NCBI GenBank assembly: GCA_017477465.1
Contig: JAFUVU010000055.1
Location: 1-58,860 of the forward strand
DNA: 58,860 nucleotides
Direction: 5' to 3'
From: Bacteroidales bacterium
GTDB lineage: Bacteria > Bacteroidota > Bacteroidia > Bacteroidales > UBA932
Below are positions 1 to 58,860 of the stretch, one piece after another (position 1 is the stretch's first letter; each line of letters starts with the position of its first letter). The notes beneath the pieces are model-generated. The model saw only the letters and a list, made by a program, of their open reading frames with translations, did no database searches and was not told the origin of the DNA. The position numbers and the translations under genes were made by a program.

Positions 1-124
1 AATCGGCAATTCCGCACCTCGAGGCAGGTTGAAAGCGACTTTCAGGTGTGGAAATCGGCAATTCCGCACCTCGAGGCAGGTTGAAAGCGACTTTCAGGTG
101 CGGGAATCGGCAATTCCGCACCTC
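1..124. repeat. 52-bp tandem repeat, 2.4 copies
   Basis: Copies begin at 1, 53 and 105; the first two are nearly identical over 52 bp and the third keeps only the first 20 bp. Each unit contains a hairpin: CACCT pairs with AGGTG and inside it GAAAG pairs with CTTTC. A degenerate trace (gtgcagaaatcgac...ccgcacctcg) recurs around 196-224. The window begins inside the array, so it may extend further left. No coding role is visible. Confidence 0.85.
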
Positions 125-148
125 TCGGCGTGGTGGGCTCTCGTTTCT

Positions 149-365
149 GTCATTTCGACCGAAGCCCGAAGGGCGGAGTGGAGAAATCTCTCAAGTGCAG
201 AAATCGACAAAACCGCACCTCGCTTCATGGCGGCTAGCGTTTTTCATTCACCACGCGATACTGTGGCGAGTTATGTCGCGCACGACTGGCTTGTGGCTTT
301 TGTCGAGACCTTGATTTATAGTGTATTACAAAGCGGCTCGAGCCAGTCGGCACAAAAAAATGGTT
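149..365. repeat. Composite dispersed repeat, copy 1
   Basis: The segment begins with a CATTTCGACCGAAG...GGAGAAATCTC element (149-191). It continues, after a gap, with about 110 bp (250-365) alignable by eye to 4879-4993. Shared blocks include CGAGTTATGTC, ACTGG, CTTGATTTA and GCGGCTC, followed by AGTCGGC and an A-run. Identity is roughly 70% by eye. The second copy also has the CATTTCGACC element immediately upstream, so the two parts probably form one composite repeat. Confidence 0.6.
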
Positions 366-473
366 CGACTGGCTCGGGCTATTTTCTAGATACCTGATTA
401 TCAGAAACTTCAAAAAATCCATGAGCCAGTCGGCAAAAATTGTTGGATATTGCGCTTTGGCGTAAATTTTCCG

Positions 474-481
474 TATCTTTG
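474..481 (+). promoter_or_regulatory. Bacteroidetes-type -7 box (EamA gene)
   Basis: TATCTTTG fits the Bacteroidetes TAnnTTTG consensus, and a TTTG at 456-459 lies 18 bp upstream (start to start) as a possible -33 element. It argues that translation starts after about 487, which decides against the longer reading frame from 440. Confidence 0.6.
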
Positions 482-499
482 CGCCCCAATATTATCGTT

Positions 500-1402
500 T
501 TGGAAACAGGTTTTGATATAAAGAAAAGGCGGCTCGTGGGGCTTGTGGCGGGCTTTGTAGCCGGGGTGTCCTACGGAACTAACCCGCTGTTTGCCAAGCC
601 TTTGCTGGAAAGCGGCGTTCCGGTACTGGTGATGCTGTTTTTTCGCTATGGCATTTCATCGGCCATACTTGCGCTGTGGATGATTGCGAAAGGGGAGAAC
701 TTCAAGGTTAGCGGAAAGGAGTTTCGCCTGCTGGCGTTGCTGGGTGTGCTTTTTTCCTGCAGCAGTCTGTTCCTCTTTTTTTCTTACAAATTCATTCCTT
801 CAGGCCTTGCGACGACGCTGGTTTATCTGTATCCGGTGTTCGTGGCGCTCATTATGGTTTTCCTGCGGTTCTATCCAAGCTGGCAGACTTGGCTGTCGAT
901 AATCGCCACTTTCGGCGGTATCTTGCTGCTGTCCAGCCCATCGGCAGGGGCTACCATTAGGATTCCGGGGATTATCCTTGCTGTTGCATCGGCCCTTAGC
1001 TATGCTTTTTACCTGGTCATCGTGAACAGGAGCAAGCGTATCAAGAATGTTTCGGAGCATACGCTTACTTTGTATGCGCTTCTTACCGGATCGGCCTTGT
1101 TTGTGCTAATACGTCTTTTCCAGGGAGGAAGCCTGGTGGAAGGCGTCGATTCAGTGGCCGATTGGGGCAATCTGATAGGTCTGGCCGTTGTTCCAACCAT
1201 GATTTCTATGTTGACGCTGGCGGTTTCGTCGCGGTATATAGGTCCCACCAAGACTTCCATTCTGGGCGTTTTTGAGCCGCTGACGGCGATTATGATTGGG
1301 ACTCTGCTGTTCGGCGAACCTCTGACCTTCAAGATGGGTGTCGGAATAGCGATATGTGTTGGCGCTGTGGTGTTTATGATTCTTCGGCCCGGGAAAAAGT
1401 GA
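500..1402 (+). CDS. EamA/DMT-family transporter
   Basis: Predicted inner-membrane protein of the drug/metabolite transporter superfamily, about 300 residues, with ten hydrophobic segments in two EamA repeats. The first repeat starts at GLVAGFVAGVSYGTNP and the second begins around AGATIRIPGIILAVA; these proteins usually export amino acids or metabolites, and the substrate cannot be read from sequence. I prefer the TTG at 500, just after the -7 box at 474-481; the frame is open upstream to 440, and GTG codons near 536 are alternatives. The stop almost touches the downstream radical SAM gene, so the two are likely co-transcribed. Confidence 0.85.
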   Translation: METGFDIKKRRLVGLVAGFVAGVSYGTNPLFAKPLLESGVPVLVMLFFRYGISSAILALWMIAKGENFKVSGKEFRLLALLGVLFSCSSLFLFFSYKFIPSGLATTLVYLYPVFVALIMVFLRFYPSWQTWLSIIATFGGILLLSSPSAGATIRIPGIILAVASALSYAFYLVIVNRSKRIKNVSEHTLTLYALLTGSALFVLIRLFQGGSLVEGVDSVADWGNLIGLAVVPTMISMLTLAVSSRYIGPTKTSILGVFEPLTAIMIGTLLFGEPLTFKMGVGIAICVGAVVFMILRPGKK

Positions 1403-1408
1403 TTGCTC

Positions 1409-2320
1409 ATGGGCGGACGGATCAATCTGCTGAATTACAGGGAGCGCTACGGGAGGCGTCTGCAACGGCTGCCGGTCGATGGTGGCTTCGTTTGTCCTAA
1501 TCGTGACGGAGGCGTCTCTGTCGGCGGCTGCACTTTCTGCGACAATGACGCCTTCCATCCGGGGTACACTCGCGGGAAAAGCATCGCCGCTCAGATTGAG
1601 GCCGGGAAGGCGTTCTTTAATCGGCCCGCCGATGGTTATCTTGCTTATTTCCAAGCGTTTTCTGGCACCTATGCCGATGTTTCCACGCTGGAGCGCCGTT
1701 ACGCTGAGGCCCTTTCGGTTCCCGGGGTTTGCGGGATTGTCGTGGGGACTCGGCCGGACTGCATCGACAGGGAAAAACTGCGGCTGCTTGCCTCGCTTAA
1801 GGCGCAGGGCTATGTGGTCGAGCTGGAGTACGGGATTGAGTCTGTGTATGATGAGACTTTACGGCGCGTGAACCGCGGGCACGACTTTGCCTGCACTCGT
1901 CAGGCTTTCGAGATGACCAGAGAGGAGGGACTGGACGCCGGCGGACACGTCATCCTAGGCCTGCCCGGCGAAACGCGGGAAATGCTTGTGGCTGAGGCCG
2001 ATATACTGAACTCGCTCCCCGTGAGCTACCTGAAGTTTCACCAGCTGCAGATCATCAAGGGCACGGCGATGAGCCGGGAATTCCGCGACGTGCCCGGCGA
2101 TTTCCTCCGCCTTGGCCCTGACGCTTATATCGGCCTTCTTGCCGATATTATCGAGCGCCTCCGTCCCGACATCGCCATCGGCCGGATTGTCAGCAGCGTC
2201 CCGCCAAGATTCACCGACGCCCCCTGGGGGCTCCTGCGACCAGACGAACTCCTGAAGCGCCTGCACCTCTGCCTCGAAGAGCGCCAGAGTTTTCAAGGCA
2301 TGCGTGTTCTTGGCGGGTAG
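1409..2320 (+). CDS. TIGR01212-family (YhcC-like) radical SAM protein
   Basis: About 303 residues, cytosolic. The N-terminal motif RYGRRLQRLPVDGGFVCPNR is followed by three cysteines (FVC, then GGCTFC) that should bind the radical SAM 4Fe-4S cluster in the spacing typical of the YhcC/TIGR01212 family. ELEYGIES, GHVILGLPGET and KFHQLQIIKGTAM are further family hallmarks. The reaction is not established for this group. ATG at 1409 is preferred over the TTG at 1403; it lies six bases after the EamA stop. The C-terminus ends at a short inverted repeat at 2352-2381. Confidence 0.88.
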   Translation: MGGRINLLNYRERYGRRLQRLPVDGGFVCPNRDGGVSVGGCTFCDNDAFHPGYTRGKSIAAQIEAGKAFFNRPADGYLAYFQAFSGTYADVSTLERRYAEALSVPGVCGIVVGTRPDCIDREKLRLLASLKAQGYVVELEYGIESVYDETLRRVNRGHDFACTRQAFEMTREEGLDAGGHVILGLPGETREMLVAEADILNSLPVSYLKFHQLQIIKGTAMSREFRDVPGDFLRLGPDAYIGLLADIIERLRPDIAIGRIVSSVPPRFTDAPWGLLRPDELLKRLHLCLEERQSFQGMRVLGG

Positions 2321-2351
2321 ATTCATCGGCTGAAAAAACATCAAAACATAA

Positions 2352-2381
2352 ATCTTTTGACGGATTTTTCGGTCAAAAGAT
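2352..2381. repeat. Short inverted repeat after the radical SAM gene
   Basis: ATCTTTTGAC (2352-2361) pairs perfectly with GTCAAAAGAT (2372-2381) around a 10-base loop. The sequence after it on the plus strand is A-rich, not T-rich, so it is a poor intrinsic terminator for the upstream gene. Confidence 0.6.
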
Positions 2382-2520
2382 AAAAAAATCGGGAAAAACA
2401 TTCAGAACCGCTAAATCTTTTGCAGGTTCCTTGCAATTGGGGACAGCGAGGGGTATGTTTGTGCACGCCATCTGGTTCCGGACGGCCGATGTTTTCAGTC
2501 TCACTAAACACCAACAAACT

Positions 2521-3600
2521 ATGACCTCACAAATCACCCCCGATCAAATGCAGAAATTCGTTGCAATCCTTGACGAGTTCGAACGCTATCGCGACCTTAC
2601 CCATGCGGAGAAAGAGCGACTTATCGCGCACATTCTTTCCAGGCCTTACCTTGACCTTCGTGTTGACTGGGCGTTCAAACACGTTCTGAAAGACAAGAAT
2701 CTCTTGAAGATGCTTCTCAACGACTTTCTTCCGGAAGACATTACGGAAGTCGAACATCTGCCCAACGAGATCGACAGGGTCCGTGCCGATGACAAAAACA
2801 TCATCATGGATGTGCTCTGCACGGCAAAAGACGGTCGGCAATTCATCTGCGAGATGCAGCGTGAACGTAAGAATTCGTTTAAGAACAGGATGTTCTACTA
2901 CGGAGCATCGATGATTCAGTCCCAACTGAAAGGAGGGGAGTCCTACGACAAACTGAAGGAAGTATATGTGATCTGCTTCATGGATTTCACTCTTGAGCAT
3001 GAGTCTGATCAGCTGGTTTACAGATATGTCATGAGAGAACAGGACACCGGGGAATTGTATGGGAGACTTCTGTCGATCTACTTCTGTGAACTCCCGCGCC
3101 TGCAAGCCACCTCAATTGATGGCCTGGAACCTATTGAGAGCTGGTTTTATATCTTCAGAAATTTGTGTAACTTTGCAGGGAAGCCACAGGATATTGGTTC
3201 GCGCTATGCTCCCATAGCCGAAGCAGCAAAGGCCAACCTGCTGGCAAATGAAGAACCGTACCAATACATGCGCGCCATGATTACAGAAGAAGAAAGACTG
3301 GACATAAGCACCGCCGGCTATGAATATGGCTATAATAGTGCAAAGAAGGAATGGTATGCAAAAGGTCTTACAGAGGGAGAAGCCAAAGGAGTCGCCAAGG
3401 GTGAAGCCATAGGTATCGCCAAAGGAGAAGCCATAGGTGTTGCCAAAGGTGAAGCCATAGGTATCGCCAAAGGAGAAGCCAAAGCCAGAGCCAAAATCAT
3501 GTTGGAGATGGTAACGAGACTTACCGATATGGGATATGATGCTGATTTCATCTGTGCCATAACTGGCCTGTCCAAGGAGGAACTGACTGAGTTGAATTAG
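2521..3600 (+). CDS. Rpn/PD-(D/E)XK nuclease family protein with C-terminal repeats
   Basis: 359 residues from ATG at 2521. The N-terminal two thirds match the PDDEXK_2/Rpn 'transposase-like nuclease' family: DLRVDWAFKHVLKD, then IIMDVLCTAKDGR and QFICEMQRE, giving the D...ExQ catalytic arrangement, then FKNRMFYYGASMIQSQL. Members are DNA nucleases linked to recombination or phage defence, usually in accessory locations. Residues about 285-325 are five 8-residue repeats of GEA-G-AK type encoded by a 24-bp tandem repeat (about 3376-3495), a place where copy number can change. Internal ATGs at 3268 and 3277 could start a short C-terminal product. The gene lies in a repeat-rich, accessory-like stretch. 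Confidence 0.85.
   Translation: MTSQITPDQMQKFVAILDEFERYRDLTHAEKERLIAHILSRPYLDLRVDWAFKHVLKDKNLLKMLLNDFLPEDITEVEHLPNEIDRVRADDKNIIMDVLCTAKDGRQFICEMQRERKNSFKNRMFYYGASMIQSQLKGGESYDKLKEVYVICFMDFTLEHESDQLVYRYVMREQDTGELYGRLLSIYFCELPRLQATSIDGLEPIESWFYIFRNLCNFAGKPQDIGSRYAPIAEAAKANLLANEEPYQYMRAMITEEERLDISTAGYEYGYNSAKKEWYAKGLTEGEAKGVAKGEAIGIAKGEAIGVAKGEAIGIAKGEAKARAKIMLEMVTRLTDMGYDADFICAITGLSKEELTELN
3376..3495 (+). repeat. 24-bp in-frame tandem repeat in the Rpn gene
   Basis: About five 24-bp units alternate 'ggagaagccaaagg' and 'ggtgaagccataggt' types, each encoding the octapeptide GEA(I/K)G(I/V)AK. Units are nearly identical at DNA level, suggesting recent expansion and possible slippage without frameshift, because the unit is a multiple of three. 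Confidence 0.85.
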
Positions 3601-3622
3601 GATATGTGCGGCAGGGGCGTCG

Positions 3623-4696
3623 TCATACTGAAGGTGTGATGAGAACACGCCAACCGCCTTCGTTGTCTCGGACTTCAATATAACCTTTTTCTTTCAGGCT
3701 GGAGAGCAGCCGCTGGACGGCCGACTTGTTGATGCCAAGCTGCGCACGCAGGCTGTCGATCGTGACAGATGGCTGGGACTGCATAATGCGAAGGATCTTG
3801 GCATAGTTGGGTGTGCGGAACTCTACCCGCTGGCCGTCATACCACCATACATTCTCGTCGGGCTCCGTCAGGAAGCGGACGTCATTGTAGATTTCCTCGG
3901 CAACCAAAGCCGTGAAATATCGGAGGAAAGGACGAATCTTGTCAAGTTCCGCGTGCGCTCCTATACTTGGCGTTGAGCCGACTTCGAGGTCTGCTTGATG
4001 CAAGGCCTCCAGGTACTCCTTCTTTCCGCGACTGCGGACAACAATCATAGGGTAGTTGTGCCGGGCGAGGATATAATTGACGATCAGCCTGGCAATACGA
4101 CCATTGCCATCCTCAAACGGGTGAATCCGGATATAGCGATAATGGAACAGCGCGGCCAGTTCGACGGGGGAGAGCTTGCCTTTTGTCTCCTCTTCATTGT
4201 ACCAGTCCACGAGGTCGGCCATAAGGGCTGCCGTCTCCTCGGGAGCGGCGTACTCAAAACGGTCCCCATAGCGGGTGATCACGCTGTTGGGCCGAGTCTT
4301 GTACCTGCCTGCGTGAACGATATAACTGGTTTGCTGACCGCCGGGCAATTCACGATAAACCGTGTAATCTTCGCGCAATAATGTCTTGTGCAGTTGGCGG
4401 ATGAAGTTCTGAGTCAGTGGCATATCCTTGATGCCGGCCTGCTCCTGCATCATTTTGAGACCTACATTGCTAGCTTTCATCTCCTCCAGGTCTTTCATCT
4501 TGGCCTCTCCTACAACCTTTCCGAAGAGTAGCAGCAGTTCAGTTTGGCCATAGGTCAGGGTGTTGCCTTCAATGTGGTTGCTGTTGAAGTTGAAATCCAC
4601 TGTAAACTTGCGGCTGAGACGCTCGCGGTCCCTGTCGGAAAGTGGCTGTATGGCATTCCAGGCGGCTATCGCCTTGGGAATATTCAGATACTTCAT
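3623..4696 (-). CDS. Fic family protein (predicted AMP-transferase, class II)
   Basis: 357 residues starting at MKYLNIPKAIAAWN. The core motif HPFEDGNGRIAR (catalytic His plus phosphate-binding loop) is complete. The N-terminal SNHIEGN fits the inhibitory helix motif (S/T)xxxE(G/N), so the protein should be self-inhibited as in class II Fic enzymes. The last ~65 residues (TPNYAKILRIMQS ... GINKSAVQRLLSSLKEKGYI) read as a winged-helix DNA-binding domain. This architecture is common in Bacteroidetes, where Fic proteins AMPylate unknown targets. The longer frame from 4747 is rejected because it has no family homology. A palindrome lies 22 bp upstream of the start. Confidence 0.9.
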   Translation of the reverse strand: MKYLNIPKAIAAWNAIQPLSDRDRERLSRKFTVDFNFNSNHIEGNTLTYGQTELLLLFGKVVGEAKMKDLEEMKASNVGLKMMQEQAGIKDMPLTQNFIRQLHKTLLREDYTVYRELPGGQQTSYIVHAGRYKTRPNSVITRYGDRFEYAAPEETAALMADLVDWYNEEETKGKLSPVELAALFHYRYIRIHPFEDGNGRIARLIVNYILARHNYPMIVVRSRGKKEYLEALHQADLEVGSTPSIGAHAELDKIRPFLRYFTALVAEEIYNDVRFLTEPDENVWWYDGQRVEFRTPNYAKILRIMQSQPSVTIDSLRAQLGINKSAVQRLLSSLKEKGYIEVRDNEGGWRVLITPSV

Positions 4697-4717
4697 TGTA
4701 GAAATGTTTTCTAATTG

Positions 4718-4733
4718 GTGGTAAATATACCAC
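4718..4733. promoter_or_regulatory. Palindrome upstream of the Fic gene, candidate operator
   Basis: GTGGTA-AATA-TACCAC is a perfect 6-bp-arm palindrome 22-37 bp upstream of the Fic start. On the minus strand it contains TATATTTA, one base off the TAnnTTTG -7 box. Because the Fic protein carries a winged-helix domain, it may bind this site and regulate its own gene; this is inference. Confidence 0.4.
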
Positions 4734-4838
4734 TTTTTTGCCAACATTTACAACAATCACAAAAAAATGACACAAAAAGGTGCGACCTAGCCGTAAGACA
4801 TACCGCAACGGGTGTTGTGACCTAATCGCTTGTTTTGT

Positions 4839-4993
4839 CATTTCGACCGGAGTAAAGCGGAGTCGGTGGATCTCTTTTGTACCAAGTGACGCCGGGACGA
4901 GTTATGTCACTGATGACTGGATTACGCTTTTGCTGAAATCTTGATTTACAATGTACTGCGAAGCGGCTCAAGCTAGTCGGCGCAAAAAACATT
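4839..4993. repeat. Composite dispersed repeat, copy 2
   Basis: Second copy of the 149-365 repeat: CATTTCGACCGGAGTAAAGC...GGATCTCTT at 4839-4875, then the conserved block CGAGTTATGTC ... ATGACTGG ... CTTGATTTACA ... GCGAAGCGGCTC ... AGTCGGC up to 4993. The same orientation and the same order of sub-blocks as copy 1 support a single mobile or amplified unit. Confidence 0.6.
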
Positions 4994-5008
4994 TCACATC
5001 GTCTGGGT

Positions 5009-5186
5009 TGGACCTGGTCCAGCATGTTTTTGGTCGCGGTCTCCTGCCTTTTTGGACCAGGTCCAGTATGTTTTTGGACGCGGTCGTATTTGATGCCTTG
5101 GACCTGGTCCACCACATGTGGCCCTGACGGCCCTAGAAGCCATACTCATTGGACCAGGTCCAGCCACTAAAATTGGACCTCGTCCA
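5009..5186. repeat. Array of TGGACC(A/T)GGTCCA palindromes
   Basis: The perfect 13-base palindrome TGGACCTGGTCCA or TGGACCAGGTCCA occurs at 5009, 5053, 5099 and 5150, and an imperfect copy (TGGACCTCGTCCA) at 5174. Spacing is 44, 46, 51 and 24 bp. The first spacers share 'ATGTTTTTGG.CGCGGTC', so these are degenerate tandem units. The same palindrome occurs twice inside tilS (41542, 41584). Confidence 0.85.
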
Positions 5187-5218
5187 AAACCTACCGTCGG
5201 TAATCCACTCAGCGAAGA

Positions 5219-5280
5219 TGGAGAGGGTAGTTGCAGAAGGGTAATTTTCGGGCCGAACCCTTCTGCAACTACCCTCTCCA
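5219..5280. repeat. Perfect 24-bp-arm inverted repeat
   Basis: Positions 5219-5242 are the exact reverse complement of 5257-5280, separated by a 14-base loop (AATTTTCGGGCCGA). No T-run follows on either strand, so it is unlikely to be only a terminator. It could be an inverted-repeat mobile element, a recombination site or an RNA hairpin. Confidence 0.85.
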
Positions 5281-5298
5281 CCTCCGCACAAACATACC

Positions 5299-5326
5299 AA
5301 AAAAACCGCCCGGGGAAACCGGACGG
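5299..5326 (-). terminator. Intrinsic terminator of the nucleotidyltransferase gene
   Basis: Read on the minus strand, CCGTCCGG (loop TTTCC) CCGGGCGG forms an 8-bp stem with one mismatch, followed by seven T. It lies 40 bp after the stop of the gene at 5366-5665. Confidence 0.8.
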
Positions 5327-5365
5327 ATAGATACTTAATCATCCAAAATTCTTTGCAGCTCAATT

Positions 5366-5665
5366 CTAATCTGCTTCATATATCAGAATTTTTTCCTGGT
5401 CTGCCGATTGGCGGGCAAAGTCCTGAAGGCAAGAATTTTCTATAAGATCCACCGGACGGCTCACAACTTTCTCCAAACGGGATTGGATTTTCAGGAACCC
5501 AATCATCGTTAAGTTGTTAGGAGCCATTTCTACAAGCAAGTCTATATCACTGCTCTCGTCTTCTTGACCACGGGCATATGACCCAAAAAGCCATGCCCGC
5601 AAGACAGGCTCATTGGAAAGAGCATCCCGAAGACGCGCCACTATTTTCCGCGTACTGGACTTCAT
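5366..5665 (-). CDS. MNT-type nucleotidyltransferase domain protein (orphan MntA-like)
   Basis: A 99-residue single-domain protein with GSYARG followed by SDIDLLVEM. This is the GSx10DxD signature of the minimal nucleotidyltransferases (MntA/KNTase-like), which commonly act as the antitoxin that AMPylates a HEPN toxin. VSRPVDLIE in the second half would supply the third acidic residue. The expected HEPN (DUF86) partner is not next to it: downstream is a terminator and repeats, upstream an Ig-like fragment. A -7 box TAGTTTTG lies only 4 bp before the ATG, implying an almost leaderless mRNA. Function as an antitoxin is therefore doubtful. Confidence 0.82.
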   Translation of the reverse strand: MKSSTRKIVARLRDALSNEPVLRAWLFGSYARGQEDESSDIDLLVEMAPNNLTMIGFLKIQSRLEKVVSRPVDLIENSCLQDFARQSADQEKILIYEAD

Positions 5666-5669
5666 GACA

Positions 5670-5677
5670 CAAAACTA
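5670..5677 (-). promoter_or_regulatory. -7 box of the nucleotidyltransferase gene
   Basis: Minus-strand TAGTTTTG fits TAnnTTTG and ends 4 bp before the ATG at 5665, so transcription would begin at or very near the start codon. Confidence 0.5.
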
Positions 5678-5727
5678 CAAAAGCTTTATCAGAAAAACAA
5701 ATTCGCATAACTCTACTTAAACAGAAG

Positions 5728-6141
5728 CCGCCCGGGGAAAATGCCGATGGTATTGTGAAGGCAATTTCCGAAGGCACCGCGGTTATTACCGCCACTGCCG
5801 ACGGAAAGAGCGCCACGTGTAACGTCACGGTGTCCAAGATGGTCATAGACGTTACCGAGGTGCAACTGGACAAGACAGAGCTAACGCTGAAAGAGGGAGA
5901 AGAGTATCAGCTCACAGCCACAGTGCTTCCTGAAAATGCCACCTACAAGACAGTGACCTGGACTTCTTCCAAGCCTGAGGTGGCTACGGTGTCCGAAACC
6001 GGCCTGGTTAAGGCTGTCGCTGCCGGTACGGTGGTGATTACTGCCAAGGCTGGCGAAAAGACTGCCACTTGTACGCTGAAGGTCGCCAAGTCCGAATCCG
6101 GAAGCGGCGGCATAGAGGATATGGATCCGGAAGAGTGGTAA
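5728..6141 (+). pseudogene. Remnant of a secreted Ig-like (Big_2) protein
   Basis: The frame encodes the end of one Big_2 repeat (DGIVKAISEGTAVITATADG, KSATCNVTVSK), one complete Big_2 repeat (VTEVQLDKTELTLKEGEEYQ ... AGEKTATCTLKVAK) and a short tail ending GGIEDMDPEEW. There is no signal peptide, and the first domain begins mid-way, right after CCGCCCGGGGAAA, a 13-mer that also occurs at 5306. The frame is open upstream but unlike the family. It therefore looks like the C-terminal part of a larger surface protein whose 5' end was lost. A strong terminator follows. A short GTG-started protein from 5755 is possible but would be an incomplete domain. Confidence 0.65.
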
Positions 6142-6146
6142 AAGCT

Positions 6147-7418
6147 CTATTCCCTGAACAAGTCTCTGCGGGGCAGCTTCTCACTGAAGCGGCCCCGCAG
6201 GTTTTTAAAGAGGGCTGCGATATTATGAGAGAAGCGGGTGCCTCTCCATGCCGATGTGTTGGAGATGAAAATCCAACATTCTCCGTCAGGGTAGGTTTTT
6301 ATAAGGGCCTGGGTGCCGGAGAAGGAGCCGGAACGGGTCCATTCGCCGCTTGGTTTGGTGTCGTTCCAGCCAAGCGAGAAGGTGTCAGGGTCAAAGTAAG
6401 TTGTCATCTGGCTCACTGAAAACGGGTCCAGAATGTCTTCCACGGGGCCTTTTCCGTCGATGCAGGCTACTATGCGCGCAAGTTCGGGGGCCGATCCCGT
6501 CCATCCGCCTGCGCCCTGGGAGCCGGTGATATTGTTGCCTCCGTAGCACTTGGGAACAGCGCTGTAGCGGCCGTCGAAAGAGGTTGTGAGCTCGGCATCG
6601 GGCTGCATCCAGTATCGGCTTTCTCCGGGATGTCTGTCGCTCAGGTAGTTGCCGGCGATGCGGAAGTCGTGGCATAGGGCGGGAGCGAAGACTTCCTTCT
6701 GCATGAATTCTTCGTAGGAAAGTCCGCTGACCTCCTCGATGACAAGGGAAAGCAGCAGGAAGCCGAAGTTGGAGTACTCCTGGTAAGTGCCAGGCTCGAA
6801 GGCCAGCCATCGGCCCAGTTGCTTGCGAAGCAGGGCGTCCAGGGAGGTGTAGGGGGAGAAGACAGGGTCGCCGCCGCGGGAAGTGAAACCGGCCTGGTGG
6901 CGAAGGAGATGCTCGACGGTTATGAGATAGTAGTTGTCGTCCTTTATGTAGCTGTCGTACTTTTTAAGGATGCCGAGCGGGCCGAATACGGGAGTGTCCA
7001 GAAAAAGCTTGCCTTCTTCCTGTAAACGCATGATTCCCACGGCAGTAAGGAGCTTGGAGACGGAAGCCAGACGAAGGGTTGTACCGGGTGTCATAGGGGT
7101 GCGTTCGCCGGCCATGCCGTAGCCTCTTGCGTAGAGAAGGGAGTCGTTCCGCATCACTGCGAGCGAGACTCCGTGCAGGGTCCAAAAATCCATGAAGCTG
7201 TCGATGACGGCGTCCATCTGCGGAAGGGAGGAAAGGTCGTTTGTTAGATGGCGGTTCAGGGAGTCGCACCAGTGTATGGGGGGATTTTCCGGAGCGTCTT
7301 CTTTCATCTGATGTCCTCTCAGCAGCAGGGAGCCTCCGCCGGCGAGAACCAGCAGTAGAGTGAGAAGTATGGGCCCTTTGATCTTCATTCTCAGTCGTTT
7401 AAAAATAATCCGCTTCAA
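6147..7418 (-). CDS. Serine hydrolase, class C beta-lactamase/PBP-like
   Basis: 423 residues with a hydrophobic N-terminal segment (ILLTLLLVLAGGGSLLL), so exported or membrane-anchored. SVSK at about residue 120 is the SxxK nucleophile motif of the beta-lactamase (AmpC/EstB/PBP4*) fold, and YSN in YQEYSNFGFLLLS is the YxN motif. RSGSFSGTQ near the C-terminus is in the place of the KTG/HxG box. Such proteins act as esterases, peptidases or D-amino-acid hydrolases; resistance to beta-lactams cannot be inferred. ATG codons at 7418 and 7388 are both possible. It follows the cytidylate-kinase-like gene by 53 bp. Confidence 0.88.
   Translation of the reverse strand: MKRIIFKRLRMKIKGPILLTLLLVLAGGGSLLLRGHQMKEDAPENPPIHWCDSLNRHLTNDLSSLPQMDAVIDSFMDFWTLHGVSLAVMRNDSLLYARGYGMAGERTPMTPGTTLRLASVSKLLTAVGIMRLQEEGKLFLDTPVFGPLGILKKYDSYIKDDNYYLITVEHLLRHQAGFTSRGGDPVFSPYTSLDALLRKQLGRWLAFEPGTYQEYSNFGFLLLSLVIEEVSGLSYEEFMQKEVFAPALCHDFRIAGNYLSDRHPGESRYWMQPDAELTTSFDGRYSAVPKCYGGNNITGSQGAGGWTGSAPELARIVACIDGKGPVEDILDPFSVSQMTTYFDPDTFSLGWNDTKPSGEWTRSGSFSGTQALIKTYPDGECWIFISNTSAWRGTRFSHNIAALFKNLRGRFSEKLPRRDLFRE
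6166..6206 (+). terminator. Strong intrinsic terminator after the Ig-like remnant
   Basis: CTGCGGGGC pairs with GCCCCGCAG and, within it, GCTTC pairs with GAAGC around TCACT; GTTTTT follows. It sits inside the last codons of the convergent serine hydrolase gene, so that protein's C-terminus is partly encoded by the terminator. Confidence 0.85.
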
Positions 7419-7471
7419 CGCTCCAGTCGCTTCACGACCCTATTCCGGGCAAATGTCGCTTATGAAACGGC

Positions 7472-8077
7472 TTATTTTATAAGACCGGCTTTGCGGCCGA
7501 AGTCGATGATAAAATCGGCAGTTCCTTCAATGCCAAGGACTGAGCTGTCCACGCAGAGGTTGTAGTTGGAGGCCTGTCCCCATGCGCCGAAGGTGTAGTA
7601 GTTGTAGTAGGTCTGGCGCGTGCGGTCTTTGCGGCGCATCAGCTTTTCGGCTTCGTCTGGGCTTAGGCCTTCGCTGCTGACAAGGCGCTGGATGCGGTAC
7701 TCGTCAGGTGCGCAGACGAAAACGTTGAAGCAGGGGAGGTCGCGAAGGATGTAATCGGCACACCTGCCGATAAAGATGGCGTCCCCCTTGGAAGCGATGG
7801 ATTTGATGACCTCGCTCTGAATCTTGAACATTACGTTGTCGCTGACGTATCCGCCGTCCATGTAGCCCAGGCGGCTGGAAGCGAAGAAGCTGGAGAAGGA
7901 GAAGAGGCTCTTTTCTTCGGCCTTTGCGAAAAGGCTTTTGGAATAGCCTTCCTCTTCCGCAGTCTTGGAAATGAGGTCGTTGTCGTAAAAAGGGATGCCA
8001 AGTTTCTCGCCGATGGCATGTCCCACATAGCCGCCCCCGCTCCCGAAAGATCGGCCGATGTTAATAATGGTATGCAT
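7472..8077 (-). CDS. Cytidylate kinase-like family protein
   Basis: 201 residues starting at MHTIINIGRSFGSGGGYVG; GRSFGSGG is a variant P-loop and matches the Cytidylate_kin2 family common in Bacteroidales and Firmicutes. IFIGRCADYILRD, RRKDRTRQTYYNYY and NYNLCVDSS are family signatures. It is predicted to phosphorylate a small nucleotide-like substrate, but the true substrate is unknown. An upstream ATG at 8110 is in frame, but its first 11 codons (MTNDKLGMTNS) are just translated repeat sequence, so 8077 is preferred. Last gene of a five-gene minus-strand operon. Confidence 0.85.
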   Translation of the reverse strand: MHTIINIGRSFGSGGGYVGHAIGEKLGIPFYDNDLISKTAEEEGYSKSLFAKAEEKSLFSFSSFFASSRLGYMDGGYVSDNVMFKIQSEVIKSIASKGDAIFIGRCADYILRDLPCFNVFVCAPDEYRIQRLVSSEGLSPDEAEKLMRRKDRTRQTYYNYYTFGAWGQASNYNLCVDSSVLGIEGTADFIIDFGRKAGLIK

Positions 8078-8082
8078 ACTGT

Positions 8083-8133
8083 TTGTCATTCCGAGCTTGT
8101 CGTTTGTCATTCCGAGCTTGTCGAGGAATCTCT
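8083..8133. repeat. CATTCCGAGC-type dispersed repeat, 1.5 copies
   Basis: Two consecutive GTCATTCCGAGCTTGTCG blocks, the second continuing into AGGAATCTC. The same element type appears at 149, 4839, 11654 (inside nrnA), 35979 and 43428. ATTCC and GGAAT can pair. It lies between the MATE and cytidylate-kinase-like genes within one operon. Confidence 0.8.
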
Positions 8134-9532
8134 AAATCTGGCTTCCCAGCACTGCGGGATCGTCGCCGTCTTTCAGTTGCCCAAGCTTTCTTATCAGGCT
8201 CCATGCGAAGACGGCGGTTACGATTGCCGCTACTGTGTCGGAAATAGGGAAGCTGTACCATACGCCGCTTTCCGACTCCAGGAGCGGCGGCAGGATGTAA
8301 ATCAGCGGCAGAAGGAAAAGCAGCTGCCGCGACAGGGAGAGGAAGATGGATTTGCGCACCATTCCAAGGCATTGGAAAAGATTGGTCGTGACCATCTGGA
8401 AGCCGATAATGGGGAATGCAAGGTTCATGACCCTGAGCCCGTGGGCCGATTTCTCCACCAGCACCGGATCGCCCGTGAAGATGCGGACCATCGGCTCTGA
8501 AAGAAGTTCGGAGAAGAGGAAGCCGATGCAGAGCACCAGGGTTGCCCAGGCGGCCGTTTTCATGTAAACCTCCCGCACCCTTGCGTACTGACGGGCGCCG
8601 AAATTGTAGCCCGCGATGGGCTGCATCCCCTGGTTGAAGCCCATCACCACCATTACGAACAGGAAGCTGATGCGGTTCACTATGCCGTAGGCGCCGATGG
8701 CGAGGTCTCCGCCCCATTTAACCAGCTGCTGGTTGATGAACAGCACCACGATGCAACTTGCGAGGTTCATCAGGAAGGGTCCCATGCCGATAGCAAGCGA
8801 GTCGGTGGCTATTTTCCAGTCCACCCGGAACATCTTGAAGGAGCGGGGCAGGTGCAGGAAACGCTTCTGGTCAAGGAAATACCACATGGCGTAGCCGAGC
8901 GCCAGGCATTGGCAGAGCACGGTGGCTATGGCGGCGCCCTTGATTCCAAGTCCCAGGACAAAGATGAACACGGGATCCAGGATGGCGTTTGAAATAACCG
9001 TGAAAAGGGTGAGGCCCATGGCCATCTTCGGGTTTCCCGACGAGCGTATGATGGCATTCAGGCCAAAGTACAGGTGCGTCACGGCGTTGCCGATGGCGAT
9101 GATGCTCATGTAATCCCTCGCAAAGGGGAGCGTGGCGTCGCTGGCTCCGAAGAAGCGGAGGATGGGGTCCATCCATACCAGGGTGACCAGCGTGAACAGG
9201 AGGCCCGTTATAATATTGAGCGTAACGTCGTTGCAGAGGACTTTCCCGGCCGTCTTGTAGTTTTTCTGGCCAAGCAGGACGGATATCATGGTGGCGGCTC
9301 CGACGCCGACGAGGGTGCCGAAAGCCGTGGATATGTTCATCAGGGGGAAGGTGACCGCCAGACCGGCGATGGAGAGGGAACCCACATCGGGAATGTGGCC
9401 GATGTAGATACTGTCCACCATATTGTAAAGCGAAGACGCTGTCATGGCAATGATGCCGGGGACAGCGTACTGCTTCAGGAGTGAACCTATGGGCTTGGTG
9501 CCCAGTTCTGTAGGGACTGATTTGTCGGCCAT
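8132..9532 (-). CDS. MATE family efflux transporter
   Basis: 466 residues with about twelve membrane segments in two homologous halves. PIGSLLKQYAVPGIIAMTAS followed by YNMVDSIYIGH is the typical MATE N-terminus, and GFNQGMQPIAGYNFGARQ is the second-half signature. It exports organic cations or drugs by Na+ or H+ antiport across the inner membrane. The start lies 3 bp after the FKBP stop, so it is translated from the same operon. The last codons (AVLGSQI) run to within a base or two of the dispersed repeat. Confidence 0.93.
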   Translation of the reverse strand: MADKSVPTELGTKPIGSLLKQYAVPGIIAMTASSLYNMVDSIYIGHIPDVGSLSIAGLAVTFPLMNISTAFGTLVGVGAATMISVLLGQKNYKTAGKVLCNDVTLNIITGLLFTLVTLVWMDPILRFFGASDATLPFARDYMSIIAIGNAVTHLYFGLNAIIRSSGNPKMAMGLTLFTVISNAILDPVFIFVLGLGIKGAAIATVLCQCLALGYAMWYFLDQKRFLHLPRSFKMFRVDWKIATDSLAIGMGPFLMNLASCIVVLFINQQLVKWGGDLAIGAYGIVNRISFLFVMVVMGFNQGMQPIAGYNFGARQYARVREVYMKTAAWATLVLCIGFLFSELLSEPMVRIFTGDPVLVEKSAHGLRVMNLAFPIIGFQMVTTNLFQCLGMVRKSIFLSLSRQLLFLLPLIYILPPLLESESGVWYSFPISDTVAAIVTAVFAWSLIRKLGQLKDGDDPAVLGSQI

Positions 9533-9535
9533 CTG

Positions 9536-10567
9536 CTAGTCTTCCAGAATTTCCAGCTCGAAGATCAGGGGAGAGAAGGCGGGAATGGTGTTGCCGCTGC
9601 CGTTGGATGCATATCCCAAGGCCGATGTGAACAGCGCGGTGGCCTTCTGCCCCTTCCACTGCATGAGGGAGAGGCCGGCCTTGAAGCCGTTGATGAGGCT
9701 GGAACTGCCGCTCATGGAGATGTTGGAATAATCTTCGGCCATTGTTACGGACACGGGTTCGTAAGTTTTGCCGACGTCGAAGATGCCTGCGTCCTTTGCC
9801 ACTTTCTCCAGCGTGGTGTCGAAGACTTGGCCGTTGAGGAGGCGTCCGGTGTAGTTGATTTTCACCTTGGCATCGCTTTCCAGGGCGTCTTGCTCGTCGA
9901 AGCCGGTAATGTCGCTTATGAAGTAGAAGTTGCCTGCGGGCTCTTCGCCGTCCACGTAGCTGTCGGGCTCTTCATCGGCCCCGAAATGCTCTTTTACGTA
10001 GGCCGCGAGGATTTCCATCTCCGTCTTGTCGATGTCGTAGGTTTGGCCTTCGAGGGAGATTGTGTAGATAAGGTGCGTTGAGGATGTGCAGGCGTTGATA
10101 TATTCCTTCTGGCTGTCGTAACGGCTTGTGGTGAGCATCCATGAAGGGATGAGGGCGGTGCGCTTGCCGCCTATGCGCATGCCGTCAAGCATAGCATCGA
10201 CGCCTGCATAGCTGGTGCCCTTGCCTACGGCCTGGTACTTTGCTCCGTAGTGATTGCCCTGCCGGTATGTCCCCAGCTGCTTGGCAAGCGCTTCTTCCGT
10301 TGTTGAAGTGATGGTGCCGGAAAGGGAGCGGATTGTAACGCCCGCCAGGATGTAGGCGCTTTCGGAATCGTACTCGTCGCCTGTGCCGGGCTCGTCTTCC
10401 AGGATGTAGATGCCGGAAGCGTCCTGGGCTACTCCAGGGTGGTTCTTGTCCATCCAGAGGCTGAGGTATTTTTGTGCGGTTTCACCTGTCGATTCGCTGG
10501 CGGATTGTGCGCAGCTTCCTGCCACCAGGCAGAGGGCGGCGAGGGGGAGTATGATGTACTTATTCAT
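9536..10567 (-). CDS. FKBP-type peptidyl-prolyl isomerase lipoprotein
   Basis: 343 residues with a lipoprotein signal peptide ending LVAGSC, so attached to the inner or outer membrane on the periplasmic side. The C-terminal ~120 residues are an FKBP domain: VKINYTGRLLNGQVFDTTLE, INGFKAGLSLMQWKGQKA, and the end IPAFSPLIFELEILED. The N-terminal half (Ser-rich, then ILAGVTIRSLSGT) may be a second, degenerate FKBP-like domain. It assists folding of envelope proteins. The start overlaps the end of the upstream FKBP-like gene by 8 bp. Confidence 0.88.
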   Translation of the reverse strand: MNKYIILPLAALCLVAGSCAQSASESTGETAQKYLSLWMDKNHPGVAQDASGIYILEDEPGTGDEYDSESAYILAGVTIRSLSGTITSTTEEALAKQLGTYRQGNHYGAKYQAVGKGTSYAGVDAMLDGMRIGGKRTALIPSWMLTTSRYDSQKEYINACTSSTHLIYTISLEGQTYDIDKTEMEILAAYVKEHFGADEEPDSYVDGEEPAGNFYFISDITGFDEQDALESDAKVKINYTGRLLNGQVFDTTLEKVAKDAGIFDVGKTYEPVSVTMAEDYSNISMSGSSSLINGFKAGLSLMQWKGQKATALFTSALGYASNGSGNTIPAFSPLIFELEILED

Positions 10568-11120
10568 TCTTGATGTTTTCTATCCAGTAGTAGTAAGCCA
10601 GGGCAGACATTGCAGGAATCGTGCCTCGCTGGCTGTTTCCGTAGCCATATTTTCCAGTGAAGAGAATGTATCCTTCGTCCTGGGGCTGAACGCCTTCAAG
10701 GCCGATGCGAAGGCCGGGAAGGAGGCTGTCGTCCAGGGTCAGCGTGTCCAGCTTGTATCTGTCTTCGTCTTCGCTGAGCGTCCATTTGGCCTGAGTCGCA
10801 AGTTCTTTGAGGTTTGTGGCGACCAGGTTGGATGTGCTGAGACTGGCCCCGGTGAGGATGAAGCAGCCGTAGTACAGGGCAACCTTGCCGCCCGGCCTTA
10901 GGGAGTCGCGCTCCTGGGAGAGGTTGTCGTGCAGGTTTATCCTGTAGGCGCCTTCTTTGCGGGTGAGGGTTGCCTCTTCGTCGCTCTTAAGCTGGGCCGA
11001 TATGAAATTTTCGATGTATGTGGTCTGCTTGTCGTAGGTGGTCTGCTCCGCTTGTTTTGTGCAGGCGGCTGCGAGCGCTTCCATGATGGCGACAATCAGT
11101 ATGACAGTGCTCTTTTTCAT
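10560..11120 (-). CDS. FKBP-like lipoprotein, degenerate isomerase
   Basis: 186 residues; signal ending in a lipobox-like AAAC. The fold order resembles FKBP (GGKVALYYGCFILTGASL, LLPGLRIGLEGVQPQDEGYI, YGYGNSQRGTIPAMSAL), but the usual aromatic active-site residues are not obvious. It resembles the periplasmic FKBP-like proteins that sit next to nrnA in Bacteroidetes (GldI-like). It overlaps nrnA by 4 bp (ATGA) and the next FKBP gene by 8 bp, so the three are translationally coupled. Isomerase activity is uncertain. Confidence 0.75.
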   Translation of the reverse strand: MKKSTVILIVAIMEALAAACTKQAEQTTYDKQTTYIENFISAQLKSDEEATLTRKEGAYRINLHDNLSQERDSLRPGGKVALYYGCFILTGASLSTSNLVATNLKELATQAKWTLSEDEDRYKLDTLTLDDSLLPGLRIGLEGVQPQDEGYILFTGKYGYGNSQRGTIPAMSALAYYYWIENIKNE

Positions 11121-12154
11121 CCCATGAAGTTTTTAAGGATGGTTTCAATATAGGCGGGGACGGCTTCGGGGGCGGGGACATCGGCCCCTATGAGGACTTT
11201 GCCGCCGGAGGCGTTTTCGTGCCCTCCGCCATGGAAGAAGCGCTGTGCAAGCTGCTGGGCCGAAGTGCCTTTTTTGGACCGCACCGATATGCGGAAGTGG
11301 TCTCCGTCCTCTTTAGCCAGCACGCTGAGCCTTACTTTGCCGATTGTAAGCGGCACATTCACAAGGCCTTCCGTCTCGCCGTCCTGGATGTCGAAGCGCT
11401 CCTGGATTTCCTTTGTGAGGACCATGTAAGCGGCGCCTTCCGGGAGGATGGTGAGGCCTTCGCTCTGCATGTAGCCCATGGCCCTTACGCGGTTTTCGCG
11501 GTAGCTGTTGTATATTTTCTGCAAAAGTGCATCCCTGTCCACTCCTGATGCGATAAGCTCTGAAGCCATCCTGAAAGTGGAAGGAAACACAGAATTGGCA
11601 AAGTTGTTGGTATCAGTAGTCATCCCCGTAAGCAGCGCCGTCCCAACCTCTATCGTCATTCCGAGCGAAGCCGAGGAATCTCCCATCACCCTCATCACCC
11701 AATACAGCAGCTCCGATGCGCTGGAAATCTCCGGCGTGGAAAACACCAGGTCGAAAGACTCCGTGTCCGGGTTCAGGTGGTGGTCTATCAGCACTTTTCT
11801 GGCTTTTGAGGCCGCTAAGTGGGCTTCCAGCGCCTCCGTGCGGGAGAAATGATTGCAATCCAGAAGGAAGATCAAATCGGCCTTGTTTATTGCCGATATT
11901 GTGTCTTCCGGGGCTGTGTCGTGAAAATGGTAGCGGACCGATTCCGGGAGGATGAAACCGAGATTGGCGGCGGGGGAGTCCGAAAATACGCAGCAGACGT
12001 CTTTGCCTGCATAATCCTGCAGATAGAGGGCCATGGCTGCCGTTGCGCCCAGGGCGTCGCCGTCCGGGTGCGTGTGGCCTGCTACGACTATCTTGCAGGA
12101 ATCGGCAATGAGCTGCTTTAGCTGCCGAATATTTTCTTCCTTGATGCTATCCAC
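11117..12154 (-). CDS. nrnA: DHH/DHHA1 phosphoesterase, NrnA-like
   Basis: 345 residues, cytosolic. The DHH domain shows GHTHPDGDALGATAA, then DCNHFSR and DHHLNPD with metal ligands intact. The DHHA1 domain ends with FFHGGGHENASGG. Family members degrade short RNAs (nanoRNA) and pAp, or linear cyclic-dinucleotide products. Residues about 157-167 (GDSSASLGMTI) are the translation of a CATTCCGAGC-type repeat (11654-11681) inserted in frame just before LLTGMTTDTNNFANS, a spot that normally carries no such insert. First gene of the operon; a -7 box TAAATTTG lies 22 bp before the start. Confidence 0.9.
   Translation of the reverse strand: MDSIKEENIRQLKQLIADSCKIVVAGHTHPDGDALGATAAMALYLQDYAGKDVCCVFSDSPAANLGFILPESVRYHFHDTAPEDTISAINKADLIFLLDCNHFSRTEALEAHLAASKARKVLIDHHLNPDTESFDLVFSTPEISSASELLYWVMRVMGDSSASLGMTIEVGTALLTGMTTDTNNFANSVFPSTFRMASELIASGVDRDALLQKIYNSYRENRVRAMGYMQSEGLTILPEGAAYMVLTKEIQERFDIQDGETEGLVNVPLTIGKVRLSVLAKEDGDHFRISVRSKKGTSAQQLAQRFFHGGGHENASGGKVLIGADVPAPEAVPAYIETILKNFMG
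11654..11681. repeat. CATTCCGAGC-type repeat inside nrnA
   Basis: CGTCATTCCGAGCGAAG followed by CCGAGGAATCT, with ATTCC/GGAAT arms. It is the same family as 8083-8133 and 35979-36006. Within nrnA it contributes about nine codons in frame and preserves the reading frame. Confidence 0.85.
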
Positions 12155-12176
12155 TTATGCAATGTGTTTGCGATTG

Positions 12177-12184
12177 CAAATTTA
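12177..12184 (-). promoter_or_regulatory. -7 box of the nrnA operon
   Basis: Minus-strand TAAATTTG, 22 bp before the nrnA ATG, matches TAnnTTTG. It should drive the five-gene operon down to 7472. Confidence 0.5.
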
Positions 12185-12217
12185 CAAAAGATTATTGCTT
12201 TTGAGAAATCAATTTGT

Positions 12218-12225
12218 TAACTTTG
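12218..12225 (+). promoter_or_regulatory. -7 box of the 12260 gene
   Basis: TAACTTTG, 34 bp before the ATG, with TTTG at 12200-12203 as possible -33 element. It is divergent to the nrnA promoter; the two -7 boxes are about 34 bp apart. Confidence 0.6.
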
Positions 12226-12259
12226 TCGGAAGTTTGGAAAATTATAAAACACTAAAATA

Positions 12260-12961
12260 ATGAATAAAACAGCAAAAATCGCCTTAGAGATTGCTTTGGC
12301 AGCCTTGATTTGCCTTCTTGCATGGCTCATCGTCAAGAGCGTGCAAAAACCCGTCAAGTTCAACAATGAGGTGGCCGCCCGTTCCCAGGTCGCTATCCAG
12401 CGCCTTAAGGACATCCGCACCCTCCAGGTTGCATTCAAGAGCGTGAATGGCCGTTTCAGCCCCACCGTGGACTCCCTCAAACTCTTCTACGAGACCGGCA
12501 AAATGGACATCGTAATGCAGATCGGCTCCAACGACGACTCCCTCGCCGTAACCAACACCGAAGCAATCAAGAAAGCCAACCGCAAACTCAAACCCGCACA
12601 GATCCTCGCCAAACTTCAGGAGGCCTATGCAGCCGGCCAGAAGGTCGTATTCTCCACCACCACCCAGATCCCCGTGAAGGATACCCTCTTCCACAACCGT
12701 CCGGACTTCTGCATCGACTCCCTCAAATACATCCCCTTCTCAGGTGGCGAACTCACCCAGATGGAATCGGCCATCAAGACCGTTTCCGGTGTACAGGTTC
12801 CTCTGTTCGAGGCCCGCATGCCTTACAAAGCCCTCTGCAAAGGTCTTGACAACCAGCTTCGCATCAATCTGGACGCAGAACGCCGCGACCAGAACAAATA
12901 CGAAGGTCTTCAGGTCGGCAGCATAACTGCTCCTAACAACAACGCAGGTAACTGGGAATAG
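12260..12961 (+). CDS. Conserved hypothetical membrane-anchored protein
   Basis: 233 residues with one N-terminal membrane segment (IALEIALAALICLLAWLIV) and a large, probably periplasmic, remainder. After the segment come VAARSQVAIQRLKDIRTLQ and AFKSVNGRFSPTVDSL. This layout resembles a pilin-like or secretin-associated anchor, but I do not recognise a named family. It stands immediately before DUF3822 and rsmD (6-bp gap) and probably shares their transcript. The codon usage is GC-rich at third positions, as in highly expressed neighbours. Function unknown. Confidence 0.8.
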   Translation: MNKTAKIALEIALAALICLLAWLIVKSVQKPVKFNNEVAARSQVAIQRLKDIRTLQVAFKSVNGRFSPTVDSLKLFYETGKMDIVMQIGSNDDSLAVTNTEAIKKANRKLKPAQILAKLQEAYAAGQKVVFSTTTQIPVKDTLFHNRPDFCIDSLKYIPFSGGELTQMESAIKTVSGVQVPLFEARMPYKALCKGLDNQLRINLDAERRDQNKYEGLQVGSITAPNNNAGNWE

Positions 12962-12967
12962 TCCTCT

Positions 12968-13657
12968 ATGGACCAGGCTCATACATCATACACAGGAATA
13001 TCCATTCAAGTTTCCTTGAGTGGATATTCTTTTAAGGTCTCATCGGGAGAGGATGTCAGCTGTTCCGGCTGGCAGGGCGCGGAGCGTCTGTTCACAACGC
13101 CGGAGTTCCAGCGCCGCTACAACTGGGTGGAGATTTCCCTCCTCACTCCCAAAGTGGCCCTTGTGCCGGATTCTTTCTTCGATCCCGCACAGCCGCGCAA
13201 GGCTCTGGAGGAAGTGGTTCCCCTGGAAGAAGGCGATTTTGTGGAAAGCGTCCCGCTTCCGTCGCTGGCTTCCACGCTGGTGTACTCCAATTCCATCGGC
13301 GAGTCCCTTTCCAAAGTGGTAGCTCAAACGGTGCTGCCTGCTTCCGGACAGCCCGTACGCGTTCTGCCGGAGATGTACTATCTTCTGCAGGAGCTGGAAA
13401 AACTCACGGACTATAACAAGATAGTGGCGTCCTGGGGCGGCGGTTACCTGCATCTTGCAATCGCCCAGGGTAAAAGCCTCTGCCTGGCAAATGTTTTCCA
13501 TGCTCCGGACTTTACCACTGCGCAGTACTTCATCTTCCTGTGCCTCAAGCGTTTGCAGCTTAATCCGGAGGTAACCACAGTATGCTTCCGCACTCCGCTC
13601 GACCCGGAAGCGGAAATGTCCCTCTACCGCTACTTCAAAGGCGTGGTCCAAATTTAA
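12968..13657 (+). CDS. DUF3822 family protein
   Basis: 229 residues, no signal peptide. The protein fits DUF3822, a Bacteroidetes family with an actin-like (ASKHA-type) fold that is regularly encoded next to rsmD, exactly as here (4-bp gap). Recognisable parts are ISIQVSLSGYSFKVSS, RYNWVEISLLTPKVALVP, and NVFHAPDFTTAQYFIFLCLK near the C-terminus. Biochemical role unknown; the fixed neighbourhood suggests a link to ribosome assembly or to RsmD itself. Confidence 0.8.
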   Translation: MDQAHTSYTGISIQVSLSGYSFKVSSGEDVSCSGWQGAERLFTTPEFQRRYNWVEISLLTPKVALVPDSFFDPAQPRKALEEVVPLEEGDFVESVPLPSLASTLVYSNSIGESLSKVVAQTVLPASGQPVRVLPEMYYLLQELEKLTDYNKIVASWGGGYLHLAIAQGKSLCLANVFHAPDFTTAQYFIFLCLKRLQLNPEVTTVCFRTPLDPEAEMSLYRYFKGVVQI

Positions 13658-13661
13658 TTCT

Positions 13662-14192
13662 ATGCGAATCATCGGCGGAAAACTAAAAGGAAAGGCTGTC
13701 CAGCCCCCGGCCGGGTACAAGGCGCGTCCCACTACGGACTTCGCCAAGGAAGGCCTTTTCAATATCCTGGACAATGAGTACGAGTTTGAAGACCTCAAAG
13801 TCCTGGACCTTTTCGGCGGCACCGGTTCCATAGCCTTCGAGTTTGCTTCCCGTGGCGCCGCTCGCGTCTATTGCGTGGAAATGGCCCGCGAGAATGCCTC
13901 TTTCATAAAAACAGAAGCGGAGCGCCTGGGCCTTTCAAACGTGAGCATGGTGCGGGACAACGTCTTCGACTTCATCCCTATCTGCCGGGAAAAATTCGAC
14001 ATAATTTTCGCAGACCCTCCCTACGCGCTGGAAGGCTTGGAAAGGCTTCCGGATATAGTTTTAAACGCCGGCATCCTTTATCCCGAACGTTATTTTATCC
14101 TTGAACACGGCGGGGAACACAATTTTGAGTCTCATCCGCGCTTTGTAAAAGAACGCTGCTACGGACGTGTACATTTTAGTTTTTTTGAGTAA
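13662..14192 (+). CDS. rsmD: 16S rRNA (guanine-966 N2)-methyltransferase RsmD
   Basis: 176 residues. MRIIGGKLKGKAVQPP and RPTTDFAKEGLFNIL are the RsmD N-terminal signatures; LDLFGGTGSIAFE is the SAM-binding motif I and IIFADPPYAL carries the DPPY catalytic motif of N2-guanine methyltransferases. It modifies G966 of 16S rRNA in the assembled 30S subunit. The TAA stop overlaps the ATG of cstA by one base, so translation is coupled. Confidence 0.95.
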   Translation: MRIIGGKLKGKAVQPPAGYKARPTTDFAKEGLFNILDNEYEFEDLKVLDLFGGTGSIAFEFASRGAARVYCVEMARENASFIKTEAERLGLSNVSMVRDNVFDFIPICREKFDIIFADPPYALEGLERLPDIVLNAGILYPERYFILEHGGEHNFESHPRFVKERCYGRVHFSFFE

Positions 14193-15655
14193 TGGTATCG
14201 TTTATTATCAGTATTGCGGCACTCATCCTGGGCTACATTTTTTATGGAGCCTTCGTGGACCGCGTCTTCGCTCCGGACGCCTCCCGCATTACGCCGGCAA
14301 TAAGCAAGGCCGACGGGGTGGACTTCATAGCCATGCCCACCTGGAAGGTTTATATGATCCAGTTCCTCAATATTGCGGGGACGGGTCCTATCTTCGGTGC
14401 CATAATGGGGGCCAAGTTCGGCCCTGCAAGCTATCTGTGGATTGTTCTGGGCTGCATCTTTGCCGGTGCGGTGCATGATTACATGTGCGGGATGCTGTCG
14501 GTCCGTCATGACGGGGCCGGCTTCCCGGAACTGGTAGGCGATTACCTTGGCCAGCGCACAAAGAAGGTCATGCTGGTGTTCTCCATCGTGCTTCTGCTGC
14601 TGGTGGGCACTGTTTTCGTTTACAGCCCCGCCCTTATCCTTGGCGATATTGCAGGCGACGGCAGCCGCGGCTCAATCATGCTCTGGGTCGGCATAATCTT
14701 CATCTACTACGTAGTGGCTACTTTGCTGCCGATTGACAAGCTTATCGGCAAGGTGTATCCGCTGTTCGCTTTTGCGCTGCTGTTCATGGCCGCGGCGCTT
14801 ATGGTATGCCTGTTCATCAAGTGGCCTTCCCTTCCGGAGCTTTGGGACGGTCTCGGCGGCTGGTCGGATAAGGTCGGCCTAAAGGATCAGCCTATTTTCC
14901 CTTGCCTTTTCATCACCATTGCCTGCGGCGCGATTTCCGGCTTCCACGCCACTCAGAGCCCGCTTATGGCACGTTGCATACGGAACGAAAAGCTCGGTCG
15001 GCCCGTATTTTACGGCTCCATGATAACCGAGGGTCTGGTCGCGCTCATATGGGCGGCGGTGTCCTCGTGGTTCTTCTTTGACGGAGGAGCGGCTGAGGTG
15101 GGTTCGGATTTATCGGCCGCAGCGCCTACAGTGGTTACTAAGGTTTCGGAGAACTGGCTAGGCATGCTGGGCGGCATCCTGGCTATCCTCGGAGTTGTTG
15201 CGGCGCCCATCACTTCCGGCGACACAGCCTTCCGCAGCGCCCGCCTCATTATTTCCGACTTTCTGCACATGGAGCAGAAGCAGCTGGGCCGCAGGCTGGT
15301 TATCGCTCTGCCTCTGTTCGCGGCAAGCGCACTCCTCCTTTGGTACAACATTGCCGATGCCAACGGCTTCAACACAATCTGGCGCTACTTCGGCTGGAGC
15401 AACCAGACCCTGGCCGCTTTTATGCTTTGGACCGCGACCGTGTATCTGGACAAGCGCTTCAGGGGTAGCAATCGGCCCTATTACCTTATCACTTTGATTC
15501 CGTCGCTGTTTATGACGGCGGTCTGCGTCACCTTCATCCTGGTCGATAAAACCGGCTTCCGCGTCCCCCAGACCCTTGCCCCTGCCATCGGCCTTGCCAG
15601 CTTTGCCCTTGCCGCTGTGCTGTTTTACCTGTGGCACGCAAAGTCCTCAAAATGA
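14192..15655 (+). CDS. cstA: CstA family carbon starvation / peptide transporter
   Basis: 487 residues with about thirteen membrane segments. Family signatures visible are GVDFIAMPTWKVYMIQFLNI, GTGPIFGAIMGAKFGP, GAVHDYMCGMLSVRHDG and SGFHATQSPLMARC. It is the shorter CstA form; E. coli CstA/BtsT is about 200 residues longer. CstA proteins import peptides or pyruvate across the inner membrane. A hairpin without T-run (15666-15700) follows the stop. Confidence 0.9.
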   Translation: MVSFIISIAALILGYIFYGAFVDRVFAPDASRITPAISKADGVDFIAMPTWKVYMIQFLNIAGTGPIFGAIMGAKFGPASYLWIVLGCIFAGAVHDYMCGMLSVRHDGAGFPELVGDYLGQRTKKVMLVFSIVLLLLVGTVFVYSPALILGDIAGDGSRGSIMLWVGIIFIYYVVATLLPIDKLIGKVYPLFAFALLFMAAALMVCLFIKWPSLPELWDGLGGWSDKVGLKDQPIFPCLFITIACGAISGFHATQSPLMARCIRNEKLGRPVFYGSMITEGLVALIWAAVSSWFFFDGGAAEVGSDLSAAAPTVVTKVSENWLGMLGGILAILGVVAAPITSGDTAFRSARLIISDFLHMEQKQLGRRLVIALPLFAASALLLWYNIADANGFNTIWRYFGWSNQTLAAFMLWTATVYLDKRFRGSNRPYYLITLIPSLFMTAVCVTFILVDKTGFRVPQTLAPAIGLASFALAAVLFYLWHAKSSK

Positions 15656-15665
15656 ACCACTTCCA

Positions 15666-15700
15666 GAAATCAAGTGTGACTTTTTGCCGCACTTGATTTC
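15666..15700. repeat. 11-bp-arm hairpin between cstA and the HerA-like gene
   Basis: GAAATCAAGTG (15666-15676) pairs perfectly with CACTTGATTTC (15690-15700). No T-run follows, so it is either a REP-like element or a factor-assisted terminator for cstA. Confidence 0.65.
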
Positions 15701-15721
15701 AGCAAAGCATTGATTATTAAT

Positions 15722-15729
15722 TAGTTTTG
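15722..15729 (+). promoter_or_regulatory. -7 box of the HerA-like gene
   Basis: TAGTTTTG ends 10 bp before the ATG at 15740, implying a very short 5' leader. Confidence 0.5.
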
Positions 15730-15739
15730 TGTCACGAAT

Positions 15740-17377
15740 ATGTTAGACAAAGAAAGAGGGCTGTATGTAGCCCATAGCGAAAACGGGCCCATCTCCCTTC
15801 AGGGGAAGATGCTGTGCCGACATGGCCTTATCGCCGGCGCCACCGGTACCGGTAAAACCGTCACTCTGCAGGTGATGGCGGAGACTTTCTGCCAAGCCGG
15901 CATCCCTTGCTTCATGGCCGATATGAAAGGCGACCTGAGCGGCATCTCGCAGACAGGCAAGCTCTCCGGCTTCATCGAGAAACGCCTGCCTGAGTTCGGC
16001 ATCAGCGATCCCCAGTTCCAGCCTTGCCCGGTGCGCTTTTTCGATGTCTATGGCGAGCAGGGTCATCCCATGCGCTCCACCATCTCCCGCATGGGCCCCG
16101 AAATGCTCGGCCGTCTGATGGACCTGAACGAGACACAGACCGGCGTTCTCAACATCGTCTTCAAAATTGCCGATGACAACGGCCTCCTCCTCATCGACCT
16201 CAAGGACCTCCGCGCCATGCTCAACTTCGTGGGTCAGAACGCTGCGGAATATACCACCCAGTATGGCAATGTGACATCGGCCTCGGTGGGCGCTATTCAG
16301 AGGGCGCTGCTTGCTCTGGAGAATCAGGGTGCCGACAAGTTCTTCGGCGAGCCCGACTTCGACATCTACGACCTCCTTCAGTGCGAAGGCGGCAAGGGCA
16401 TCATGAATGTGCTTGCGGCCGACCGTCTGATGCTTCAGCCCAAGCTTTATTCCACCTTCCTGCTGTGGCTGCTGTCGGAACTCTATGCCACCCTGCCTGA
16501 AGTGGGCGAGACCGACCTTCCCAAGCTTGTCTTCTTCTTCGACGAGGCCCACATGCTCTTCGAAGGCACCTCCAAGGCCCTCACCGACAAGATCGAGCAG
16601 GTTATCCGCCTCATCCGTTCAAAGGGCGTCGGCATTTATTTCATCACTCAGAGTCCTACCGACATCCCTTCCAACATCCTCGGCCAGCTGGGCAACCGCG
16701 TGCAGCATGCCCTCCGTGCCTACAGCCCTCAGGACCAGAAGGCAGTGAAAGTGGCTGCCGATACCTTCCGCGCCAACCCCGCCTTCAAGACTTACGATAC
16801 TCTTCTTGAACTCGGCACCGGCGAGGCTCTGGTCTCCTTCCTTGACGAAAAAGGCACTCCCGCAATCGTGGAGCGCGCAAAGATCCTCTTCCCTCTCAGC
16901 CAGATAGGCGCCATTACAGAAGATCAGCGTGCCGATCTTATCAAGCGCAGCCGCCTCTACGGCCGTTACGACCATCCCGTTGACCGTGAAAGCGCGTACG
17001 AGATTATTACCGCTGCAACTGCCGAGGCCGAGCGTCAGAAAGCGGAGATGGAAGCCGCTGAAGAAGCCGAAAGGCAGGCCGCCATCGAAGCCAAAGAAGC
17101 CGCCAGGGCTGCAAAGGAGCAGGAAAAGCTTGAGAAAGAGCAGGCCAAGAAAGCCAAGAACAGCATCGCCTCCAAGGTGCTCAAATCCATCATTACCGCC
17201 GTTACCGGCGTGGCTGCAGCAGCTGCCGCCGATGCTGTCACCGGCAAAGTGACCGGCACCAAGAAGAAGAGTTCGACTTCCACCACCAAGAAAGCTGTTA
17301 CCAAAGCCACCAAGAGCGCAACAACCACTCTTACCAGAGAGCTTACCCGCAGCATCCTTGGTAATCTGATAAAATAA
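15740..17377 (+). CDS. HerA-like helicase / DUF853 ATPase
   Basis: 545 residues. Walker A GATGTGKT at about residue 36, Walker B LVFFFDEAHMLF near 267, and IYFITQSPTDIP as sensor region fit the DUF853 (YjgR) HerA-like ATPases, hexameric DNA-translocating motors of uncertain task. The last ~120 residues are an Ala/Lys/Glu-rich coiled coil (AEAERQKAEMEAAEEAER) followed by a Ser/Thr/Lys tail (KKKSSTSTTKKAVTKA), as is usual for the family. No HerA nuclease partner (NurA or Sir2) is adjacent. Confidence 0.9.
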   Translation: MLDKERGLYVAHSENGPISLQGKMLCRHGLIAGATGTGKTVTLQVMAETFCQAGIPCFMADMKGDLSGISQTGKLSGFIEKRLPEFGISDPQFQPCPVRFFDVYGEQGHPMRSTISRMGPEMLGRLMDLNETQTGVLNIVFKIADDNGLLLIDLKDLRAMLNFVGQNAAEYTTQYGNVTSASVGAIQRALLALENQGADKFFGEPDFDIYDLLQCEGGKGIMNVLAADRLMLQPKLYSTFLLWLLSELYATLPEVGETDLPKLVFFFDEAHMLFEGTSKALTDKIEQVIRLIRSKGVGIYFITQSPTDIPSNILGQLGNRVQHALRAYSPQDQKAVKVAADTFRANPAFKTYDTLLELGTGEALVSFLDEKGTPAIVERAKILFPLSQIGAITEDQRADLIKRSRLYGRYDHPVDRESAYEIITAATAEAERQKAEMEAAEEAERQAAIEAKEAARAAKEQEKLEKEQAKKAKNSIASKVLKSIITAVTGVAAAAAADAVTGKVTGTKKKSSTSTTKKAVTKATKSATTTLTRELTRSILGNLIK

Positions 17378-17396
17378 GTTTAGCTGCACTTCCCAA

Positions 17397-17498
17397 GTGC
17401 ACTAAACCTGCCACCCACTGTCCCGTTTACTTCAAAAACGCCCTGTTTTTGCACTAAACGGGACATTCTTATGCACGTTTAGTGCGGTACGGGGCTTT
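17397..17498. repeat. Left ~100-bp inverted repeat flanking the CoA-transferase gene
   Basis: This 102-bp segment is the inverted counterpart of 18897-18997. The gene-proximal 28 bases (atgcacgtttagtgcggt... to gggcttt) and the distal 16 bases are identical between the arms; overall identity is about 80% by eye. Inside, GCACTAAAC recurs 52 bp apart (17399, 17451), and TGTCCCGTTTA pairs with TAAACGGGACA, so each arm can also fold on itself. Confidence 0.85.
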
Positions 17499-17605
17499 CG
17501 CGCAAGCTTTAAAGGGGGCATTAATAATATTTGCTTAACGGAATGCGCCGGGCTGCATATATTGAGAAATCTTAACTGCGAGAATCAAGATACAGGATTT
17601 TGTGC

Positions 17606-17613
17606 TATATTTG
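17606..17613 (+). promoter_or_regulatory. -7 box of the CoA-transferase gene
   Basis: TATATTTG ends 8 bp before the ATG at 17622; the transcript would be nearly leaderless. It lies inside the inverted-repeat frame, so gene and promoter form one unit. Confidence 0.55.
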
Positions 17614-17621
17614 TTCTGCGA

Positions 17622-18893
17622 ATGAGCCAGATCCATTTCATAGGGGCCGATGAAGCCGTGCGGGCTGTCCGCAGTGGCGACCACGTTCATCTTTCCAGCA
17701 TAGCCAGCGTACCTCATATTCTTATTGAGGCGCTCTGTCGCAGGGCCGATGAACTTACGGATATCCATTTCCATCATTTCCACACAGAAGGCCCGGCGCC
17801 ATACGGTTCAGCGCAGTACAGGCATTCATTCTTTGACCAGGGTTTCTTCGTGGGACCTAATCTGAGGGCATCTGTTCAGGCTGGGGTGGCAGACTATCTG
17901 CCGGTAAATCTGTATGAGACTCAGGCCATGTACCGCAATGGCGCCCTGCGCTGTGACGTTGCAATGGTCCAAGTATCTGAGCCTGTGGACGGTATGGTGT
18001 CTCTTGGAACATCTGTCGATTGTTCCGTAGCCGCACTTGAAGTTGCAAGAGAGCGAATAGCGGTTGTCAATTCTGCCGTCCCGTTCTCCTACGGAAACCT
18101 TATACCGGTGGAGCGTTTTACCGCTCTGGTTCAGGACAATAGGCCGCTCGTCACCGCTCTGTATTCTCAGCCGTCGGACACTGATTTTGCAATCGGCGCA
18201 AATTGTGCCAATCTTATCCCCGACGGGGCTTGCCTGCAAATGGGCATCGGCTCAATGCCAAATGCGATCTGTGCCGGTTTGAAAGGGCACAAACACCTGG
18301 GGCTGCATACCGAAATGTTCTCTGACGGTGCCCTGCAGCTTATCAAATCCGGCGTTATTGACGGATCGGCCAAAGCTATTGACAGAGGGCAGGTTGTAGC
18401 TTCATTCCTCCTTGGCTCAGAGGAAGTTTACAAATTCATCGACCACAATCCTGCGGTGCAGATGAGAGACATCGCCTATACCAACGACCCTCGCATCATA
18501 GCGCAGAATCCTGGCATGGTGTCCATTAACTCTGCAATAGAGATAGACCTCACAGGCCAGGTGTGCGCGGACTCAATAGGCGAACGCATCTATTCGGGAA
18601 CCGGAGGACAGCTTGACTTTGTCCGCGGTGCAAAGCTCTCCCGTGGGGGAAAAGCCATCATCGCCATGGCTTCACGCACATCTCACGGCAATGCCAAAAT
18701 AGTTCCCGTTCTGCATCCCGGCGCTGGCGTCGTCACCCCCAGGGCCGATATCCAGTGGGTAGTCACCGAATTCGGCGCCGTTAATCTCTACGGCAAGTCC
18801 CTGCAGGAAAGGGCTAAACTTCTCATTTCCATTGCCCACCCGGACGACCGCGAGTCCCTGGAGCGCGCCGCCTTCAATCGCTTCGGACGTTAA
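17622..18893 (+). CDS. Acetyl-CoA hydrolase/transferase family protein
   Basis: 423 residues from ATG at 17622 (the frame is open to 17562, but the -7 box excludes that part). Family hallmarks: LPVNLYETQAMYRNG, the FGAVNLYGKSLQERAKLLI region, and GTGGQLDFVRGAKLSRGG. Members exchange CoA between acetyl-CoA and other acids (4-hydroxybutyrate, butyrate, succinate) or hydrolyse acetyl-CoA, typically through a glutamyl-CoA intermediate; substrate cannot be decided here. The gene stands alone with its own promoter and is framed by ~100-bp inverted repeats, which suggests possible movement as a cassette. Confidence 0.9.
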   Translation: MSQIHFIGADEAVRAVRSGDHVHLSSIASVPHILIEALCRRADELTDIHFHHFHTEGPAPYGSAQYRHSFFDQGFFVGPNLRASVQAGVADYLPVNLYETQAMYRNGALRCDVAMVQVSEPVDGMVSLGTSVDCSVAALEVARERIAVVNSAVPFSYGNLIPVERFTALVQDNRPLVTALYSQPSDTDFAIGANCANLIPDGACLQMGIGSMPNAICAGLKGHKHLGLHTEMFSDGALQLIKSGVIDGSAKAIDRGQVVASFLLGSEEVYKFIDHNPAVQMRDIAYTNDPRIIAQNPGMVSINSAIEIDLTGQVCADSIGERIYSGTGGQLDFVRGAKLSRGGKAIIAMASRTSHGNAKIVPVLHPGAGVVTPRADIQWVVTEFGAVNLYGKSLQERAKLLISIAHPDDRESLERAAFNRFGR

Positions 18894-18896
18894 TCC

Positions 18897-18997
18897 AAAG
18901 CCCCGTACCGCACTAAACGTGCATTGGAATGTTACGTTTAGCGCAAAAACAGCCCTTTTTGCACTAAACGGGACAATAAGCGGCAGGTTTAGTGCAC
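18897..18997. repeat. Right ~100-bp inverted repeat flanking the CoA-transferase gene
   Basis: Inverted counterpart of 17397-17498; it starts 4 bp after the CoA-transferase stop codon. GCACTAAAC recurs at 18910 and 18961. The remainder up to the mazG promoter (18998-19102) shows a G-run (GGGGGCCGGGGGGGG region) and no gene. Confidence 0.85.
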
Positions 18998-19102
18998 TAG
19001 TCCTTTAATGATTTAGGTTGACGCGGGTTAATTGCCAAACTTATTGAACAGATTTGAGAGGGAGCAGTGGGGGCCGGGGGGGGAAGATAGCGTAAATTGT
19101 TG

Positions 19103-19110
19103 TATCTTTG
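19103..19110 (+). promoter_or_regulatory. -7 box of mazG
   Basis: TATCTTTG, 20 bp before the ATG at 19131; exact Bacteroidetes consensus. Confidence 0.7.
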
Positions 19111-19130
19111 CAGGGCAAAAACAGTAAGAT

Positions 19131-19910
19131 ATGCACACAAGGGAAGAGAAACTGGCCGCATTCGGACGGCTCCTGGATATTATGGATACTCTCAGGGAAA
19201 AATGCCCCTGGAATGCCGCGCAGACTATGGACTCCATCCGCCCGATGACGGAGGAGGAAGTATATGAACTCTGCGACACCATCCTGGAGGGGGACCGCAC
19301 GGGCACTGCCAAAGAAATAGGCGACCTGCTTTACCACATGGTCTTTTATGCACGCATCGCCCAGGAGGAAGGCAGCTTCGATATAGCCGACAGCCTCAAT
19401 AAAATCTGCGACAAGATGGTCTTCCGCCACCCGCATGTGTTCGGCCCGGATGCCGGGAAACCGACATCGGCCAAAGAAATTGCCGATACTTGGGAGTTGG
19501 TGAAGGCCAAGGAGAAGGGCGGCAACAAAACGGTGATGGGCGGCATTCCAAAAGCGATGCCGGCAATCCTGAAGGCCCTCTCCATGCAGGAAAAGGCCCG
19601 CGGCTGCGGCTTCGACTGGGAGAAGAAGGAGGACGTCTGGGAAAAAGTGGCCGAAGAGTACAAGGAAGTGTCGGAAGCACCTGCAGAAGAGCTGGAAGGC
19701 GAATTCGGCGACCTGCTCTTCGCCGTCATCAACGCCTCACGCCTCTATGGAGTTGACCCGGAGGCCGCACTCAACCGCAGCTGCGAAAAGTTCCGCCGCC
19801 GCTTCACTTACGTGGAGCAAGAGACCATCCGCAAAGGCCGACGCCTTCAGGATATGACCCTTCAGGAGATGGATACCCTGTGGGACGAGGCCAAAGCTAA
19901 GGGAATGTAG
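19131..19910 (+). CDS. mazG: Nucleoside triphosphate pyrophosphohydrolase MazG
   Basis: 259 residues. EKCPWNAAQTMDSIRPMTEE followed by EVYELCDTI and KEIGDLLYHMVFYA is the MazG N-domain with its Mg2+-binding acidic residues; KVAEEYKEVSEA and EGEFGDLLFAVINASR are the second, catalytically active MazG domain. It hydrolyses (d)NTPs to NMP and pyrophosphate, clearing damaged nucleotides or lowering ppGpp. Length is close to E. coli MazG (263). Its own promoter and a second one before prfA make it a separate unit. Confidence 0.94.
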   Translation: MHTREEKLAAFGRLLDIMDTLREKCPWNAAQTMDSIRPMTEEEVYELCDTILEGDRTGTAKEIGDLLYHMVFYARIAQEEGSFDIADSLNKICDKMVFRHPHVFGPDAGKPTSAKEIADTWELVKAKEKGGNKTVMGGIPKAMPAILKALSMQEKARGCGFDWEKKEDVWEKVAEEYKEVSEAPAEELEGEFGDLLFAVINASRLYGVDPEAALNRSCEKFRRRFTYVEQETIRKGRRLQDMTLQEMDTLWDEAKAKGM

Positions 19911-19921
19911 CGGATTTTTAT

Positions 19922-19929
19922 TATCTTTG
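19922..19929 (+). promoter_or_regulatory. -7 box of prfA-queF
   Basis: TATCTTTG, 19 bp before the ATG at 19949. Confidence 0.7.
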
Positions 19930-19948
19930 CAGTTCGAATTAATTTTAT

Positions 19949-21046
19949 ATGGCAGAAAATACGCTATTGGAGAAGGTACTAAGCCTTCAGGACAAATACA
20001 AGAAGCTGGAACAGCAACTGGCCGATCCCGAAGTAATCGCGGACATGAAGAAGTTCGTCCAGCTCAACAAGGACTACAAAGAACTGCAGCCCATCATCGC
20101 TGCCGGCCTCGAATATAAAAGGCTGGTGGACGAGCTCGCACAGGCCAAGGACATCCTCATGAACGAAAAAGACGAGGACCTGAAAGAAATGGCCAGGGAA
20201 GAAGTGGCCGATATCGAGCCCAAACTTCCCGAAATGGAGCAGAACATCAAGCTTCTCCTGATCCCGGCCGATCCGGACGACAGCAAAAACGCCATGGTGG
20301 AAATCCGCGGCGGCACCGGCGGCGACGAAGCAGCCATCTTCGCCGGCGACCTTTTCCGCATGTACCAACATTTTGCCGAGCGTCGCGGCTGGAAGCTGGA
20401 AGTCACAGACCAGGCTCCCGGCACATCGGGCGGTTACAAGCAGATAGTCTTCAAACTTTCAAGCTCGACGGACGGTGTCTATGGCGTAATGAAATATGAA
20501 TCAGGCGTTCACCGCGTGCAGCGCGTCCCGCAGACCGAAACCCAGGGCCGCATCCAGACATCGGCAGCCTCTGTAGCCGTTTTCCCGGAAGCAGGCGAAT
20601 TCGACATAGAACTCAATCCGGCCGATATCCGTAAAGACCTCTTCTGCGCATCGGGCCCCGGCGGACAGGGCGTGAATACAACCTACAGCGCCGTCCGTCT
20701 CACCCACATCCCTTCGGGAATCGTCGTCCAGTGCCAGGAAGAGCGTTCCCAGCTAAAGAACTTGGACCGAGCAATGGAAGAGCTCCGTACCCGCCTGTAC
20801 AACATGGAGCACCAGAAATACCTGGACGGCATCGCCGCCAAGCGTAAAACCATGGTTTCAACCGGCGACCGCAGCGCAAAAATCCGCACCTACAACTACC
20901 CTCAGGGCCGTGTGACCGACCATCGCATAGGCTGGAGCATGTACAACCTGCCCGTATTCATGGACGGCGACATCCAGGAATGCATCGACCAGCTGCAGAT
21001 CGCGGAAAACGCAGAACGTCTGAAAGAAGCCGGAGAGGAGGAATAA
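19949..21046 (+). CDS. prfA: Peptide chain release factor 1
   Basis: 365 residues. GPGGQGVN holds the GGQ motif that triggers peptidyl-tRNA hydrolysis. [17 protein letters not shown] carries the PxT codon-reading motif (here PQT) that marks RF1, which reads UAA and UAG, rather than RF2 (SPF). [19 protein letters not shown] is the domain 2 signature. queF follows 3 bp later in the same transcript. Confidence 0.96.
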
Positions 21047-21049
21047 GCC

Positions 21050-21505
21050 ATGTCAAGAAATCCCGACGAACTCAAAGCCCTTGGCCGTGCCACGGTGTAC
21101 AGCCAGAAATATGCCCCCGAAGTGCTTGAAACCTTTGAAAACAAGCATCAGGAAAACGATTATTGGGTTAGGTTCAACTGCCCGGAATTCACAACCCTCT
21201 GCCCCATCACAGGCCAGCCGGACTTTGCCGAAATCCGCATAAGCTACGTTCCGGATGTGAAAATGGTGGAGTCAAAATCCCTGAAACTGTATCTTTTCAG
21301 CTTCCGCTCAAACGGCGACTTCCACGAAGACTGCGTGAACACTATAATGAAGGATCTCATTAAACTTATGGATCCCAAATACATAGAAGTCACCGGCCTC
21401 TTTACGCCACGCGGCGGCATCTCCATTTACCCTTACGCCAATTACGGCCGTCCTGGCACCAAATGGGAAAAACTGGCCTGGGACCGCATGGCAACCCACC
21501 AGTGA
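21050..21505 (+). CDS. queF: NADPH-dependent 7-cyano-7-deazaguanine reductase (preQ0 reductase)
   Basis: 151 residues, unimodular QueF of the tunnelling-fold superfamily. [14 protein letters not shown] contains the catalytic Cys that forms a thioimide with preQ0, and [15 protein letters not shown] is the NADPH-binding QueF motif; FHEDCVN carries the conserved His/Glu/Asp. It makes preQ1 for queuosine in tRNA. Its stop codon abuts the stop of fabZ on the other strand; no terminator is visible between the convergent genes. Confidence 0.95.
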
Positions 21506-21925
21506 TTATTCTTTAGGCGTAAGCGCCAGGGTAATCTGAGCTTGAGCGCAGCGTTTGCCTGCAACTGAAAGTACAGCCTCACAGATGTAGAGGCTGCTTT
21601 TGTGTTCTACAAGAGTGGCGTTTATTTCACACAGATCGCCCGGATGAACAGTGCCGCGAAACTTCACGGCATCCAACCCCCTGTACAATATCAGATGGTC
21701 CTTGAAAGCCTCGATGAAAAGCGTAAAGCAGCTCTGGGCCATAATCTCGCAGAGAATGACGCCCGGAACTATAGGATTGCCGGGGAAGTGCCCGTGACAG
21801 TAGAAAGGATCTTCCGGAATGCGGTACGATGCGTGTGCAACGCCATCCGGCCCCAAGCAGGCGCTGTCCAGGAGCAGCATCGGCTCCCGGTGCGGCAGAA
21901 CGGCTTTTATTTCTTCGCGTGTCAT
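21506..21925 (-). CDS. fabZ: 3-hydroxyacyl-ACP dehydratase, FabZ-like
   Basis: 139 residues, hotdog fold. PHREPMLLLD and HGHFPGNPIVPGVILCEIMA carry the FabZ active site (His in GHFPGNP, Glu in the helix). It dehydrates 3-hydroxyacyl-ACP in fatty-acid elongation. It overlaps fabF by 4 bp at the end of a fabK-fabF-fabZ operon. Because lpxC in this window lacks the usual fused FabZ domain, this stand-alone copy may be the one serving lipid synthesis; a specialised role is also possible. Confidence 0.85.
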   Translation of the reverse strand: MTREEIKAVLPHREPMLLLDSACLGPDGVAHASYRIPEDPFYCHGHFPGNPIVPGVILCEIMAQSCFTLFIEAFKDHLILYRGLDAVKFRGTVHPGDLCEINATLVEHKSSLYICEAVLSVAGKRCAQAQITLALTPKE

Positions 21926-23181
21926 CCTTCGTAAGGTCTGAAAGCGATGCAGGCATTATGTCCGCCGAAACCGAATGAGTTGGAAAGGCCCAGCGTGAGT
22001 TTGGTTTTCACGGCCACGTTTGGCGTGTAGTCCAGGTCGCACTCAGGGTCGGGGGTGTCCAGGTTGATGGTGGGAGGGCAGATGCCGTCCCTCAGAGCGA
22101 GCAGCGTGGCAATTGCCTCTGCCGCACCTGCAGCGCCGAACATGTGGCCGGTCATGGACTTGGTGGACGAGATGTGTGCCTTGTAGGCGAAATCGCCCAG
22201 AGCTGCCTTGCAGGCCAGAGTTTCGGCAATGTCGTTTAGATGTGTGCCTGTGCCGTGGGCGTTGATGTAGAGATTGTCTTTTTCCGGGTCGAAGCCTGCT
22301 TCCAGAAGGGCATCCTTGATTGAGCGGGCCTGAGTGCTGGCATCCGGACGCGGCGCTGTGGCGTGGTATGCGTCGCAGGTGTTTCCGTAGCCGACAATTT
22401 CGCCGAAGATGGCGGCTCCGCGTGCAAGGGCGTGGTCAAGGGATTCCAGTACGAGAACCGCGGCACCGTCGCCCATTACGAATCCTTGCCGATTAAGGTT
22501 GAACGGCAGGGAAGAATACTTGGGATCCTGGGAGCGGGTGAGAGCCTTGGCATTGTAGAAACCGGCCACGCCGAGCGGGATGGAGGCATGCTCGCTGCCG
22601 CCGGCTATGATTGCATCGGCATAACCGTGACGGATTGCACGGCAAGCTTCGCCTATGCAGTGGGATGATGTGGCACAGGCAGTTACGATGTCCAGGCAGG
22701 GGCCCTTGGCCTGATGCTTGATGGCAATGTGCCCCGCAGCGATGTTGGAAATCATGGTGGCTATGAAAAGCGGAGAAATCCACTTGCCGCTGGGGTCCTC
22801 GATCATTTTCTTGGTCTCTCTGTACTGGACGTCAAAACCGCCGATGCCGGAGCCTACGTAAACGCCCAGGCGGAAAGGGTCGATGTTGGCGTTGTCGCCT
22901 TCGGTGCACAGACCGGCCTGTCGCATTGCCTGCCACGCGGCTGCCATTGCGTAAAGGGTGAAATTGTCCTGCTTACGGATGAAGGGCTTTTCCATGCCGA
23001 ACTGCTCGGCGTTGAAGTTTTTCACTTTGCCGGCGAAACTGACGGGCATGTCTTTGAATTCCTCCACATAGTCTATGCCGCAATAACCGTTGACGAGGTT
23101 TTTCCAGAATGTATCTACGTCTTGTCCCACGGACGAGATAACGCCCATACCGGTGACTACTACTCTCTTGGGATCCATCAT
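21922..23181 (-). CDS. fabF: Beta-ketoacyl-ACP synthase II
   Basis: 419 residues, thiolase fold. The Cys-His-His triad is present: Cys in TACATSSHCIG, His in NAHGTGTHLND and His in STKSMTGHMFGAAGAAE. GFGGHNACIAF closes the protein. It condenses malonyl-ACP with acyl-ACP. The ATG overlaps the fabK stop by one base (TAATG); a second ATG follows at once, so MDPKR is an alternative start. Confidence 0.93.
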   Translation of the reverse strand: MMDPKRVVVTGMGVISSVGQDVDTFWKNLVNGYCGIDYVEEFKDMPVSFAGKVKNFNAEQFGMEKPFIRKQDNFTLYAMAAAWQAMRQAGLCTEGDNANIDPFRLGVYVGSGIGGFDVQYRETKKMIEDPSGKWISPLFIATMISNIAAGHIAIKHQAKGPCLDIVTACATSSHCIGEACRAIRHGYADAIIAGGSEHASIPLGVAGFYNAKALTRSQDPKYSSLPFNLNRQGFVMGDGAAVLVLESLDHALARGAAIFGEIVGYGNTCDAYHATAPRPDASTQARSIKDALLEAGFDPEKDNLYINAHGTGTHLNDIAETLACKAALGDFAYKAHISSTKSMTGHMFGAAGAAEAIATLLALRDGICPPTINLDTPDPECDLDYTPNVAVKTKLTLGLSNSFGFGGHNACIAFRPYEG

Positions 23182-24122
23182 TATATCAATTCTTTAGCTT
23201 GGCCGAGCAGTCTTTCTGCCCCGCAAATTATGTCATTCACTATATCTGAGGCCGATTCGCGGCGCTTGACAAGGCCTGCCACCTCGCCTGCGAGGAAACT
23301 GCCGCCGCTGAGGTCGCCGTCGAAGACAGCCTTCCTTAGCGATCCTGTGCCGAAGGCCCGGATCTGTTCCGGCGTTACGTCCCGGCTTGCCTCCATTTTG
23401 GCAAACTGCTTTGCAAACGGAGTTTTGAGGCAGCGCACTGCATCTCCGAGGCTTTTGCCGGTAATCATCGTGCCGATGTCGGAAGCTTTGATCAGGCGCT
23501 CTTTATAGACATCGTGCACTCTGCATTCATCGGCCACAAGGAAACGGGTGCCTACTTGCACTCCGCATGCTCCCAGCATGAAAGCTGCGGCTGCTCCGCG
23601 ACCATCGAAAATGCCGCCTGCCGCCATGACCGGAATGCCCACTGCGTCAACTATTTGCGGGACAAGTGCCATGGTGTGGATGTCGCCTATGTGGCCGCCT
23701 GACTCGGCGCCTTCCGCTATTACTGCATCGGCCCCTAATTCCTGCATTTTTAGGGCGTATGCCACTGAAGCGACGACGGGGATTACGCGGATTCCGGCAT
23801 CTTTCCATGCTTTCATGTAAGGGGAGGGGGAGCCTGCGCCCGTGGTGACGATGCGTACGCCTTCTTCAATGACGAGGGCTGCCACATCTGCAGCGTCCGG
23901 TGCCGCAAGCATTATGTTGACGCCGAAAGGTTTACTTGTGAGCTCCTTTGCCCGGCGAATCTCCGCCCTTACTGCGTCGGGCCCTCCAAGTATGGAGGAA
24001 ATGATTCCCAGGCCGCCGGCTTCGGACACGGCGGCGGCAAGACGGGCATCGGCAATCCAGGCCATGCCGCCTTGAAAAATGGGCTTTTCTATGCCCAGCA
24101 TCTGTGTAATGGCGGTTCTCAT
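23181..24122 (-). CDS. fabK: Enoyl-ACP reductase II (FabK) / nitronate monooxygenase family
   Basis: 313 residues from MRTAITQMLGIEKPIFQGG. The TIM-barrel FMN-dependent fold shows PIFQGGMAWIADARLAAAVS, GLGIISS, and EGAESGGHIGD with AAGGIFDGRGAAAAFMLGA. Both FabK and nitronate monooxygenases share these; co-transcription with fabF and fabZ favours FabK, which reduces enoyl-ACP in place of FabI. A -7 box lies 9 bp before the start and is divergent from folP. Confidence 0.85.
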   Translation of the reverse strand: MRTAITQMLGIEKPIFQGGMAWIADARLAAAVSEAGGLGIISSILGGPDAVRAEIRRAKELTSKPFGVNIMLAAPDAADVAALVIEEGVRIVTTGAGSPSPYMKAWKDAGIRVIPVVASVAYALKMQELGADAVIAEGAESGGHIGDIHTMALVPQIVDAVGIPVMAAGGIFDGRGAAAAFMLGACGVQVGTRFLVADECRVHDVYKERLIKASDIGTMITGKSLGDAVRCLKTPFAKQFAKMEASRDVTPEQIRAFGTGSLRKAVFDGDLSGGSFLAGEVAGLVKRRESASDIVNDIICGAERLLGQAKELI

Positions 24123-24131
24123 AGTAATTTG

Positions 24132-24139
24132 CAAAGTTA
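24132..24139 (-). promoter_or_regulatory. -7 box of fabK-fabF-fabZ
   Basis: Minus-strand TAACTTTG ends 9 bp before the fabK ATG at 24122; the upstream in-frame extension to 24188 would start before it and is therefore rejected. Confidence 0.6.
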
Positions 24140-24194
24140 GCCATTTGAAGACTAAAAAGCAAACGTGCGGTTTTGTACTGAGCGTCATTTTGCG

Positions 24195-24202
24195 TATCTT
24201 TG
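24195..24202 (+). promoter_or_regulatory. -7 box of folP
   Basis: TATCTTTG, 8 bp before the GTG at 24211 and 29 bp before the ATG at 24232. It excludes the longer reading frame that begins at 24079. Confidence 0.6.
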
Positions 24203-24210
24203 CCTCTGAA

Positions 24211-25080
24211 GTGGCAGCGAAAATTCATATCATGGGCATCGTGAACCTTACCCCGGACTCCTTTTACGCAGGAAGCCGGGTAAATTCAGCCGATGCCATA
24301 TCCAGAATACAGCAATTGTTCGCAGAAGGGGCCGATGTCGTGGATCTAGGCGCCTGTTCCACCCGCCCGGGGGCCGATATCCCACCGCTGGAGGAGGAGT
24401 GGCGTCGCCTTGAACCTGTGCTGGAAGCTATAGGAAAAGGGATTCCCCTTTCTGGAGCATTTGCCCGGACAGGGTCGCGAAGCGACGCGGAAGAAAGGGG
24501 AATCCCTTTTTCTGCCATTTCCATCGACACCTTCCGCAGCGAGATTGTCCGCAGGGCGTACGATCTAATCGGCCCGTTCATGGTTAACGACGTCAGCGGC
24601 GGCCAGTGGGATGCGGAAATGCTGCAAACAGTTGGCCGGCTGGAACTTCCGTACGTTGCCATGCATACGGAAAAAGCTATGCACGGCGCTCTGGTGGAGG
24701 GTGATGTCGTGGATGCCGTGAACGCTTATTTCAGCGACTTCGCTGTAAAAGCGGCCGATGCAGGCATCAGGGACTGGATCCTGGACCCTGGCTTCGGCTT
24801 TTCAAAAAGCATGGAGCAGAATTGGGAGCTTCTCCAAAGGCTTCCGGAGGTCAGCTCAAGGCATCATAGGCCGGTACTGGTGGGCCTGTCCCGAAAGAGC
24901 ATGGTCTATAAAGCATTGGGCATCACCCCCGAAGAGGCGATGCCCGCAACTCAGATTGTTCAGTTCAAAGCCCTTGAAGGTGGGGCTACATGGCTGCGTA
25001 CGCACGATGTGGCAGCATCGGTGCAGACGGCCGGGCTTTATTCTACGATGTACACATCGTCGCCCGGGGCGGCAAAGTGA
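24211..25080 (+). CDS. folP: Dihydropteroate synthase with in-frame palindromic insert
   Basis: 289 residues. IMGIVNLTPDSFYAGSR is the pterin/phosphate-binding strand; DLGACSTRPGA, ISIDTFRSE, VNDVSGGQWD and DPGFGFSKS complete the TIM-barrel active site for joining p-aminobenzoate to the pterin. Between EPVLEAIG and ISIDTFRSE lies an extra stretch (KGIPLSGAFARTG...EERGIPF) encoded by a perfect 19-bp-arm palindrome (24435-24510); normal enzymes have only a few residues here. GTG at 24211 is preferred since an ATG start at 24232 would cut the first beta-strand. The 3' end overlaps the convergent ftsB-like gene by 43 bp. Confidence 0.92.
   Translation: MAAKIHIMGIVNLTPDSFYAGSRVNSADAISRIQQLFAEGADVVDLGACSTRPGADIPPLEEEWRRLEPVLEAIGKGIPLSGAFARTGSRSDAEERGIPFSAISIDTFRSEIVRRAYDLIGPFMVNDVSGGQWDAEMLQTVGRLELPYVAMHTEKAMHGALVEGDVVDAVNAYFSDFAVKAADAGIRDWILDPGFGFSKSMEQNWELLQRLPEVSSRHHRPVLVGLSRKSMVYKALGITPEEAMPATQIVQFKALEGGATWLRTHDVAASVQTAGLYSTMYTSSPGAAK
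24435..24510. repeat. 19-bp-arm palindrome inside folP
   Basis: 24435-24453 is the exact reverse complement of 24492-24510. The 38-base interior contains a second hairpin GTCGC-GAA-GCGAC (24474-24486). The element keeps the folP frame open and adds roughly 18-20 residues. Confidence 0.9.
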
Positions 25081-25352
25081 TAGGTTTCCCTTGCAAAGCT
25101 TTCCAGCGAATCGCGGTTGCCTTTGAGGGAGGCGATCTCGGCGTCCATTTTGTCTATCTCCTGCTGGAGACGGGCCATTTCCTTTTGCTGGTTCTTTTCT
25201 TCCACTGAGGCTTTTACCCAGCTGAGAACGCTGTTATGGGCGAAAAACAGAAGCCACAGCGCCACCGCCGTCGTTACTATTATAACGAAGGGAATGAGGT
25301 GGTTGTGGTCCGATTTTTTAAGCCAGGCCCATTTGCTGCCGTCCGTTGCCAT
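25038..25352 (-). CDS. FtsB/DivIC family septum formation protein
   Basis: 104 residues: a short cytosolic N-terminus, one membrane segment (IPFVIIVTTAVALWLLFF), then a coiled coil (EEKNQQKEMARLQQEIDKMD) and the end typical of the family (SLESFARETYHFAAPGDDVY). It should act in the divisome with FtsL and FtsQ. The start overlaps the CPBP gene stop by one base (TAATG), and the 3' end overlaps folP. Confidence 0.85.
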   Translation of the reverse strand: MATDGSKWAWLKKSDHNHLIPFVIIVTTAVALWLLFFAHNSVLSWVKASVEEKNQQKEMARLQQEIDKMDAEIASLKGNRDSLESFARETYHFAAPGDDVYIVE

Positions 25353-26308
25353 TATGCTTCCTTGATGAGGGTTTCTTCTGATAATTCTCCCACTTCGTCA
25401 ATGTTGCCGCGGCTCTGCTGCAGGGGGATGCGCTTGAATGCCAGGATGCAAGCCGCAAGAGCGGCGACGCCCGCGACATAGACGGCGATGTAAACCCCGC
25501 GGTCCATCATGTTTATCCAGTAATCCGTTTCCTGCAGGGAAGGAATCTGGGACAGGATGACAGCCGTTGCGTTATTCACAAAATGGATGAGCATTGTAAG
25601 TATCAGCGAGCCGGTCTTGTAATAGACATAGCCCATTATTACGCCGATAATGAAGGCGTTGAGAGCCTGCCAGGGATTCATATGGATGACGGCAAAGAAC
25701 AGTGCCGATATCACGATGGCCCAGCCGGGTTTCATTTTGCTGAGGAGACCTCTGAGGACCATGCCCCGGCACAGCCACTCCTCGAAGATGGGAGCGAAAA
25801 CGGCTGCCAGCAGGAAGCTGCTCCAGAAGGGCCCGCCTGTCATCTTCTCCAGCAATTCGGTCACCATGTCGTAGAACTCCTTCATGGCCGGAGTGGCGGT
25901 AGTAAGCTTGAAGTTGAGGTAGTTGGGCAGGTCGGCCGATATCATTGTTGCGAAAGTGAGCGCTACGGTGATAAGAGCTATCTGCCAGCCTTTGAACGGG
26001 CCGAAGTTGCTGCTGTTCAGGGCATAGCCGGTCTCGAAAAGGCTGTTCCGCTGGCTTTTTGACGCGGCGTACACCATCGCCGGCAGGAAGGACAGCGGGT
26101 ACATGACGAGGTTGCCGTAATCGGTAATTATCTGCTGCGGGAGGAATGCCGTGAGTATGGCGATGACCAAACTTGCAAGCAGATTGCCCACCAGAAACCA
26201 GCCCAGCAGGGCGAACATGCCTTTCACGCCCGGCACATACCAGGCGTGGTTGGCGTACAGATTGTAATTGTTGACCTTACGGCCTTTCTGGAATAATACT
26301 GGAGGCAT
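25352..26308 (-). CDS. CPBP family intramembrane glutamic protease
   Basis: 318 residues with about eight membrane segments. FEEWLCRGMVLRGL holds the EExxxR motif, FFAVIHMN the second motif, and IHFVNNATAVIL the third, which together form the Abi/Rce1-type catalytic site. Natural substrates are unknown; members include CAAX processing enzymes and self-immunity proteins. Start at MPPVLFQK, three bases after the upstream nucleotidyltransferase gene. Confidence 0.9.
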   Translation of the reverse strand: MPPVLFQKGRKVNNYNLYANHAWYVPGVKGMFALLGWFLVGNLLASLVIAILTAFLPQQIITDYGNLVMYPLSFLPAMVYAASKSQRNSLFETGYALNSSNFGPFKGWQIALITVALTFATMISADLPNYLNFKLTTATPAMKEFYDMVTELLEKMTGGPFWSSFLLAAVFAPIFEEWLCRGMVLRGLLSKMKPGWAIVISALFFAVIHMNPWQALNAFIIGVIMGYVYYKTGSLILTMLIHFVNNATAVILSQIPSLQETDYWINMMDRGVYIAVYVAGVAALAACILAFKRIPLQQSRGNIDEVGELSEETLIKEA

Positions 26309-26311
26309 GAA

Positions 26312-27244
26312 TCAATACAGGGGGCTAGGATAAACGCCTGCGGCTACAAGTTCCGCAAATTTGGCCACTACGCCCGGACGGTCTTCCTTGTAGGTGACGC
26401 CGAACCAGTGTGAAGGAGTGGACAGCACTTCGCATGAGCCCTTGCCCTCTTTGATGATTACGTCAACTGCGTAGGGGATGTAGTATTCTTTCTTGGGCTC
26501 CTGAATGTTGGCCTTGAGGAAAGTTTTGAAGATTTCTTCGCTTTTTGCAAAGTAGTCGGGAGTGAAGCCCCACATGTTCATGGAGCAAAGGGCCTTGGCG
26601 TCCAGAGTTACGTGGTTTTCGCCTGTTACGGAGTTGTTTCCGTACACTATGCCGTCTGCTTCTCTGGCGATTTCCAGATGCTCGGCAATGTCCGTGAGTT
26701 TGCCGGAGGCGTCGTATGAGCATATGCCGCGGGACACGCTGCCGTTTTCCGAGAGGGTGTTTTCCAGCTCAAAACCTACGATGCAGTACTGTCCTTCAGT
26801 ATTGGCATGGGCGCGGCACCACTCGCCCAGGATTTTGAAGGACTCCTTGCCGTAGAAGTCGTCGCCGTTGATTACTGCGAAGGGTTCGTGGATTACATCG
26901 GCCGCCATCATCACTGCGTGGGCTGTGCCCCAGGGCTTGATGCGGGTCTCGGGTACTTTGAAGGGGGCGGGGATCTTGTCCAGCTCCTGTGTTACGAACA
27001 CGAATTGGAGGGGCTCACCGTCCACTGTCTTGACGCCTGCGTATTTTTCCTTTACGGCCGCTTCCATCTGGGCTTTGAAGGATTCGCGCACTATGTAAAC
27101 TACCTTGCCGAAGCCGGCTTCCACTGCATCGTGGATTGAGTAGTCGATGATTGTTTCACCGTGGGGGCCGAGGCCGTCCATCTGTTTGAGTCCGCCATAG
27201 CGGCTGCCCATGCCGGCAGCAAGTACTAAGAGTGTAGGTTTCAT
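26312..27244 (-). CDS. Sugar-phosphate nucleotidyltransferase family protein
   Basis: 310 residues, Rossmann-like NTP-transferase. LVLAAGMGSRYGGLKQMDGL is the nucleotide-binding P-loop, INGDDFYG carries the metal-binding Asp, and KPWGTAHAVMMAADVI is the following substrate loop. Related to glucose-1-phosphate thymidylyl/uridylyltransferases, but this Bacteroidetes subfamily has no assigned sugar. It sits 2 bp after DUF4293 in the same minus-strand operon. Confidence 0.88.
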   Translation of the reverse strand: MKPTLLVLAAGMGSRYGGLKQMDGLGPHGETIIDYSIHDAVEAGFGKVVYIVRESFKAQMEAAVKEKYAGVKTVDGEPLQFVFVTQELDKIPAPFKVPETRIKPWGTAHAVMMAADVIHEPFAVINGDDFYGKESFKILGEWCRAHANTEGQYCIVGFELENTLSENGSVSRGICSYDASGKLTDIAEHLEIAREADGIVYGNNSVTGENHVTLDAKALCSMNMWGFTPDYFAKSEEIFKTFLKANIQEPKKEYYIPYAVDVIIKEGKGSCEVLSTPSHWFGVTYKEDRPGVVAKFAELVAAGVYPSPLY

Positions 27245-27246
27245 GG

Positions 27247-27687
27247 TTATTTAAGTTTTTTATTTCGTTTTCTTCTTTCTCTTACGCGGTAGGCGCTTTC
27301 TACCATCAGCTGGTCCTGGAAGCAGCCGCGGGCTGCCAGCAGGTTGCAGATGCAAATCACGAGCGGGAATACCACCGTCCAGCTGAATACAGGGCCTTCG
27401 AAGCTGAAGTACATCCATGCCAGCCAAATTTGCATGCCCAGGGCGATGATACCGCCCAGAACGGCCAGGCGCATTTGCAGGATGCGGCTTTTGTAAACCA
27501 CCAGTGCAAGCACTACGAGGAATGCCAGAATGCCCAGCAGAATGCCGAAGTAAGGCTTCTGAAGTTGCCAGTATGACACGGCCTGCATGCCGTCCGGCCC
27601 TGCAAGTTTATATGCCGGGCTGAAGCAAAGGGCGGCGACAAGGCCCGCTGATATGAGTAAATAAAGGGTTTGAATTCTTTGCCACAT
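27247..27687 (-). CDS. DUF4293 family membrane protein
   Basis: 146 residues starting MWQRIQTLYLLISAG, with four membrane segments and a basic tail (RVRERRKRNKKLK). The layout fits DUF4293, a Bacteroidetes-specific integral membrane family of unknown role. The open frame extends to 27993, but it overlaps the tmk gene antisense and a promoter lies at 27715-27722, so the short form is chosen. Confidence 0.78.
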   Translation of the reverse strand: MWQRIQTLYLLISAGLVAALCFSPAYKLAGPDGMQAVSYWQLQKPYFGILLGILAFLVVLALVVYKSRILQMRLAVLGGIIALGMQIWLAWMYFSFEGPVFSWTVVFPLVICICNLLAARGCFQDQLMVESAYRVRERRKRNKKLK

Positions 27688-27714
27688 AATCTTTTTCACT
27701 GCTTGATAAGCATA

Positions 27715-27722
27715 CAAAGATA
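27715..27722 (-). promoter_or_regulatory. -7 box of the DUF4293 operon
   Basis: Minus-strand TATCTTTG, 27 bp before the start at 27687 and only 13 bp from the divergent tmk -7 box. Confidence 0.65.
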
Positions 27723-27735
27723 CTAAATAAATCAT

Positions 27736-27743
27736 TATCTTTG
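27736..27743 (+). promoter_or_regulatory. -7 box of tmk
   Basis: TATCTTTG, 22 bp before the ATG at 27766; back-to-back with the DUF4293 promoter. Confidence 0.7.
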
Positions 27744-27765
27744 CAGAGTAAAAAAACGAAAATCT

Positions 27766-28446
27766 ATGCTGGTTGTTTTGGAAGGGCTCGACGGGGCCGG
27801 AAAGTCCACGCAGGTGCGATTGCTCAAGGATTATCTTACCAAGCGCTGCGGGCAGTTGGAATACATCCATTTCCCCCGTTACGACGCCCCCGTATATGGA
27901 GACCTGATATCCCGCTTCCTGAGAGGCGACTTCGGCAGCAATGAGTCGGTGCATCCTCAGCTTGTGGCCCTGCTGTTCGCGGAGGACCGCCACGGTGCCG
28001 CTCCTGCCATGCGTAGGGCCCTGGATGAAGGAAAGACAGTCCTGCTGGACCGCTATGTCTATTCCAACATCGCCTACCAGTGCGCAAAATTGCAGGACAT
28101 AGCCGAGCGTCGCAAATTAAGGGATTGGATTTTCAACACGGAATACGGCGACTTCGCCCTTCCGGAGCCGGACCTGAACCTCTTTCTGGACGTTCCCATC
28201 GGCTTTGTGGAGCAGAGCCTTCACAGCCAAAGAAAAGGGGCCGACCGCAGCTATCTCGAAGGGGCCCAGGACATCCATGAAGCATCGATTGCTTTCCAGC
28301 GCGCCGTCAGGGATATGTATCTGTCGGAGACAGCGCGCGATCCCCGCTTCCGGCGTATAGACTGTGCCGCCGAAGATGGCTCCATGCTCCCTCCGGAGGC
28401 AATTTTCGCCAAAGTGCAAAGCGTCGTAGATACCATCCTGCCATGA
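27766..28446 (+). CDS. tmk: Thymidylate (dTMP) kinase
   Basis: 226 residues. LVVLEGLDGAGKSTQ is the P-loop, LLDRYVYSNIAYQ the DRY/H nucleotide-binding motif, and LNLFLDVPIGF the following strand. It phosphorylates dTMP to dTDP for DNA synthesis. The stop overlaps the next start by 4 bp. Confidence 0.93.
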   Translation: MLVVLEGLDGAGKSTQVRLLKDYLTKRCGQLEYIHFPRYDAPVYGDLISRFLRGDFGSNESVHPQLVALLFAEDRHGAAPAMRRALDEGKTVLLDRYVYSNIAYQCAKLQDIAERRKLRDWIFNTEYGDFALPEPDLNLFLDVPIGFVEQSLHSQRKGADRSYLEGAQDIHEASIAFQRAVRDMYLSETARDPRFRRIDCAAEDGSMLPPEAIFAKVQSVVDTILP

Positions 28447-29630
28447 ACACATCCCTGCAGTCAATACGCCGCATATCGGCAGCGCTGGTGGGCATAGTCT
28501 TTCTTGTCTCCGGCCTTCTCAAGCTCATAGACCCGGTGGGGACAATGCTCATAATCACCGAGTACTGCAAATTCTTCCACATCGGCTTTCTTATTCCCGC
28601 CGCCAAGGGGCTTGGCGTTGCGCTGGCGCTCACGGAATCGCTCATCGGCCTGGCCCTCATCACCGGAGTGCTGCGTAAGATTGCAGCCATCGGCACTTTG
28701 ATAATGCTGGTCTTTTTCACCATAGTGACGCTGATCCTGTGGATCGTGAACCCGGTGATGGACTGCGGCTGCTTTGGGGAAGCCGTCCATCTGACGCATT
28801 CGCAGAGCTTCTTCAAGAATCTGGTAATGCTGGCCCTGTGCCTAATAGCTTTCCTGCCGATAGACTCCTCGATGGGACATCCTCAGGTGCGCAAGATAGT
28901 GGCCGCCTCCATCGGCCTTGTAAGCATAGTGTTTGTGGCCGTTTACAGCAACAGGCATCTGCCGATAGTGGATTTCACGGACTTCGACTGGGGCGCCGAG
29001 CTTTTCGCCTCCCTTGACGACGAAATAGAGGCCGACAATCACTACCAGCCGGTATTCCGCTATGAAAAAAACGGCCAGCAGGGCACCTTCACGCTGGAAA
29101 GCCTTCCGGACAGCAGCTGGACTTTCGTCTCCCGCGATACGCTTTTCCGTCCATCGACAGGCATGAAGGAAGGCTATCCTATCCTGAGTTTCCACGATGC
29201 GGAAGGCGAGTATCATGACTCTCTTGCGGCAGAGGGCAAAGTAGTGGTCTTTTCCGTCTATGATATCAAAAAAGCGCCCTGGGAGCGCCTGGAAGCCCAG
29301 TATAATGCAGTGCTTGAGGCCGGCGGCATGCCGCTCCTCCTTCTCGCATCGTACCCTGAACAGGCGCAGAAGGCAGGCCTTCCCGCCACCCTTCCGGCTT
29401 ATTATTCAGACTACAAGACCCTGATCACCCTCAACCGCTCCAACGGCGGCGGCAGCTATTTCTGCGAAGGTGAGCTTATAAACAAGTGGACGTCCAAGGA
29501 CTTCCCGGAAAATCTTTCGGCCGATTTCGCCGCCGAGCCCGTCGCCCTTTCCACCGGATACATAGTGAAGCGCCGCCTGAAGGCGCAGGGCTTCTGCGTG
29601 TATCTGGCGGCGCTTCTTGCATTGCTGTAG
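28443..29630 (+). CDS. DoxX/MauE-like membrane protein, BT_3928 family
   Basis: 395 residues. The N-terminal ~140 residues are a four-helix DoxX/MauE-like domain: RRISAALVGIVFLVSGLLK and MDCGCFGEAVHLT with a CxC pair as in MauE-type redox partners. The C-terminal part (about 185-360) looks like a degenerate thioredoxin-like or periplasmic sensor domain, followed by a last membrane helix. It resembles the BT_3928 family of Bacteroidetes; role unknown, possibly periplasmic redox. Its stop is 1 bp from the convergent CotH gene stop, so no terminator fits between them. Confidence 0.75.
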   Translation: MNTSLQSIRRISAALVGIVFLVSGLLKLIDPVGTMLIITEYCKFFHIGFLIPAAKGLGVALALTESLIGLALITGVLRKIAAIGTLIMLVFFTIVTLILWIVNPVMDCGCFGEAVHLTHSQSFFKNLVMLALCLIAFLPIDSSMGHPQVRKIVAASIGLVSIVFVAVYSNRHLPIVDFTDFDWGAELFASLDDEIEADNHYQPVFRYEKNGQQGTFTLESLPDSSWTFVSRDTLFRPSTGMKEGYPILSFHDAEGEYHDSLAAEGKVVVFSVYDIKKAPWERLEAQYNAVLEAGGMPLLLLASYPEQAQKAGLPATLPAYYSDYKTLITLNRSNGGGSYFCEGELINKWTSKDFPENLSADFAAEPVALSTGYIVKRRLKAQGFCVYLAALLALL

Positions 29631-29631
29631 C

Positions 29632-31401
29632 CTAAAGATCGGCTTCCAATTTGTTGATTTCGGTATCCAGCCATTCCAGGCGGGTGCTGTACCAGTCTTT
29701 TAGCCAAGTGACAGCCTCCTGCCAATTGTTGAAATTGTCCGGCGGGTAGTACCAGCCTCTGTTTCCGCGCGGATTCTTTCCTGCAGAGGAGTTGTGGTCG
29801 TAGGCAACTTTGTTGTACTCGCACATCTTGTCAATGAAGGCGGGAATCTTGTCCAGGCGGGGCTTGACGGTGTTCCAGCGCTCTTTCAAGGCATCGACGA
29901 ACTTCTGATCCTTGAACATGTACTGGTAGTAAGTGTCCCTTTGTCCGTAGTTCTCTCCCGGATAGCCGCCCCGGATTTTGACAAACCAGCCTTTGGGGCC
30001 GTCGCGGCTACCGTCATAATAGGGGAGATTGAAGTCTTTTCCAAGATAGGTGCAGTTGCCCAGTGACAGGTCAAAGTCCCACACCATCGGCATGAACAGT
30101 TTGGTGTCCTTGTCTTTTGCAAAGTAGGTTGACAGGCGCATGTTGCCGTCCACGTTCATAGTGAGCTCCTGCACGATGTATTGGTCGATGAAGGTGCCGA
30201 CTTCCATCTTGCTCCAGTAGCCTGTCTCGCTGTCAAAGTTCTTGTCTTTCAGGAGTTTCTCTACGTCGTTTACATAGCCTTCTATGAAATTTTTCTGTGC
30301 GGCGGTGGGATTCTCGGGGTCCTTGTATTTGATTTTCTTGCCGAAGCTTTCGCTATAGAAGTACAGGTCTTCGTCGCTCTTGTCGTCTATCTCCAGGTAG
30401 TAGCCGCTGTCCACCTCGCCGGTTTCGCTAACGCTCACCGGTACTTTGTTGGTGTCGGTCTCTTTGGCTTCTACAAGAAGGTAACAGCCTTGGTACGAAT
30501 TGTTTATGTAAAGCTCTACTGCGCGGAACTTAGGCGTCCACGGCATGGAAACCATGCGTGAAATGCGGAGTGCAGTTGCATTTCTCAGAAGGGAAGGATC
30601 CTGTACATCGGAAAGAAGAATCCAGTCCTTGTCGCGGTTGAGGCCCAGAATCTTATTGGCAGGATGGGCGGCAAGCTTTACGCGATACGGATTCTTGATG
30701 CCGCCTTCCGCACCCCATGTGGTGTTGCCGCGGCCTTTGATTTTCATGGCAGCTCCCGAAAAATTGGTAATGTCGGAATACATCTTCTTCGGGTCCTTGA
30801 AGGATATGGTGCCTTCCTTGTAAACACCGTGCTGGATGCTTCCTGATACCGTTATCTCCACCCTCGGGAAGTCATTGTGGGACTTGACTGAGGAGATGTC
30901 GTAAGTGGGATAGTCCGGAAGGCTTGCGCCCGTATCCTCCCAGCGGTTGGTATAAGTACCGGTTCCCGGATCGGGATCGGGGTCAGGATTGGGGTCTGGA
31001 TCTGGATCAGGATCAGGGTCCGGATCAGGCGATGGCTCGCTTTCCGCAGTTACGGTAAGATTCATTGTGGTTGCAACACCATCCTTCCCAGGAGCAGTCA
31101 CTCGTATGCGGATGCTTCCTTCGCCGACGCCTTTTACAAGGCCGCTCTTTTCATCCACGGTGGCAATGCGCGTGCCGAGCGATTTCCAGACGAGGGTGCT
31201 GACATCGGCGTTAGACGGAGTTACAACTGCCTTGAGCTGAAGCGTTTCGCCAATTTTGATGGAGGCTTCGGCCGGCTTTATATCCAGGTCTGTAATAACT
31301 ACTTTGCCTCCGTCCTCGTGCATTATTTCTTTTTGCGAACAAGAAAACAGAACTGCCGCGAACGACAGTCCTGTCAACAATAATCTAATGAAGTTCTTCA
31401 T
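29632..31401 (-). CDS. CotH kinase family lipoprotein with Ig-like domain
   Basis: 589 residues. Signal peptide ends LFSC (lipobox), so a surface or periplasmic lipoprotein. Residues ~35-118 are a Big_2 Ig-like domain (LQLKAVVTPSNADVSTLVWK); residues ~122-147 are an Asp-Pro linker; the remainder is a CotH domain: GRGNTTWG, NPYRVKL, LGLNRDKDWILLSD and VWDFDLSLGN, the last carrying metal-binding Asp residues of this atypical protein kinase fold. It starts 12 bp after infB, an odd position for a secreted protein; no promoter is visible there, so it may be co-transcribed with infB. Confidence 0.9.
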   Translation of the reverse strand: MKNFIRLLLTGLSFAAVLFSCSQKEIMHEDGGKVVITDLDIKPAEASIKIGETLQLKAVVTPSNADVSTLVWKSLGTRIATVDEKSGLVKGVGEGSIRIRVTAPGKDGVATTMNLTVTAESEPSPDPDPDPDPDPDPNPDPDPDPGTGTYTNRWEDTGASLPDYPTYDISSVKSHNDFPRVEITVSGSIQHGVYKEGTISFKDPKKMYSDITNFSGAAMKIKGRGNTTWGAEGGIKNPYRVKLAAHPANKILGLNRDKDWILLSDVQDPSLLRNATALRISRMVSMPWTPKFRAVELYINNSYQGCYLLVEAKETDTNKVPVSVSETGEVDSGYYLEIDDKSDEDLYFYSESFGKKIKYKDPENPTAAQKNFIEGYVNDVEKLLKDKNFDSETGYWSKMEVGTFIDQYIVQELTMNVDGNMRLSTYFAKDKDTKLFMPMVWDFDLSLGNCTYLGKDFNLPYYDGSRDGPKGWFVKIRGGYPGENYGQRDTYYQYMFKDQKFVDALKERWNTVKPRLDKIPAFIDKMCEYNKVAYDHNSSAGKNPRGNRGWYYPPDNFNNWQEAVTWLKDWYSTRLEWLDTEINKLEADL

Positions 31402-31413
31402 CTTCGGTCTGAC

Positions 31414-34197
31414 TTATAGACTGCGTTTTATTTCCACAATCTGGAAGGCTTCGATGACGTCTCCGGGGTGGATGTCATTGTAACGGTCAAGGCCGCAGCC
31501 GCATTCCATGCCTGCGGGTACTTCCTTGGCATTGTCCTTTCCGCGCTGCAGGGAAGCCAGCTCGCCCGTGTAAACCACGATGCCGTCGCGGATAAGGCGG
31601 ACGCTGGCCTTGTTGGTGAGTTTTCCTTCCTTCACCAGGCAGCCTGCGATTGTGCCGACCTTGGAAATCTTGAAGGTCTGTTTGACCTCTGCTGTTGCAG
31701 TGACCTCTTCCTTCTTCTCCGGCTCAAGCATGCCTTCGATACCTTCCTTGACTTCGTTGATACAGTCGTAAATAACTGAGTACAGGCGGATTTCGATTCC
31801 TTCCTTCTCTGCGCTGCGGCGTGCTTCGGCAGAAGGACGCACCTGGAAACCGATGATGACGGCGTCGGAAGCTTCGGCCAGAAGGACATCGCTTTCGCTG
31901 ATGGCACCCACGGCTTTGTGGATAACATTCACGCGGACCTCCTCGGTGGAAAGTTTGATGAGGGAGTCGGAGAGAGCTTCCACGGAACCGTCCACGTCGC
32001 CTTTCACGATGATGTTCAGCTCCTTGAAGTTGCCGATGGCGATACGGCGGCCGATCTCTTCCAGGGTAAGGTGCTTCTGCGTCTTGATGCCCTGGATGCG
32101 GATAAGCTGCTCGCGCTTGGTGGCGATGGACTTGGCTTCTTTCTCGTCGGCCATTATATTGAACTTTTCACCTGCTGCGGGGGCGCCGTTGAGGCCGAGG
32201 AGGCTGACAGGAGTTGAAGGGCCTGCGCTCTGGACTTTCTGTCCGCGCTCGTTGTACATGGCTTTTACGCGGCCGTAGTATGCGCCGGAGATAATCACGT
32301 CGCCTACGTTGACGGTGCCGTCCTGAACCAGTACGGTGGCCAGATATCCGCGGCCCTTGTCAAGGGAACTTTCGATGACTGCGCCGCTTCCCATCTTGTT
32401 GGGATTGGCTTTCAGTTCCAGGAGGTCGGTCTCGAAGAGGACCTTCTCAAGCAGTTTGTCAACGTTGAGGCCCTTCTTGGCCGATATTTCCTGGCACTGG
32501 TACTTGCCGCCCCAGTCTTCCACGAGGATGTTCATCTCGGAGAGCTGACGGCGGATGGTGTCGGGATTTGCACCGGGCTTGTCGATCTTGTTGATAGCGA
32601 ATACCATGGGAACGCCGGCAGCCTGTGCGTGGGCAATGGCTTCCTTGGTCTGGGGCATGACGGCGTCGTCGGCAGCTATTATGATGATGGCAAGGTCGGT
32701 CATCTGGGCACCGCGGGCACGCATGGCGGTAAACGCCTCATGGCCAGGGGTATCCAGGAATGTGATGCGTCGGCCCGAAGGGAGCTTCACATTGTATGCG
32801 CCGATGTGCTGGGTGATACCACCAGCTTCGCCGGCGATGACGTTGGAGTTGCGGATGTTGTCCAGCAGGGAGGTTTTACCATGATCGACGTGACCCATGA
32901 CGGTAATCACCGGGGGACGTTCCACGAGGTCTTCCTCGCGGTCAGGCTCCTGCTGCTGAACTTCTTCAGTGAGTTCTGCAGTTACGAATTCAACTTTGTA
33001 ACCGAATTCTTCGGCCACAAGGACCAGGGTTTCGGCATCCAGACGCTGATTGATGGATACCATCAAACCCAGGGACATGCAAGCGCCGATGACCTTCACC
33101 ACGGGGGTGTTGTTCATGAGGGTTGCAAGGTCGTTTACCGTTACGAACTCGGTTACTTTCAGAACCTTGTTCTCCGCTGCTGCGGCTTCCATCTCTTCCT
33201 GGGAGCGGATGGCCGCGATTTCGCGTTTTTCCTTGCGGTGCTTGGCGCCGAAGTTGTTCTTGTTTTCGTTCATCCGGGCGTAGGTCTCTTTCACCTGCTT
33301 CTGGATTTCCTTCTGCATTTCTTCCTGCTCGGCCTCGGTCATTGCAGGTTTGAAGCGGTCGCCCTTCTTGCGGCCTTTACCGGTGGCGGCATCGGCCTTT
33401 TTCTTGTTGTCGTCCTTTTTCTTGGGGGCTTTTTCGGCCTGGACTTTGGTGACATCGACTTTCTGGGAGCCGCTGCTCTTGATGCGCTCGCGCTTCTTGG
33501 CGCGCTTGGGATCGAATTGGGTGAGGTCTATCTTGCCTACAACCTTGAAGGGAGCGGGCTCGCTGGCGGCAGGGGTTTCCGCTGGGGTCGGGGCGGAAGT
33601 GGTCTCTGCTGCAGGCTGCTCTGCCTTGGGCTCCGGTTCAACTTCTGGTTCGGGTTCCGCTTCAGGTTCGGGCTCCGGCTCCGGTTCCGGTTCTGCTTCA
33701 GGTTCCGGCTCCTGGACGGGCTCGGGTTCCTGGACGGGTTCCGGTTCGGGCTCTTGGGCGGGTTCCGGCTCCTGGACAGGCTCCGGTTCTACTTCAGGTT
33801 CGGGCTCCTGGACGGGCTCGGGTTCCTCAGTGGGCTCCGGTTCGGGTTCCTCTGCGGGCTCGGGTTCCTGGGCGGGAGCGGCAAGTGTACGGGAGAGGTT
33901 GTTGTTCTTGATTACGCTTACCCGTTCGGGTTCGAAATCTTCCTCTTCTTCGTTGCCCTGCTTCTTGGACGCTTTGTCCAGGATTTCCGTGAGCTTGACG
34001 TCCACCTTTTCGGCTTGCTCCTTCAGTTCCAGGTCCTTGCCGAATTTTTTGTGCAGTTCGGGAAGGTACTCGTCCGACACTTTCATGTTGGGATTCGCAC
34101 CTTCGATTCCGGCGCCTTTGGAATTGAGGAAGTCAACCAGGGTGTCAAGCCCTATGTTAAATTGTTTGATAAGTTTCGATAGTCTTATTTCTGCCAT
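31414..34197 (-). CDS. infB: Translation initiation factor IF-2
   Basis: 927 residues. The N-terminal domain starts [16 protein letters not shown]. About residues 110-190 are a long Glu-Pro repeat (EPEPEP...), encoded by GGTTCCGGCTC-like DNA at 33640-33880, followed by a Lys-rich part. [16 protein letters not shown] is the G1 motif, DTPGHEAF the G3 and [10 protein letters not shown] the G4; domains II-IV follow. It binds fMet-tRNA and subunits in initiation. The E/P-rich linker is long but not unique in Bacteroidetes. Third gene of rimP-nusA-infB. Confidence 0.96.
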
Positions 34198-34223
34198 ATA
34201 TTAACCCCTTTTTTTCTGAAATG

Positions 34224-35492
34224 TTAGTCTTCAAACTCTTCGTGCAGGATGCGCAGCACTTCTTCCACGGTTTCGTCTTCAAGGTCGGCCCTTGTTGCGA
34301 TTTCCTGAGGATCGAGTGCCATGACGCTGCGGGCTGTGTCGCAGCCGATGGCCTGCAGACGTTCGATTACCCAAGGATCGATGACGTCGGTGAATTCGCT
34401 CAGCAGCACGTCGTCTTCCTCCTCTTCGCTCTGAGGGAGTTCCCTCCAGACTTCGATTTCGCGGCCTACGAGCATGCCTGCGAGCTTGATGTTCACGCCG
34501 CCTTTGCCGATACCTTTCTTCACCTCATCGGCCTGCATATAGACTTTGATCTTGTCTTCGGGGCTGCTGCCCAGGTCGATGCGGGAGATGCGTGCAGGAT
34601 TGAGGGCGCGCTGGATCATCAGCTGCGGGTTGGCGCTCCACTGGATGACGTCGATGTTTTCGTTGCGCAGTTCCCTGACGATGCCCATGATGCGGCTTCC
34701 CTTTACGCCGATGCAGGCGCCGATGGGATCGATGCGGTCGTCGTATGATTCAACTGCCACCTTGGCCCTTTCGCCGGGGATGCGGACCACCTTCTTGACG
34801 GTGATGAGGCCGTCGTAGATTTCGGGAACTTCCATTTCGAAGAGTTTCTCAAGGAAGCTGTCGGTGGTGCGGGAGAGGACGATGTAAGGGGTGGTGTTGT
34901 TCTTCATTTCCACGCTCTTGATGATGGCACGGACGGAATCGCTCTTCTTGAAGCGCTCTCCGGGGATCTGCTCGCTCTTGGGCATGCGGAGCTCGTTGCC
35001 GTCTTCGTCAAGGATGAGAACTTCGTTTTTCCAGGTCTGGTAAACTTCGCCGGTGAAGATTTCGCCCACCCTTTCGGAGTATTTCTTGTAAACATTAGCC
35101 TTTTCGATGTCCATGATACGGCCCTGGAGGTTCTGCCTGATGTTAAGGATGCCGCGGCGGCCGAAGGAGGACAGGGAAAGCTTGCGGGCGAAGGTGTCGC
35201 CGATTTCGTAGTCGTCGTCACCGGTTTCGGCGGCAATCTCTTCCACGGTGATCTGGGTGACGGGGTCTTCGACTTTTTCCACGACCTCGAAGTTCTGGTA
35301 GATTTCGCAGTCGCCTTTATCTACGTTGATGATCACGTCGAAATTGTCGGCGTTGCCGTAGGTTTTGGCGAGCTGGGTGAGGAACACATCCTTAAGAACG
35401 CCCAGCATGACCGGACGGTCGATGCTCTTTTCTTCCTTGAAGTCCTTGAAAGCGTCAATCAAGGTTACTTCTTTTTCTTTTTCTTTTGCCAT
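34224..35492 (-). CDS. nusA: Transcription termination/antitermination factor NusA
   Basis: 422 residues. The N-terminal RNA polymerase-binding domain (LIDAFKDFKEEKSID) is followed by an S1 domain (ARKLSLSSFGRRGILNIRQN is part of its lead-in), then two KH domains: DPIGACIGVKGSRIMGIVRE, and ADEVKKGIGKGGVNIKLAG. An acidic C-terminal helical segment closes it. It controls pausing, termination and antitermination. 26 bp upstream of infB; 12 bp downstream of rimP. Confidence 0.96.
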   Translation of the reverse strand: MAKEKEKEVTLIDAFKDFKEEKSIDRPVMLGVLKDVFLTQLAKTYGNADNFDVIINVDKGDCEIYQNFEVVEKVEDPVTQITVEEIAAETGDDDYEIGDTFARKLSLSSFGRRGILNIRQNLQGRIMDIEKANVYKKYSERVGEIFTGEVYQTWKNEVLILDEDGNELRMPKSEQIPGERFKKSDSVRAIIKSVEMKNNTTPYIVLSRTTDSFLEKLFEMEVPEIYDGLITVKKVVRIPGERAKVAVESYDDRIDPIGACIGVKGSRIMGIVRELRNENIDVIQWSANPQLMIQRALNPARISRIDLGSSPEDKIKVYMQADEVKKGIGKGGVNIKLAGMLVGREIEVWRELPQSEEEEDDVLLSEFTDVIDPWVIERLQAIGCDTARSVMALDPQEIATRADLEDETVEEVLRILHEEFED

Positions 35493-35504
35493 TGTATTGT
35501 TGTA

Positions 35505-35972
35505 TTATTTGAATTCGATGTAGGGTGTCACGGAGTTGATGTCGGCAAGGGGGCAAAGGTCGTCATGCTCTACCTTTTCTTTCTTCTTCTTTCCTTCGAC
35601 CGCCTCCAGGGCAGTATAATGCAGGCCGATGGTATCTTCCGTTGCCGATGTGAGCGTTGCCACAAGGCGTTTGCCGCCCTTGAACTTCACGTCCACAAGG
35701 CTGCCGACGGCCTTGAGATACTGCCGGAGCACCTTGAAAGGACGGTCCAGGCCTGCCGATGATACGGTGAGGGCGTAGTCTTCCTCGTCCTGGTTGAAGG
35801 CTGCATGGACCACCTGGTCTATGGCGGCGCAGTCGTCCCAGTCAACGGTGCCTTCTTCCTTCTCGATGACAATCTCGATGTCATTGGCGGTCGAAACGGT
35901 AACCTCCACGATGAAGCAGCCCCTTTCGGCAACTGCAGGCTCAACAGCCTTTATGATTTGCTCTTTATTCAT
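35505..35972 (-). CDS. rimP: Ribosome maturation factor RimP
   Basis: 155 residues. CFIVEVTVSTANDIEIVIEK, then WDDCAAIDQVVHAAF and ALTVSSAGLDRPFKVLRQY are the two-domain RimP pattern, required for 30S maturation. First gene of rimP-nusA-infB. The upstream 126 bp hold a dispersed repeat (35979-36006), a terminator hairpin (36007-36037) and a candidate -7 box (36051-36058). Confidence 0.93.
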   Translation of the reverse strand: MNKEQIIKAVEPAVAERGCFIVEVTVSTANDIEIVIEKEEGTVDWDDCAAIDQVVHAAFNQDEEDYALTVSSAGLDRPFKVLRQYLKAVGSLVDVKFKGGKRLVATLTSATEDTIGLHYTALEAVEGKKKKEKVEHDDLCPLADINSVTPYIEFK

Positions 35973-35978
35973 ATTCTT

Positions 35979-36006
35979 GTCATTCTGAGCCGTAGGCGAA
36001 GAATCT
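35979..36006. repeat. CATTCTGAGC-type repeat before rimP
   Basis: GTCATTCTGAGCCGTAGG followed by CGAAGAATCT, the same family as 11654-11681 and 8083-8133. It abuts a terminator hairpin on one side and the rimP start region on the other. Confidence 0.75.
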
Positions 36007-36037
36007 AAAAAAAGATAGGGGACCGGCGTCCTCTATC
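36007..36037 (-). terminator. Intrinsic terminator between wbqC and rimP
   Basis: On the minus strand GATAGAGGAC-GCCG-GTCCCCTATC (one mismatch) is followed by seven T. It most simply ends the lpxC-lpxA-wbqC transcript. If the -7 box at 36051-36058 is real, it would instead be an attenuator in the rimP leader. Confidence 0.8.
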
Positions 36038-36050
36038 TCGTTCACGGGCA

Positions 36051-36058
36051 CAAATGTA
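36051..36058 (-). promoter_or_regulatory. Candidate -7 box upstream of rimP
   Basis: Minus-strand TACATTTG fits TAnnTTTG and lies 78 bp before rimP, but upstream of the terminator at 36007-36037. It may be a chance match. Confidence 0.35.
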
Positions 36059-36098
36059 CGAATAAAATTGGAAAAAACCAAAAACTATGCGCGGCTTA

Positions 36099-36794
36099 TT
36101 ATATCTTCTTAAGCCATAGTATGCTGTCCGGCCCTTCGTTGAAAAGAAGGTCCAGGATGCTCATTCCGGGGACGAAGCCTCCCATGCGATCCCTAAACAC
36201 TTGATAATAAGGCCGATCCAGGCTAAGTTGCTGCAGAACGTCGTCCGGCCTTTTGGGATGGATTGCATAACGGTAATCATCGGCCACGCTGCCCGGGGCA
36301 GCAAAATCGGCAGTGCTTTCTATCTTGCAGGCGATGGAGCATTTTTCCAGGCACCAGTTTATCAGGGAAAGATTTAGTTCCCAGAGCGTTTCCGGCTTCC
36401 GGTCCATTAGACAGAAGAGCGAATCTCTGTAATACTCATACCAGGCTGCGGTTTCATAAGCGGTGTCAAGTGCCCGCTGAGTGCGCAGCATCCAAGGCGT
36501 GGAATAATCCACCTGCACGGATTGGATGCACAAAGGGGAGGATACAGGGCCTCTAAGCGACATTCCCCGGAGGAATTCTTCCACTTTGTGCCCATGCACT
36601 ACCGGCACCTGAAGCATTTGCGGACCGTCTGAAGCCAGGATGTAGCAGCGGTTGCGGTAACTTTGTTTCTGGTAGTTCTCGCAGGCTTCCAGCAGCACCT
36701 GCGACGGCAAAACCCTGTCGGGGGACAGGGTCATATCGCGGGCCGCCAGGGCAAACCAGGCCACGGGCGGGAAGTATGCTGTCGAAAGGAGCAC
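36099..36794 (-). CDS. WbqC family protein
   Basis: 231 residues. LLSTAYFPPVAWFALA, then ENYQKQSYRNRCYIL, LQVPVVHG, and QVDYSTPWMLRTQRALDTAY are the WbqC pattern. WbqC-like proteins are tied to polysaccharide or glycolipid synthesis, where some act in acyl-CoA-dependent amine modification; precise reaction unknown. It overlaps lpxA by one base and ends the lpxC-lpxA-wbqC operon. Confidence 0.85.
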   Translation of the reverse strand: MLLSTAYFPPVAWFALAARDMTLSPDRVLPSQVLLEACENYQKQSYRNRCYILASDGPQMLQVPVVHGHKVEEFLRGMSLRGPVSSPLCIQSVQVDYSTPWMLRTQRALDTAYETAAWYEYYRDSLFCLMDRKPETLWELNLSLINWCLEKCSIACKIESTADFAAPGSVADDYRYAIHPKRPDDVLQQLSLDRPYYQVFRDRMGGFVPGMSILDLLFNEGPDSILWLKKI

Positions 36795-37591
36795 TAGCCT
36801 TTGATGCGGGGCTTGGAGATGATGCCGCGCTTTGAGCCGCGTATGAAGCCGATAATGGCGTCCCTGCGCTCCGTTTCCGGGAAGTTTGCTTCGATATACT
36901 CAAGAGCCTGGCTTACATTCATGCCCTTGAAGTAGATGGTGTCATAGATGTCTTTGATTTCATTTACCTGCTCCTCGGTGAAACCACGGCGAAGGAGGCC
37001 AACTCTGTTGACGCCCTCATAGACCAGCGGATCGCGGCCTGCAAGTACGTATGGGGGAACATCTTTGGTAAGTTTGGAGCAAGCAGCAACGAAGGCATGC
37101 TGTCCAACTCTGGAGAACTGGTGCGAGCCGGACTTGCCGCCCATGATGCCCCAGTCTTCGACATCGGTTTCGCCGGCCAGTCCCACATAGCTTACCAGGA
37201 TGCAGTGGCTGCCGATCTGGCAGTCGTGGGCTACGTGGGCGTATGACATGACAAGCGTGTCGCTGCCTATGCGGGTGACTCCCTTGCCGCTGGCTTTTGT
37301 GCCGCGGTTGATCGTGGCGCATTCGCGGATGTTCACTCTGTCGCCTATCTCTACCCAGGATTCCTCTCCCTCGAACTTCAGGTCTTGAGGGATTGCGCCT
37401 ACGACTGCGCCGGGGAACACTGTGCAGCCTTTACCCATGCGCACGTGGTTGAAAACCGTGGCGTTGTTGAGGATGCGGCAGCCGTCGCCTATTTCTGTGC
37501 AGTCGTCGATGAAGGCGAAAGGACCTACTTCAATATTGTCTCCCAGCTTGGCGCCGGGGCTTACGTATGCAAGAGGATGTATTTTGTTCAT
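36794..37591 (-). CDS. lpxA: Acyl-ACP--UDP-N-acetylglucosamine O-acyltransferase
   Basis: 265 residues, left-handed beta-helix of hexapeptide repeats (IHPLAYVSPGAKLGDNIEVG, FNHVRMGKGCTVFPGAVVG). The catalytic His lies in YAHVAHDCQIG, and GGKSGSHQFSRVGQHAFVA is the acyl-chain ruler region. It catalyses the first step of lipid A synthesis. The C-terminus (GSKRGIISKPRIKG) is basic. It starts 8 bp after lpxC. Confidence 0.95.
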   Translation of the reverse strand: MNKIHPLAYVSPGAKLGDNIEVGPFAFIDDCTEIGDGCRILNNATVFNHVRMGKGCTVFPGAVVGAIPQDLKFEGEESWVEIGDRVNIRECATINRGTKASGKGVTRIGSDTLVMSYAHVAHDCQIGSHCILVSYVGLAGETDVEDWGIMGGKSGSHQFSRVGQHAFVAACSKLTKDVPPYVLAGRDPLVYEGVNRVGLLRRGFTEEQVNEIKDIYDTIYFKGMNVSQALEYIEANFPETERRDAIIGFIRGSKRGIISKPRIKG

Positions 37592-37598
37592 GTCGATG

Positions 37599-38510
37599 CT
37601 ATTTTAGCAGGGCCCTGAGGGCTTTGGCGGCCTTGGTGTTGATGGTGTGGCCGGGTTTGTATGCGGTGATGCGTGCGTTCAGGTAACCTCCGGCGAGGCG
37701 CAGGTCTCCCAGAAGGTCCAGGAGTTTGTGCCGACCGCATTCGTCGGGGAAATGGAGCTGGAGGTTGTTCAGGTAGCCTTCGTCGGTTATTCTGACGTCG
37801 GGCAGGTTGAACAGGTAGGAGAGGCTGCTTAGCTGCTCCTCGTTGACCGGATTCTCCACTATCACGATGGCGTTGTCAACGTCGCCGCCTTTTATGAGGT
37901 TGTTGCGGAACAGATACTCGATTTCATGGAAGAAAACGAAGGTGCGGCAGACGCCTATCTCGTGGGCGTAGTCGGTGTTTTCGTCCCAGTGGGCGCTCTG
38001 GATGCCCAGTATCTTGGAATTGAAATCCACCGTAATATCGGCCGATGGTGCCGCTGCAGGGTCTATCCTTATCCAAGAGCCGGTGCGGTCGTCCCTTATT
38101 TCGAGAGACTGGGGGATGTCGATGTATTGTCTGGGGACACCCTGGTCCATAAGGCCGTCCTTGAGTATGGCTTCCACGTAAGGGCGGGCGCTGCCGTCCA
38201 GGATAGGCACTTCTATATTGTCAAGCTCTATGAGGGCATTGTCGATGCCTAAGCCTGTGAGGGCGCTCATTATATGCTCGATGGTTACCGCGACGGCTTC
38301 GTTCTGGGAAATTGTGGTGCTGCGGGCCGTGTTGGTTACATTCTCTGCGATAGCTTGGATGAGGGGCTTTGAACGAAGGTCTGTCCTGCGGAAGACTATG
38401 CCTGTGCCTGTATCGGCCGGCATCAGCTTCATGTGGGCATAGGTGCCTGTATGTAGGCCTTTCCCCTGAAAATAATAGGTTTTCTTGACTGTATGCTGAT
38501 TGCTTTGCAT
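37599..38510 (-). CDS. lpxC: UDP-3-O-acyl-N-acetylglucosamine deacetylase, stand-alone LpxC
   Basis: 303 residues. GKGLHTG, VTIEHIMSAL (Zn ligand His79), ALIELDNIEVPILDGSA, and GRHKLLDLLGDL (further Zn ligands His and Asp) are complete. It commits UDP-GlcNAc to lipid A. In most Bacteroidetes LpxC is fused to a C-terminal FabZ domain (about 460 residues in total); here the protein ends right after the LpxC domain (NTKAAKALRALLK) and lpxA follows at once, so the fusion is absent. A -7 box TATCTTTG lies 23 bp before the start. Confidence 0.94.
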   Translation of the reverse strand: MQSNQHTVKKTYYFQGKGLHTGTYAHMKLMPADTGTGIVFRRTDLRSKPLIQAIAENVTNTARSTTISQNEAVAVTIEHIMSALTGLGIDNALIELDNIEVPILDGSARPYVEAILKDGLMDQGVPRQYIDIPQSLEIRDDRTGSWIRIDPAAAPSADITVDFNSKILGIQSAHWDENTDYAHEIGVCRTFVFFHEIEYLFRNNLIKGGDVDNAIVIVENPVNEEQLSSLSYLFNLPDVRITDEGYLNNLQLHFPDECGRHKLLDLLGDLRLAGGYLNARITAYKPGHTINTKAAKALRALLK

Positions 38511-38533
38511 GCAAAAGATTTCTTTTAATCGGG

Positions 38534-38541
38534 CAAAGATA
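38534..38541 (-). promoter_or_regulatory. -7 box of lpxC-lpxA-wbqC
   Basis: Minus-strand TATCTTTG, 23 bp before the ATG at 38510; divergent from the gpmI promoter 15 bp away. Confidence 0.7.
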
Positions 38542-38556
38542 GTGAAAAAAAATGAT

Positions 38557-38564
38557 TAACTTTG
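38557..38564 (+). promoter_or_regulatory. -7 box of gpmI-lpxD
   Basis: TAACTTTG, 39 bp before the ATG at 38604. Confidence 0.7.
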
Positions 38565-38603
38565 CAATCCTCTAATAAAGCTTGAGAAAAACAATAAGAT
38601 TAT

Positions 38604-40124
38604 ATGAACAGAAAAGTACTTCTCATGATCCTGGACGGCTGGGGCGAAGGCCGTCACGACTACTCCAACGCCATCTGGACCCAGGGAACCCCCAATATCG
38701 ATGCAATCCGTGCAAAATATCCTTCCGGCCACCTGCAGGCCTGCGGCGAATATGTCGGCCTTCCGGAAGGGCAGATGGGCAACTCCGAAGTGGGTCACAT
38801 GAACCTTGGCGCCGGTCGCGTAGTGTACCAGGACCTGGTAAAGATAAACATCGCCTGCCGCGAGCATAAACTCCTGGAAAACAAGGAGATCAAGGCAGCG
38901 TTCGACTATGTGAAAAACAGTGGTAAAAAGCTGCATCTGATGGGCCTTACCTCCCACGGCGGCGTTCACAGCTCCCTTGACCATGTGTATGAGTTTCTCC
39001 GCGTAGCCAAGGAAGAAGGACTGGACAAAGTTTACGTCCACGCCTTCATGGACGGCAGGGACACAGACCCCCGCAGCGGCCTCGGCTTCGTAAAGGAACT
39101 TGAGGAAAAGATGGCCCAGACCACCGGCAAGGTGGCATCTGTCTGCGGCCGTTTCTACGCAATGGACCGCGACAAGCGCTGGAACCGCGTAAAAGAAGCC
39201 TATGACCTTCTGGTAGAAGGCAAGGGCGCAGCTTTCGAATCGGCCCAGGAAGGCATTCAGGCCAGCTACGATGCCGATGTCACCGATGAGTTCATCAAAC
39301 CCATCGTAATCACCGAAGGCGGAAAGCCCGTGGCCACCATCGAGGAAGGCGACGCCATCATCTTCTACAACTTCCGCAACGACCGCGCCCGCGAGCTCAC
39401 ATCGGTCCTCACCCAGCAGGATATGCCGGAGGAAGGGATGCACACCATTCCGCTTTACTACTGCTGCCTCACTCCCTACGACGCTTCCTTCAAAGGCGTG
39501 CACATCCTCTTCGACAAGGAGCTTGTGCAGGACACCCTCGGCGAAACCGTCTCCAAAGCCGGAAAACGCCAGCTGCGCATTGCCGAGACAGAGAAATACG
39601 CCCACGTGACCTTCTTCTTCAACGGCGGCCGTGAGACAGTCTTCGAGAACGAGGAACGCATCCTTGTGAATTCCCCGAAGGTCCCCACCTACGACCTCCT
39701 TCCCCAGATGAGCGCTCCGGAAGTGGCGGAAAAGCTGATCGCCCAAATCCGCAGCGAAAAGCAGGACATGATCATCCTCAACTTCGCCAACGGCGACATG
39801 GTGGGCCACACGGGTGTTTACAACTCCATCACTCAGGCCGTAACCTGCATCGACCGTCTTGTCGGCCAAGTAGTCAGCGAGGCCATCGCCCACGACTATG
39901 TGGTTCTTCTGACAGCCGACCACGGCAACGCCGACTTCGCAGTGAATGCCGACGGCACCCCCAACACCGCCCACTCCCTGAACACCGTTCAGTTCGTTGT
40001 CATCAACGCCGGCGAAGAGGTGAAAACAGTTAAGGACGGCGCCCTGTGCAACGTCGCCCCCACAATCCTGAAACTGATGGGCATCCCGCAGCCTGCATCA
40101 ATGACCGCGGAACCTCTGATTTAA
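38604..40124 (+). CDS. gpmI: 2,3-bisphosphoglycerate-independent phosphoglycerate mutase
   Basis: 506 residues, alkaline-phosphatase superfamily. [17 protein letters not shown] holds the first metal-binding Asp, [16 protein letters not shown] the catalytic Ser, [20 protein letters not shown] and [13 protein letters not shown] substrate loops, and LTADHGNAD the last metal site. It interconverts 3- and 2-phosphoglycerate using Mn2+. lpxD follows 9 bp later, so a glycolytic and a lipid A gene share a transcript. Confidence 0.96.
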
Positions 40125-40133
40125 GTGATTGAT

Positions 40134-41126
40134 ATGGAACTGACAGCAAAGTTTTTGGCTCAGCTGCTCAAAGGCAGCGTCGAAGGGGACGAAAACGCCG
40201 TCGCCACCAAGTTTGCCAAGATTGAACACGGCAAGCCCGGGACGCTGAGCTTTTACGCCAACCCCAAGTACGAGCCTTTCGTTTACACCAGCCAGGCCTC
40301 AATCCTCATAGTAGGAAAGGACTTCCAGCCCAAAGAAGCGGTGAAGCCCACCATGGTGCGTGTAGAAAACGCCTATTCAGCAATTGCCGATCTTCTGAAA
40401 TACGTGGCCGATAAAAAGAAAAAGGCCCGCAGGCACCGCAGCCTCAGGGCACGCTGGTTCCTCAGCACCAAATTCGGCAAGAAGGTGTATGTGGGCGCGT
40501 TCTCATTCGTCGGACATCACACTACGGTTGGTGACAACACCATCATCTATGAGCACGTGTATATCGGCGACGATTGTAAAATCGGCCGTAACTGCATCTT
40601 TTGTCCCGGCGTGCGCATCTATCCCGGCATGGTCATAGGCGACAACGTCATCCTTCACAGCGGCGTCACGATCGGGGCTGACGGCTTCGGCAACGCACCC
40701 CGCCCGGACGGCAGCTGGGAAAAAATCGAGCACCTGGGGAATGTCGTAATCGGCAATGATGTCGAGATTGGCGCCAATTCCACGGTTGACCGCGCCCAGA
40801 TGGAGTCCACGATAATCGGCAACGGCGTGCGCATCGACAACCTGTGCATGATCGCCCACAACGTAATAATCGGCGACCATACCGCAATGGCTGCCCAGAC
40901 AGGCATCGCCGGCTCCACTGTGGTTGGCAAATACTGCATCTTCGGCGGTCAGGTCGGCATAGCCGGCCACGTAAAGATTGCCGATCATACGACAATCTGC
41001 GCCCAGGGCGGCGTAATCGGCAATATCCGCAAAGAAGGCGAGGTGCTCGTGGGCTCTCCCGTGATGGACGCCAAAAAGTACATGAAGGCATACGCCCTGT
41101 TCAAAAGGGCTGCCGACGAAAATTAG
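40134..41126 (+). CDS. lpxD: UDP-3-O-(3-hydroxyacyl)glucosamine N-acyltransferase
   Basis: 330 residues from ATG at 40134 (a GTG at 40125 is the alternative). N-terminal uridine-binding domain (AKIEHGKPGTLSFYANPKYE), then a left-handed beta-helix with IGADGFGNAPRPDGSWEKI; the catalytic His is expected in CMIAHNVIIGDHTAM. It adds the N-linked acyl chain in lipid A synthesis. The linker (DKKKKARRHRSLRARW) is unusually basic. A terminator (41151-41178) follows. Confidence 0.94.
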   Translation: MELTAKFLAQLLKGSVEGDENAVATKFAKIEHGKPGTLSFYANPKYEPFVYTSQASILIVGKDFQPKEAVKPTMVRVENAYSAIADLLKYVADKKKKARRHRSLRARWFLSTKFGKKVYVGAFSFVGHHTTVGDNTIIYEHVYIGDDCKIGRNCIFCPGVRIYPGMVIGDNVILHSGVTIGADGFGNAPRPDGSWEKIEHLGNVVIGNDVEIGANSTVDRAQMESTIIGNGVRIDNLCMIAHNVIIGDHTAMAAQTGIAGSTVVGKYCIFGGQVGIAGHVKIADHTTICAQGGVIGNIRKEGEVLVGSPVMDAKKYMKAYALFKRAADEN

Positions 41127-41144
41127 GCAGTAGTTGTTTCCAGT

Positions 41145-42329
41145 TTATTTGACGCGCAGGATTCTGCGCGTCTTTTTTGTTACCCTGACGCTGTTGTCGA
41201 TGCAGTAGGGGATTACTGCCAGGATGTGATGACGGTCCGCGCTGTCCCGAAGAAGAGGCACGAAAGGCTTCTCGTCGGCGCTGATGTGATGGTCCGTGAA
41301 CCAGTCTTGCATTTTCTTTCGGCCTGGAGCTCCCAGCGGCTTAATCCAGTCTCCACTCTCCCATGGGCCGATGAACTTTGACGCTGTCCCGTCCCGAAGC
41401 AAACTCTCGCATGCCTCAGGCGACAATTTGTCAGCATCCAGAATCAGTGTCCCCGGAGCTTGTCTGACCGGCTGGGTTCCGTCCCATAACTCCTCGGAAA
41501 AACTAATGATGCCATTTTCTCCTACTACGCACAGAGGGTGGTGGACCTGGTCCACAGTGTTCTGGTGTTGATGGTAACCTCCTTGGACCTGGTCCACCCC
41601 TCGGCTCACCCCTGGATTACCTTCTGGGTCCACCCCTGGGTCCACCCCTCGGCCCACTCTTTGGTCCAAACTTGGGTTCAGATTCTTGAGTTGTTCTGAG
41701 AACTGCTGCATATTCCGGTTCAGGACCTTCACGAAACTGGGGTTGATCTCTTTGAAGATCGGAAATACCAGGTTGCGGATTTTGTTGCGTTTGTAGTCGT
41801 TGAGGGCGTTTGTCGCATCTTCGCGCCAGGAAAGCCCGTTCTCGGCGGCAAAGGCTACGATGTCGTCCCTTGTCATGCCAAGAAGAGGGCGGAGAAGCGG
41901 AATGTCGGCAAAATCGGGGTCGGGGATAAAGCCGGAAGCTTTCATGCCGATTAGACCTCGCAGGCCGGTGCCGCGTAACAAATTCAGAATCAGCGTTTCT
42001 GCGTTGTCATTGGCGTTGTGCGCAACTGCGACGCCGGAGTAGCCATGTTCGCGGCAAAGCTGTCCGAACCAATGATAGCGCAGGCGGCGGGCCGCCATTT
42101 CTATCGAGATGCCTTCGGAGGCTGCAAATGCCTGAGTGTCAAAGTGTTTTACATGGCAAGTGATGCCATGTGACGCAGCCCAGGAGCGGACCAATGCTTC
42201 GTCGGCATCGCTGTCGGCCCCTCTTAGACGGAAGTTGCAGTGCGCAATGGCGAAAGGCCCGCCTTCCAGACGGACCTTTTCTGCCAGGCACATTGAATCT
42301 ATGCCTCCGCTGACTGCAACGAGGAGCAT
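41145..42329 (-). CDS. tilS: tRNA(Ile)-lysidine synthase with repeat-derived insert
   Basis: 394 residues. LLVAVSGGIDSMCL is the PP-loop, followed by IAHCNFRLRGADSD, AVAHNANDNAETL and GTGLRGLIGM, the N-type ATPase of TilS. It puts lysidine at position 34 of tRNA-Ile(CAU). Residues ~213-263 (DQRVGRGVDPGVD ... QGGYHQHQ) are a low-complexity stretch encoded by GGACC-GGTCC repeats (41540-41690) where the family has its central domain; after it the C-terminal domain (LILDADKLSPEA, KFIGPWESGDWIKPLG) resumes in frame. The gene follows DUF3078 by 3 bp in the proS operon. Confidence 0.9.
   Translation of the reverse strand: MLLVAVSGGIDSMCLAEKVRLEGGPFAIAHCNFRLRGADSDADEALVRSWAASHGITCHVKHFDTQAFAASEGISIEMAARRLRYHWFGQLCREHGYSGVAVAHNANDNAETLILNLLRGTGLRGLIGMKASGFIPDPDFADIPLLRPLLGMTRDDIVAFAAENGLSWREDATNALNDYKRNKIRNLVFPIFKEINPSFVKVLNRNMQQFSEQLKNLNPSLDQRVGRGVDPGVDPEGNPGVSRGVDQVQGGYHQHQNTVDQVHHPLCVVGENGIISFSEELWDGTQPVRQAPGTLILDADKLSPEACESLLRDGTASKFIGPWESGDWIKPLGAPGRKKMQDWFTDHHISADEKPFVPLLRDSADRHHILAVIPYCIDNSVRVTKKTRRILRVK
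41151..41178 (+). terminator. Intrinsic terminator of gpmI-lpxD
   Basis: GACGCGCAG-GATT-CTGCGCGTC, a perfect 9-bp stem, followed by six T. It lies within the last ten codons of the convergent tilS gene (ending TRRILRVK). Confidence 0.9.
41542..41690. repeat. GGACC-GGTCC palindromes inside tilS
   Basis: TGGACCTGGTCCA occurs at 41542 and 41584 (42 bp apart), followed by degenerate GGGTCCACCCC units up to ~41690. It is the same palindrome as the intergenic array 5009-5186. The coding frame is preserved through the whole block. Confidence 0.85.
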
Positions 42330-42332
42330 CGG

Positions 42333-43412
42333 CTAACGCTTGTGCGAGATTGTGTAAGTGAAGCCGAACTCCAGGAACTCCTTGAACTGTACGCCCTTGG
42401 TGTCTGCCTTGCCGTCCTTGTCGGAGTCACGCACAATTACGAGAGGATCGTAGATCAGGTTGGTTGAGACGGTGAGGGCAAAGAATTTGGCAAGCTTCCA
42501 GAACACTTTGTTATCCCAGGTGATACGGGGCTCTACCTTTGGAGTGAGGTAGTTGTAGAAAAGGGTGAGCTGGGTTGTATAGGAGAAGTTGTCGTTGATC
42601 ACCCAGGAAGCGTCGGCCTTAATCTGGGCACCGAGTTCGAAGCGGGCTGCACGGAACTGGTCGTATGCGCTTTCGGTGTAGGCTGCTTTTTTGTCAGTGT
42701 AGGAGCTTCCGGGGATGAGATCCATACCGTAAGTGTAGCGAAGTTCAGGAATGCCGACGATGACTGCGCCACCAGTGAGAGGTGCGAAGTTGAGGGAGAA
42801 CCAAGGGGCGGGGGTCCACAGGAGACCGATACCGAGGTTGATGTAAGCCGGGGCGAAGAGGCCGGACTTGAGGACGCGTGCGCCGAGCCAGTCGTTGGTG
42901 CTGGGTTCGATTACATTGCCGTCGGCATCTTTCTGGGTTGCAGGGGTTTTGTAGTCGTAGTTATTGTAGAACTGGGTTTTGAAGTCGAAGCTGGCCGAAT
43001 ATGCCAGGTGCTTCACTGGAGTTTCATAACCCCATTTGGATTCGAAGTAGATGCGGTCCTTGTTGGTTTGAAGGATGGGCTTGTCGGCACTGTAGAGGAA
43101 ACCGTAGTCTAACTGCAAACGGTTGGTTCCAAGGAGCTTGTCCTTTGCGAAATTGGCGCTGGCGTCAATATTTGCGGCAAGGGTGAAATTGTTGTAGCCG
43201 CCCGCTGCCCACTGGCTCAGATATGTCTGGCCGAAGTTGATATTTGTGAGGATGGTGTTTGTCCAATATTTGGGCTTTTCCACGACTGCGGGCACATCGT
43301 CGGCTGCGCTGAGTGCAGCGGCGGCGGCAGCGGCGGCCTCCTGAGTGTTCTGGCCGAAAACCGTCCAGCTGGCCACGAGGGCCGTGCTTATGAGTGCGAA
43401 TACTTTTTTCAT
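42333..43412 (-). CDS. DUF3078 family outer-membrane protein
   Basis: 359 residues, signal peptide MKKVFALISTALVASWTVFG. Alternating aromatic/polar strands (NFTLAANIDASANFAKD, RLQLDYGFLYSADKPILQ) and a C-terminus ending in FLEFGFTYTISHKR suggest an outer-membrane beta-barrel; the family is DUF3078, common in Bacteroidetes. Function unknown. Ala-rich after the signal (AAAAAALSAADD). It lies between proS and tilS in one operon. Confidence 0.8.
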   Translation of the reverse strand: MKKVFALISTALVASWTVFGQNTQEAAAAAAAALSAADDVPAVVEKPKYWTNTILTNINFGQTYLSQWAAGGYNNFTLAANIDASANFAKDKLLGTNRLQLDYGFLYSADKPILQTNKDRIYFESKWGYETPVKHLAYSASFDFKTQFYNNYDYKTPATQKDADGNVIEPSTNDWLGARVLKSGLFAPAYINLGIGLLWTPAPWFSLNFAPLTGGAVIVGIPELRYTYGMDLIPGSSYTDKKAAYTESAYDQFRAARFELGAQIKADASWVINDNFSYTTQLTLFYNYLTPKVEPRITWDNKVFWKLAKFFALTVSTNLIYDPLVIVRDSDKDGKADTKGVQFKEFLEFGFTYTISHKR

Positions 43413-43427
43413 ATTTAGGGTATTAAG

Positions 43428-43454
43428 ATTTCTCGACTATGCTCGAAATGACAA
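43428..43454. repeat. CATTTCGAGC-type repeat between proS and DUF3078
   Basis: Minus strand: GTCATTTCGAGCATAG followed by TCGAGAAATCT, with ATTTC/GAAAT arms. Same element family as the copies at 149, 4839, 8083, 11654 and 35979. It fills almost all of the proS-DUF3078 gap. Confidence 0.75.
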
Positions 43455-44933
43455 TTAGTACGAACGGGCGAAAAGGACTCTTTGGTGGGAAGGCTTGCCG
43501 GTGTAGACGCATTTGCCTTCTTCCATGCAGACGGCGCTGTCAACGGGGATGCAGCGGATTGTGGCCTTTGTCTCTTCCTGGATTTTGGCCTCGGTCTCGG
43601 CTGTGCCGTCCCAGTGGCAGAGGAGGAAGCCTCCCTTCTCGATTTCTTCCTTGAACTGCTCCCAGGTGTCAACCTTACGGATGGAAGCGTCGCGGAATTC
43701 GAGAGCCTTGTTGTAGATGCTCTTCTGGATATCGTCAAGAAGGCCGATGATTCTGTCTTCCAGGCCTTCGATAGGCTCGGAAATCTTTTCCAGGGTATCC
43801 CTGCGGGCAACTTCCACGGTGCCGTTCTGAAGGTCGCGCGGGCCCATGGCAAGACGTACGGGAACGCCTTTGAGCTCCCATTCGGCAAATTTGAAACCGG
43901 GGCGGAGGGTGTCCCTGTCGTCGATTTCTACGCTGTGGCCTTTGGCCTCGAGGGCTTTTTTGACCTCGTACATTTTGTCGAGTACTGCGTTGTGCTCCTG
44001 CTCTGTCTTGTAAATGGGGACCATGACCACCTGGATGGGGGCCAGGGCCGGAGGAAGAACCAGGCCGTTGTCGTCGCCATGGGCCATGATGAGGGCGCCC
44101 ATCAGACGGGTGCTCACGCCCCAGGATGTGGCCCAGACGTAGTCCTGCTTGCCTTCGTTGTTGGTGAACTGGACGTCGAAGCTCTTGGCGAAGTTCTGCC
44201 CGAGGAAGTGGGAAGTGCCGGCCTGCAGGGCCTTTCCGTCCTGCATCAAGGCTTCGATTGTCATGGTGTCGAGGGCGCCTGCGAAGCGTTCGCCGGGGCT
44301 CTTATGGCCGACAACCACGGGAAGTGCCATCACCTCGCGGGCGAAGCGGGCATAGACATTGACCATCTGCTCCTTGCGCTCTTCGGCCTCCTCAGCTGTA
44401 GCATGGGCGGTATGGCCTTCCTGCCAGAGGAATTCTGCGGTGCGGAGGAAAAGGCGGGTGCGCATTTCCCAGCGAACCACGTTGCACCACTGGTTGCAGA
44501 GGATGGGGAGGTCCCTCCAGCTGTGCACCCAGTTTTTATAGGTATTCCATATAATTGTTTCCGATGTGGGGCGTACTATGAGTTCCTCTTCCAGTTTTGC
44601 CGATGGATCCACGACGATGCCGTTGCCGTCGGGGGCGTTCATGAGGCGGTGGTGGGTGACTACGGCGCACTCTTTGGCGAAGCCGGCCACGTGTTCCGCT
44701 TCACGGCTGAAGAAGGATTTGGGGATGAACAGGGGGAAGTATGCGTTCTTAACGCCTGTCTCCTTGAACATGCCGTCCAGGATGCCCTGCATCTTTTCCC
44801 ATATTGCGTATCCGTAGGGCTTGATTACCATGCATCCGCGTACTGCCGACTGTTCTGCAAGGTCTGCCTTTACTACCAGGTCGTTATACCATTGGGAGTA
44901 ATTGTCCGACCTTTTGGTTACCTCTTTTGCCAT
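43455..44933 (-). CDS. proS: Prolyl-tRNA synthetase (short, eukaryote-like type)
   Basis: 492 residues, class II. Motif 2 [20 protein letters not shown] and motif 3 are present, the anticodon-binding domain ([20 protein letters not shown]) follows, and a C-terminal Zn-type domain ends FARSY, as in the archaeal/eukaryotic-like ProRS (no INS editing domain). A 107-nt leader with hairpins lies upstream (-7 box 45041-45048). First gene of proS-DUF3078-tilS. Confidence 0.95.
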
Positions 44934-44983
44934 AATCTATTTGCTTTTTTTGCGATTTGTGCTTAATATTGTCCTTCGAAAAG

Positions 44984-45020
44984 CTTTAAAAAGGTATGGA
45001 ACTTGCATACCTATTAAAGA
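44984..45020 (-). promoter_or_regulatory. proS leader hairpin, possible attenuator
   Basis: On the minus strand CTTTAA-T-AGGTATG-CAAGTTC-CATACCT-TT-TTAAAG forms a two-part stem whose upper part is followed by TTTTT. It lies between the proS -7 box (45041-45048) and the ATG. It could act as a transcription attenuator; evidence is structure only. Confidence 0.4.
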
Positions 45021-45040
45021 CGTGCCGTTTTTTTTCGGCA

Positions 45041-45048
45041 CAAAGATA
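45041..45048 (-). promoter_or_regulatory. -7 box of proS-DUF3078-tilS
   Basis: Minus-strand TATCTTTG, 107 bp before the proS ATG. The leader also holds TGCCG-T8-CGGCA (about 45023-45040). Confidence 0.6.
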
Positions 45049-45082
45049 CATAAATTTTATTGGATAACAGGAGGAAAAGACG

Positions 45083-46399
45083 ATGAAAAAGAGTTTCCCG
45101 GTCCTAGCGGCCGCCGCTTTCGCCGCCCTTTCGTGCTCTTCGATGAGCCAGCTGCAGACACAAGTCTATGACGACGGTGTCTACACACGTCCGTCCGTGG
45201 AAGTGGCACAGACAGTCACAGACGCAGAATTGGACAATCTCCTAGCAGATACTCAGCAATCCCCGGCCTATGTACTCAGCGAAGGAGACACGTTGGTTGT
45301 CCCGGCAGGTAAGCAAGTCCGTTTCTCTACAACAAATACGCTTGTCACGGTAGTGGATACGCCGTCCTGGATATATGATTATTCATGGGCGTATCGGCCT
45401 TGGTATCTTAGGGACTATTACTATACCTGGCACAGCCCGTGGTATCACAGCTACTACAGCTGGACCTGGGATCCGTGGTACTACAGCAGCTGGTACTACG
45501 ATCCCTGGTACTATGATTCCTGGTATTACAGGCCGTGGCACCACTATGGCTATTATGGCTACTACAGCCCCTGGTATTACAGCTCCTGGTACGGCCCTTA
45601 CGACTTCTATTGGCACGACAGCTGGTACTGGGGTCATCGTTACGGCCGTTATTACGGATACGGCCCCGGCTACTACGGCTGGGGTGGCGGCAGGCCCTTC
45701 GGCATGCACAGCCGTGCGGCCCGCGTGGGCAATCGGGACGGCAACTTCGGCGTCCGTGGCGGAGCGGTCCGCAGCGGTTTCGCCCGCAGTTCCGCAGCCG
45801 GCCGCAGCGCTACGCCAAGGTCTTCTTCCGTGGCAAGGAGTTCTTCTACCCGCAGCAGCGGCGTAACAACTCGTACTGCCGGTACTTCCCGCAGCAGCTC
45901 TGTGGCACGCAGCAGCGGTACCACAACGCGCTCAGGTGCATCTTCGGTGGCTCGCAGCAGCGGCACCACCTCCCGCTCTTCATCCGCGGCCCGCTCGGCG
46001 TACTCCGGCTCGACAAGCCGCTCATCCGGCAGCAGCGTAAGCCGCTCCAGCGGCAGCACCAGCCGTTCAAGCAGCGGCTCCAGCTATCGTTCCGGCGGCA
46101 GCACCAGCCGTTCAAGCGGAAGCTCCAACTATCGCTCCAGCGGTAGCACAAGCCGTTCAAGCGGCAGCAGCTATCGTTCCAGCGGCAGTTCCTCATACCG
46201 TTCAAGCGGCAGCAACGTCCGCTCAAGCCGGTCGTCTTCCAGCAGCTCTTCCTCCAGCCGTTCGTCCGGAAGTTACTCCGGCAGCAGCTCCCGTTCTTCC
46301 GGCAGCTACTCAGGAAGCAGTTCCCGTTCATCCGGCGGTTACTCGGGTGGCAGCAGCTCCCGCTCGTCGGGTGGCAGTTCCCGCTCCGGTCGCCATTAA
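45083..46399 (+). CDS. Tyr/Trp-rich and Ser/Arg-rich low-complexity lipoprotein
   Basis: 438 residues; lipobox in FAALSCSS. Residues ~40-95 form a small ordered-looking part (AYVLSEGDTLVVPAGKQVRF). Residues ~98-205 are built of Tyr, Trp, His, Pro and Ser (e.g. WDPWYYSSWYYDPWYYDS); residues ~215-438 are Ser/Arg/Gly/Thr repeats (e.g. RSSGSTSRSSG) encoded by ~18-24-bp DNA repeats. No catalytic motif. Similar Tyr-rich proteins occur beside FadL/OmpP1 porins in Bacteroidetes, as here (gene 46415). Probably a surface or periplasmic structural or adhesive protein; role unproven. Confidence 0.85.
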   Translation: MKKSFPVLAAAAFAALSCSSMSQLQTQVYDDGVYTRPSVEVAQTVTDAELDNLLADTQQSPAYVLSEGDTLVVPAGKQVRFSTTNTLVTVVDTPSWIYDYSWAYRPWYLRDYYYTWHSPWYHSYYSWTWDPWYYSSWYYDPWYYDSWYYRPWHHYGYYGYYSPWYYSSWYGPYDFYWHDSWYWGHRYGRYYGYGPGYYGWGGGRPFGMHSRAARVGNRDGNFGVRGGAVRSGFARSSAAGRSATPRSSSVARSSSTRSSGVTTRTAGTSRSSSVARSSGTTTRSGASSVARSSGTTSRSSSAARSAYSGSTSRSSGSSVSRSSGSTSRSSSGSSYRSGGSTSRSSGSSNYRSSGSTSRSSGSSYRSSGSSSYRSSGSNVRSSRSSSSSSSSSRSSGSYSGSSSRSSGSYSGSSSRSSGGYSGGSSSRSSGGSSRSGRH

Positions 46400-46414
46400 T
46401 CCAGCTTAAGCATC

Positions 46415-48064
46415 ATGAAAAAGATATTGATTATCGCTATGGGCATGGCGGTTACCATCGGAGCCGCCGCCCAGACTTGGCAGGACGCCCTGCTTTTTTC
46501 GGAGAACAACTACGGCGGAACGGCCCGCAGCGTCGGTATCGGCAATGCCTTGACAGCCGTTGGCGGTGATGCCGGCTCAATCGGCATCAATCCTGCCGGA
46601 TCGTCCGTGGCTTCGTACTCGCAGTTCGTATTCACTCCCGGCGTCACTTTCTCAACGGTGAATGTCGCAGGGACAATAGCGGAAGGCAGTGCAGAGGCAA
46701 TCGGCCTTGGCGATAAGGTGAAAACCCCTTACAGCCGCTTCAAAGTGCCCAATGTGGGCTTCATTATCAATATGAACACCGGCAGGCGCAGCGGTTGGAA
46801 GAGGATGAGCTTCGGCTTCATGTTCAATTCAACGGCCGACTACACCTCCCGCCTCCATTCCTCCGGAGTCAATTACGACAATTCCTTCGCCGCCTCGCTT
46901 GCTTCACAGGCACAATCGGCAGGATATAAAACTGCAGATCTTTCCTCCTCCGACTGGTACAATACTCCGGCCGCATGGATGAATGTGGCGGGCTATCGCA
47001 GCGGCATGTTCGACGGACTGCCTGGCCAGGACGGCTCATACATCGCCGTGACGGAAGTCATCGATGACGACGGCAATATCCGTCTTGCAGCGCCTGTGTT
47101 CCAGAAATATGGCCAGCAGACCACGGGCTCAAAGCACGACATCCTGATGAACTTCTCGGCCAATTACAATGACAAGCTCTACCTCGGCCTCAACCTTGGT
47201 GTCACCACTTTGTCATACGGCATGTCAGAGTATTGGATGGAAATGCCCGACAACCCCGACGAGTTCCCAACCCTGAATTACGACGACGGCAGAACCGCCA
47301 CCTTCGAAAGCCTGACGATGAAGCGTAACTACCAGGCCAGCGGATCAGGTATTTACCTCAAGGCCGGCGCTATCTGGCGTCCCATGGCAGGCCTTCGCCT
47401 TGGCGCAGCCATCCAGACACCTACCCTGATGGATATAAAGGAGCGCTACGGCTTCAGCGGCACGACGGTTCTCAGCGGCAAAAGCACCACCATTCCCAGC
47501 CCGGAAGACGAGTGGGGTTACACGCTCGTGAATCCTTTCCGCTTCAATCTCGGCGTTGCGTACAGCATCGGCAGTTGGGGCCTCGTAAGTGCGGATTATG
47601 AATTTGCCGACTATTCCCACACCCACTACAAATCAAGCTCAAGCTATGCTTTCGACGACAACTTCGCCGACGTAAATGCCGATATAGCCGAGCTTCTGGG
47701 CGTGAGCCATCAGCTGCGCTTGGGTGCGGAAGTGAAGCCCCTGCCGTTCCTGGCAGTGCGTGCCGGGTACAACTACATTGGCGGCGGTCAAAGCAAGTAT
47801 TTCCAGGACAACTATGTCTATGAGCTCAGCGCATCGGACAAGGCCGCCCTTTCAAAGCACAGCGCGTCCCTCGGCCTTGGCTTCAGCTCCGGCGGTTCCT
47901 TCTTTGCCGATGCCGCCGTCCGCGTACGCTTCATGCCAAAGGACTATCTGATTCCTTATCTGTATTATGCCGACGGAGCAGTTGATGCCAATGTCCTGAC
48001 CCCGGAAATCGAGATCAAGTCCCGCATGGTTGACGCACTTGTCACTGTGGGCTGGCGTTTCTAA
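46415..48064 (+). CDS. OmpP1/FadL/TodX family outer-membrane transport protein
   Basis: 549 residues with signal peptide (MKKILIIAMGMAVTIGAAAQ). SVGIGNALTAVGGDAGSIGI followed by NPAGSSV is the FadL-type N-terminal signature; the rest alternates beta-strands to VDALVTVGWRF, a C-terminal Phe as needed for outer-membrane insertion. Bacteroidetes members are often named hemin receptors, but the substrate (hydrophobic small molecules) is not known. It starts 15 bp after the Tyr-rich lipoprotein gene and probably shares its transcript. Confidence 0.87.
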   Translation: MKKILIIAMGMAVTIGAAAQTWQDALLFSENNYGGTARSVGIGNALTAVGGDAGSIGINPAGSSVASYSQFVFTPGVTFSTVNVAGTIAEGSAEAIGLGDKVKTPYSRFKVPNVGFIINMNTGRRSGWKRMSFGFMFNSTADYTSRLHSSGVNYDNSFAASLASQAQSAGYKTADLSSSDWYNTPAAWMNVAGYRSGMFDGLPGQDGSYIAVTEVIDDDGNIRLAAPVFQKYGQQTTGSKHDILMNFSANYNDKLYLGLNLGVTTLSYGMSEYWMEMPDNPDEFPTLNYDDGRTATFESLTMKRNYQASGSGIYLKAGAIWRPMAGLRLGAAIQTPTLMDIKERYGFSGTTVLSGKSTTIPSPEDEWGYTLVNPFRFNLGVAYSIGSWGLVSADYEFADYSHTHYKSSSSYAFDDNFADVNADIAELLGVSHQLRLGAEVKPLPFLAVRAGYNYIGGGQSKYFQDNYVYELSASDKAALSKHSASLGLGFSSGGSFFADAAVRVRFMPKDYLIPYLYYADGAVDANVLTPEIEIKSRMVDALVTVGWRF

Positions 48065-48074
48065 GCCGTGATTT

Positions 48075-48107
48075 CTGCCATTTTGTCAGCAACTGAGCGC
48101 TGGCACG
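48075..48107 (+). promoter_or_regulatory. Candidate dnaK control region: palindrome plus TGGCACG
   Basis: CTGCCATTTTGTCAG (48075-48089) is a hyphenated palindrome (CTGnCA-TTT-TGnCAG), followed 11 bp later by TGGCACG (48101-48107), the -24 half of a sigma-54 promoter; the -12 half (TTCGAT instead of TTGC) is poor. No TAnnTTTG box precedes dnaK. I recall similar arrangements before chaperone genes in Bacteroidetes but cannot verify it here. Confidence 0.4.
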
Positions 48108-48114
48108 AAGTTCG

Positions 48115-48158
48115 ATAATTTGCAAGGCGTCACCCCTTCGGAGGTGGCGCCAAATTAT
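48115..48158 (+). promoter_or_regulatory. Hairpin in the dnaK 5' region
   Basis: ATAATTT pairs with AAATTAT and, inside it, GGCGTCACC pairs with GGTGGCGCC (one G-T) around a CCTTCGGA loop. It ends 27 bp before the dnaK ATG at 48186 and could influence translation or mRNA stability, for example as an RNA thermosensor. Confidence 0.5.
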
Positions 48159-48185
48159 TTGATAACAATTAAAAGAAAGTATATT

Positions 48186-50090
48186 ATGGGTAAAATTATC
48201 GGAATCGACCTTGGAACCACCAATTCTTGCGTGGCAGTGATGGAAGGCAACCAGCCGACCGTCATAATCAACAACGAAGGGCAGCGCACCACTCCTTCAG
48301 TGGTGGCATTTACCGACGGCGGCGAGCGTAAAATCGGCTCTCCTGCAAAGCGTCAGGCAATCACCAACCCTAACAACACCGTGTTCTCCATCAAACGTTT
48401 CATGGGTGAAACCTACGACCAGGTGAACACCGAAGTAAACCGCGTCCCCTACAAAGTGGTCCGCGGCGAAAACAACACCCCCCGCGTGGACATCAACGGC
48501 AAACTCTATACTCCTCAGGAAATATCGGCCATGATTCTGCAGAAGATGAAAAAGACCGCCGAAGAGTATCTCCGTCAGGAAGTTACGGAAGCTGTCATCA
48601 CCGTTCCCGCATACTTCTCCGACTCTCAGCGTCAGGCCACCAAGGAAGCCGGCCGCATCGCAGGCCTGGATGTGAAACGTATCATCAACGAGCCCACGGC
48701 AGCAGCTCTTGCCTATGGCCTTGACAAAAAGGACAAAGACATGAAGGTTGCAGTTTACGACCTCGGCGGCGGTACCTTCGATATCTCCATCCTCCAGCTT
48801 GGCGACGGCGTGTTCGAGGTTCTCTCCACTAACGGTGACACCCACCTCGGCGGTGACGATTTCGACCAGGTGATCATCGACTGGCTCGCCTCCGAGTTCG
48901 CCTCCGAGAACGGCGGAATCGACCTCAAGAAAGACCCTATGGCCCTCCAGCGTCTGAAAGAAGCCGCAGAAAAGGCAAAGATCGAGCTTTCAAGCCAGAC
49001 CTCCACGGAGATCAACCTGCCGTACATCATGCCTGTGGACGGTGTTCCCAAGCACCTTGCAAAGACCCTGACCCGCGCCAAGTTCGAGCAGCTGTCCGAC
49101 GCCCTGTTCCAGCGTTCCATCGCTCCTTGCCGTCAGGCACTTGCCGACGCCCATCTGAACCCCTCCGACATTGACGAGGTCCTCCTCGTGGGCGGCAGCA
49201 CCCGTATCCCTTACGTACAGGAACTTGTGAAGAACTTCTTCGGCAAAGAGCCCAACAAGAGCGTCAACCCCGACGAGGTGGTCGCCATCGGCGCCTCCAT
49301 CCAGGGCGGTGTGCTCGCCGGTGATGTGAAGGACGTGCTTCTTCTGGATGTTACTCCGCTGAGCCTGGGTATCGAAACCCTCGGCGGCGTCATGACCAAG
49401 CTTATCGAGTCCAACACCACCATTCCTGCCAAGAAGAGCCAGATCTTCTCCACGGCGGCCGACAATCAGCCCGGCGTAGAGATCCGCGTCCTCCAGGGCG
49501 AGCGTCCCATGGCAAAGGACAACAAGCAGATCGGCATCTTCCATCTGGACGGCATCGCTCCCGCACCCCGCGGCATCCCTCAGATTGAAGTCACCTTCGA
49601 TATCGATGCCAACGGCATCCTGAACGTCAGCGCAGTGGATAAGGCTACCGGCAAGGAACAGCACATCCGCATCGAGGCCTCGTCCGGCCTCTCCGACGCA
49701 GAAATCCAGCGCATGAGAGACGAGGCCAAGGCCAACGAAGCCGCCGACAAGGCCGAAAAAGAGCGCATCGACAAAATCAACAACGCCGACGCCCTCACCT
49801 TCCAGGCCGAAAAATTCCTCAAGGAAAACGGCGACAAGGTTCCTGCCGATGTCAAGAGCGAAGTCGAGTCCAACTGCAACCTCCTCAAGGAGGCTGTGAA
49901 GGCCCAGAACCTGGCCGACATCGACCGCTACTCCGAGGCTCTGAACAAAGCCTTCGAGAAGATGTACCAGGCCGGCCAGCAGGCCGGAGGTCCTCAGGGC
50001 GGCCCTCAAGGCCCGTTCCAGGGTGGCCCCCAGGGTCCTTTCCAGGGCGGTCCTCAAGGCCCTCAGGACCAGGGTCCCGATGAACAGTAA
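48186..50090 (+). CDS. dnaK: Molecular chaperone DnaK (Hsp70) with Gly-Pro-Gln tail
   Basis: 634 residues from [32 protein letters not shown] and [14 protein letters not shown] are nucleotide-binding motifs; [17 protein letters not shown] begins the substrate-binding domain, and the helical lid follows. It refolds proteins with DnaJ/GrpE (not in this window). The tail is not the usual acidic end but about 35 residues of GGPQGPFQ repeats finishing GPDEQ, encoded by a 24-bp tandem repeat (about 50000-50065). The frame is open upstream to 48120, but the family start is clear. Confidence 0.97.
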
Positions 50091-50107
50091 TCACTTCATC
50101 AACTGTA

Positions 50108-50144
50108 ATGGCTCTCCGTTTTCGGGGAGCCATTTTTGTTTTTT
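50108..50144 (+). terminator. Intrinsic terminator of dnaK
   Basis: ATGGCTCTCC-GTTTTC-GGGGAGCCAT (one G-T pair) followed by TTTTTG and six more T. Confidence 0.9.
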
Positions 50145-50157
50145 GCAGGATAATGAC

Positions 50158-50165
50158 TATTTTTG
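50158..50165 (+). promoter_or_regulatory. -7 box of the small peptide / fimbrillin-like operon
   Basis: TATTTTTG, 16 bp before the ATG at 50182; matches TAnnTTTG. Confidence 0.55.
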
Positions 50166-50181
50166 CTGAAAATAAACGCCT

Positions 50182-50337
50182 ATGAAAAAACTACTTCAAA
50201 AATACCTCCCTCCTTCCTCTGAGGATGTATCAATGGAACCTTCAAAAGTAATCTGCCTGTCCGGCGGGTATTCACAAACCCCGGAGACACCTATCGGCGA
50301 CTCCGGCGAGCAGCTGTTCACCGTGGCCCCCTTTTAG
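50182..50337 (+). CDS. Small peptide gene (51 residues) before a surface lipoprotein
   Basis: MKKLLQKYLPPSSEDVSM starts a 51-residue frame ending FTVAPF, with its own -7 box and terminator-isolated from dnaK. The N-terminus is basic/amphipathic, the middle carries one Cys (KVICLSGGYSQ) and the end is acidic and Gly/Pro-rich. Short proteins of this style (KKxYxxP ... LCxSG ...) are common next to Bacteroidales surface-lipoprotein genes, with unknown role. It lies 11 bp before the fimbrillin-like gene, so they are likely co-expressed. Whether it is translated is not certain. Confidence 0.6.
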   Translation: MKKLLQKYLPPSSEDVSMEPSKVICLSGGYSQTPETPIGDSGEQLFTVAPF

Positions 50338-50348
50338 ATTTAGAAGCT

Positions 50349-53195
50349 ATGAAAAAGAATATTATATTTGCCGCTCTATGCGGATTTTTGGCCTTGTCGT
50401 GCGCCGGAAACAAGGAAATGGACTTGGCGCCGCAGCAGCCTTCGGCCAAAGCGCCTGGGAAAGTGGTCATCCATGCTACAGAGGAATCGGCCACCAAAGC
50501 CGAACATGGAACTGACTTGACAGACGGTTCTTCTTTCCGCTGGCAGGCGGGGGTTGACATGCTGTCGGTTTACAAGTATGAAAGTGAATACGAAAGTTGG
50601 GAATCATCCGGACTCGGCTACCGTTTCGTCAATACCACGGACGGTGAAATCGCAACATTCGAAGCGAGCCCCAATGCGAATGCATACGAAAGCGAACTGA
50701 CTCTCAGCCCCGGCGACAAAGTAACGGCCTTCTATCTTTACGGCAATGCGGAACTGACTAACGTAAGCGTAGGAGGAGAATCGCGCGATGTGCTCCGCGG
50801 TGCACTCGGCTCCGTAATGCAGATTGGAAAGAATAACAGCGAGCATCTGACTTACGGCGACTATATGTTCGCCAGACCGCTGGAGCTTACGGCCTCCAAT
50901 TTTGACTCCGAAGGCAACGCCTCCATCACGATGGAGTTCAAGCACATATTCTCCAAGATACGTTTTCTGCTGAAAAACAGCACATCGGCCCCCATAGACG
51001 TGTACAGCGTAGTATATCGCTCCACTTGCGAGAGCGACATCATGCAGGGAACCTTGTACATGGACCTTCTTACAGGCGAAATAGTTACTCCCGATTACAA
51101 CGAGTGGGGCGATGTCCAGCCCTCGAACTCCGGCGTCCTTGAAGTCAAGGATGTAACTCTCGCTCCGGGCGAGTCCACATACGTATGGCTGTGGTCGCTT
51201 CCTCTCGATTTTTCGGAAGGCAATGCCGCCGGCCGCAAGGCCGATGTGATGGTCAATACATCGGCAGGCGTGTTCCGCGTGCAGGATATCGTTTTCAACC
51301 AGCCCTTCGAGGCCGGCAAAGTGTACAGGCAGGGCATGGAACTCACCGACGCCAAACTGCTCAGCGAATATGCCTACATAAGCGACCCCAACTTTGTGAA
51401 GATGCTTTGGGAGGGGAATGAGTATGTTGACGGCGAGACGGGTATGATTTCCTATACTTCATGTCCTATGTACAATCTTGACCTCAGCCCTATGGACGCC
51501 CCTTCCTCAGACTGGGAAGAAAAACAGAATCAGCTTGATGCCATTACCGGCGGCCGTTTCATAAAACCCTCGGAAGCAAGCGGAATTACGGAACTTCGGG
51601 TTTCATCCATGAACGGCAATATGCTTTGTCTGGACGGCCTTCAGTATTTTACTGGCTTGAAATATCTCAGTCTGGACCTCGGGTCGGACATGAATTCTCC
51701 CATGACTCTGAAAGCCTTGCGTTTTGATACCCTTACTCAACTGGAGATGCTCTTTATCCAGCAGTCGCAGCTTCGCTCAATCGACCTTAGCCATAATACC
51801 AAACTTAAAGTCGTGGATTTGGGCATGGAACCTAATATGAAGCTCGTCAAGGGTCTGACAGCTCTGTCTGAGCTGGAGTCTTTCTCCGTACAGGAACTTG
51901 CCGAGGGAGTATCCCTTGACTTTTCCGGACTGCCTGCCCTGAAGCAGCTGTATTTTTCTACCCCGAATCCAGTTTCCTTACTTGACCTGTCCGGCCTTTC
52001 GCTTGAGAAACTGGATATCGATATACCTTCCATGGACGGTGTAAAGTCCGACGGATTGTCGGCCCTTATGCTGAATGTGTTCAAGGGTCAGGCTTTTCCT
52101 TCTCCAGTGGGCGGCGTACGCAGCCTTACGGCCAATATCGAAACGGAGCCTTCGATTGCCTCCCAGTTAAGCTATATGGACAAGCTCGATTCTCTTGAGC
52201 TTGGAATAAGCGGAGATGCCGTTATTGCATTCACATCTGCCCAGGCTTCGCTTAAGGTGATTGAACTGACCTGCTCGGATGCGACGACAAGTCCTTCCGG
52301 ATGGGCAAATCTCAGTTCGCTTGAGGAGCTTAAGCTGTATGCCTATTCCAAGGCAATTGTCGACATGGACCTTTCAGCTTCCCGGCTCAAAAAAGCTGAA
52401 ATCAACGCAGGCAGTGTCAGCGGTCTTAGCATTCCTTCCGCAGATGTTGACGAACTTACCTTGAATCTGTCAAAAGGCGATGTCTCGTTTACTCCTTCCG
52501 GCGTAAAGAAGCTCGTTATAACCTCTCCCGGCGATATTACTCTCGGGGGCAGCACTTCATTGCAGTATCTGTCGCTTGAAGACCGTACTTTGGAGAATAA
52601 CAAACTTGTACTGGGCTCATTCCCCAATCTTGAGACACTCCACATCTTCATGACGGCGGGTACTAAATACGGCTTCAACTCCGTCTCATATGCTTCCAGC
52701 TATCCATCCCTTAAAACATTCTCGGTGGACGGCCGCAATATTCACGAAGTCCCTTCCGCTGCAGTTTTCCCCGCTTTGGAGAATCTCTACATTACCAGCA
52801 ATACCAACTGGGTGGTGAACGGAATCGGCTCGGTCGACCTGAGACAGTATACGCACCTTAAGGAATTCACGGTCGGCACGCTCAACATGAATTACCCTTA
52901 CACGTACTACAATAACCGTTATGCCGATATTTACGACCGGGAATATGTCCGCAGCAACGGTGCATTTGTCCTTTCGCCTGAGCAGTGGGAGGCTGTCAAA
53001 GCAGGTGGAATACGCCTCGAAGGATATGCCAAGTATGAGAATGTCAAAGACGCTAACGGCAATACCTGCACAAGACATGAAATCAATTCCGTCTACGGAG
53101 TTAAAGATGCGGATGACAAGGTGGTTGACATTCAGGATTCGGACGGCTCCGACGGTGAAATAACCAAGTGGGTGTACAGCAAAACCTGCGTCTGA
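50349..53195 (+). CDS. Fimbrillin-like surface lipoprotein with leucine-rich C-terminal region
   Basis: 948 residues. Lipoprotein signal ends FLALSC. Residues ~30-340 resemble the fimbrillin (FimA/Mfa-like) fold: KVVIHATEESATKAEHG, then TVxAFYLYGN-type strands and FKHIFSKIRFLLKNST, as in Bacteroidales pilins and tip subunits. Residues ~385-880 contain many leucine-rich units in the style of BspA-like or LRR proteins (LRSIDLSHNTKLKVVDLG, LEELKLYAY, LETLHIFM). The C-terminus has a DANGNTC/DSDGSDGE acidic segment. It is probably exposed at the cell surface for adhesion. No partner fim/mfa genes are adjacent, which is unusual for pili. Confidence 0.72.
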   Translation: MKKNIIFAALCGFLALSCAGNKEMDLAPQQPSAKAPGKVVIHATEESATKAEHGTDLTDGSSFRWQAGVDMLSVYKYESEYESWESSGLGYRFVNTTDGEIATFEASPNANAYESELTLSPGDKVTAFYLYGNAELTNVSVGGESRDVLRGALGSVMQIGKNNSEHLTYGDYMFARPLELTASNFDSEGNASITMEFKHIFSKIRFLLKNSTSAPIDVYSVVYRSTCESDIMQGTLYMDLLTGEIVTPDYNEWGDVQPSNSGVLEVKDVTLAPGESTYVWLWSLPLDFSEGNAAGRKADVMVNTSAGVFRVQDIVFNQPFEAGKVYRQGMELTDAKLLSEYAYISDPNFVKMLWEGNEYVDGETGMISYTSCPMYNLDLSPMDAPSSDWEEKQNQLDAITGGRFIKPSEASGITELRVSSMNGNMLCLDGLQYFTGLKYLSLDLGSDMNSPMTLKALRFDTLTQLEMLFIQQSQLRSIDLSHNTKLKVVDLGMEPNMKLVKGLTALSELESFSVQELAEGVSLDFSGLPALKQLYFSTPNPVSLLDLSGLSLEKLDIDIPSMDGVKSDGLSALMLNVFKGQAFPSPVGGVRSLTANIETEPSIASQLSYMDKLDSLELGISGDAVIAFTSAQASLKVIELTCSDATTSPSGWANLSSLEELKLYAYSKAIVDMDLSASRLKKAEINAGSVSGLSIPSADVDELTLNLSKGDVSFTPSGVKKLVITSPGDITLGGSTSLQYLSLEDRTLENNKLVLGSFPNLETLHIFMTAGTKYGFNSVSYASSYPSLKTFSVDGRNIHEVPSAAVFPALENLYITSNTNWVVNGIGSVDLRQYTHLKEFTVGTLNMNYPYTYYNNRYADIYDREYVRSNGAFVLSPEQWEAVKAGGIRLEGYAKYENVKDANGNTCTRHEINSVYGVKDADDKVVDIQDSDGSDGEITKWVYSKTCV

Positions 53196-53208
53196 AAGAT
53201 TCTGTGAC

Positions 53209-53234
53209 AAGGCGACCTTCGGGCCGCCTTTTTT
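53209..53234 (+). terminator. Intrinsic terminator after the fimbrillin-like gene
   Basis: AAGGCGACC-TTCG-GGCCGCCTT with minor mismatches, followed by TTTT; sits 14 bp after the stop. Confidence 0.75.
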
Positions 53235-53251
53235 ATATTCTGGAAAATAGT

Positions 53252-53259
53252 TACCTTTG
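53252..53259 (+). promoter_or_regulatory. -7 box of the coiled-coil gene
   Basis: TACCTTTG, 27 bp before the ATG at 53287; excludes the upstream in-frame start at 53257. Confidence 0.6.
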
Positions 53260-53286
53260 TATGATAGAAACAAATTGAAACAAGAT

Positions 53287-57050
<3,764 letters not shown>

Positions 57051-57058
57051 AAGTCCGC

Positions 57059-57214
57059 TTCCCGCAAAAAGTGCCAATATTGACGGAACCGGCGTAATCA
57101 CCAACGCGAGTTCCCGCAAAAAGTGCCGTTTTTGACGGAACCGGCGTAATCGTCCACTTGAGTTCCTGCAAAAAGTGCCATTTTTGACGGAACCGGCGCG
57201 GTCGCTAAAAAAAG
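57059..57214. repeat. Three 52-bp tandem repeats after the P-type ATPase
   Basis: Units start at 57059, 57111 and 57163, each 52 bp. Each begins TTCC(C/T)GCAAAAAGTGCC, continues TTTTTGACGGAACCGGCG and can fold through CAAAAA/TTTTTG and TTCC/GGAA. The third unit runs into the fba terminator. No T-run occurs inside the units. Region 57051-57270 holds no gene. Confidence 0.9.
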
Positions 57215-57247
57215 AGGCGACCCAAAGTCAAAATGACTTGGGTCGCC
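57209..57247 (-). terminator. Intrinsic terminator of fba
   Basis: GGCGACCCAAGTCA...TGACTTTGGGTCGCC on the minus strand, a ~14-bp stem, followed by CTCTTTTTTT. It lies 24 bp after the fba stop codon. Confidence 0.9.
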
Positions 57248-57270
57248 CTTTTCTGTGTGCCAAAAGGCTC

Positions 57271-58272
57271 TTATTCAGCCTTGCCGTTGGAGCCGAGGAC
57301 GTTGATGATTTTGTGCATGTAGAGCTTTTTCATCTCGTCGCGGGCGGGACCCAGGTATTTGCGGGGGTCGAACTCGCCGGGCTTCTCGTTGAAGACTTTA
57401 CGTATGGCTGCGGTCATTGCAAGACGGCTGTCGGAGTCGATGTTGATCTTGCAGACTGCGCTCTTGGAGGCTTCGCGGAGTTGCTCCTCGGGGATACCTA
57501 CTGCATCGGGCAGTTTGCCACCGTTGGCGTTGATGATGTCCACATATTCCTGAGGAACAGAGGAGGAGCCGTGGAGAACGATAGGGAAGCCGGGAAGCTT
57601 CTTCTCAATCTCGTGGAGAACGTTGAATGCGAGCGGCGGGGGAACCAGACGGCCGGTCTTGGGGTCACGGGTGCACTGTTCGGGTTTGAACTTGTAAGCG
57701 CCGTGGCTTGTGCCGATGGAAATGGCGAGGCTGTCGCAACCTGTGCGGGTGGCGAAGTCGATCACTTCTTCCGGACGGGTGTAGTGGGATTCCTCTGCTG
57801 AAACCTCATCCTCGACACCGGCGAGGACGCCGAGTTCGGCCTCTACTGTCACATCGTACTGATGTGCGTAGTCGACGACTTTCTTGGTGAGGGCGATGTT
57901 CTCTTCGTAAGGGAGGGAAGAGGCGTCAATCATAACGGAGCTGAAGCCCATGTCAACGCAGCTCTTGCAGAGCTCGAAGCTGTCGCCGTGGTCCAGGTGG
58001 AGGACAATCTGAGGATGCTCCCAACCCAGTTCTTTGGCATATTCCACAGCACCTTCTGCCATGTAGCGGAGAAGGGTTTGGTTGGCATAGTTGCGGGCAC
58101 CCTTGGAAACCTGGAGGATCACAGGGCTCTTGGTCTCTGCTGAGGCCTGGATGATAGCCTGGAGCTGCTCCATGTTGTTGAAATTGAATGCAGGGATGGC
58201 GTAACCGCCGGCAACGGCCTTCTTGAACATCTCACGGGTGTTCACAAGACCTAATTCTTTGTAAGAAACCAT
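57271..58272 (-). CDS. fba: Class II fructose-1,6-bisphosphate aldolase
   Basis: 333 residues. AFNFNNMEQLQAIIQASAE, HLDHGDSFELCKSCVDMGFS (Zn-binding His and catalytic Asp), MIDASSLPYEENI, SLAISIGTSHGAYKF and LHGSSSVPQEYVD are the class II aldolase pattern. It cleaves FBP to DHAP and G3P in glycolysis. Single-gene unit with its own -7 box and terminator. Confidence 0.96.
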   Translation of the reverse strand: MVSYKELGLVNTREMFKKAVAGGYAIPAFNFNNMEQLQAIIQASAETKSPVILQVSKGARNYANQTLLRYMAEGAVEYAKELGWEHPQIVLHLDHGDSFELCKSCVDMGFSSVMIDASSLPYEENIALTKKVVDYAHQYDVTVEAELGVLAGVEDEVSAEESHYTRPEEVIDFATRTGCDSLAISIGTSHGAYKFKPEQCTRDPKTGRLVPPPLAFNVLHEIEKKLPGFPIVLHGSSSVPQEYVDIINANGGKLPDAVGIPEEQLREASKSAVCKINIDSDSRLAMTAAIRKVFNEKPGEFDPRKYLGPARDEMKKLYMHKIINVLGSNGKAE

Positions 58273-58306
58273 AGTTTATATTGAATTAATCCAAAAATTC
58301 CATCCG

Positions 58307-58314
58307 CAAAGTTA
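58307..58314 (-). promoter_or_regulatory. -7 box of fba
   Basis: Minus-strand TAACTTTG, 34 bp before the ATG at 58272. Confidence 0.6.
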
Positions 58315-58486
58315 CAAAAAATCACAAACTATTAAAAATTTTTCAAAATGTTTCAGGCGACGCGTGGCAGTTTTGCGAGTTTGTTCCGTGAACATAGCTT
58401 GCGGTCGGATGGCGCATTTTCGCTAATTCGTCTTTTTGAATTGCCATTTTTTGTTGTTTATGTATGGAATATTTTAAAATTTTTCA

Positions 58487-58494
58487 TATCTTTG
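58487..58494 (+). promoter_or_regulatory. -7 box of an off-window gene
   Basis: TATCTTTG in an AT-rich context. The leader would be at least 360 nt long to the window edge, unusually long for this genome. Confidence 0.5.
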
Positions 58495-58794
58495 TATGGT
58501 TGTATCGCCACATGACCGGTCTCATTTCATATTCAGTGAATAGGTGCATGGCTCCTTCCTATCAAGGGGGGGGGTATAATTCTCTAATTAATTTCTTCAT
58601 ATTCTTGTTTTTACGCGCGACCCTGTACCGAAGGCCGCGCGCATGGGCGTATTACCTGGAGTAGTAACGCCGGAACTTTCCTTTCCTTTCCTTTCCCCTA
58701 ACTTACGAACGATAACACTTTACAATACTTCGTTAGAAATTAACAATATTTTTGTTTAATATTTAATATTCAATACTTTACGTATAATCACATC

Positions 58795-58850
58795 TGCCGT
58801 AAGCTGTCCCTGAGGGACGACGGAAGGCAGGCATTAAAAAGCCTGAAAAA
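58795..58850 (+). promoter_or_regulatory. Candidate structured leader RNA
   Basis: CTGCC...GGCAG encloses CCGT...ACGG and GTCCC-TGA-GGGAC; then AGGC-ATTAAAAA-GCCT and an A-run follow. No T-run is seen, and it matches no riboswitch that I recognise. It may be part of an RNA element regulating the next gene. Confidence 0.3.
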
Positions 58851-58860
58851 AGTGTCAATT

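Follow-up and report, generated by a model that had tools for sequence, protein, structure and literature searches.

Arrays built from a 13-bp palindrome, P (TGGACCWGGTCCA), recur within and between genes in a genus of gut Bacteroidales, and we consider it probable that they are non-autonomous repeats of the REP/BIME type, spread by a dedicated RAYT-like transposase (Y1, HUH-type) and entering genes much as Rickettsia palindromic elements (RPEs) do. The best-known palindromic inserts that keep the reading frame are those of Rickettsia and Wolbachia, whose mode of movement is, to our knowledge, unsettled. The window analysed here is the whole stretch of 58,860 nt on contig JAFUVU010000055.1, from the genome designated G000, for which an initial annotation had proposed, should the pattern be general, a gene-invading palindrome family with RPEs as precedent. 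Presence in at least 28 genes from 14 assemblies, orthologues with empty sites and a tilS gene free of frameshifts bear out this proposal. The anatomy of the arrays, their copy number, the 28 in-frame genes, the empty loops, the reading register, the hairpin potential and a transposase gene that adjoins arrays and occurs in the same genomes were observed directly; catalysis by the encoded protein, transposition through single strands, and translation and tolerance of the inserts are inferred.

A scan of the window located exact P copies at 5009, 5053, 5099 and 5150 and a worn copy with one mismatch at 5174. Together they form an intergenic, unstranded array (5009..5186) with steps of 44, 46, 51 and 24 nt, just as initially annotated (four palindromes and one imperfect copy), and the two exact copies reported within tilS were likewise found, at 41542 and 41584. 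Allowing up to two mismatches, the window holds nine P matches, compared with a mean of 1.15 and a maximum of four in 100 shuffles, none of which reached nine. Comparison of at least 142 clusters in at least 118 loci (the window, nine loci of its own genome and at least 108 GTDB loci) revealed a single plan, the commonest steps between P starts being 51, 46, 22, 68 and 24 nt. At its centre is a 38-nt core spacer flanked by P, whose length (51-nt step) was seen at least 96 times among the at least 118 loci; outward on both sides follow P or worn P copies after about 24 and then about 22 nt. The arms are inverted copies of each other and the full unit is dyad-symmetric, its successive P starts being separated by 46, 51 and 46 nt. 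The window array conforms to this plan, its 38-nt core spacer (51-nt step) lying between the two core-flanking P copies at 5112..5149 (unstranded). The full repeat unit thus exceeds the palindrome described initially. The 68-nt step makes up 2/114 steps within stop-free frames versus 40/235 outside.

Folded as single-stranded DNA, units gave z-scores of -4.15, -5.60 and -8.53, the window array being the one at -5.60. A reading of the arrays as an RNA gene was rejected: four array loci searched against Rfam gave no match at the gathering score, and the core lacked convincing covariation, one arm pair (positions 32 and 123) being exceptional at z 8.3. The repeat stretch of tilS, taken as RNA, folds about as well as its shuffles (z -0.97). 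The core-covariation analysis and the middle-base analysis below exclude twelve units that scored low or were tandem. The window array is enclosed in a 387-nt stretch (4940..5326, + strand) that has a 92% identical counterpart (362/394 aligned columns) elsewhere in the genome, on contig C52. Downstream of the array lies a perfect 23-bp inverted repeat (5220-5242 / 5257-5279, 14-nt loop), which was copied together with the array on C52.

The genome-wide search that the initial annotation had recommended found 58 exact P copies in the window's own genome, an assembly of 2.42 Mb in 73 contigs with a completeness of 82.5%, and none of a reversed control. P is always clustered there: the 58 copies fall into 12 clusters, each of at least two copies, spread over nine contigs, and four of these 12 places are intragenic, in tilS, murB, a THUMP-like methyltransferase gene and tatD. 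Among all clusters listed, 96/142 lie outside long stop-free frames. Pairs of P occurred in 8/151 sampled genomes of the genus (37 pairs in G000, 29 in G149, 19 in G101, 12 each in G028 and G172, five in G098, three in G171 and one in G023). An order-wide sample of 295 genomes showed P pairs only in the window's own genome, with none in the 293 genomes outside the genus (one other of the 295 belongs to the same genus). The at least 108 GTDB loci with P belong to at least 23 assemblies of Bacteroidales or Bacteroidia, whose titles often name the rumen, reticulum or omasum, and, for two loci set aside as chance occurrences, to other phyla: L160 (Phycisphaerae) and L114 (Oscillospiraceae), where VDQVHFHEVGA in LarC looks, in our judgement, native.

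All 30 P-holding open reading frames scanned with Pfam, among the loci listed, matched a protein family. Three were excluded from the gene set (L114, and L120 and L154, in which the array sits near the start of the frame), and the uvrA gene of L081 was added by its flanking motifs and its position in the uvrA tree, bringing the total to 28. P is therefore intragenic and in frame in at least 28 genes of eight kinds from 14 assemblies: tilS, uvrA and the THUMP-like gene (five each), murB (four), MATE (three), and tatD, an aminotransferase and a glycosyltransferase (two each). In murB, two different loops were struck, one in L070 and the other in L007, L062 and L137. The complete 46-51-46 unit is present in 14/28 genes and the 51-nt step in 20/28, with the core P copies reading GPGP/GPGP in 16 of these 20; in tatD of G000 the spacer of the 51-nt step is not the core. 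One register is shared by 16 of the 19 genes that have a true core; in it the outer P reads DQVQ before the core and WTRS after it, and the exceptions are three MATE orthologues. These MATE genes (L086, L099 and L128) have a core-like spacer in a register different from that of the other genes. Over all 28 genes, the 115 P copies are divided 50, 43 and 22 across the three registers, orthologous rows not being independent in these register counts or in the base counts below.

Register openness was assessed in 95 core units among the loci listed. The GPGP register was stop-free in at least one orientation in 29/30 units within long stop-free frames, where openness is partly by construction, and in 45/65 outside them, and the two other registers were stop-free in 8/30 and 20/30 units inside and in 30/65 and 23/65 outside. 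Counted per orientation, the GPGP register was open in 59/130 cases outside frames versus 17% after spacer shuffling. As this register tends to be open, the register bias may follow from openness. No codon signature was detected in the spacers: the third/(first+second) position ratio was 1.009 in 16 in-gene units, which share one orientation, and 1.012 in 60 units outside, leaving codon-level selection on the peptide throughout unsupported. Bias at the middle base of P is confined to copies in which that base alters the residue. In the outer P, where it does so, A and T stand at 34:5 in frames versus 15:13 outside (p 0.004), whereas in the core P, where the change is silent, the counts are 30:16 versus 65:55 (p 0.22). 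We read the inserts as probably translated and weakly filtered against hydrophobic residues, with no conserved functional peptide.

The tilS gene of the window (41145..42329, - strand) is an intact short form, an open frame of 394 aa with the insert in a linker. Its frame is open from end to end, with no frameshift that would mark a pseudogene; the PP-loop domain precedes the insert and a TilS_C match of 20.4 bits (cut-off 22) follows it, in line with the earlier statement that the C-terminal domain resumes in frame. Two P copies (41542..41554 and 41584..41596, unstranded, both read VDQV) are joined by 12-nt tandem units resembling half of P (41594..41657, unstranded, read GVDP and variants), and this tandem array corresponds to the degenerate GGGTCCACCCC units noted before. 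With two P starts 42 nt apart plus 12-nt units, what tilS carries is not a full unit but a derivative that has worn or been amplified locally. P also stands in the same tilS linker in GTDB loci L055, L056, L109 and L140. The initial annotation had the repeats standing where the middle of TilS should be; the insert is indeed in the linker, but the idea that P displaced the middle did not hold. In the alignment with relatives, the middle region is missing in 9/30 tilS loci read, and only G000 of these nine has P. Since the eight other short forms (G061, G081, G075, G019, G028, G078, G062 and G034) lack both P and the middle, the missing region is not tied to the palindrome. Pfam detected no middle domain in the short forms of G028 and G034, nor in the sole long form scanned, G065, so it is from the alignment alone that the loss is known. 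A structure model of TilS, proposed initially as a way to see whether the insert forms a surface loop, reached a mean pLDDT of 53.3, lowest at residues 221-270 (22-29), and was too weak to place the insert.

Sites without the insert are found even in a P-bearing genome: in G028, the two homologous parts of uvrA and of murB abut. The P peptide occurred in 0/30 uvrA loops of relatives. On a uvrA tree of 33 rows, from which L192 and L197 were left out for lack of an anchor, the P label of five rows requires three changes, at least two of them forced by supported branches, a pattern that suggests gain and loss, or several gains.

A Y1_Tnp profile search of 20 genomes gave 57 matches in 19 of them, and P was nearby in five of the 56 matches examined (L244, L245, L246, L247 and L254). 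Three of the five (L244, L245 and L246) fall within one supported clade of eight and into the P-linked subfamily described below, and the two from G149 (L247 and L254) lie elsewhere; a single clade for all P-adjacent transposases was rejected, as the five need four changes on the 56-row tree. The window genome's own transposase gene (C54:15255-16175) was found from the array on contig C54 and is absent from the profile matches. It lies between two clusters, 54 nt from the last P of the one that precedes it and about 1 kb from the one that follows, and cognate repeats flank the RAYT-like gene. The P-linked subfamily (at least 66% identity to this protein) is present in 6/151 genomes of the genus, and P pairs occur in 6/6 genomes that bear it versus 2/145 others (Fisher 1.9e-9, kinship ignored). 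Exact P starts lie 46-94 nt upstream of the gene in G000, G172, G028, G101 and G098, and in G171 a variant array, TGGACCTAGTCCA, stands upstream with the same 46-51-24 steps. Among the GTDB loci listed, which were chosen for P, there are eight subfamily genes (ten pieces, two genes being split by locus borders) with P at 36-145 nt. No subfamily gene was found in G149 (29 P pairs, 82% complete), whose other-clade RAYTs have P within 421 nt upstream (L254) and 137-159 nt downstream (L247), or in G023, which has one P pair. The own protein scores below curated cut-offs (15.5 of 23 bits for Y1_Tnp, 11.1 of 80 for the NCBIfam RAYT model), and the G028 member, with its neighbours, reached 23.2 bits for Y1_Tnp. 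Kinship with RAYTs is suggested by full-length matches to proteins above the Pfam cut-off and by motifs: NHCH is present in 5/6 aligned members, NHGH in the sixth and YIPRN in 6/6, a possible catalytic role being suggested by resemblance to the table in PMC6006769. A model of the protein (mean pLDDT 45.7) was too weak for a check of the motifs. The RAYT-like gene of G098 (L244:1840-2895) ends in in-frame P copies at the C-terminal end. Because a Y1-transposase-like gene adjoins the arrays, the nearest kin of the P family looks like the REP/RAYT kind.

More distant transposases stand with other palindromes: CCCACCTGGCCC in G019 and G150, GACCTTCCCC beside the transposases of G157, G132, G034, G104 and G121, and GACCTTGCCC beside those of other distant relatives. 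Arrays of GGGGAAGGTC/GACCTTCCCC are present in 5/151 genomes, with half-site steps of 22, 25, 50, 25 and 22 nt. These sister arrays, with half-site GGGGAAGGTC, were seen in 15 loci at 12 places (L330-L344), with a spacing close to that of P arrays and a different sequence. An intragenic habit was not clearly seen for them, 3/12 places lying in frames of at least 200 codons, counted by length.

Another enzyme, or recombination, might disperse the arrays, the RAYT-like gene being merely adjacent or carried by an array. Such dispersal would suit the many arrays of G149, a genome with no subfamily gene and two other-clade RAYTs near P, as well as the lone pair of G023 and the C52 copy, in which non-P flank from either side travelled along with the window array. 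We nevertheless judge it unlikely, given that all six subfamily genomes are P-positive versus 2/145 others, that P occupies the same upstream position in several species, and that sister transposases come with sister palindromes at nearly the same spacing. The in-gene copies could also have arisen locally and not by insertion, a chance VDQV or half-site stretch in fast-evolving loops having given rise to them through slippage or gene conversion. The window tilS copy, mostly 12-nt tandem units, the 75-nt tandem steps in tatD of G000 and the native-looking VDQVH in LarC of L114, from an unrelated bacterium, are compatible with this, but 14/28 genes have the 46-51-46 unit in full, with its arms and core, which slippage cannot yield in eight protein families, and relatives have empty sites, making a local origin very unlikely. 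It seems scarcely probable that the array functions in binding a chromosome-organising or regulatory protein and is kept for that role, in genes too: the regular 22-24 nt steps and exact dyad P copies seen in many species would suit such a site, yet pairs are present in only 8/151 genomes of the genus and at places that differ between relatives, a patchiness easier to reconcile with mobile DNA than with a required site. Against the preferred reading, REP/BIME-like repeats spread by a RAYT-like transposase, we count the sub-cut-off scores, G149, the null result for a codon signature, openness that is partly by construction for units picked from frames, sister arrays that are not clearly intragenic, the register of the MATE genes and a tilS copy that is not a full unit.

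Intragenic REPs are already known, and the P family is best read as a variant of them. REPs of the GTAG/CGTC superfamilies have been described within genes, including uvrA, in Thioalkalivibrio and O. terrae (Di Nocera 2013, PMC3733652); in the available text of that paper, GTAG REPs are tied to tyrosine transposase genes, inserts are mostly of 20 to 30 residues, with clusters of 43 to 82, and Bacteroidetes are mentioned once, for CGTC repeats. The great majority of REPs are extragenic (PMC2817692, available text). Like REPs, P is short, palindromic and multicopy, in arrays or inverted pairs mostly outside genes, with some copies intragenic, including in uvrA. Unlike the GTAG/CGTC REPs as that text presents them, the 13-bp P ends without a GTAG or CGTC tag (CGTC is present only within worn arm copies of the array consensus), and the array is a fixed multi-P unit with a core, in one register in 16/19 genes, and belongs to a Bacteroidales genus. 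RPEs are 100-150 bp repeats within genes that keep the frame and lie at solvent-exposed places, and orthologues carry inserts at one place, possibly a hotspot (PMC3767692, available text). P shares with them the in-frame presence in genes of varied function (28 genes, eight kinds) with the frame kept; judged from the same text, it differs in its bacterial hosts, apparently in its sequence, and in the candidate transposase gene beside its arrays. TnpA-REP genes of Bacteroidetes (subclass 2.6) are flanked by atypical structures (Quentin 2018, PMC6006769). The table of that paper gives NH[LIV]H and YIH[QN]NP for them, in contrast to NHCH and YIPRNA here, and terms for intragenic copies had no match in its available text. 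A description of the P family was not found in the titles and abstract openings of the open-access papers that literature searches listed.

These observations are best explained by a model in which the adjacent RAYT-like transposase would spread P arrays, a single-stranded copy folding into a long hairpin and being inserted at numerous sites. Where an insertion falls within a protein gene, in a variable loop or linker, the copy may survive if the frame is kept. As one register of the unit is more often free of stops than the others, most survivors would share it, and each would lengthen its protein by about 52 residues. Degenerate forms such as the tilS copy could then result from wear and slippage. 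Neither a target duplication nor an exact junction was established for the P inserts.

A further proposal, which we find possible although somewhat short of probable, is that the P array acts as a portable in-frame cassette: one dominant open register would admit it to the loops of housekeeping enzymes, where it would add a hydrophilic peptide of about 52 residues, a few loops (the tilS linker, two in murB, and uvrA) would be common to several unrelated repeat families, and mobile DNA would be a regular source of new loops in the genus. The P family offers a candidate transposase, many species that either have or lack copies, and recurrent entry into one set of enzymes, so that the movement of the element, the retention of its register and the relevance of the added peptide can be tested. 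Annotators should also be aware that unusual loops in TilS, MurB or UvrA of such bacteria may be mobile DNA. The loops that hold P in some species are, in relatives, empty or occupied by different repeats: CHSERSEES occurs in G028 (tilS) and G062 (murB), SSEVEKS in G075 (uvrA) and G081 (murB), and VIPGSDRES in G075 (tilS). The loci of these repeat-like loop peptides are L028 and L026 (tilS), L206 and L207 (murB) and L177 (uvrA). The DNA behind CHSERSEES, TCTGAGCGAAGCGAAGAATC, is multicopy in 17/20 genomes searched, with up to 83 copies.
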